Under the pieces are notes generated by a model. That model did not search any database. It was not told where the DNA came from and worked only from the letters and a program-made list of their open reading frames with translations. A program made the position numbers and the translations under genes. Below are positions 1 through 28,495 of a stretch of DNA of 28,495 nt, one piece after another; the stretch's first letter is position 1, and each line of letters opens with the position of its first letter. Location of the stretch: IMG/VR virus record IMGVR_UViG_3300037086_000028, positions 1-28,495 of that record. One strand, given 5' to 3'. This DNA is from a virus.

Positions 1-1461
1 TGCTACACTAAAAATATCAAGCATTCCTTCCCCGTTACTTGAAGTAATTGTAATGTCGTTTCCTGTAACTGCTACAGAATCAACCCACGTATAATCGGAG
101 GGGACTCCCCATTTACCAATAAGTATTCCTTTACCAAACCCAGTCTTGGCTACATTTCCGGTAATTGAAACTTTCTTCCCAGCAATACTCATCAAGGTGT
201 AAAGATGACTTTGAGATCCATCGTCATAGATCGTATTATTTGCAAATACTATTTCGGATTTAGTGTCTAGCCAAATCAATGGCAACCAACTAGCTCCCAT
301 TGTTGTAACATAATCCAACGGGTGCATAGTGCCAGTCCCATACCACTGTGCGATTTGATAAATAGCGTTTCCTGTTATGCTGGTGACGTAAGAGCTATCA
401 TAGTCCCCTGTTGCCTCAATAGAACCAAGCGGTTGCGCCCATGTATTTCTAATCACGTTACCCGTTACAGAAACATTCCGAGTTCCATGCAGACCTATTC
501 CAACTCCGGTATTTTCAATGATGTTGTTGGAAATAACCACGTTATCGCAGTAATCACCGTCCCCTCCTGATGTCGCACCACTCGCATTAGGGTCTATTGC
601 CGTGTCGGCCGTCCGGTAGAGGTAATTACCATCTATTTTTAGGTCAACCGCTCCCCAAGCCCAAACACCTGTAGCCCATACTTCTTCTATTCGTGAGTTT
701 ATAAGTTGTGAGTTTTTAGTTTTTGCAAAAACAATCCCATCACATTTAGCCCCGTAAACCCATACATGATCTATTATAGTGTTTTCTATAACCGGGTGCG
801 GAGTGGTAACAGTAGGCCAACCGACAGTTATTTGATTATTGGATAAAAGCCAAGTTCCACCAGTAGCATACAAGGCGGTAGGTAAAACTGTATTTTGTAA
901 TTTGAAATCTTTAAGTCTTATCCCATCGGCTTGTATTAAAATTACCGTGTCTGTGGTTGCCGTTTGTGACATATTAGACGAAAGGATAGTATTCCATCCT
1001 TCGCCTTTCAAAGTTACATTGGCGTGTGTAAAATGCAACTTACTAAAAATGTATGTTCCTATGTTTAATTTAACTATCCCGCCCGTAGTCAATGAATCTA
1101 TTGCAGCTTGTATTGCGGTGGTATCATCGGTATTTCCATCGCCTATGGCTCCAAACCATTCAGGTCGAACTTCTTTAGCATTAAAAGTATTTTCCCAGGA
1201 TAATTTCCAGCAGCCCGACCCTGCCACTGGTTTTATAATTAGAGGTGGATTTGAAGAACTGGAATCAGCACTATTGAAAGAATATGAGTATTGAACCTTT
1301 CCGACAATGCCTATTGCCATATCTCCATCAGCAGGAGTTATTTTATCTAGAGACCCCATTCCGCCGCCAGTTAGAACATCGAATCCCCAAGTATGGTTTG
1401 TGGCGTATGCCGGTATTGAAAAAACAAGGAGTATAAATAAAACCGATAACAACTTTTTCAT
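1..1461 (-). CDS. Tailspike-like protein, pectate-lyase (right-handed beta-helix) fold, 3' end beyond window
   Basis: The frame is open for 487 codons from the ATG at 1461 (upstream GAGGGA) to the window edge with no stop, so the protein is C-terminally incomplete here. Residues 1-20 form a Sec signal peptide ending in AYA. Residues 101-114 (EWFGAIGDGNTDDT) are the classic entry motif of the Pectate_lyase_3/tailspike beta-helix. It is followed by many short N-I/V-x-G-N coil repeats (VSITGNV, VSVTGNVI, VVISNNII). Phage proteins with this fold bind and often cleave surface polysaccharide. As the last visible gene of the virion module, a receptor-binding or depolymerase spike is the natural reading. 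Catalytic residues cannot be assigned by eye. The signal peptide is unusual for a spike assembled in the cytoplasm. Confidence 0.85.
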   Translation of the reverse strand, partial: MKKLLSVLFILLVFSIPAYATNHTWGFDVLTGGGMGSLDKITPADGDMAIGIVGKVQYSYSFNSADSSSSNPPLIIKPVAGSGCWKLSWENTFNAKEVRPEWFGAIGDGNTDDTTAIQAAIDSLTTGGIVKLNIGTYIFSKLHFTHANVTLKGEGWNTILSSNMSQTATTDTVILIQADGIRLKDFKLQNTVLPTALYATGGTWLLSNNQITVGWPTVTTPHPVIENTIIDHVWVYGAKCDGIVFAKTKNSQLINSRIEEVWATGVWAWGAVDLKIDGNYLYRTADTAIDPNASGATSGGDGDYCDNVVISNNIIENTGVGIGLHGTRNVSVTGNVIRNTWAQPLGSIEATGDYDSSYVTSITGNAIYQIAQWYGTGTMHPLDYVTTMGASWLPLIWLDTKSEIVFANNTIYDDGSQSHLYTLMSIAGKKVSITGNVAKTGFGKGILIGKWGVPSDYTWVDSVAVTGNDITITSSNGEGMLDIFSVA

Positions 1462-1488
1462 TATTTTATCCCTCTATGGTTTAATACA

Positions 1489-2388
1489 CTATTCAATAAC
1501 AGCTCCAATTATAGTTCGTTGCACCTTGTCACTTATTGAAATCCTAAATACCCTGTCTTGGCTGCTTCCTAATCGTCTCCAAATAGCCCTTGTGCCATAT
1601 TCCCCTAAACTACCTATGCTCGCTTCATAATCGCTCGACCATGTATATCCACCATCATCTGACCATGATAAATGAACTTTAGGAGTTCTTTTTGTCGTAT
1701 AAAGATTATTAGATGAAATCGTTATATTGTCTGTTTTGCTGACAGACGGTAATGCGGAAAAAACAGCCGAAGCAATGGCATGGTTGGCCCCGTTGGGTAA
1801 AGTATAGACTCCATCTGCATTAATATGAACTTTTGTACCACCATTCCAGCTTAAATATTTATTACTAGAAATGCTGTCCCTAAGTTCTAAAAGAGTAACT
1901 TGTGCGTTTCTATTCGGGTTTGTTGCGCCAGATAGAAGAACGACAAACTCTCCGTTGTTGGAAGATAACTCGGAATTACAATCATAAGTAGCATGGTAAA
2001 TATTATCAATATATACCGATACGACTGCGTGTGAATCTCCTAGCGATCGATCAACATTAAACCCCCACTCTTGATCTGAAGAATTACTTTTAACCAGTCC
2101 TGCACCGACAAGGATATAATTATTCGTTGCATCTGCAATATATAACCCCTCCGAAGCTAAAGCTATTCCTAGCTCCCAATTACTAGAAGCGTATCCAACA
2201 GCGAAACAGTCTCTATTAGCCAATGTTCCTAAAGAAGAAAAATTAGTCTTGACTTTGATAGTGAACCTTACGGGGGGTGTCTGCAATAACCACATTAATC
2301 CAGCAACACTATTCGTGCCGTCAGCTAAACTCCCGGTGTCAAACTCAAATCCGTCTGCTATTATTTGAACTGTTCCTGTCCCGTCCAT
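1489..2388 (-). CDS. Lectin-like protein carrying the detached C-terminal module of a gp10-like stabilisation protein
   Basis: 299 aa. The start ATG overlaps the upstream stop by one base (TAATG), so translation is probably coupled. Residues about 30-175 look like a beta-rich jelly-roll (FTIKVKTNF, AVVSVYIDNIYHATYD, VTLLELRDS), possibly LamG/concanavalin-like. Residues 235-299 contain LSWSDDGGYTWS, GEYGTRAIWRRLG and DRVFRISISDK. I know this block as the usual C-terminus of phage gp10/Phage_stabilise-type proteins. The gp10-like protein encoded at 5837-8080 lacks it. A role in the tail hub or a fibre is inferred. The N-terminal fold assignment is weak; the C-terminal resemblance is strong. Confidence 0.7.
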   Translation of the reverse strand: MDGTGTVQIIADGFEFDTGSLADGTNSVAGLMWLLQTPPVRFTIKVKTNFSSLGTLANRDCFAVGYASSNWELGIALASEGLYIADATNNYILVGAGLVKSNSSDQEWGFNVDRSLGDSHAVVSVYIDNIYHATYDCNSELSSNNGEFVVLLSGATNPNRNAQVTLLELRDSISSNKYLSWNGGTKVHINADGVYTLPNGANHAIASAVFSALPSVSKTDNITISSNNLYTTKRTPKVHLSWSDDGGYTWSSDYEASIGSLGEYGTRAIWRRLGSSQDRVFRISISDKVQRTIIGAVIE

Positions 2389-3632
2389 TAAATGCTTTTT
2401 ATCCCCGGTGGCCTGTAATTGTCTTTTAAATTAATTAAATGCGCTGTTGTCCAGCATACCTTTTGATCATTTGGCTGCGTGGTGTAAAGTCGCATTGCCT
2501 GAAACCTTACTGGCGTGTCAATGTATTGCGCCCAACTCTGGTCTGTGTAATAAAGAAAGCTGTTCTCATTCCAGAAAGATTTATGTGTTGGGTCTTGAAA
2601 GGCGCCACGGCCATCGGTGGATGGTACTTGAATAAAAGCATATCCTCCCGGAGCCAGCACGCGATAAAGTTCTTTCATGGTGTGTAATGGATCTTTGAGA
2701 TGTTCAAAAACATCATTGGCCTTAATAACCCCAACAGAACTATCATCGAAATGTCCCCATTTATGGTTCAAATCCATTATTATGTCGGCGTCTTTTAAAT
2801 CTAATGATGTGTATCGTTCATCCCTGTTTAATCTTGCGCCCAGTTCAATACAGCGTAAACCTGTATTTTTAGCCCAACATAAGGCCATGGCTTCAATGTA
2901 TTTATCGTAAAGAGGGTAAACTCCGTCTTGGATTTCCTTATTATAGGTCAGCCATGAATTATCACCGTGTACCCTGTAAACATAAAGCCCTTTATCGATG
3001 TGGTAAAATTTGGTTTCAAGGTATAACCTGCACATCAAATCTTGATCGTCCAAAACTTTCAGCTCTGGATTATAACCGCCTACCTTTTCGTAAACGTCTT
3101 TTCTGAAAGCCCTTAAGTGGTCGGGAGCGTACCAGATTCTTGAAACTGCTGCCGGAGAATGATCGAAGGAAAGAGGCTCATCAAGTAAATGTCCTTTGTA
3201 ATCCGTTTCTCTATACTGCCATCCATGTGCAAGATTGTATTTTTCTCTTTTACCTAATTCCATATCGGTAATGAGAGTATTGGAATAAACAAATCCTACC
3301 TCTGGATTTTCAAATGCTTTTCTAACTTCTTCAACAGCAGAAGGACAAAGAAGGTCGTCCCAATCGACTTCCATTAATATTTCATTTGAGCAATTTAAAC
3401 AGGCAAAAGATTTAAGTTCTCCGATACAACCAGTCTTATTATAGTAAACAATTTTTATCCTCTTGTCTTCTTTAAATGCTGTTAAATCAGCTTGCAACCC
3501 CTCACCGTTAGCAACGAGTACCCATTCCCATTCCCGACAAGTTTGTTCTTTTAGTGAAGCATAGAGGTCATGCAAAAAAGATATTTCTTTTTTATGAAAC
3601 GGAGTAAAGATGCTAACCTTCATTATTCGCAT
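2388..3632 (-). CDS. Fused family 2 glycosyltransferase and SAM-dependent methyltransferase-like protein
   Basis: 414 aa. The start at 3632 follows AAAGGA at short spacing; a second ATG three codons on is possible. Residues 5-225 are a GT-A fold family 2 glycosyltransferase: FTPFHKKEISFL at the N-terminus, the metal and nucleotide-sugar site DWDD at 90-93, and GGYNPELKVLDDQDLMCRL at 185-203. Residues 258-400 resemble the small class I methyltransferases, with DVFEHLKDP at 307-315, YRVLAPGGYAFIQVP and PTHKSFW at 348-354. The glycine-rich SAM loop is degenerate (ELGARLN), so activity is uncertain. The fusion suggests transfer and methylation of a sugar on host or virion glycan. It lies between a membrane protein and a lectin-like protein at the distal end of the virion operon. 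Confidence 0.75.
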   Translation of the reverse strand: MRIMKVSIFTPFHKKEISFLHDLYASLKEQTCREWEWVLVANGEGLQADLTAFKEDKRIKIVYYNKTGCIGELKSFACLNCSNEILMEVDWDDLLCPSAVEEVRKAFENPEVGFVYSNTLITDMELGKREKYNLAHGWQYRETDYKGHLLDEPLSFDHSPAAVSRIWYAPDHLRAFRKDVYEKVGGYNPELKVLDDQDLMCRLYLETKFYHIDKGLYVYRVHGDNSWLTYNKEIQDGVYPLYDKYIEAMALCWAKNTGLRCIELGARLNRDERYTSLDLKDADIIMDLNHKWGHFDDSSVGVIKANDVFEHLKDPLHTMKELYRVLAPGGYAFIQVPSTDGRGAFQDPTHKSFWNENSFLYYTDQSWAQYIDTPVRFQAMRLYTTQPNDQKVCWTTAHLINLKDNYRPPGIKSI

Positions 3633-3644
3633 AAAATCCTTTCT

Positions 3645-4061
3645 TTAAAATTCTATTATTAATCCTGCATTGCAATTATTCCAAACGGCTACACCTTCAA
3701 TACCGATAAATCCTATCTGCCACCACCTACGGGCAGGAATATCAAATTTATATGAAAATACTTCAAAATGATAAACTGGTTTTAAGGACATGGCTATTAA
3801 TCCGTGAGCAACTATTCCTAAAGGAATTAAAATATTAACTTCATCAAGAGAAGGATGTTTACCAAGCAAAGGATTTATTTCCGTACGGCCTTTTTGAACA
3901 AGATTCCTTGTTTGTCCCCAATCAATGACGGCTAAAACAATAAAAGTTCCTTCTAGTGTCGTATCCGCCCAGCTCCAGTTTTGAGCAAATTTATATTCTG
4001 CTTGACTCACACTGGAACAAATAAGTAAGAATATAAAAACAAATAGTACGATTTTCATCAT
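3645..4061 (-). CDS. Small membrane protein with signal sequence, function unknown
   Basis: 138 aa, ATG at 4061 after AAGGAAAAAG. Residues 1-21 are a signal peptide or anchor (MMKIVLFVFIFLLICSSVSQA). At least two further hydrophobic segments follow: residues about 38-46 (GTFIVLAVI) and 80-92 (LIPLGIVAHGLIA). The run DWGQTRNLVQKG followed by EINPLLGKHPS resembles a recurrent phage membrane protein with a D-W-x-Q-T and N-P-[IL]-L-G signature, whose function I do not know. It sits 10 bp after the collagen-like fibre gene and 12 bp before the glycosyltransferase fusion, so it is co-transcribed with them. Modification of the host envelope during infection is possible but not shown. Confidence 0.7.
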   Translation of the reverse strand: MMKIVLFVFIFLLICSSVSQAEYKFAQNWSWADTTLEGTFIVLAVIDWGQTRNLVQKGRTEINPLLGKHPSLDEVNILIPLGIVAHGLIAMSLKPVYHFEVFSYKFDIPARRWWQIGFIGIEGVAVWNNCNAGLIIEF

Positions 4062-4071
4062 TCTTTTTCCT

Positions 4072-5835
4072 TTAAGAAGTAGCGTACGTAAATATTAAAG
4101 GAACATCCCATCCTTTAGTTCCTGATGTTGTCCAGCCTGTACTGGAATTATTTTTATAAAAGTATAAAGAAACACCCGCGCCTGACGTAAGAAATACGTA
4201 AATATTCGATGATGGACCTATAACTCCACCATTATCATAAGCTCTCGGTATCGGTATAAAATATCCGGTTGAGGGTTTAAGATAAGAAGGCAACTCACCT
4301 ATTCCCAAGGTAGCAGAACTACCTCCGCCAGACGGTCCAGACATCGCAGGAACGGATAATACTACTATCTTATTTGCAAGAGTAAAGCTGACAACTACAG
4401 TCGGAGTTGTCGAAAAACCCGTTGCAGTAAGAGTATAGGTACCTGTTGCGTTATATTCCCAAATCCACGATGCCGTCCCTGTACCACCGGAAGGATTAAT
4501 GCAAGTAAGTGTTAAGACACTTTTATACACTGAAGAAGGAACACCAAGCATCGCCCGAATAGTATTTCCACCAGATGTCTTGACAGTCACGATCCCTGTA
4601 CTCTGATTATTGATTATAACTGACCAGCCTGCTTGTAATGTGCTTGCGACAGGTAAAACAACATATTGTTCCTGTGTACCAGTGAACAACTGTATATAAG
4701 ACGAATTTACATCAAGAGTTGTCGTTCCTGTAGCGGTTACGGTGCTTTGTCCACCAACTACACCCGGAGTCCCTTGAACACCTTGATTACCGTCTGGCCC
4801 TTGATTCCCTATATCACCCTGATGTCCCTGATTACCTTGAACCCCTGTAGCTCCTTGACTCCCTTGATTACCCTGTGTTCCGGGGTTTCCTTGTGAACCA
4901 ACATCCCCTTGTGGGCCAACATTACCTTGATTACCTAAACTCCCTTGATGTCCCTGATTCCCTTGTGTACCGGGATTCCCTTGACTACCTATATCCCCTT
5001 GCGGGCCTTGCGAACCCGTAGAACCCGTAGAACCTTGTTTGCCTTGATTCCCTTGTGTACCGGGATTCCCTTGACTACCTATATTCCCTTGCGGGCCAGC
5101 GGCTCCTGTGTTTCCTGTGGCTCCTTGTGAACCCGTATTCCCAATTACTCCTTGGCTTCCCGTTGAACCTTGTGCGCCTTGATTCCCTTGTGGGCCTGTG
5201 GCTCCCTGCGCCCCCTGCGCCCCTTGCGCTGCAAGTAGATTGAAATGAGTTGTATCCGAGCCGGGGGCAGTTGTTGAGTAATTAATATTTACAATACAGA
5301 CATAATAATTATTTGCATTGCTTACGGCATCGCCAACTACATAATTACTTCCAGTAGCCCATGCACCGCGCTGATTTAATCCTGTTCCTGCTGTACCCTG
5401 AACCCCTTGACGACCTTGATTACCCTGTGGGCCTTGACCTCCTGTTGCTCCCTGTGTTCCCTGATTACCGGGATTTCCTTGTACGCCAGCAGTACCATTA
5501 TTGCCTTGAAACCCCTGTGGGCCGTGGTCGCCTTGTGTCCCTTGATTGCCAGCCCCTTGAGGGCCTTGTGTTCCGTCTTTGCCTTGATTACCCTGAAACC
5601 CTTGACTGCCGGGTGAACCTTGAGAACCCTGATTGCCTATTCCCTGTGGCCCTTGAGAACCGGGATTCCCTTGAAACCCTTGAAACCCTCTGGCCCCCTG
5701 TGCGCCTTGTGTCCCCTGATTGCCTATTCCCTGTGGCCCTTGACTGCCGGGATTCCCTTGTGGCCCCATGATACCGGCCCCCTGTGGCCCTTGAGGGCCG
5801 GGTATTTGAAGCCAACTTGTAAGACTTATACTCAT
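4072..5835 (-). CDS. Collagen-like tail fibre protein with embedded carbohydrate-binding-like domain
   Basis: 587 aa. The ATG lies one base past the upstream stop, and the GAGGT Shine-Dalgarno is formed by the last codons of that gene. Two Gly-x-y blocks, residues about 12-151 and 203-361, are unusually rich in Gln at the third position (GPQ, GNQ, GSQ) and should form a triple-helical shaft. Between them, residues 157-202 (RGAWATGSNYVVGDAVSNAN, then YYVC) look like a CBM5/12-type carbohydrate-binding module. Residues 362-587 form a beta-rich C-terminal head. Collagen-like shafts are common in phage fibres. A trimeric adsorption fibre beside the tail genes is the best reading. The repeats leave long stop-free frames on the opposite strand, which are not genes. 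Confidence 0.85.
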   Translation of the reverse strand: MSISLTSWLQIPGPQGPQGAGIMGPQGNPGSQGPQGIGNQGTQGAQGARGFQGFQGNPGSQGPQGIGNQGSQGSPGSQGFQGNQGKDGTQGPQGAGNQGTQGDHGPQGFQGNNGTAGVQGNPGNQGTQGATGGQGPQGNQGRQGVQGTAGTGLNQRGAWATGSNYVVGDAVSNANNYYVCIVNINYSTTAPGSDTTHFNLLAAQGAQGAQGATGPQGNQGAQGSTGSQGVIGNTGSQGATGNTGAAGPQGNIGSQGNPGTQGNQGKQGSTGSTGSQGPQGDIGSQGNPGTQGNQGHQGSLGNQGNVGPQGDVGSQGNPGTQGNQGSQGATGVQGNQGHQGDIGNQGPDGNQGVQGTPGVVGGQSTVTATGTTTLDVNSSYIQLFTGTQEQYVVLPVASTLQAGWSVIINNQSTGIVTVKTSGGNTIRAMLGVPSSVYKSVLTLTCINPSGGTGTASWIWEYNATGTYTLTATGFSTTPTVVVSFTLANKIVVLSVPAMSGPSGGGSSATLGIGELPSYLKPSTGYFIPIPRAYDNGGVIGPSSNIYVFLTSGAGVSLYFYKNNSSTGWTTSGTKGWDVPLIFTYATS

Positions 5836-5836
5836 A

Positions 5837-8080
5837 TTATACCTCTTGTACTGTTAAACTCAAAACGTAAGTGCCATCGGCATTAGATGCACTATTTAAA
5901 GTAACTCCCGTAATATTCACTACGGGTGTTATGGATTGAGAAGTTCCCGTTATAACACCTTCAACTTCATCTAAGCCCTGCCCTGTTTCAATATCCACTT
6001 GCAGCTTTGAAAAGAAAACTGTGTCTAAATTCTGCTTATCTGCGAGATGTTGCGCTACTCTTGTGGAAATAATAGGCACACCATCATCATCAAGATAATC
6101 AGCTGATAGCTCGTAAATGTTTCCATTGTTCCTGTAATCCGAGATGTAATGTTTATTGTTAAAAAAGCAGTAACATTCTCCAATGTGACGGTTTAAAACA
6201 TACCGCCCTTCACCGGAAAAATAAGATCGTTCATGCCACATCTTCGTGGTCGTATCATAAACATACGTTATGCTAGGGAAGTTAAAGACTACGAATGTAT
6301 GACCGCCCTCTGAATAAGAATAAGACGTTACTTCACTCAAATCTCCCATTTTAGAAATCTGGTAGTTAATCGGAGTTGGTGAAATTACGATTGGTGTAAA
6401 TCCGTTCAACGCGACAATCCCGATGAACTCTCCGGCGTTTCCAGACCGTTGAGAAGCTACCCAAAAAATAGTATTGTCTGCCATGACAACAGAAAACGGT
6501 GATACAGTTCCATAATCTACTATTGCCCCGGGAATCCTCTGAAAAGGAAATCCATTGGCTGTTGCTACTCCTGCGTCATACCAAACTTCGGAAGTGTATT
6601 CTTTTATAAACCAAACCTGTTGATGTGAATTAACTACTGCTTGGAGTTTGTCCGGTGCGCCGCTTACGGGTGACGTAGCTAATGCGCTCCATGTTGAACC
6701 GTCATAAAGATTAGAACAGGCGGCGTTCATTGTGTTTGTTCCAATGCCTACAAAATAACCGTCTATGTAAGTTATCTGTGCTATTCCTGTTGAGGAAATG
6801 CCTGAAACGTCAGTCTTATAGTTTAGAGTTTTATAGAACTGGCAACATTCATTGACTTCTTTAGCGTCAAGGAACATCCCCTCTGTTAAACTGTCTATTG
6901 CACCCCATGTCCACGGCGAAGTTGTGACCAGAAAAAGCTCGAAAGAATTATATAAAGCGGTGAGATTTATTGTCGCTTGTTCAGAGTATACAGTCAGATA
7001 AGTAGTGGTCGCTGTCGCCTTAAAATTAGTCGTGTATTTTGTATATTGTGTGTCAGTAATAAGGCCGGAATCATATAAGGAATTATCTCCAACGGAATTT
7101 CCGATCTTGACTCTGCCGCCTGCCGCGCTGCCACTTTGAAAATAAAAAGACAGCATATAAGAACTGCCGACTATTGTTGAAAACGGTTGTGAAGCTGAAC
7201 CTATCGCAGCACCGGAATTAGTTACCGTCAGGTCGTTCCCTGAAATAGTCAGTGTCGAACCACCGGCTGTCCAGGCAATCGCTGTGTTTGAAACCAAGAT
7301 ATTGCCCTGTGGAACATCTAATGAAGGGTCGGTAAGCCATGTGTAAGAGTAAGGCAAAAAGGCATTTGTAAGAAGATTTCCTTTGCTGTAATAATTTACT
7401 CCCCCTATATTGAGGGCAAAGCCTCCCATACCACCAGCTCCGGCGGCAGACTTCATTACTCCTGTTAAGGTAACTGAATTTATCACCCCGGACGCTTCTC
7501 TTGCCGGAGAATTGTAAAAATCAACATATTTACCAGAAGCAGATGAAACGTAATTTGAGGTATCTTCCGTTTCCTCGTTTATCATTAAATAGTTTTGAGT
7601 GCCGGAAGAAGGTGTAAGCTGGACTAGATTATCTCCGATAGGTCTTAATATTTCGGAAGTAATAAGTGATCCTGTGATGTTGGTGAAAGCCCCTGTCTTT
7701 ACATTATAAATATAACCGCCTACGTTATCGGCTATACATATCTGATTACCGCCGACACCTTGCGAAGAAAGGCCATTGTCCTGCATTGATACGATACCTG
7801 AATCAGTCGAAATCGTACCAAGAGAATTTGAGACAGTTCCAGAACCGTCAATAGAGTATAAATTCTCTCCGGCAACAACATACATCAGTCCGTTGAACGG
7901 GTGCATACAACGGATTTTCTTTCCCGCTGTCGTGAAGTATTTAAAGCCCGGTGTCCCTATCAAAGCAATAACAGACTTAGAATCTTCCGAATTAAGTTCG
8001 GGAAAGTAATTTATTGTGCGCTGACAGTCGATATTTTTTGACCTGCTCTGGTATGAGGGGCCTAAAAATGGAATCTGCAT
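5837..8080 (-). CDS. gp10-like packaged-DNA stabilisation / tail hub protein
   Basis: 747 aa, ATG at 8080 after AGGAG. The opening MQIPFLGPSYQSRSKNIDCQ and INYFPE is the hallmark of the P22 gp10/Phage_stabilise family, which plugs the portal and forms the tail hub. Family blocks continue: NGLMYVVAGENLYSIDGSG (residues 63-81), DGYFVGIG (440-447), WFIKEYTSEVWYDAG (490-504), VYDTTTKMWHERSYF (607-621) and HYISDYRNNGNIYELSADYL (644-663). Two oddities stand out. Residues about 145-395 hold an extra segment with a jelly-roll look (YMLSFYFQSG, YTKYTTNFKATATTTYLTV). After DIETGQGLDEVEG (696-708) the normal WSDDGG C-terminal module is missing, replaced by about 39 unrelated residues. P22 gp10 is about 470 aa. 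Confidence 0.85.
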   Translation of the reverse strand: MQIPFLGPSYQSRSKNIDCQRTINYFPELNSEDSKSVIALIGTPGFKYFTTAGKKIRCMHPFNGLMYVVAGENLYSIDGSGTVSNSLGTISTDSGIVSMQDNGLSSQGVGGNQICIADNVGGYIYNVKTGAFTNITGSLITSEILRPIGDNLVQLTPSSGTQNYLMINEETEDTSNYVSSASGKYVDFYNSPAREASGVINSVTLTGVMKSAAGAGGMGGFALNIGGVNYYSKGNLLTNAFLPYSYTWLTDPSLDVPQGNILVSNTAIAWTAGGSTLTISGNDLTVTNSGAAIGSASQPFSTIVGSSYMLSFYFQSGSAAGGRVKIGNSVGDNSLYDSGLITDTQYTKYTTNFKATATTTYLTVYSEQATINLTALYNSFELFLVTTSPWTWGAIDSLTEGMFLDAKEVNECCQFYKTLNYKTDVSGISSTGIAQITYIDGYFVGIGTNTMNAACSNLYDGSTWSALATSPVSGAPDKLQAVVNSHQQVWFIKEYTSEVWYDAGVATANGFPFQRIPGAIVDYGTVSPFSVVMADNTIFWVASQRSGNAGEFIGIVALNGFTPIVISPTPINYQISKMGDLSEVTSYSYSEGGHTFVVFNFPSITYVYDTTTKMWHERSYFSGEGRYVLNRHIGECYCFFNNKHYISDYRNNGNIYELSADYLDDDGVPIISTRVAQHLADKQNLDTVFFSKLQVDIETGQGLDEVEGVITGTSQSITPVVNITGVTLNSASNADGTYVLSLTVQEV

Positions 8081-8088
8081 CCTAACTC

Positions 8089-8814
8089 CTAAAAAGTATC
8101 AGACAAAATATTATAAGAGTTATCTCTCTTTACGCCCGGAATATCGCAAGAAGCCGGAGGTGTAGTTGAAACAATTTTTTGAATTGTTCTTAATGACTCT
8201 TCGGCTAGATACAATATGTCTTGTGGAATACTGGTCTCTAACGGCTTGAATTTTCTCCATATCCTTGTTGCCAGATTATAGACCAGAGCTTCATTATACA
8301 TAGGCTCAAACGTCACGTTATCGGTAATTGTGGTAAAATCTGTTAAAGCCTTAAATGAATGTAAATGAAGCGTATAAGCCATGTCTGGTATGGGATAAAG
8401 ATAAATCGTCCCTAATTGGGCTGCCTGTTGAGTAACTCCGGGGTCGTAAGCCAAGTATTCAGGTACACTCGAAGAAACAGTCTTGTCCTCAAAGTTGTCG
8501 TACTGCTCTACGGTGCATATATCGACACGATGATCTACATTGCTCAAATCCCTGACATAACAAGACTGGATGGAAATTGGTTTGACTGTATTAAGCTCCC
8601 CACCAGTTCCTATTGTGTAGGAAGCTTTATTTGCAGTCAAAGCCAAGTCCTGAACGGTAGAAGCCCTAACAATAAGCTTTTGGGCTGACCATTGCTCAAG
8701 CATTGCGTTCATAGAACTAAGACAAATGCTTATTTCCCTGGGAACGGGCTGGTCGTCCAATCCGATTGCGCCTATAATGTGCAGGGCATCTTTTACGATG
8801 TCTCTTGCGATCAT
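8089..8814 (-). CDS. gp4-like tail accessory / DNA stabilisation protein, paralogue B
   Basis: 241 aa, ATG at 8814 after AGGGGG. The N-terminus (MIARDIVKDALHIIGAIGLD, then LSSMNAMLEQWSAQ) and the later EYLAYDPGVTQQAA and YNEALVYNLATRIWRKF match the P22 gp4-like family. That family sits under the portal as the first tail-completion ring. The upstream neighbour (8823-9803) is a clear paralogue with the same blocks in the same order. This copy is the compact form: where the paralogue has an extra domain, it has only a short loop (PDMAYTLHLHSF). It lies between that paralogue and the gp10-like gene, which matches the P22 order gp4 then gp10. Confidence 0.8.
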   Translation of the reverse strand: MIARDIVKDALHIIGAIGLDDQPVPREISICLSSMNAMLEQWSAQKLIVRASTVQDLALTANKASYTIGTGGELNTVKPISIQSCYVRDLSNVDHRVDICTVEQYDNFEDKTVSSSVPEYLAYDPGVTQQAAQLGTIYLYPIPDMAYTLHLHSFKALTDFTTITDNVTFEPMYNEALVYNLATRIWRKFKPLETSIPQDILYLAEESLRTIQKIVSTTPPASCDIPGVKRDNSYNILSDTF

Positions 8815-8822
8815 AAGACCCC

Positions 8823-9803
8823 CTAAACTACTTTAGGAGTATCGACATTATTGTTCTTCATCCACAGTCTCTGGTGGCGGAGTTCCATCTTCTGAAGGTT
8901 AATAGTCTTGATCGTCCCCGCAGCGATAGCGACTATATCAGAAGGTATCTCTTTGTTGGCTCCATAGAAGTTTCTCCAAATTCTGATAGCCAGATTATAA
9001 GCTAAAGCTTCGGAATACATGGTATCAAAAGTAACCGTGTCCACAGTCGTAGAAAAAACAACAAGAGGTGAACTTGCTCTCATTATCAGAGTGCTTGCTG
9101 TTGATAACGCTACTGTATGTGTGGAGCTGCCGGCGCTTGACGTGTTTATAGCCGTGCCGCCTAATGTTAGGGACACTTCAAACTGACCGGTAGTGAATCC
9201 AGCAGCTATGATATAATACGGAACGCCTACGGTAAGTCCTGCGGGTAAACCACCAGTCGTTGCGAATACAACGACCTGATTTATCGAATATCCATGTGTG
9301 GCGCAAGTAATAACAGCCGGAGTAGCGTTTGATATGGTACAAGCTTGCGTGGAGCTTGAATTAGTAGGTGGTATAGGATAGAGGCTAATCGTTCCTACCG
9401 GAGCTGCTTGCTGTGCTATACCGGGGTCATAGGCCAGATACACAGGCAAACCAGTTGCTGTTAGTTTATCAGTAAAGCGCGAATATTCCCTCATGGTGAT
9501 AATGGTGAGAACCGAATCCACGCCAGCCGATGTCCTTATGATACCGCTATCAATATCAATGGGTTTCGCCGAGGTGATGTCGCCGCCACTCGGCCCTATT
9601 GTATAGGTAGATTTATTGGCAGTAAGGATTTGAGATATTTCCACTGTTTCCCTTATCATCAGGTCCTGTGCCGACCATTGTTCTATAAGCCTGTTGATAG
9701 CGTCAAGGCATATAGTCATTTCACTCGCTGTGGGGGCTTCATCAATGGCTATCGCTCCGATGATTCCCATAGCTTCCTTTATAATGGTTGTTACTGTAGC
9801 CAT
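8823..9803 (-). CDS. gp4-like tail accessory protein, paralogue A with an inserted beta domain
   Basis: 326 aa, ATG at 9803; AGGAGG overlaps the preceding stop. Residues 1-146 and 233-326 carry the gp4-family blocks (AMGIIGAIAIDE, INRLIEQWSAQDL, YLAYDPGIAQQAA, SEALAYNLAIRIWRNF) shared with the next gene. Residues about 147-232 are extra. They read VFATTGGLPAGLTVGVPYYI followed by TTGQFEVSLTLGGTAI, a beta-sandwich-like module I recognise from many unrelated phage structural proteins. The insertion falls in the loop after LYPIPP, so the core fold should be intact. Two adjacent gp4-like genes suggest a duplicated ring protein or a division of labour between tail ring and adaptor. Confidence 0.8.
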   Translation of the reverse strand: MATVTTIIKEAMGIIGAIAIDEAPTASEMTICLDAINRLIEQWSAQDLMIRETVEISQILTANKSTYTIGPSGGDITSAKPIDIDSGIIRTSAGVDSVLTIITMREYSRFTDKLTATGLPVYLAYDPGIAQQAAPVGTISLYPIPPTNSSSTQACTISNATPAVITCATHGYSINQVVVFATTGGLPAGLTVGVPYYIIAAGFTTGQFEVSLTLGGTAINTSSAGSSTHTVALSTASTLIMRASSPLVVFSTTVDTVTFDTMYSEALAYNLAIRIWRNFYGANKEIPSDIVAIAAGTIKTINLQKMELRHQRLWMKNNNVDTPKVV

Positions 9804-9805
9804 CT

Positions 9806-10108
9806 TTAAACCTCCTCTATCTTATGTGTTCTTTGATGTGATACTAATCCTAATTTATTTGTGAAGGTTCTTCCACATTCCTCACAAACCCATTCCGCTT
9901 CTTTTCCACTTAAACCTTGCAGCTCAAGCGTTTTGCTTTTTATTTCGTCCCTGTGAAACTGTATCTGCGCCCTCAACTCTTCGGCTTTCTGAATCTTGTT
10001 AGGGGTGGTTTCCCATCCGTTTTTTAGAGCTTCTTCAACAGACTCGACAGTCTCAAAAACCTTTGCTCCCTGTGCTACATGATATAAACAAGTTGGAACT
10101 AAAATCAT
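9806..10108 (-). CDS. Small protein with one C2H2 zinc finger
   Basis: 100 aa. I chose the ATG at 10108 because AGGAGG lies at ideal spacing before it; an upstream in-frame start at 10222 would run through the neighbouring gene and has no such signal. Residues 1-40 (TCLYHVAQGAKVFETVESVE, then NGWETTP) resemble the N-termini of small phage proteins found near tail genes. A short charged helix follows. Residues 75-95 form a textbook C-x2-C-x12-H-x3-H finger (C75, C78, H91, H95) with the TFTNKLGLVSHQRTHK pattern. The finger could bind DNA or protein. Its place in the virion operon, just before the gp4-like genes, suggests a structural or packaging-related protein. Confidence 0.75.
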   Translation of the reverse strand: MILVPTCLYHVAQGAKVFETVESVEEALKNGWETTPNKIQKAEELRAQIQFHRDEIKSKTLELQGLSGKEAEWVCEECGRTFTNKLGLVSHQRTHKIEEV

Positions 10109-10134
10109 AACTCCTCCTGTGATGTTAAAAAGTA

Positions 10135-10401
10135 TTAAGTGTCGGGACTTAAACTTTTTCTGAATTTGTAATATCCAACAATCGTTCCTGGCGAACAAGT
10201 TATTGTTGGATATAAAGGCCAATCGCCAATATACGGTTGTGGATAATTAGGCCACGGCTGAGCCCACGGAGAAACAGGTTGTGGTATTACAGGTTGAGGA
10301 TAATAAGGAATATAAGTAATCGGTTGTAAATCTTTTAACCTAATTATCTCTTTCAACAACTCAATTTCCCGTTCAAGGGATTTAATTTTTTCGTCTTTCA
10401 T
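10135..10401 (-). CDS. Coiled-coil and proline-rich small protein, function unknown
   Basis: 88 aa, ATG at 10401 directly after AGGAGG. Residues 1-24 (MKDEKIKSLEREIELLKEII) form a strong heptad-like helix. Residues 28-66 are rich in Pro, Tyr, Trp and Gln (YIPYYPQPVIPQPVSPWAQP), likely disordered or polyproline. The tail is basic. I know no family. The gene is 8 bp downstream of a 40-aa gene and 26 bp upstream of the zinc-finger gene, and all share strong AGGAG-type ribosome sites. A small scaffold or linker for the virion is a guess. Confidence 0.65.
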   Translation of the reverse strand: MKDEKIKSLEREIELLKEIIRLKDLQPITYIPYYPQPVIPQPVSPWAQPWPNYPQPYIGDWPLYPTITCSPGTIVGYYKFRKSLSPDT

Positions 10402-10409
10402 AACTCCTC

Positions 10410-10532
10410 CTATAAATTGAATGTGTCGCCGGGATGTTTCGGCAGTTTGACTTTCTTTTTCTTTTCCGGCTTAACATCGCTTTTTCTGATTTGTTCCACT
10501 TCTGTGTTTTTCATTTTCCTGTGCTTTTTCAT
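10410..10532 (-). CDS. Lysine-rich 40-aa microprotein, stop/start-coupled
   Basis: Reads MKKHRKMKNTEVEQIRKSDV and ends KKKKVKLPKHPGDTFNL, a basic, probably unstructured peptide. The ATG overlaps the TGA of the acyltransferase gene as ATGA, and AAGGAG sits inside that gene's last codons at good spacing. Together these make translation convincing despite the length. The next gene begins 9 bp later with its own AGGAGG. The function is unknown; strong positive charge suggests nucleic-acid or capsid-interior contact. Confidence 0.6.
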   Translation of the reverse strand: MKKHRKMKNTEVEQIRKSDVKPEKKKKVKLPKHPGDTFNL

Positions 10533-11023
10533 ATTGTCTCCTTAAATTTTTCTTCTAAATTTAATATGTCCATACTTCGTCTTTTGATGAATTTTGCAGG
10601 AATACCAACATACATTCCCCACGGAAGTAAGCTCTCTTTAACAAAAGAATACGCGCCTACCGAACAACCCTCTCCTATTGTAACTCCCGGCATTACAGTA
10701 GTGTTTATCCCCAACAAAACGTGTTTCTTGATTATAATCTTCCCTCTTTTAAGAAAAGGTTTATACATATCTGGAATACAGGGGCCGACCATAGACCTGC
10801 CGGAGTAATCATCTGAAGCTGTCAAAAGAGAAGTTCTAGGGCCAAATTGTGCGAAATCTTCTATTATAATTCCATCACCACCGGAGAAAAAACTGTGGCA
10901 GGCAATGTGGACATTGTCACCAATAACGATATTACCAGTAAGAATGCAAAAATCATCCACTCTCACATTTTCTCCAAAGACAATATTTCCGTAAAATTTG
11001 GCGTTAGGACTTATCTTATTCAT
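10529..11023 (-). CDS. Left-handed beta-helix acyltransferase (hexapeptide-repeat family)
   Basis: 164 aa, ATG at 11023, overlapping the previous gene's stop by 4 bp. It is built of hexapeptide repeats: GNIVFGENVRV, GNIVIGDNVHIA, KRGKIIIKKHVLLGINTTVM, then PGVTIGEGCSVGAYSFV. The C-terminal GMYVGIPAKFIKRRS is typical of sugar O- or N-acetyltransferases of the WbbJ/FdtC/maltose-acetyltransferase type. The H in IACHSFFSGG may belong to the active site. It works on nucleotide or glycan sugars using acetyl-CoA. It lies in a cassette with a second such enzyme, a DegT-like aminotransferase and a glycosyltransferase, which suggests N-acetylation of an amino sugar. Confidence 0.8.
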   Translation of the reverse strand: MNKISPNAKFYGNIVFGENVRVDDFCILTGNIVIGDNVHIACHSFFSGGDGIIIEDFAQFGPRTSLLTASDDYSGRSMVGPCIPDMYKPFLKRGKIIIKKHVLLGINTTVMPGVTIGEGCSVGAYSFVKESLLPWGMYVGIPAKFIKRRSMDILNLEEKFKETI

Positions 11024-11397
11024 TTTCCATCAGCTACTGTTTTATTTTCAGTCATTAATCTTATCCTTTTAGATTCCTCTTCTGTGAGAGGTCTTATCTC
11101 TCTACAAGGATTCCCCGCTGCTATTGTGTTAGATAAAATGTCTCTTGAAACTACACTTCCCGCCCCTATCACTACGTTGTCTCCAATCGTCACACCGGGA
11201 AGGATTATACATTTTGCGCCTATGTAAACATTATTACCGATAACTATTTCAACTCGCTCTCCGTTGTAAAAACTTATCGGGCAATGGGTTATGATTAAAC
11301 TGTCTGCGCCGATAATAACATTGTCACCTATCGTTACGATGTCGTCTCGGAAAGATTCAATGTGTCCCCAACATCCGAAGTTTTTACCTACTTTCAT
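11020..11397 (-). CDS. Second left-handed beta-helix acyltransferase (short)
   Basis: 125 aa, ATG at 11397, overlapping the aminotransferase stop by 4 bp. Hexapeptide repeats run from VTIGDNVIIGADSLIITHCP through VEIVIGNNVYIGAKCII and LPGVTIGDNVVIGAGSVVSR. IAAGNPCREIRPL at the end is the usual G-N-P-[AC] closing turn of this family. It lacks the N-terminal helical region of full-length enzymes, so it is a near-minimal beta-helix. The two acyltransferases are not simple duplicates and may act on different positions of one sugar. It ends with a charged tail (TEEESKRIRLMTE). Confidence 0.8.
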   Translation of the reverse strand: MKVGKNFGCWGHIESFRDDIVTIGDNVIIGADSLIITHCPISFYNGERVEIVIGNNVYIGAKCIILPGVTIGDNVVIGAGSVVSRDILSNTIAAGNPCREIRPLTEEESKRIRLMTENKTVADGK

Positions 11398-12017
11398 TGA
11401 TACACCTTGAACTGTGAGAGGTCTGGATATGTGATCTCCAAATCTTCATTGGCTTTCTTGTTCCCTTGCATATCGTAAAAACCGTTCATCAGTAAAAGCC
11501 CTCTTGCCGCAAGTTCGGGAATCATGTAAAAATTATATCCTGTCATGTCGAAATTATCATCATTGTACGAACACTCTCTGCGACCCGAAAACCTCATTCT
11601 TTTAAACCAGAGATAAGCTTTATAATTGTCAGTAAGAATTGCACCACCTTTGGAAAGTTTTAAATGCTTGTATGGCCCGGTGAACGATATGCACATAAAA
11701 GTTTCAGGAAGATACATATCAGCGGTTAATCTTAATGCGCTGTCAATAACCCTTGTAGGCTTTAGCTTGTAAGCTCCCTTTAATGTAGTCCCGCTGACTG
11801 GTTCAAATTTTACTTTCCCTCCGGCATGGATTATTTCACATGGAACACTTGGATAAGTTCGTGCGGGAATTGTAATCTCTTTCCCTTCTATTCCCTCGTA
11901 TTTAAGCGCAAGAAACAAGGCATTGCTCTGATTATCAACGGCAACAGCGTATGGACTGCCAGTGTAAGCGCAAAGCGCATCCTCAAAATCAGCCGTTATC
12001 TTATGAACATTTACCAT
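11394..12017 (-). CDS. Minimal DegT/DnrJ/EryC1-family PLP sugar aminotransferase
   Basis: 207 aa from the ATG at 12017, which has AAGGA upstream; a TTG two codons earlier is less likely. Family landmarks are in order: NALFLALKYEGIEGKEITIP (residues 32-51, PLP phosphate region), the Asp of VIDSA at 92, and ISFTGPYKHLKLSKGGAILT, where K117 is the likely Schiff-base lysine. GYNFYMIPELAARG (160-173) is the usual dimer/active-site segment. Full enzymes are about 370 aa; this one lacks part of the middle and the whole C-terminal small domain. It would aminate a nucleotide keto-sugar if active. Alternatively it is a degenerate binding protein. It overlaps the genes on both sides. Confidence 0.75.
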   Translation of the reverse strand: MVNVHKITADFEDALCAYTGSPYAVAVDNQSNALFLALKYEGIEGKEITIPARTYPSVPCEIIHAGGKVKFEPVSGTTLKGAYKLKPTRVIDSALRLTADMYLPETFMCISFTGPYKHLKLSKGGAILTDNYKAYLWFKRMRFSGRRECSYNDDNFDMTGYNFYMIPELAARGLLLMNGFYDMQGNKKANEDLEITYPDLSQFKVYQ

Positions 12018-12768
12018 CCTCAATGTCCTTAGCCATCTGTTCTACGATTGAAAAAGCGTTACCCGCTTCCTGATTGGCTTTTAAAGCCCTCAATTTAGCG
12101 TCCAGAGTTCCTTTAAACGGGTATATCCCCCAATGGGTTATCTCGCATATAGGGTCAACCCAAACATGAAGCCCCGCCTCTCTCATGGAGTCCGTAAAGC
12201 AGAAATCCATGCCATTGAAACTATGATCCCGTATTTCATTCCCAAAAAAGGCATAGACTCTTTTCTCTCCGTACCAAATCCACCTGTCAGGGAAAGCCTC
12301 TACCCATCTCTTTAAAGCCCTCTTGCTGATCTTCAAAAAACCTGCCGGAACTCTTTTTGCTTCCAAAAGACAATTACCATCCGGCAGCATTTTCCCTAAA
12401 TGAGAACCGTCATCTGCCGTACAGAGAATAACCGGAAAATCAATCTTGTCGATACAGCACTTACGATATACGCCGCACACAATATCTTCTTCATGGAAAA
12501 GAAGCCTGATAAGGTGTTCGGGATTCCATGATTCGTCAGAATCAATCATAAGAATATCTGTGGCATCTTCCTCTTCCATGAAGTTAGTCAAAAGCTCATT
12601 GATACACAGTTCCATGTGAAAGTTTCCTGAAACCAGCCGATAATCAAATTTAATGCCTAGTCTTTCAAGGGCTATGGTTGAAGCAACAATAGCGTTACAA
12701 TACTCAAGATAAGCCTGGTGCTTATAAAAGAATGTCGCTATGATTACTTTTCCGGTATATGGTTTCAT
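12001..12768 (-). CDS. Phage glycosyltransferase, GT-A type
   Basis: 255 aa, ATG at 12768 after AGGAAG. The core is ATDILMIDSDESWNPEHLIR (residues 69-88), with the D-x-D pair D76/D78 that holds metal and nucleotide sugar. DIVCGVYRK (95-103) follows, as in Anp1/GT2-like phage and bacterial enzymes. RVPAGFLKISKRAL and FCFTDSMREAGLHVWVDP complete the acceptor half. It is the first gene of the sugar cassette and lies straight after the capsid and decoration genes, behind a hairpin. Targets could be capsid protein, tail protein or host LPS. Nothing in the sequence decides this. Confidence 0.75.
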   Translation of the reverse strand: MKPYTGKVIIATFFYKHQAYLEYCNAIVASTIALERLGIKFDYRLVSGNFHMELCINELLTNFMEEEDATDILMIDSDESWNPEHLIRLLFHEEDIVCGVYRKCCIDKIDFPVILCTADDGSHLGKMLPDGNCLLEAKRVPAGFLKISKRALKRWVEAFPDRWIWYGEKRVYAFFGNEIRDHSFNGMDFCFTDSMREAGLHVWVDPICEITHWGIYPFKGTLDAKLRALKANQEAGNAFSIVEQMAKDIEDGKCS

Positions 12769-12782
12769 TACTTCCTAAAGAT

Positions 12783-12808
12783 GGTGGGGCAACCATTGTC
12801 ACCCCACC
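12783..12808 (-). terminator. Hairpin between decoration-like and glycosyltransferase genes (weak terminator or attenuator)
   Basis: A perfect 7-bp stem GGTGGGG/CCCCACC encloses a 12-nt loop in the 47-bp gap. In the minus direction it is followed by ATCTTTAG rather than a clean T-run, so it may only reduce read-through from capsid genes into the sugar cassette. It could also be an mRNA end stabiliser. Confidence 0.5.
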
Positions 12809-12815
12809 TGTTAAT

Positions 12816-13070
12816 TTACGCTACCAGCCCCAAAGCTCTTAGGTTAGCAAGTGTGGCGTTTACAGCAGTCACGATTGCATTAGCCTGTGTCGATGTTGAC
12901 CATCCGTAAGGTGTCGATGTAGTCGCTAAATCTGTCGTTACTGCCACTCCGCCTGTCGGCTGTACTATGGGTGTGGTAAGCCCGTAGAAGCCGATCTTGT
13001 CCGTAGCGGCTCTTCCGAATACGGCGCCATCGGGGTTATGATCGTTTACAAATTGTTTCTGTGAAGTCAT
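12816..13070 (-). CDS. Small capsid-associated protein, probable head decoration or fibre
   Basis: 84 aa, ATG at 13070 after GGAGG. Residues 19-42 (GRAATDKIGFYGLTTPIVQP, then TGG) are a recurring motif of short proteins encoded directly after major capsid genes in many tailed phages. The C-terminus (STSTQANAIVTAVNATLANL) is a predicted helix, often a trimer-forming segment. The position, 12 bp after the coat gene, supports decoration of the head. The exact role is not known to me. Confidence 0.65.
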   Translation of the reverse strand: MTSQKQFVNDHNPDGAVFGRAATDKIGFYGLTTPIVQPTGGVAVTTDLATTSTPYGWSTSTQANAIVTAVNATLANLRALGLVA

Positions 13071-13082
13071 AGTTTTATCCTC

Positions 13083-14288
13083 CTACTTTCCATTGACTCT
13101 GCAAGCTAACTGCGCCCGAAGCGTTAGGTAGCCGTACAGAATATCAAGGCGTGAAATGAACACATCATTAAGAATGTCGAAACCTCGTAGGAATCTCAGG
13201 GAGATACCGTCATAGACTTCCCTCGCTTGCATATCCATATTCTTCGGCATGTGCAAATCGGCGGTGACAAAGGTAAAGGCATTCTTGTGATATGCCAAGT
13301 TTTGAGGATGTGTGCTGCCTGTTGCCCCGCTGAATGTAATCGTAGTTCCGTCTGTCGGAAGTTTGTTTACATTCTGGTATGCACCTGTCAATGTAATCGC
13401 CGGGGATATGGTAAGATTTCCCGTTGTGCCGGAAAAAGTCTTATTGGCGGTTACAACAAACTGTTGGAGATTGGACATCTTGACTTTGGTTTCGGGATGC
13501 ACCTGATACACATCGGTAAAGGTGAATGTCGAACCGGCGGTGACAATATCGGCATTGGTGAAGTTCTTGACCGCCAATGTCGCGCCTGAATTTGCTACAC
13601 CGTCAACCTGTCCGGCCGCAAACGAAGTCGCAACTCCGTTGGTGTGCATTGGAATCATTTCGTTTTCGTACCAGTCAAATCCCATTGCGTGTCCCATGAC
13701 ACCATCAAGGTACTGCTTGGACAGTTGTTTTCCCTCATGGAACAGGGCATTTAATCCATTCACGGTTGCACCGGCAGCGGCGGAATTGGCGCAAATCATC
13801 AGCTTACCGTCTTTAGGAACTAAGTTCCTGCTGAGGATAGCCTTTGCAGCAAGCCAAGTCGCCATAGTTGATGGGTCGGTTGTGTAGTCGGTCTGGTAGG
13901 TGTTGTTGTAAACGTCCTTATACATATTGAACGCATCCGCTTCTACGTTTGAAGCCAATACAGCCATTGCCGGTTCGATAATTCTTTCATTGAAATCATC
14001 CAAAGAAAGAGTAAGGTCGGCAGAACTGAAATTCACATCAACGCCTTTCTGTGTTGCCACAGTAAGGGTTTCAGAAGTTTCAGAAGTGGCCTGAATAACC
14101 GCAGTCTGTCCGGTTCTTACGGTGTACTGATTCGGGAGCCTGATGGCTAATGTCGAACCGATTTTCCCACCTTCAATGGCAAATTGCTTGTCATATTGCC
14201 GATTTATCGTGCCAATGAACGTGAGCTTATTGTGCAAGACTTCCAACGCCTTGCGGGTTACGATGGTACTGGTTAAAATTGTCGTCAT
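13083..14288 (-). CDS. Major capsid protein, P22 coat (gp5)-like
   Basis: 401 aa, close to P22 gp5 (430 aa). The ATG at 14288 directly follows the scaffold stop. The N-terminus (RKALEVLHNKLTFIGTINRQ) and GSTLAIRLPNQYTVRTGQ match the P22-coat family start. LTLSLDDFNERIIEPAMAVL is its E-loop/spine region. DADLHMPKNMD-type sequence (VTADLHMPKNMDMQAREVYD) and RFLRGFDILNDVFISRLDIL near the C-terminus are the conserved closing blocks. It forms the icosahedral shell with the HK97 fold plus an inserted I-domain, here the beta-rich middle (residues about 215-330). It sits between scaffold and decoration-like genes in the P22 order. Confidence 0.9.
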   Translation of the reverse strand: MTTILTSTIVTRKALEVLHNKLTFIGTINRQYDKQFAIEGGKIGSTLAIRLPNQYTVRTGQTAVIQATSETSETLTVATQKGVDVNFSSADLTLSLDDFNERIIEPAMAVLASNVEADAFNMYKDVYNNTYQTDYTTDPSTMATWLAAKAILSRNLVPKDGKLMICANSAAAGATVNGLNALFHEGKQLSKQYLDGVMGHAMGFDWYENEMIPMHTNGVATSFAAGQVDGVANSGATLAVKNFTNADIVTAGSTFTFTDVYQVHPETKVKMSNLQQFVVTANKTFSGTTGNLTISPAITLTGAYQNVNKLPTDGTTITFSGATGSTHPQNLAYHKNAFTFVTADLHMPKNMDMQAREVYDGISLRFLRGFDILNDVFISRLDILYGYLTLRAQLACRVNGK

Positions 14289-14290
14289 AT

Positions 14291-15175
14291 TTATTTCCTC
14301 GTTCGAGAATCAATCCTCCGCTGCCTTTCTTTTTCCATCCAATCTTCGATGGGCATTTTATCTTCGTCAACGGTGATGATAGTTCCCTTACTTGCGTTGA
14401 CTGTTTCGATAGGCTTTGGAGCTTGAGTTACAGTTTTAGTAGGTGTTGGTTGTGAAGCATTGAGTTTTACCTCTATCTTCATCAACTCTCTGGCCTGAAC
14501 AATGGGATTGCGTATAGCCTGTAAGCGTGATATTTCTGCCGTATTGTTGTAGAGGTAACGAATCAACTCCGGGGAGTTTTCGGATTGCTTGATCGCTACT
14601 CCAAAATTGTAGTCGATCATAGTTCCTACGGTGTCCCTCATTGTGCCGAGTTCGGGATCATCGTCTATTGCTTCGCTCATTTTAATAGCGAAGTTTTTTT
14701 CAACGTCCCCGATTTCCCGCTTTCGTTCTTCATCTTCCCGTTGCTTCCTTGACTCTTTCTCCCTCGTTGAGATTTCCTGCTTGACTCTGTAGCTCACAAT
14801 ATCTTGAAGATATTTTTCATGGGCTTTGTCAAAGTCTTGGGTAGTCTCAAAGTTCTGAATGTCCGGGGCAACGGGTTCATCTGTGGTTTCTGAAGCAGGT
14901 TTGTAACCTTTACCTTCAGCCAACCCCCTGTAATACGCAGCATCCGCCTTCTGCTTAGATGCTTCTTCTCTCGCCTCATTAGCGAGTCTTTCAGCCTCTT
15001 GACGCTTTCGCCTTTGTTCTTTAAGTTCCCTGACTACTTTAGGTTCCTTTTCCGGTTCCGAGCCTTCTACGGGAGTTTGAGTAGGTTCCTCTTTTGTTTC
15101 GGGAACAGTTTCAGTCGTTGTCGGGACGACCACTTCTTCGACATTCGTGGTATCGCTTGCGAGCGTGTTGTCCAT
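14291..15175 (-). CDS. Scaffolding protein
   Basis: 294 aa, ATG at 15175 after AAAGGAAAG. The N-terminal third is acidic and Thr/Val/Pro-rich (EEVVVPTTTETVPETKEEPT), the middle is a highly charged helix (REQRRKRQEAERLANE-like), and Ala/Lys coiled-coil stretches continue. The last 23 residues (DKMPIEDWMEKERQRRIDSR, then TRK) are strongly basic, as in P22 gp8, where a basic C-terminal helix-turn-helix contacts coat protein. The position between portal and coat is the scaffold slot of P22-like phages. It directs procapsid assembly and is absent from the mature head. The name rests on composition and position rather than a sharp motif. Confidence 0.8.
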   Translation of the reverse strand: MDNTLASDTTNVEEVVVPTTTETVPETKEEPTQTPVEGSEPEKEPKVVRELKEQRRKRQEAERLANEAREEASKQKADAAYYRGLAEGKGYKPASETTDEPVAPDIQNFETTQDFDKAHEKYLQDIVSYRVKQEISTREKESRKQREDEERKREIGDVEKNFAIKMSEAIDDDPELGTMRDTVGTMIDYNFGVAIKQSENSPELIRYLYNNTAEISRLQAIRNPIVQARELMKIEVKLNASQPTPTKTVTQAPKPIETVNASKGTIITVDEDKMPIEDWMEKERQRRIDSRTRK

Positions 15176-15207
15176 TTTTCTTTCCTTTCGATTTTATTTT
15201 AAAATAA

Positions 15208-15247
15208 AAAGGCCACAGCCGGTCATGGTGAACCGATTGTGGCCTTT
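15208..15247 (-). terminator. Strong intrinsic terminator between portal and scaffold genes
   Basis: A 10-bp stem AAAGGCCACA/TGTGGCCTTT contains a nested CGGT/ACCG stem. On the minus strand it is followed by a T-rich tract (CCTTTTTATTTT), a classical rho-independent terminator. It falls within the virion operon, so it may set the ratio of portal to scaffold and coat transcripts, with another promoter for the downstream genes. No clear promoter was found in the remaining gap 15176-15296. Confidence 0.7.
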
Positions 15248-15296
15248 GTCTTTGTGTGTTATTAAAGTTTAGGCTTATTTAATTTTCAAAGAGCAA

Positions 15297-15386
15297 TTAC
15301 TTCTTTAACAAAGACAATAATTGTCTTTTTATCGCTTCGAGCTTTTTTAAAGCATCAATAATCTGTTTCTTTTCTTCTTCGCTCAC
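15297..15386 (-). CDS. 29-aa amphipathic helix microprotein coupled to portal stop
   Basis: Starts with GTG overlapping the portal TGA as GTGA, and reads MSEEEKKQIIDALKKLEAIK then RQLLSLLKK. The whole peptide is one amphipathic, coiled-coil-like helix. AGGAG lies 13 nt upstream inside the portal gene, which is long, but the 4-bp overlap favours reinitiation. It ends before the strong terminator. A role in portal or scaffold contact is only suggested by place. A chance frame cannot be excluded. Confidence 0.5.
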   Translation of the reverse strand: MSEEEKKQIIDALKKLEAIKRQLLSLLKK

Positions 15387-17686
15387 TGTATCGGTATATC
15401 TCCTGCGGGCTGATTTCCCTGTGGCATACCTTGAGGCTCTTGCACTTGCGGTGGAGGCATACTGTGTATCTCTGCAAGAATCTTTAAAATCTCTGACCTT
15501 AATCCGGTATCAGTTTCTTTTGCTTCCTTATACTGTTTTATTAATTCGGTCTTGGCCTTAATCATATCAAGTGCTTTGTCAGCAATAGCTTTCTGCTGCT
15601 TAAGTTCCTCTGTCTTGGCTTTCTGCATAAGCAACTGGACTTGCGGCGGTATCGGCATTGGTGCTGGCGGCTCTTCACCCGGTGCTACTTTCTTCATGCC
15701 CGGAGGTAGTGTCTTTTCAAGTCTGCGAGCTATTTCTTCCGCGCCTAAGAAGTCCATATTCTTGACTAACAGGTCTCCGGCGAATCTCTTAATTTCAGGC
15801 CAGTTCTGCGAAAGCATTAAAAGATTCTGCGCTGATTCCTGACGTTGTGTCGTATATGAAGGCCCGACTGAAATTATAACTCCGTAATGACCTTCTTGAA
15901 TATCGTTGTATTTCGCCTTTTTCCCATAGGCGTTCATAAGTTTTCGTAATTCTGTCTTATCAAGTCCCTGATACCTCTGCGGGTCGTCAACGATTACTTT
16001 AAGCGCTTTGTCTGCCGTGGTGTTAATCGGAACCCATCTTTCTACACCGTCAACATCCCTTAATCGAGCGTCACGTTCTGTATCGTATATTTCTGGAATC
16101 ATCTCGTTAATGATCTGTCCACAATGGCAAATACTCTTTGCTAGGTTGTCCATAAAACAGAATGTCGCTATGTCGCTAGGTTTCTGTGCGGCGATAATAG
16201 CCGAACCCGATCTTTCCGGCCCTGTCTGTCCTACGTCCCTCTGGCCCATTCCAATAGATTTCCTGACCAGACCTTCAGCACGTTCTATTTCCGCAAACAA
16301 AGCAACGGGGGCGTCACCCATTGAAACTCTTTGTGGCGGGGGAATAGCGACTCCTTGCACCACATCAGGGTTGTATTTCATATAAGGAAGATTGTCTGTA
16401 TTTGCTAAAGCAAAGTCCTTCTCAAAACCATCTACCTGTTTCGGAGTTACCATCCACGGCGACTTCGGGGCCAAATGAACCACCTCTGCGGCGGAAGTAA
16501 GAGAATAATTAAAAAGCCTTTGCGGGTCTTTTGCGAATCTTAAAAGCCCTCTAATATAAGACTTGCCTTCAATATTGACTCTTTTTCCCGTAACCATTAC
16601 TAAAGGGATATATTTACCTGCAACATCCTCTCCTTCTAATCCACCTGATAAAATTTCGGAGGCCGTAAGAATCCAATGTTTTACTTTCGGCATATCGACT
16701 TTTCTTATCTTTACTATTTCTGGACGGGGCTCCAACTTGAATTGTTCTAATGGTGTCTGTTGCTGATTACTTTGTGGCGGAGGAGCATTTAAATCGGGAG
16801 GCGCACCTTGAGGCGAAGGAGAAAAGGGGACACCGGAAGGCGTTGGCACTCCCTGTGGTACTTGTGGTTGCATTTGCGGCATCAAAGCCTGAAGTTTAAT
16901 CTTATGCTCTTCCCATTCTTGAATTAATTTGTCTGCTTCTGACTTCTCAAGTACGGAGCCATCGTCCATTAAACACATTTCTTTTTCTTGTTTAACTACC
17001 TCAAAATATTCCGCGATTGTTACCTGATCTTTATCATACCAATGCTCCATGTTAAGCCCCTGGCCGTGTTTTATTTCTTTGCCGGGGACTACAGCATCTG
17101 GGTATCTTTTTTCAAATTCCTTCCGTGTTAGTTTTTCAAGAACAAATCCATGCCTGGCATCGGCGTAAACCATATCTTTAGATTCGCAATCCATGTAAAC
17201 CAAAAACGGATTGTCGATGGATTCTAAATAGATTTCCTGTAAGAACGGATTTTCATCAGTGTAACGGGTCAAGACTCTCCACGCCCCGTATCCGCAGGTT
17301 GTCTGCATTTCAGAAGCGTAATCATAAATAGATTCTGCGTTTGAACGGTACTCAATGTCGGCTATCATACCCTGACGGATTCTAGCCATATTGTAATCAG
17401 CTTTGGAGTCCACTGGTTTGACGTTGATTCTTGCCCTGTTGTGTCGCTGGTCGCCAGTTACTTGGTCAACAAACTGCGGCAGAAGATTAGCTTGAAGAAT
17501 GGGTCGGTCTTTTTTCTTTCTACGGCTGACTTCGGCGGCATCCCACTGGTCAATGCCCCAAGCAAACTTCAAGTCCTCGATGGCGGCAATCCGGTTATGG
17601 TCATCAGCCTTTACATCCGTATCAAGTTTCTTTATGACATCTTCAAGGAAATCTTGCTCTTTAATTTGTTTGTTTTCTTTCGGCAT
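15383..17686 (-). CDS. Portal protein, P22 gp1-like
   Basis: 767 aa, near P22 gp1 (725 aa). The ATG at 17686 has GAGG seven bases upstream. Conserved family blocks include LKFAWGIDQWDAAEVSRRKK (residues about 39-58), RPILQANLLPQFVDQVTGDQ, INVKPVDSKADYNMARIRQG, ASEMQTTCGYGAWRV and VGQTGPERSGSAIIAAQKPS. A Pro/Gln-rich insert (MPQMQPQVPQGVPTPSG and onward, residues about 260-310) is unlike P22 and probably a disordered loop. The C-terminal region is helical and ends in a Pro/Gln-rich tail, matching the barrel position. The dodecameric ring is the DNA channel and binds terminase and the gp4-like protein. The gene order terminase, portal, scaffold supports it. Confidence 0.9.
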   Translation of the reverse strand: MPKENKQIKEQDFLEDVIKKLDTDVKADDHNRIAAIEDLKFAWGIDQWDAAEVSRRKKKDRPILQANLLPQFVDQVTGDQRHNRARINVKPVDSKADYNMARIRQGMIADIEYRSNAESIYDYASEMQTTCGYGAWRVLTRYTDENPFLQEIYLESIDNPFLVYMDCESKDMVYADARHGFVLEKLTRKEFEKRYPDAVVPGKEIKHGQGLNMEHWYDKDQVTIAEYFEVVKQEKEMCLMDDGSVLEKSEADKLIQEWEEHKIKLQALMPQMQPQVPQGVPTPSGVPFSPSPQGAPPDLNAPPPQSNQQQTPLEQFKLEPRPEIVKIRKVDMPKVKHWILTASEILSGGLEGEDVAGKYIPLVMVTGKRVNIEGKSYIRGLLRFAKDPQRLFNYSLTSAAEVVHLAPKSPWMVTPKQVDGFEKDFALANTDNLPYMKYNPDVVQGVAIPPPQRVSMGDAPVALFAEIERAEGLVRKSIGMGQRDVGQTGPERSGSAIIAAQKPSDIATFCFMDNLAKSICHCGQIINEMIPEIYDTERDARLRDVDGVERWVPINTTADKALKVIVDDPQRYQGLDKTELRKLMNAYGKKAKYNDIQEGHYGVIISVGPSYTTQRQESAQNLLMLSQNWPEIKRFAGDLLVKNMDFLGAEEIARRLEKTLPPGMKKVAPGEEPPAPMPIPPQVQLLMQKAKTEELKQQKAIADKALDMIKAKTELIKQYKEAKETDTGLRSEILKILAEIHSMPPPQVQEPQGMPQGNQPAGDIPIQ

Positions 17687-17831
17687 CCATTACCTCTTTA
17701 TTCAGTTCCTCAATATCCGATTTCCGTACCCAAAAATCCGTATCGGCGTAAATTCTTTTATGCTTGTCGGCGGTGCTTACCATAACGCCAGCACCATCAT
17801 ATTTGAATAAGTCTATCTTAAATTCGTCCAT
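17661..17831 (-). CDS. 56-aa protein between terminase and portal, function unknown
   Basis: Its ATG overlaps the terminase stop by one base (TAATG) and its end overlaps the portal start by 26 bp, so it is embedded in the operon. It reads MDEFKIDLFKYDGAGVMVST, then KRIYADTDFWVRKSDIEELN, ending in a charged helix. The composition is normal for a folded protein. I know no family. Tight coupling on both sides makes it a convincing gene, perhaps a packaging-motor accessory. Confidence 0.6.
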   Translation of the reverse strand: MDEFKIDLFKYDGAGVMVSTADKHKRIYADTDFWVRKSDIEELNKEVMDAERKQTN

Positions 17832-19288
17832 TAATAAGCACCCATTGATGCCATGAAGTCAGTGACGCTTTTCACTTTATTAACTTTCTTTGGAGAGAAA
17901 CCCAAAACCCCACACCTCATTGCGTCGGCCCCATGTGAGGCTGAATCGTGAAGCGGTTTGTTCCCCAATACCCCCCTGTCCTCGTTAAATTCTGATCTGT
18001 ATGATTCCAACGAGTCTATTCCCTTGGCGCATTTCTTTTCGTCAAAACAACATTGCCCCAAAAAGTTCCTGACTGATTCTATCCCGTTTAAAACGGCTTG
18101 TGTGTCCCTCGCTCTCTTGACGATAATAATAGGATAAATTCCCAAATTCTCCGCTACTTCTTTTCTCGATAAAGCAACTTCGGTCATTCCGCCCATTTCT
18201 CTTACTGCGGCATCATGCGGAAAGTAATGGTCTCCGTAAATATATTGTTTCTCTTTTAGGACTTTAGCATAGTGCGACAATCCCAATCCCATGTTTTCGT
18301 AATAATCAATAAACCTGTATTCACGGCCTATATTCTGCATGAACCAGATCGTCATGGAGTCATCAACACCCAAATCCCAGAAGGTATAAACCTCGAACCC
18401 TTCATTATAAGGCACGTTGGTTATTCTGCCGGACTTCCTGGCATCGGCCATCTGTCTAGCGTAATAAACACCGAGTATGTTTCTTTCAGATATAGCGTCC
18501 TCTTCGGTATCGGGGAATCTCTCATTACATTCTCTCTCCGACATACCGCCCTTAATGGCCAGTTCCTTAAAGTCGTCCGGTCTGTACGGATGCGCTCTCC
18601 AGCTCAAGAATATCCGCTTAAACCGATTAATCCCCTTCATGGAGTCTGTGTAGATGCCCTTTGTCCAAAACCAACCTGCGCCTTCCTTGATCGAATTAGA
18701 GATGATTATAATCTGCCCCTTTGCCTGCTCAATCCCTGCGTAAGAAGCATTGAATATCGAAGAGGCCAGTCTATTCTTGCAGGTCTCGTCCATCACCAGA
18801 AGATTAGGAGTCTTTGACTGCGCTCCCATCTCCGTGGTCGGCAAACTCTTAATAATCGAAGAATACTTTACCCCCTCATGCACGCGCTCAAATTCAAGCA
18901 CCTGCTTTGAACGAGTCTTAATGTTCGCCGGCGTCATCCACAAAGGAAGCCTGTCGAGCATAAAGTAAATCCTGTCTAAAAACTCAACCGACAAATCCTC
19001 GGTAACTGAAATCACTACCGCCAAATACAGCTTATTCCTTAACGCTTGCCAAAGAACATACGCGGCCGTCAACCACGTCAATCCCAACTGCTGCGCCTTT
19101 AAAATTATCAGTAGCCGATTCTTAACTATGTTCGGCAGAACTTCCCTCTGCGACATCCAAAGCTTAAAAGGCATGGCTGTCTTATTGGCCTTATCCTCTA
19201 TCTGAACATATCGATCAAGAAAATATTCGAAAGAGGCAATTACCTTCTTACCCTCTTCAACCTGATTTATCTGTTCCGGTGTCAGCAT
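17831..19288 (-). CDS. Terminase large subunit
   Basis: 485 aa, ATG at 19288; no strong Shine-Dalgarno, and the start lies inside the preceding gene, so it is probably coupled. ATPase half: the Walker A variant LKAQQLGLTW (residues 63-72) in place of the usual GKT loop, as in many phage terminases, and Walker B with catalytic Glu, LLVMDE (163-168). Nuclease half, RNase H-like: FWDLG (Asp305), FPHDA (Asp359) and HDSASHGADAMR (Asp448/Asp455). It cuts concatemeric DNA and pumps it through the portal using ATP. Length is typical (P22 gp2 is 499 aa). Confidence 0.93.
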   Translation of the reverse strand: MLTPEQINQVEEGKKVIASFEYFLDRYVQIEDKANKTAMPFKLWMSQREVLPNIVKNRLLIILKAQQLGLTWLTAAYVLWQALRNKLYLAVVISVTEDLSVEFLDRIYFMLDRLPLWMTPANIKTRSKQVLEFERVHEGVKYSSIIKSLPTTEMGAQSKTPNLLVMDETCKNRLASSIFNASYAGIEQAKGQIIIISNSIKEGAGWFWTKGIYTDSMKGINRFKRIFLSWRAHPYRPDDFKELAIKGGMSERECNERFPDTEEDAISERNILGVYYARQMADARKSGRITNVPYNEGFEVYTFWDLGVDDSMTIWFMQNIGREYRFIDYYENMGLGLSHYAKVLKEKQYIYGDHYFPHDAAVREMGGMTEVALSRKEVAENLGIYPIIIVKRARDTQAVLNGIESVRNFLGQCCFDEKKCAKGIDSLESYRSEFNEDRGVLGNKPLHDSASHGADAMRCGVLGFSPKKVNKVKSVTDFMASMGAY

Positions 19289-19451
19289 CCAATCTATCCG
19301 CCAGTGACCTTAATGTTTGAGCTATCTGCTTCGAGTCCATATCGTCCGTAAAAAGAGCGTAACTCATATCCTTCGAGCCTTTAGGAAACACGTCCAGTCG
19401 AAACATCGTCCTATCTAAAATAATATCGTATGACTCGTAAAACTTTATCAT
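19257..19451 (-). CDS. 64-aa protein upstream of terminase, function unknown
   Basis: The ATG overlaps the stop of the GroES-like gene as ATGA, and the C-terminus overlaps the terminase start by 32 bp. It reads MIKFYESYDIILDRTMFRLD then SYALFTDDMDSKQIAQTLRS. A beta-strand segment is followed by a helix, and the end is Asp/Lys-rich. I know no family. Overlaps on both sides indicate a real, coupled gene. It is too short and lacks the HTH for a small terminase. Confidence 0.6.
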   Translation of the reverse strand: MIKFYESYDIILDRTMFRLDVFPKGSKDMSYALFTDDMDSKQIAQTLRSLADRLDADTGTDKSG

Positions 19452-19702
19452 TCCACTATCCCGGCAACATCACTATACTTCAACGTGTGATACCAACATC
19501 CATCATATTCAAACTTATCCACAGCGCCGTCAAAGTAAATTCTGTCACCTTCCTTCAAGTCCCTCTGTAAATCCCCCTCTCCTACCGATACTACCGTCCC
19601 TATACAAGGTTTCTTCTGCGCTACGTCAGGTATATAAATCTCCCCTACCTTCTCCTCCAGCTCATCCCGCTTAATGATTACCTTCCCCCTTGTAGCTTTC
19701 AT
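19448..19702 (-). CDS. GroES-like co-chaperonin (Cpn10 family)
   Basis: 84 aa from the ATG at 19702, preceded by a GGGGGG tract. KATRGKVIIKRDELEEKVGE, then IYIPDVAQKKPCIGTVVSVG and LKEGDRIYFDGAVDKFEYDG, with a final SDVAGIVE, follow the GroES pattern. These correspond to the VIVKR start, mobile loop with an I-x-I tripeptide, G-x-V-x-x-V-G-x-G, K-x-G-D-x-[IV] and D-[IV]-x-A-I-[IV]-E. GroES itself is about 95 aa. Phage co-chaperonins such as T4 gp31 pair with host GroEL to fold capsid protein. An in-frame ATG at 19783 (AGGGGG upstream) would add 27 residues (MCDTKRTYQDYTRESFRLLA), so the start is not settled. No GroEL is present in the window. Confidence 0.8.
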   Translation of the reverse strand: MKATRGKVIIKRDELEEKVGEIYIPDVAQKKPCIGTVVSVGEGDLQRDLKEGDRIYFDGAVDKFEYDGCWYHTLKYSDVAGIVE

Positions 19703-19793
19703 TAGCCCCCCTTTAATAAATCTAGCTAAAAGCCTAAATGACTCACGGGTGTAATCCTGATATGTTCGTTTTGTATCACACATTAGATAACAC

Positions 19794-19840
19794 CCCCTAA
19801 AATCCGATTTCTCTATTTTTTTAGTCCCAGTTTTTAGGGG
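19794..19840 (-). promoter_or_regulatory. Leader hairpin upstream of GroES-like gene
   Basis: CCCCTAAAA (minus strand, 19840-19832) pairs perfectly with TTTTAGGGG (19802-19794) around a 29-nt A-rich loop. The second arm contains the GGGG of the possible ribosome site for the alternative start at 19783. Folding could therefore hide that site. An RNA-level switch is inference; the inverted repeat is plain. Confidence 0.4.
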
Positions 19841-19861
19841 ATATAACGTAATCAACCTCAC

Positions 19862-20064
19862 GATCTCGAATGTCCCCCTGCCCCCCCCCTCTGGGGTTTT
19901 CCGGCCTGATCTCTCCCGGCTCCTCTTTTACTCTATTTCTCCACTATCAACAGGACGCTTCTAATAAGATATGTTATGTAAACTTAATAATGACTTCTTT
20001 ATGCGCTAACTACTTAATATTACTCGGTGGAGGTACTTATCAACAGGTAGCTAGTTATCAACAG
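19862..20064. other. Intergenic region between putative small terminase and GroES-like gene
   Basis: No credible gene was found. It holds a C5-TG-C9 run followed by TCTGGGG (19874-19896), G-rich on the transcribed-sense minus strand, and three of the four TATCAACAG motifs. AT-rich sequence lies between 19955 and 20035. Packaging-start, promoter or RNA-leader roles are possible. I saw no convincing -35/-10 pair. Confidence 0.5.
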
Positions 20065-20090
20065 TTAGGTGTTTTCCACTGTATCAACAG
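19945..20090. repeat. Four copies of CTGTTGATA (TATCAACAG on plus strand)
   Basis: Copies lie at 19945-19953, 20038-20046, 20056-20064 and 20082-20090, all in the same orientation. The last is within the 3' end of the putative small terminase gene. Spacings are 93, 18 and 26 bp start to start. The word differs by one base from a DnaA-box core (TTATCAACA against TTATCCACA). Being next to the terminase genes, it could be the terminase recognition (pac) site or iterated regulator sites. Confidence 0.5.
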
Positions 20091-20547
20091 GCATTTCTAT
20101 AACTTTTTGTGTTTCTCCCTCCACTTTACCGGCTATCGCCAGAACTACCAGGCTTAGGATGTCGGCGTTGCCTTTCTGCTCCTGCTCCTTGATGATCGGT
20201 TGAAATCTACTATAAACTTTATCCACAGCCTCAAGGATGTTAGTATCGCTTGGGGTAATTATCTCTTTATAATCAATCACTTCACCCGTATTAATAACCT
20301 TTTGCTGATTAACCTCTCGGCCTTCTCCTGCAAGTATCCGCTTTATCTGATTATTTGCCGCTTTTACAATCGCTGGACGCGTCAGAGAGTAACGGTCCAT
20401 TTTCTTTTTAAAGGCGTAGGTTGTGGATTCTGCTATATCTTTTTTCTGATTGACTATTTGTAGGGCTGATTTTATATCCATTCCTGACTCTACGAGGGTG
20501 ATCGCTGCTTTTGTTTTCGGGTAGATATTATCTGTGTTTGCGTCCAT
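20065..20547 (-). CDS. Putative terminase small subunit (helix-turn-helix protein)
   Basis: 160 aa, ATG at 20547 after AAGGGC. Residues about 10-45 (KTKAAITLVESGMDIKSALQ, then AESTTYAFKKK) look like a DNA-binding helix-turn-helix. A basic helix follows (RPAIVKAANNQIKRILAGEG), and the C-terminal half is helical with an oligomerisation-like stretch (VYSRFQPIIKEQEQKGNADI). Size, position before the large terminase and first place in the leftward virion operon fit a small terminase, which marks the DNA for packaging. There is no family-defining motif, so a general regulator remains possible. Confidence 0.5.
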   Translation of the reverse strand: MDANTDNIYPKTKAAITLVESGMDIKSALQIVNQKKDIAESTTYAFKKKMDRYSLTRPAIVKAANNQIKRILAGEGREVNQQKVINTGEVIDYKEIITPSDTNILEAVDKVYSRFQPIIKEQEQKGNADILSLVVLAIAGKVEGETQKVIEMPVDTVENT

Positions 20548-20886
20548 TTTGCCCTTATTTTTTGGCGGCCTGCTCTTTAAGTTGTTTTGTGATCGTTTCC
20601 ATGTCTGGAGATCGCATTTTTACTGTTTGAGCTTTGCCGCGGTTCTGTTTAGCCTGGTTGTCGGCTGGTTGTTAGTTTCTTTTCTTTTGTACTCTCATTA
20701 TCTTTGTCCGCTTCGCTTCCAAACACTTGCGGTATTTTTTCATATATATATATAGATCATGTTGTGCATTTTGATTTTGGATTTATGATTTATGTTTTTG
20801 ATTTTGTTTATCTTTGGCACGATTTAAATTTTCGCATTTTATTTTCACTTTTTTTTATGATTTGTGTTTTTATACTTCGAGTGGAT
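20548..20886. other. AT-rich intergenic region upstream of the virion operon
   Basis: Between the small terminase start and the rightward promoter I find no convincing gene. On the minus strand two short frames, 23 codons starting near 20751 and 20 codons at 20555-20617 (MRSPDMETITKQLKEQAAKK), are in the same phase and separated by one TAA. Neither has a ribosome site, so this may be a decayed microgene. From 20750 the DNA has (AT)n and repeated GATTT/TTTGATTTT words, a likely leftward late promoter or melting region. Confidence 0.4.
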
Positions 20887-20943
20887 TGATAGGAAAAGTA
20901 CTAGTTTTCTACTGACATTCTTTTTCCTTGACTAATCCTATCA
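20887..20943. repeat. 8-bp inverted repeat TGATAGGA/TCCTATCA at the rightward promoter
   Basis: TGATAGGA at 20887-20894 and TCCTATCA at 20936-20943 are perfect complements 49 bp apart. The right arm lies inside the spacer of the promoter at 20928-20956. A paired operator allowing looping, about five helical turns, would explain the geometry. It is inferred, not shown. Confidence 0.4.
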
Positions 20944-20956
20944 GATGGATTATATT
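20928..20956 (+). promoter_or_regulatory. Sigma70-type promoter of the rightward operon
   Basis: TTGACT, a 17-bp spacer and TATATT give a near-consensus promoter. It points into the first rightward reading frame, whose ATG at 21007 has AAAAGGG at good spacing. It is the only strong plus-strand promoter in the central region and accounts for the short rightward operon ending at the terminator near 21966. Confidence 0.7.
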
Positions 20957-21006
20957 GTAATCAACAAATAATAACGTTGCAAAGTGAATAAGAAAAGGGA
21001 AACATC

Positions 21007-21097
21007 ATGGCTATAAAATTTTGTAACTGGTGAGGAGTTAGCCGCTGACTTATGGCGGCTGGTGGGGATTTTAATTATAATAAGCTTGATTATATAG
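21007..21097 (+). pseudogene. Frameshifted 29-codon membrane peptide gene (or programmed +1 shift)
   Basis: ATG at 21007 follows AAAAGGG and opens MAIKFCNW then TGA. Removing one T from the TTTT run at 21019-21022 gives MAIKF joined to VTGEELAADLWRLVG and ILIIISLII, then TAG at 21097. That peptide is much more protein-like, with a charged helix and a hydrophobic tail. So this is a gene with a one-base insertion, a sequencing error in AAAATTTT, or a +1 frameshift site. A hairpin AGCCGC/GCGGCT (21040-21060) lies within it. Its product would be a small membrane protein of unknown role. Confidence 0.45.
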
Positions 21098-21110
21098 GGG
21101 AGATTTTACC

Positions 21111-21632
21111 ATGAACGACAATAAAATAAACATCCAATTGTTAGAATTGGAAGCGGAAGCACGGTCAAGGGCATTATTGCTTTGTGATAAAATAATTGGT
21201 TTGGTGCCTAAGTTTGACGGTAAAAAACCGGATAAAAGATTTGATACGGCATTAAAAGCGATTGACAAAGGCTTGTCTTTTGAAACGCGCTTTAATAGCT
21301 TTATAATCAAACACTGGATTGAAAAGCGAATGGTGCAATCCGGCGGACATACCAGCTATTTAACCGGATCCGATGTTTCAATTATTCATGCGTCTATTCA
21401 ATCAAGTTATCAAGACGGGATATGCCAAAATGGAACTATTGACGGGAAGCAATTAATTGCGCATATTGAAACGGCCAAAGGTCACTTGCAAAAAAATATC
21501 ACTGAAATAAATAAGGATATTCAGAACATTGAAACCATATTGAAACGATTTAAAGCAATTCAAGATGAAAAGGAAAAATTTAACCATGATGTTTCATGGA
21601 CTACAAGGGGATATTTTAATTTAAAGGTTTAA
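21111..21632 (+). CDS. 173-aa helical protein, function unknown
   Basis: ATG at 21111 follows GGGGAG at good spacing. The protein is helical and charged: INIQLLELEAEARSRALLLC near the N-terminus and a long coiled coil at residues about 118-155 (HLQKNITEINKDIQNIETIL). No catalytic or DNA-binding motif is apparent. The middle contains HWIEKRMVQSGGHTSYLTGS. It is the main gene of the rightward operon, which opposes both leftward blocks and is probably expressed early. I do not recognise it. The opposite-strand reading frame here is a shadow. Confidence 0.7.
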   Translation: MNDNKINIQLLELEAEARSRALLLCDKIIGLVPKFDGKKPDKRFDTALKAIDKGLSFETRFNSFIIKHWIEKRMVQSGGHTSYLTGSDVSIIHASIQSSYQDGICQNGTIDGKQLIAHIETAKGHLQKNITEINKDIQNIETILKRFKAIQDEKEKFNHDVSWTTRGYFNLKV

Positions 21633-21660
21633 CAACATACCAGTTTAATAAGGAGTATTT

Positions 21661-21786
21661 ATGGCATACCTAATCGACAACATCGGCAATACGGCAGCGT
21701 GTATAGTGTCAATAGGATTTCTGTTGACGTTAGCTATAATATTTATGAGAGCGGCTATTAAAGAAGGCCGGAATAGGAAAGTATAA
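21661..21786 (+). CDS. 41-aa single-span membrane protein
   Basis: ATG at 21661 after AAGGAG. It reads MAYLIDNIGNTAACIVSIGF, a hydrophobic span of about 20 residues (AACIVSIGFLLTLAIIFM), then a basic tail (KEGRNRKV), so the N-terminus should be outside and the C-terminus in. The context is a rightward operon with a strong ribosome site. The function is unknown; holin-like size and topology are noted, but it is not near lysis genes. Confidence 0.6.
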   Translation: MAYLIDNIGNTAACIVSIGFLLTLAIIFMRAAIKEGRNRKV

Positions 21787-21801
21787 AAAGGAGGCCAATA
21801 A

Positions 21802-21957
21802 ATGAATCTTAAATGTCCTGAATGTGGCGCGGAGATCGGAAAACTGGTGGCTTCTATGCTTGGATCGATTAAAAGCGAAAAGAAAGCCATATCCAGCCGT
21901 GAGAACGGGAAAAAAGGCGGTAGGCCAAAGAAAGTTAAGGAGGATAAAACTGTTTAA
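21802..21957 (+). CDS. 51-aa protein with a Cys pair and AT-hook-like basic motif
   Basis: ATG at 21802 after AAGGAGG. MNLKCPECGAEIGKLVASML begins with a C-x2-C zinc-knuckle half. Residues 33-44 (RENGKKGGRPKK) contain GGRPKK, an AT-hook-like minor-groove motif often seen in small phage and bacterial proteins. With only one Cys pair, zinc binding would need a dimer. A small nucleic-acid-binding regulator is likely. It is the last gene before the terminator. Confidence 0.65.
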   Translation: MNLKCPECGAEIGKLVASMLGSIKSEKKAISSRENGKKGGRPKKVKEDKTV

Positions 21958-21965
21958 CATAAAAC

Positions 21966-21987
21966 AGGCGGCTTAGGTCGCCTTTTT
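21966..21987 (+). terminator. Intrinsic terminator of the rightward operon, probably bidirectional
   Basis: Stem AGGCG/CGCCT (21966-21970 and 21979-21983) with an 8-nt loop is followed by TTTTTATTTG on the plus strand. Read on the minus strand the same stem is followed by TGTTTTA, so it may also stop the leftward early transcript that ends at 21986. It sits at the point where the two operons converge. Confidence 0.65.
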
Positions 21988-22450
21988 ATTTGATTATCCG
22001 GCAAATCTGGCTGACGCTTAGATGGAAATACTTTGCAATCTCTTTTTTCTTGTATTTTCCGATATAAATCAGGATTGCAATCGCTCTTTTTTTTGGATTG
22101 GAAATATCAAAAATCCTTTGTAAATCAATTTTATTGTGTTCTTGATCTTCCGCCAATTCGTTGATGACATCTTTATAATCCTGAATTAAAATCTGCTGAC
22201 ATTTTATATCGGAAAGTAATTTCTCTTTTGTGGACTCAAATCCATTTAGCCAGCTCAACGGTATGCAGATTTCGCGGCATTTATATTTATTCGGGCATAG
22301 TTTACAAATATTCTCATTGATAATCTTAGCGTTTTTGTTTCGCGGCTCCCGGCGCTTGTTTACTTTTACCCTATCAATCGTGGAATTAATAACGGGGCAG
22401 TAGGTTATTTTCCCTCCTCTTTTGATGTAAGTTTTAATACTATCAATCAT
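21986..22450 (-). CDS. Cys-rich protein with C-terminal HTH, putative late-gene regulator
   Basis: 154 aa; a stop directly precedes the ATG at 22450, so the start is fixed even without a clear ribosome site. C49, C52, C58 and C62 (ICKLCPNKYKCREIC) form a zinc- or Fe-S-type cluster. The C-terminus from about 120 (NPKKRAIAILIYIGKYKKKE, then IAKYFHLSVSQICRIIK) is a sigma-70 region-4-like helix-turn-helix. A DNA-binding regulator at the end of the early operon, next to the late operon, would suit an ArpU/RinA-like late activator. That is inference from position and fold only. Confidence 0.6.
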   Translation of the reverse strand: MIDSIKTYIKRGGKITYCPVINSTIDRVKVNKRREPRNKNAKIINENICKLCPNKYKCREICIPLSWLNGFESTKEKLLSDIKCQQILIQDYKDVINELAEDQEHNKIDLQRIFDISNPKKRAIAILIYIGKYKKKEIAKYFHLSVSQICRIIK

Positions 22451-22487
22451 TTAATTAAGTGTATTGATCTAGCATAATTATTTCTTC

Positions 22488-22571
22488 TTAGTTTACCGGG
22501 CAGGCTCCCGAAATCAACGCTGATATTCCCCAATATAAGCGCAAAGTATCTTCTTGAAATGTGTCTGGCAT
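22488..22571 (-). CDS. 27-aa microprotein after the helicase-loader-like gene
   Basis: ATG directly follows the previous stop (TAAATG), with GGAGGG at ideal spacing inside the last codons of that gene. It reads MPDTFQEDTLRLYWGISALI then SGACPVN. The second half is hydrophobic. The strong ribosome site is the main support. In phage tail genes such short DTxRLYWGxS peptides can resemble chaperone tails, but no such context exists here. The function is unknown. Confidence 0.4.
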   Translation of the reverse strand: MPDTFQEDTLRLYWGISALISGACPVN

Positions 22572-23144
22572 TTATCCCTCCGCTGCAATTTGTTTTTGTT
22601 CTTCAAATCCTATTTCGATTATTTTCTGCTCCCACTTATCACCTGTTCTATCTTCATATTCCGCAATCATAGCCGGTGTATTATGTGATTCGTAATATCC
22701 CGGTAGGTACTTGGGATGATCGCCGCGCCGTTCCATAACCTGATAAAGGCGCTCAAATTCCTTTTGTTTCCATTTTTCTTCATCAGTTGTCATGGTTGCC
22801 GCCAACTGGTCCCATCCACCCATCACCTGTAAAACCGAGTGAATTACCGGATCGGCAAACTTTACGCTTTCATAATTACCAATTCGCTTAATCGCATTTA
22901 AGACTTCAATCCATGCGATAGTCGCATTGTGTTCTTTTTTACCTTTTAATATTTCCATAAAGTCAGCCGGCTTAGGGAAAAACTTACTTGATAAGATTAA
23001 TTCCTTAAATACTTTTATACATTGGTCATCTGTGAATTGGTTTAATGATTCCCAATATATATCAGCCAATGTTTGACTTAATTTTTTATCATGTAATTCA
23101 CATAGCGCAGTCATAAGTTCTTTAAATTTTATTTTGTCGTTCAT
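22572..23144 (-). CDS. Probable helicase loader-like replication protein
   Basis: 190 aa; the ATG overlaps the replication initiator gene by 23 bp, with GGGAG upstream. Residues 10-70 (LMTALCELHDKKLSQTLADI, later LSSKFFPKPADFMEILKG) match the N-terminal helical region of phage G39P/helicase-loader and DUF6475-type proteins, where the KFFPKPAD stretch is typical. The C-terminal part is charged and probably contacts helicase. It follows a replication initiator, a common O/P-like pairing. It should bring host DnaB-type helicase to the origin. No ATPase motif is present, so it is not a DnaC-type loader. Confidence 0.6.
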   Translation of the reverse strand: MNDKIKFKELMTALCELHDKKLSQTLADIYWESLNQFTDDQCIKVFKELILSSKFFPKPADFMEILKGKKEHNATIAWIEVLNAIKRIGNYESVKFADPVIHSVLQVMGGWDQLAATMTTDEEKWKQKEFERLYQVMERRGDHPKYLPGYYESHNTPAMIAEYEDRTGDKWEQKIIEIGFEEQKQIAAEG

Positions 23145-23877
23145 TGGCTGGCTCCCATTCTTTAAGCATTTCTATGTTTTGTATTGTCTTATCCGATACT
23201 TTACCAGAAAGGGGGTGTGGTGCTTTTAGTTCATCATCCCAACAACCCTTATTCAACCATGTTGCCGGATTTTTCCATTCAGGTCTAAACTCTCCGTTTG
23301 ATTTTTCTCTCCATTCAATTTGTTTTTTAATTGATGAAATAATAATTTCAATATCCGGTCTATTACCGTTCAACTTTTTCCAGCATTTATAAGCATATTT
23401 TTTTTCAACCTTAGATGGATAATTTTTCCAAAAAATTAAAAACTCGTCAGAGTATTCTTTCAGGGAAGGGGAATCAGGAATCAGGGAAGGGGAATCAGGA
23501 ATCAGCACGGTTGATTCGGGAAAATCCTGTTTAAACACAGTGTTTATCTGGTGTTGATTTGGTTCTGGGATTGAACTTTCAAGTTCTTTTACATGGGGAT
23601 TTTGATGTTTATTAAATTTTAGTATCTGTATGTAATTATTATTATTTACCATATACACCAAAATAAATTCTTTATCAGATAATTGCTTTATTAATTTATC
23701 AATATTACAATTATCATATGGTAATACTTCTGCCTTAATTTTTCTTGGCCGATATTCAAGTCGTCCTTCTCTATCGGCAAGGCACCATAAACCGGAAAAA
23801 AGGATGCGCGCAAGAGGATCACAATCCGCTAATTCCTCGTTTTTGAAGTATCCAGGTTTTATGTTTCTTGCCCTCAT
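23122..23877 (-). CDS. Phage replication initiator, O-like winged-helix protein
   Basis: 251 aa, ATG at 23877 after GAGGA. MRARNIKPGYFKNEELADCD followed by PLARILFSGLWCLADREGRL and RPRKIKAEVLPYD is the well-known N-terminal winged-helix domain of phage replisome-organiser proteins. A linker (residues about 97-140) includes a 7-residue tandem duplication, IPDSPSL twice. The C-terminal part (FLIFWKNYPSKVEKKYAYKC, then WKNPATWLNKGCWDDE) is the second conserved region. It should bind an origin, possibly within or near its own gene, and recruit the loader encoded next. It is preceded by a strong hairpin. Confidence 0.8.
   Translation of the reverse strand: MRARNIKPGYFKNEELADCDPLARILFSGLWCLADREGRLEYRPRKIKAEVLPYDNCNIDKLIKQLSDKEFILVYMVNNNNYIQILKFNKHQNPHVKELESSIPEPNQHQINTVFKQDFPESTVLIPDSPSLIPDSPSLKEYSDEFLIFWKNYPSKVEKKYAYKCWKKLNGNRPDIEIIISSIKKQIEWREKSNGEFRPEWKNPATWLNKGCWDDELKAPHPLSGKVSDKTIQNIEMLKEWEPANERQNKI
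23462..23503. repeat. Two tandem 21-bp units inside the replication initiator gene
   Basis: Two perfect copies of a 21-bp unit beginning AGGGAAGGGGAATC lie head to tail. They encode IPDSPSL twice in the linker. Replication genes of lambdoid phages often carry their origin iterons in this place, so it is a candidate origin element as well as a coding duplication. Confidence 0.6.
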
Positions 23878-23898
23878 TTAATTCCTCACCAATAAAAA

Positions 23899-23946
23899 TG
23901 CACCCCAAAGGCGAGTCCCTGCCGGGAGGCAAGGCAATGGGGTGCA
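23899..23946 (-). terminator. Hairpin between RusA-like and replication genes
   Basis: Perfect 9-bp arms TGCACCCCA/TGGGGTGCA enclose a 30-nt G+C-rich loop with internal CCTCCCGGCAGGG pairing. In the leftward direction TTTTTATT follows, so it can terminate or attenuate transcription before the replication initiator, whose start lies only 22 bp beyond. The remaining gap (23947-24035) is AT-rich with no clear gene. Confidence 0.6.
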
Positions 23947-24035
23947 AATCTATTGGCTTTGAATTTAATATATGATTTTTTTGTCATGGCTCGCTCCACA
24001 ATTCCCTTATATCACCACATAACGTAATAATCAAG

Positions 24036-24470
24036 CTAAAATACAAGTTTATTAAAATCGTTTAATATTTCCAACTCACAGCGTGGATTTTCCTTGTCAA
24101 CTTTACCTATTTTATAAACCACCTGCGATATAATTTTATATGAATCATCCGGGATAACGTAATATTCAATTAGGGCGTCGCAAGTGAACTTGTCTATAAT
24201 AGAGCATACATTGGCAATGTCAAATTTTCTCCCAGTAGCCGGAAATACTGTGTAGGTGAACAGATATGGCGGCAAACAGTCTAGTTTCGTGTCAGGTGCC
24301 CTTCTGTTGCCCTCATAAAGCGCAAGTCTTATGTTGTCCTTGTAAATAATTTTGGCGGCATTTAACGTGAAATGGTGAGTATTGCGGTATGTGTTAAGAT
24401 TAAGAATAAAAACCTTATCGGCTTTTGTCTTTCTCGGAATTGTTACGCTTAAAGGTAAAATTATTTTCAT
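24036..24470 (-). CDS. RusA-like Holliday-junction resolvase
   Basis: 144 aa, ATG at 24470, with AGGA in the 40-bp repeat as its ribosome site. LNLNTYRNTHHFTLNAAK resembles the RusA N-terminal segment. GRKFDIANVCSIIDKFTCDA (residues 80-99) with D84, N87, D93 and D98, then VIPDDSYKII (105-114), parallels the D-x-x-N...D-A-L...D-D acidic pattern of RusA, which binds magnesium. RusA-type enzymes resolve branched recombination or replication DNA before packaging and are common next to NinG and replication genes. The similarity is moderate. Confidence 0.65.
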   Translation of the reverse strand: MKIILPLSVTIPRKTKADKVFILNLNTYRNTHHFTLNAAKIIYKDNIRLALYEGNRRAPDTKLDCLPPYLFTYTVFPATGRKFDIANVCSIIDKFTCDALIEYYVIPDDSYKIISQVVYKIGKVDKENPRCELEILNDFNKLVF

Positions 24471-24471
24471 T

Positions 24472-24511
24472 TCAATTCCTGTCTAATCTGAGCGTTCCGT
24501 TTTTAGGCATT
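24472..24511. repeat. 40-bp perfect direct repeat, copy 1 (contains mini-ORF)
   Basis: Identical to 26099-26138. On the minus strand each copy is one A followed by a complete 12-codon frame with stop (MPKNGTLRLDRN), at 24510-24472 here. It also supplies the AGGA ribosome site for the downstream gene and the stop codon of the truncated replication gene upstream. Confidence 0.85.
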
Positions 24512-24697
24512 ATTAACCCACTGAAGATCATCAAGAGCATATCCCGGACGCAAAACATAAATTCCAATCATGTTCCCGTGGGGGCAGGTAGTAAGATAAA
24601 AAAACAATTCCCGCGCCTCTTTCGAGAGACTCCTAAATTGACAAGTATTCCACACCTTGCGATTAATTTGTGCGTATGTCGGTTTTTCATCAACCAT
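24503..24697 (-). pseudogene. Truncated N-terminus of a phage replication protein
   Basis: 64 codons from the ATG at 24697 (AAAGGA upstream). KPTYAQINRKVWNTCQFRSL, then LFFYLTTCPHGNMIG and YVLRPGYALDDLQW, is the opening of a familiar phage replication protein whose members are normally several times longer. The frame ends right after DDLQW, with its last two codons and its TAA supplied by the 40-bp repeat. So this looks like a gene cut by recombination at the repeat. It may still be translated as a stand-alone DNA-binding domain. Confidence 0.65.
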
Positions 24698-24712
24698 ATA
24701 TATTCCTTTGGG

Positions 24713-24791
24713 GCCAGCAGAACCGCGCCCAATGGTGTACCCGAAATGCTGGACGCACTACGGCATTGGACGCGGTTAAGGTACTGCTGGC
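24713..24791 (-). ncRNA. Long imperfect hairpin in the leader of the truncated replication gene
   Basis: Three nested stems pair exactly: GCCAGCAG/CTGCTGGC (24713-24720 with 24784-24791), AACCGCG/CGCGGTT (24721-24727 with 24771-24777) and CCAATG/CATTGG (24729-24734 with 24764-24769). One 1x1 mismatch and a 6-nt bulge break 21 base pairs. In the transcript it ends 8 nt before the AAAGGA ribosome site. It is not a tRNA. It could be a structured leader, a protein-binding RNA or the trace of a mobile element. A 40-codon frame runs across it but has no ribosome site. Confidence 0.6.
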
Positions 24792-24865
24792 TTTAATTTT
24801 TATTGAGATCATGGGTACACTCCACTAATTATCCTTTTACCACACCTCATGCTATCTTGCAAGTA

Positions 24866-25006
24866 TTATTTAATAACCGTTCTCCAAGGTTTTTTCCCTT
24901 GTTTTTTTAGTTCTTTAATTTTATCCCTGTAATTAATATAAAAAGGAACACTTGCCAAAACCCGATTTCTCCAATCAAGAATCAATGTTATTTTATTTTT
25001 ATTCAA
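24866..25006 (-). CDS. 46-aa basic protein with TTG start, tentative
   Basis: The frame starts with TTG at 25006, with AAGGGAG about 9 nt upstream at the end of the previous gene. It reads MNKNKITLILDWRNRVLASV, then YINYRDKIKELKKQGKKPWR, which is basic and partly helical. The composition is protein-like, but the TTG start and lack of a known family keep this tentative. A weak leftward promoter (TTGCAA, 17 bp, TAAAAG) lies just downstream, near 24860-24832. Confidence 0.4.
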   Translation of the reverse strand: MNKNKITLILDWRNRVLASVPFYINYRDKIKELKKQGKKPWRTVIK

Positions 25007-25012
25007 ACTCCA

Positions 25013-25363
25013 TCACTCCCTTTGCTTGCCGGCTAAAGAGGTTATGATGATAGGTTTTATAAAATCTACACCTAATTGAGATAATATTAACGAGCTGTGG
25101 CCTGTTGTTCTTGCCGCTTTCATTACCCAAAACATAAATTTATCAACATTGAATCCATCATCTGAAACACATTGATGTATTGCTTCTAAATATTTTATTA
25201 AAATATTATCTTTGGGCGGAGATGATGATTTGCAAGTTGAGTTATCTGCGTACTGGAAATCTAAAAAAAACGGCATTGTGTTCTTTTGGCATATTTCTAT
25301 GATTTGCAAAACAAGAGGTGAAATTTGTTCGTCATATACTTTTTCTAAATTTTCCATTTTCAT
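25013..25363 (-). CDS. 116-aa phage protein of unknown function
   Basis: ATG at 25363 directly after AGGAGGGG; a second ATG two codons on is possible. Blocks such as LVLQIIEICQKNTMPFFLDF, QYADNSTCKSS and GFNVDKFMFWVMKAARTTGH look conserved and are familiar from unnamed phage proteins near NinG. It is helical with no catalytic motif. It lies inside the segment bounded by the 40-bp direct repeats. Confidence 0.65.
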   Translation of the reverse strand: MKMENLEKVYDEQISPLVLQIIEICQKNTMPFFLDFQYADNSTCKSSSPPKDNILIKYLEAIHQCVSDDGFNVDKFMFWVMKAARTTGHSSLILSQLGVDFIKPIIITSLAGKQRE

Positions 25364-25375
25364 TTCCCCTCCTGA

Positions 25376-25564
25376 TTAACCATGAAGTGCCTTTAGCTTG
25401 GGAAATCTCTCTAAGCAAAAAAGTAATTTTCTAGTTGCCTCTTTAGCCTTTTCGTTTTCACTTTCATTTAGGTGAAAATTGCATATCATTTTTAGATGAG
25501 ATAATTGTCTTGTCCCTAAATATATCGTAAACCAAGTATCGTTTTTGGGATAAATTTCAAACAT
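25376..25564 (-). CDS. 62-aa protein overlapping ninG, function unknown
   Basis: The ATG lies 8 bp inside the end of the NinG gene, so expression is coupled. It reads MFEIYPKNDTWFTIYLGTRQ, then a helical half rich in Lys, Glu and Leu (ENEKAKEATRKLLFCLERFP). No family is known to me. The overlap and the 12-bp gap to the next gene support a real small gene of the cassette. Confidence 0.55.
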   Translation of the reverse strand: MFEIYPKNDTWFTIYLGTRQLSHLKMICNFHLNESENEKAKEATRKLLFCLERFPKLKALHG

Positions 25565-26096
25565 TTATTTTCTTCAACTTCCCTTGATAAAGTTTTTTAT
25601 ATGTCTGTAAATCGAACAATGATAATTTAGTTGGCTTTTTTGCTTGATATTCCAACTTATCAAGATGTGCCTGACCATATTTTTTAAGCATCCACTCTTT
25701 ATATTCAATAGCCATTCCAGCCTTAAATCCATTGCACTGAGGGCATTGCGGATGCACAAGATCAGGAATCAAAAAGGAGGTCCCGTGAATGAAATGACCA
25801 GCCTGGAAATTAGTATATTTATCCCGGCGCCCACAGGTAACACAAATGCAATATCCATCTTTATCTGCCTCTGATCTTCTTACCCATTCAGAAAACAAAT
25901 CCCAAACTTCCCTTTTGAGGATTTTGATGGAATCGGGTTTCCGGCGCTCATACATTTTGAAGTTCTTACATTGCTTGTCGCCACCCAGGTTGCGCGGGTA
26001 ACCGTCACGTCCCATGCAGTTATAGCAATTATCAGGATAAACCGGATTTTCACTTTCATATTTCTGGCAATTAAAGTTTATTTTGTTTTTATACAT
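25557..26096 (-). CDS. ninG: NinG/Rap-like recombination nuclease
   Basis: 179 aa from the ATG at 26096 (AGGA supplied by the second 40-bp repeat); a TTG two codons earlier is less likely. The core CVTCGRRDKYTNFQAGHFIH (residues 85-104) with HPQCPQCNGFKAG (115-127) and YKEWMLKKYGQAHLDKLE gives the C-x2-C, H-x2-H, C-x2-C layout of lambda NinG (Rap), a structure-specific nuclease acting on recombination intermediates. An added N-terminal Cys cluster (CYNC, QCKNF) resembles that of related proteins. It partners functionally with the RusA-like gene downstream. Confidence 0.8.
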   Translation of the reverse strand: MYKNKINFNCQKYESENPVYPDNCYNCMGRDGYPRNLGGDKQCKNFKMYERRKPDSIKILKREVWDLFSEWVRRSEADKDGYCICVTCGRRDKYTNFQAGHFIHGTSFLIPDLVHPQCPQCNGFKAGMAIEYKEWMLKKYGQAHLDKLEYQAKKPTKLSLFDLQTYKKLYQGKLKKINV

Positions 26097-26098
26097 TC

Positions 26099-26138
26099 TC
26101 AATTCCTGTCTAATCTGAGCGTTCCGTTTTTAGGCATT
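26099..26138. repeat. 40-bp perfect direct repeat, copy 2 (contains mini-ORF)
   Basis: Same 40 bases as 24472-24511. Here the mini-ORF at 26137-26099 follows the methyltransferase stop directly (TAAATG), and its end carries the AGGA ribosome site of the NinG gene. The 1,627-bp spacing between copies encloses NinG, the 62-aa, 116-aa and 46-aa genes, the hairpin and the truncated replication gene. Confidence 0.85.
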
Positions 26139-26875
26139 TAAAATTCCATCACTTGCTGTTGTTTATGGCGATTAAATCTGTCAACTGAATCTTGATAATA
26201 GCCGCTATCAATTTCAATCAAAATAGCGTTTCTATTTATGTTAAAAGCCGCTATTCCTGCAGTACCACTGCCAGAGCAATTATCTAAAATCGTGTCGCCC
26301 TCATTCGTATAGGTACGGATTAAGTATTCAAAGAGGGCAACGGGCTTCTGCGTGGGGTGTTCCTTCCCCGTCATATTGTGGCAAGCCTTTATTTTCTGTA
26401 TGCTTCTCGGATAATAGCTATCACTGAAATATCTTACGATTGGGATATTGCCATAATTATCACTTTTACCGCCACTTGCCTTGTGTTGCATTTGGCCTTT
26501 TGTCATTTGGGGAATGTAGGTTTCTTTTCCTTCACAAAACACCAATACGTTTTCGTGATATTTTAATGGTCTTATTTTCGCTAACATTGAACCACAACTG
26601 CGATCTTTGTCCCAAATCCACTCGTATTTGAACCACCCCGGATTACTCATCACCAGCGCACTCGTAAACGGTTGGCTTGCCGTTAGAACTATCGCCCCAT
26701 TATCCTTAATCAGCCGCTTGTATTGCTTCCAAAGAGGTTCAAAGGGAATAATGGTGTCCCATTTGCATTGAGTTGTTCCATAGGGTAGGTCGCAAAGAAT
26801 CATATCAATAGACTTTTCTTTAAGTGTCGGCATAAATTCTAGGCAATCTTGATTATAGATATTAACAATACTCAC
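26138..26875 (-). CDS. DNA methyltransferase (N6-adenine/N4-cytosine type)
   Basis: 245 aa with a GTG start at 26875 that overlaps the upstream TAG by one base. Motif IV is CDLPYGTTQCKWD (residues 28-40, D-L-P-Y in place of D-P-P-Y) and precedes motif I, DNCSGSGTAG (198-207). This order is that of the beta class. HPTQKPVALFEYLIR (173-187) is the conserved motif X region. It methylates phage DNA, probably as protection from host restriction or to time replication. No restriction enzyme partner is visible. Orphan methylases of this type are frequent in phage early operons. Confidence 0.85.
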   Translation of the reverse strand: MSIVNIYNQDCLEFMPTLKEKSIDMILCDLPYGTTQCKWDTIIPFEPLWKQYKRLIKDNGAIVLTASQPFTSALVMSNPGWFKYEWIWDKDRSCGSMLAKIRPLKYHENVLVFCEGKETYIPQMTKGQMQHKASGGKSDNYGNIPIVRYFSDSYYPRSIQKIKACHNMTGKEHPTQKPVALFEYLIRTYTNEGDTILDNCSGSGTAGIAAFNINRNAILIEIDSGYYQDSVDRFNRHKQQQVMEF

Positions 26876-27261
26876 TACGCCGCCAGCCTCTCGCGCTCTG
26901 CTAAAAGTATTTGCTTCATTTCAACTCTATAAATAGCCGGCGCCACGGTAACGATCTGAGCCGCTTTTCTCAAAACTTCGTATTTCCATGCTTCAGTCCT
27001 TACGCCGCACTGGATAATTTTCTTTTTAAATGTGAAAGGCGCTTTATGAGCTGAGTATTGACTGGCGGTGTGATGAAAGGCGCACAAATATAAACACGCA
27101 TCCGGCCAATATTTTATTGATAAATTTCTTGAACTGAACCAATGGTGAGGATCTCCGTCTGTATTTGTGCACCCCGGATATTCACAAACTCCACCGGCGC
27201 GAAGTTTTACAATTTCTCTTAAAAGGTCTCTAAGGTATTTATCTGAAACTTTAACTTTCAT
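26875..27261 (-). CDS. HNH-like zinc protein, recombination-associated
   Basis: 128 aa, ATG at 27261 after AAGGA. Residues 26-64 (CEYPGC, DPHHWFSS, ACLYLCAFHH) give Cys26, Cys31, His39/His40, Cys56/Cys60 and His63/His64. This is a zinc-held beta-beta-alpha layout like NinG/HNH proteins of phage early operons. The N-terminus is a basic helix (LRDLLREIVKLRAG). A nuclease acting on branched DNA is likely, but catalytic residues cannot be fixed by eye. Its start overlaps the end of a headless gene remnant. Confidence 0.6.
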   Translation of the reverse strand: MKVKVSDKYLRDLLREIVKLRAGGVCEYPGCTNTDGDPHHWFSSRNLSIKYWPDACLYLCAFHHTASQYSAHKAPFTFKKKIIQCGVRTEAWKYEVLRKAAQIVTVAPAIYRVEMKQILLAERERLAA

Positions 27262-27431
27262 GCCGCCATTCCTTTTCTATCCCTAATATAACTTCCACGG
27301 GTTCCTAAATAATCAGGATCGTTAAATCTCTGCTTCGCCCGTTTTAATCCGGCCTTGAATTGTGGCGAATCTGCCGGTCCCGCGTGGATCGCTGAATCGT
27401 AACAGCAATAGCAAAGGTCACGCGCCTTTAT
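27258..27431 (-). pseudogene. 5'-truncated gene remnant with no start codon
   Basis: The frame is open for 57 codons from the TAA at 27434-27432 to the TGA at 27258, which overlaps the next gene as ATGA. It reads ARDLCYCCYDSAIHAGPADS, then RFNDPDYLGTRGSYIRDRKG, clearly protein-like with a Cys cluster. There is no ATG, GTG or TTG before the penultimate codons. Upstream sequence is the 23-bp inverted repeat that ends the next gene, so its head was probably lost when that gene arrived. An AUA start is possible but unlikely. Confidence 0.55.
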
Positions 27432-27433
27432 TT

Positions 27434-27456
27434 AGGGAATTATATACTTGACTCCC
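27434..27456. repeat. 23-bp inverted repeat, left copy
   Basis: Matches the reverse complement of 27726-27748 at 22 of 23 positions (AGGGAATTATATACTT identical, one mismatch, then ACTCCC). Each copy is itself an imperfect dyad with GGGA at one end and TCCC at the other. The left copy contains the stop codon of the 90-aa gene. Confidence 0.8.
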
Positions 27457-27712
27457 TTTTTAAAAATTCATCGAGACTGGCATTTCCATCCTTCCATTCA
27501 ACTGCCGAGAACCACTGAAAACCTCCCCTATACATCCCTGTGTGTTCCGCAGTCATAAAAGACCGCAGCTTGTGACGGATATTCGGAAAATTCTGTTTTG
27601 TAAGCGCCATTTTATCTTTAGGGGTATTAAATATTTCCTTTAGGGTCGAAGATGGTATATACCCATGATTCTTAATATGGTTCAAAACCTCAACTTCATT
27701 ATCTGTCAGCAT
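27440..27712 (-). CDS. 90-aa winged-helix-like protein
   Basis: ATG at 27712 with AAAAGG upstream. MLTDNEVEVLNHIKNHGYIP then SSTLKEIF looks like the first helices of a winged helix-turn-helix, and RHKLRSF may be the recognition part. The rest (GGFQWFSAVEWKDG) is beta-like. It follows the repressor gene and is bounded on both sides by the 23-bp inverted repeat, which could be its own operator. A second early regulator is the working guess; there is no named family. Confidence 0.55.
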   Translation of the reverse strand: MLTDNEVEVLNHIKNHGYIPSSTLKEIFNTPKDKMALTKQNFPNIRHKLRSFMTAEHTGMYRGGFQWFSAVEWKDGNASLDEFLKRESSI

Positions 27713-27725
27713 TTTTTGCCTTTTC

Positions 27726-27748
27726 GGGAGTTAAGTATATAATTCCCT
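27726..27748. repeat. 23-bp inverted repeat, right copy
   Basis: Lies in the 38-bp gap between the repressor stop and the ribosome site of the 90-aa gene. Reads GGGAGTTAAGTATATAATTC then CCT on the plus strand. As an imperfect palindrome between two regulator genes it is a good operator candidate. See the left copy for the match. Confidence 0.75.
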
Positions 27749-27750
27749 TA

Positions 27751-27942
27751 TTAATCGTCAATTAATTTCTTGGCGCTAATTTTTAATGTTGTAGATATTT
27801 TGTAAAGAGTTTTTAAAGTAGTTGATTTGCTATCCATCATCATTGTGTAATTAGAGGGTAGCATTCCGAACCTCTTTGCCAGCGCAGACCTAGACAGGCT
27901 GTGCCTTTGACGATAATTTTCTATAATTTCAGTTTTTAGCAT
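27751..27942 (-). CDS. Small XRE-family (Cro/CI-like) repressor
   Basis: 63 aa, ATG at 27942. Residues about 14-40 (HSLSRSALAKRFGMLPSNYT, then MMMDSKS) form the helix-turn-helix, and TLKTLYKISTTLKISAKKLI is the closing helices of the XRE domain. It has no C-terminal cleavage or dimerisation domain, so it is Cro-sized. It faces the rightward pentapeptide gene and heads the leftward early operon. The promoter -10 ends 6 bp before the ATG and no ribosome site exists, so its mRNA is probably leaderless, as lambda cI is from PRM. Confidence 0.75.
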   Translation of the reverse strand: MLKTEIIENYRQRHSLSRSALAKRFGMLPSNYTMMMDSKSTTLKTLYKISTTLKISAKKLIDD

Positions 27943-27948
27943 AGCGTG

Positions 27949-27976
27949 ATTATACTCTCATTTTCGGCAAAATCAA
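27949..27976 (-). promoter_or_regulatory. Leftward promoter of the repressor (leaderless)
   Basis: On the minus strand TTGATT (27976-27971), a 16-bp spacer and a perfect TATAAT (27954-27949). The expected start point is at or next to the A of the repressor ATG at 27942. The word ATGAGAGTA overlaps the -10 and recurs at the divergent promoter. Confidence 0.65.
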
Positions 27977-28064
27977 GTAAATTCTGTCAAAAAAATTGAA
28001 TGGTAAAGAAATCAAACACTTATAAACAAAATGCAACTTTATTCAAAAAATATGAAGAAATAGC

Positions 28065-28092
28065 TTGCAATTAAAAATAATGAGAGTAGAAT
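28065..28092 (+). promoter_or_regulatory. Rightward promoter of the pentapeptide-repeat gene
   Basis: TTGCAA (28065-28070), a 16-bp spacer and TAGAAT (28087-28092), about 50 bp before the ATG at 28143. ATGAGAGTA at 28080-28088 overlaps its -10 in the same relation as in the divergent leftward promoter (27961-27953), suggesting one regulator controls both. The stretch between the promoters (27977-28064) is AT-rich with no gene. Confidence 0.55.
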
Positions 28093-28142
28093 AGCGCCAA
28101 CATAAGAAAGCCCACGGGCAATAAACATCAGGGGGTAACACA

Positions 28143-28495
28143 ATGCCACTATTTGAAATTAAATCACGATGGGATTCAAAAATAATTTTTTCATTAGAAA
28201 TAGGTACTTTAAAATTATGTTTAGAGGCGGCAGTAAAATCCCGTGCCAATTTATCCGGTGCCGATTTATCCGGTGCCAATTTATCCGGTGCCAATTTATC
28301 CGGTGCCGATTTATCCGATACCAATTTATTCAATGCCAATTTATCCGGTGCCGATTTATCCGGTGCCAATTTATCCGGTGCCAATTTATCCGGTGCCAAT
28401 TTATCCGGTGCCGATTTATCCGATACCAATTTATTCAATGCCAATTTATCCGGTGCCGATTTATCCGGTGCCAATTTATCCGGTGCCAATTTATC
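28143..28495 (+). CDS. Pentapeptide-repeat protein, 3' end beyond window
   Basis: ATG at 28143 after GGGGG; 117 codons are open to the window edge. A 34-residue head ([20 protein letters not shown], then [14 protein letters not shown]) is followed from residue 35 by A-[ND]-L-S-x repeats ([20 protein letters not shown]). These should form a right-handed quadrilateral beta-helix. Such proteins can mimic DNA (gyrase inhibitors such as Qnr and MfpA) or act as scaffolds. In an early phage position an effect on host enzymes is conceivable but not shown. The opposite strand has a long stop-free frame (repeats of APDKL), which is only a shadow of the repeat. Confidence 0.85.
28242..28495 (+). repeat. 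15-bp tandem repeat array with a 105-bp higher-order unit
   Basis: Near-identical copies of GGTGCCAATTTATCC, with A/G variation giving Asn or Asp. The variant block GATACCAATTTATTCAATGC recurs 105 bp apart (28317 and 28422), so seven-repeat segments were recently duplicated as a unit. The array runs off the window. Confidence 0.9.

Follow-up and report, generated by a model that had tools for sequence, protein, structure and literature searches.

The gp10-like nozzle gene of a short-tailed phage is split, with its C-terminal module on a second gene

Nozzle proteins of the gp10 type are ring proteins that seal and open the DNA channel. The nozzles of P22 (gp10) and Sf6 (gp8), classified as Hc3, Phage_stabilise and phrog_578, resemble the locus described here in their propeller body, in their place after the adaptor gene and in the sequence of the C-terminal module. 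P22 gp10 is one chain, however, as are the 321 intact homologues among the matches listed, whereas our locus encodes two chains. The closest solved sequences to the two pieces are the needle head protein of Pam1 (7EEQ) and the stabilization protein of Pan3 (9VYG), which differ from them in being single chains of 442–446 residues. In the nozzles of T7 (gp12) and SU10 (gp17), N- and C-terminal segments together make up the adaptor-facing domain (PMC6702177; PMC9509320). These nozzles are also comparable in having accessory domains at the propeller exits, but the domains are inserted in cis and no separate gene is involved. A full-text literature search found no report of gp10 or tubular B genes being split; it covered open-access articles only and is no proof of absence.

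The stretch of DNA analysed here (the window) is a 28,495-base fragment of a short-tailed phage and a linear metagenomic record. On the minus strand it features the gene order typical of a P22 gp10-type nozzle locus, namely terminase, portal, scaffold, coat protein, adaptor-like genes and nozzle. All genes of the stretch are encoded on this strand, with gaps of 1–27 bases or overlapping start and stop codons, and are free of disabling stops. Single-sequence searches in IMG/VR yielded no close relatives of the terminase or of the two proteins of interest, P0002 and P0001. The features of the locus are given in Table 1.

Table 1 Coordinates of the two nozzle pieces and of the genes between them
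Feature	Position	Strand	Basis
P0002, gp10-like nozzle gene	5837–8080	minus	phrog_578, N-part HMM
Nozzle N-terminal body part 1 (P0002 residues 1–160)	7601–8080	minus	N-part HMM positions 2–154
Domain inside the gp10 body (P0002 residues ~161–430), weakly DUF642-like	6791–7600	minus	Not found in aligned unsplit relatives
Nozzle body part 2 (P0002 residues ~431–703)	5972–6790	minus	phrog_578 to position 400; HMM 134–395 of 397
P0002 C-terminal tail and stop, non-homologous after DIETGQGLDEVEG	5837–5971	minus	Unaligned to family
Collagen-repeat fibre gene	4072–5835	minus	Pfam Collagen 2.4e-40; phrog tail fibre families
Small protein, N-terminus hydrophobic and signal-like	3645–4061	minus	Sequence
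Glycosyltransferase-2/methyltransferase fusion	2388–3632	minus	PF00535 2.7e-9, PF13489 8.6e-9
P0001	1489–2388	minus	N-terminal domain and detached gp10 C-module
P0001 N-terminal part, beta-rich, possible lectin-like receptor-binding domain	1693–2388	minus	Low-confidence model
Detached gp10 C-terminal module (P0001 residues 233–299)	1492–1692	minus	phrog_578 402–467; C-part HMM

For the profile comparison, an N-part and a C-part HMM were built from thirteen intact relatives, which were cut at the junction. P0002 has 747 aa and matches phrog_578 (head closure Hc3) with E = 6e-77, in profile positions only up to 400 of 486. It covers positions 2–395 of 397 of the N-part HMM and has, by sequence, the propeller body of a P22 gp10-type nozzle. 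Its terminal ~40 residues do not align to the gp10 family, in agreement with the 39 unrelated residues described in an earlier note on this DNA. The GC3 of this tail is 0.26, compared to 0.40 for the gp10 body. The C-terminal module, absent from the P0002 chain, was found on P0001 instead. Residues 233–298 of P0001 match phrog_578 positions 402–467 (E = 1.5e-12), and the module matches positions 3–68 of 75 of the C-part HMM (E ~1e-24). The profile search proposed in the earlier note thus gave abutting ranges for both proteins and confirmed its claim that gp10 is split, with the C-terminal module on another gene. We regard the split of gp10 in the window as real with high confidence.

The two pieces also tile unsplit relatives without overlap. 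In tblastn comparisons, the match of P0002 ends at 23270 and that of P0001 begins at 23263 in Rhodoferax phage P26218, while the matches abut at 16031 and 16032 in PBR31 and at 29158 and 29156 in MW202674. On the solved Pam1 protein (7EEQ) the pieces occupy residues 121–299 and 340–425. The earlier note had placed them 3.4 kb apart; the split stands, but the gp10 body and the C-terminal module are ~4.3 kb apart, since the interruption also includes the tail of P0002 and the N-terminal part of P0001.

The module of P0001 keeps 22 of the 26 columns conserved in 90% of the homologues, which argues that it is still functional; a strongly conserved proline (SDP) is replaced by K. In the P0001 model the pLDDT is 84–92 from residue 241 onward. 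An Asp-box-like WSDDGGxTW motif was rejected as the sole cause of the match: sialidases match this motif of P0001 at E 0.1 to 0.3, whereas the match to gp10 is specific and spans all 66 residues of the module. The start of P0001 has a weak Shine-Dalgarno sequence and translation probably relies on the overlap with the upstream stop, so that equal dosage with P0002 is not assured.

A ~270-residue insert in the body of P0002 represents a second accessory domain, which is not present in the nearest relative (L265). Its DUF642 match (E = 0.0024) is below the Pfam cut-off. Enlarged bodies were also observed in several unsplit gp10 homologues.

Between the two pieces lie a collagen fibre gene and a glycosyltransferase fusion, as the earlier note had recognised. 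The small protein between these two genes belongs to no family, with neither a Pfam match above the cut-off nor a PHROG match. The fusion protein shows 42% identity over 98% to a protein of Synechococcus phage S-CRM01. Glycosyltransferase-like genes recur within the podovirus structural module, in L265 (6965–8200) and L127 (6777–7466) as well as in the window, and the gene of L265 is, by eye, apparently fused to a methyltransferase. Convincing repeats flanking the cassette, which would mark mobility, were not found; those present were internal to the collagen or were short chance pairs. Interruption of the gene by a self-splicing intron was rejected, as no Rfam match was obtained in the window at gathering thresholds.

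The description of P0001 as lectin-like in the earlier note was not borne out. Residues 1–200 are without Pfam support, and for the N-terminal part no sequence homologue, no PDB sequence match and no Pfam match above the cut-off were obtained. The model of this protein is of low confidence, and its fold matches of the LNS/LamG type are insignificant (E 0.1 or worse); neither a significant profile match nor a significant fold match to a LamG/ConA-like lectin was obtained. The N-terminal part is nevertheless a probable receptor-binding domain, based on its position and on the fusion of a fibre to the same module in L114.

Homologues were collected from IMG/VR, GTDB genomes and named phages, and every open frame was scanned with both HMMs. 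The sample consists of the best 80 matches per search, in part ranked by full-length similarity, and is clade-skewed. Among the matches listed, the module is in the same chain as the body in all 321 distinct intact genes; the family does not normally end where P0002 leaves it. A second complete gp10 gene was not found within the 28.5-kb record fragment. Only three loci among the matches listed have the two parts on separate open frames, namely the window, L114 (also listed as L171) and L152 (also listed as L321). L291, which has only the N-part, and L195, with only the C-part, were rejected as further splits, because the genes are cut by contig ends.

The junction loop is an insertion hot spot for accessory domains. 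Among the 321 listed intact genes, the junction comprises at most 5 residues in 140, and 181 have inserts of 6–300 extra residues (6–30 in 17, 31–60 in 119, 61–150 in 42 and more than 150 in 3). When examined by eye, these inserts appeared to include TESGDxL-type repeats, a domain rich in glycine (L206) and longer stretches that look beta-rich (L127, L215). Dockerin-like repeats (LGDVDNTGTIVLADATTVLNYVAG) were seen, again by eye, in the junction loop of L190 and L191. In the model of an unsplit relative (L017; mean pLDDT 87.9, TM 0.83–0.84 to P22 gp10), the junction is a loop at residues 394–406, located between strands 383–393 and 407–413. The strand before this loop stays on P0002, and the next one is the first strand of the module. 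Judged from this strand order, the C-terminal module probably maps to the adaptor-facing domain.

L114 is located on a 38,550-base contig, where the only gp10 matches are 6–405 and 402–473; no intact gp10 copy was found on it. The pieces are separated by a 101-aa gene, followed by two tail fibre genes, the first of phrog_4176 and the second of phrog_4950, with the gp10 module fused to the latter. In this last protein, fibre homology extends to residue 187, just before the start of the gp10 module at 202–206. The same two fibre genes are known from Xanthomonas phages, and in phage CP2 they are adjoining and free-standing (gp28/gp29); the pair is absent from the window. L114 shows the insertion process caught, with the donor type still recognisable. 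In L152, the module forms a separate 81-aa ORF with little else in the protein, and its start lies in an ATGA overlap with the N gene. The latter has a large accessory extension before its stop, with SPRY and GH16-like matches below or near the cut-off. The split of L152 could be a frameshift error, a reading countered by the ATGA overlap, which is the usual form for coupled phage genes.

In a FastTree phylogeny of the body, the window groups with the unsplit L265 and L136 (supports 0.974 and 0.998), and L114 groups with the unsplit L198 (0.904). As each of them stands beside unsplit relatives, these two splits arose separately. The tree position of L152 is poorly supported because the contig contains its N gene only in part. 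The same kind of break thus occurs independently in at least one, and probably two, other phage lineages.

According to the earlier note, either a cassette was inserted into an ancestral gp10 gene or the module was copied onto a new gene. Insertion is favoured by the junction hot spot, the parallel in L114 and signals of co-descent, and it agrees with the lack, among the matches listed, of homologues that normally end here and with the lack of a second gp10 in the record fragment. The mean identity to the homologues is 0.346 for the window body and 0.498 for the window module, and intact homologues of equal body divergence have equal module divergence (L260 0.35/0.50; L261 0.36/0.51). The module has therefore diverged as much as expected if its age equals that of the P0002 body, which fits a split in place. 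Five of 20 rare residues of the window module are common to L136, its unsplit sister in the body tree, and to L266, the second-best body match, while 276 of the 321 listed homologues share none or one. Both body parts have a GC3 of 0.40, and the module has 0.41, a value that rests on ~70 codons and proves little alone; the GC3 of the cassette genes and of the tail of P0002 is 0.23–0.35. Taken together, matched divergence, rare residues and GC3 favour the split in place, and the recognisable two-gene fibre cassette of L114 supports insertion over copying. It is improbable that the module was copied from the gp10 of another phage onto a new adhesin gene, with P0002 losing its own module. Such fusions are evidently feasible, as seen in L114, but copying accounts poorly for a divergence that matches co-descent with the body and for rare residues common to the sister L136, and cassette insertion gives the loss from the body and the gain of the module in one step, again as in L114.

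We propose that a receptor/glycan cassette entered the loop between the last body strand and the C-terminal module and thereby split the gp10 gene. The propeller body, which lines the DNA channel, would remain with P0002, and P0001 would consist of the C-terminal module and, fused to it, the probable receptor-binding domain. After translation, this module would dock on P0002 in trans and complete the domain through which the nozzle is joined to the adaptor ring. The N-terminal domain of P0001 would be placed where other phages carry cis inserts, and six adhesin copies would be displayed at the junction loop. We infer docking in trans, the six-fold stoichiometry and receptor binding. A two-chain nozzle of this kind, with gp10 split by the cassette and the module supplied in trans as a fusion to an adhesin, is likely in our view. 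Trans complementation is the simplest reading, given that no listed intact homologue is without the module, that the window no longer has it in cis and that L152 encodes it bare. We put forward more tentatively that two-chain nozzles may be a recurrent natural form, in which cassettes repeatedly enter one loop, the adaptor-facing end is supplied by a receptor-binding protein and receptor contact is mechanically coupled to channel closure.

The P0001 module might instead be a docking peg only, which holds the adhesin on the adaptor or nozzle, with P0002 working without a module and its own 40-residue tail filling the gap. The presence of this replacement tail fits such a role, as does the observation that reliable alignment of gp10 with T7 gp12 is confined to the central propeller region (PMC10386132). 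However, the tail is unrelated to the module and shorter, the module is kept in every one of the listed intact homologues, and the bare module of L152, an ORF without an adhesin, does not readily fit the role of an adhesin anchor; we consider a mere peg unlikely. That the arrangement is an artefact of chimeric assembly, or that the gene is simply broken in a decayed prophage, appears very improbable. The window is a single metagenomic record and a linear fragment, and the frameshift reading of L152 would point in the same direction, but the compact layout on one strand without disabling stops, the retained conserved columns of the module and the recurrence of the same architecture in the unrelated contig L114 argue against it.

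If the nozzle is indeed split in trans at one loop, with an adhesin covalently attached to the second piece, the locus would provide a natural test of how channel opening is coupled to receptor binding. It would also show a route by which podoviruses swap host-range modules, and annotation pipelines would miss the nozzle C-terminus in such genomes.

Further genes of the window, all on the minus strand, deserve mention. Two adjoining adaptor-like genes (8089–8814 and 8823–9803) both match phrog_12985 (1e-34 and 6e-25) and resemble the dual tubeA arrangement described in Sulfitobacter phage PhiGT1 (PMC10386132). Between the coat and adaptor genes, a DegT/DnrJ/EryC1 aminotransferase-like gene was found at 11394–12023 (3.5e-15). 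The gene at 1–1461, which is cut by the window edge, encodes a beta-helix tailspike-like protein (Beta_helix 2.6e-13), whose N-terminus is signal-peptide-like, which is odd in a virion protein.
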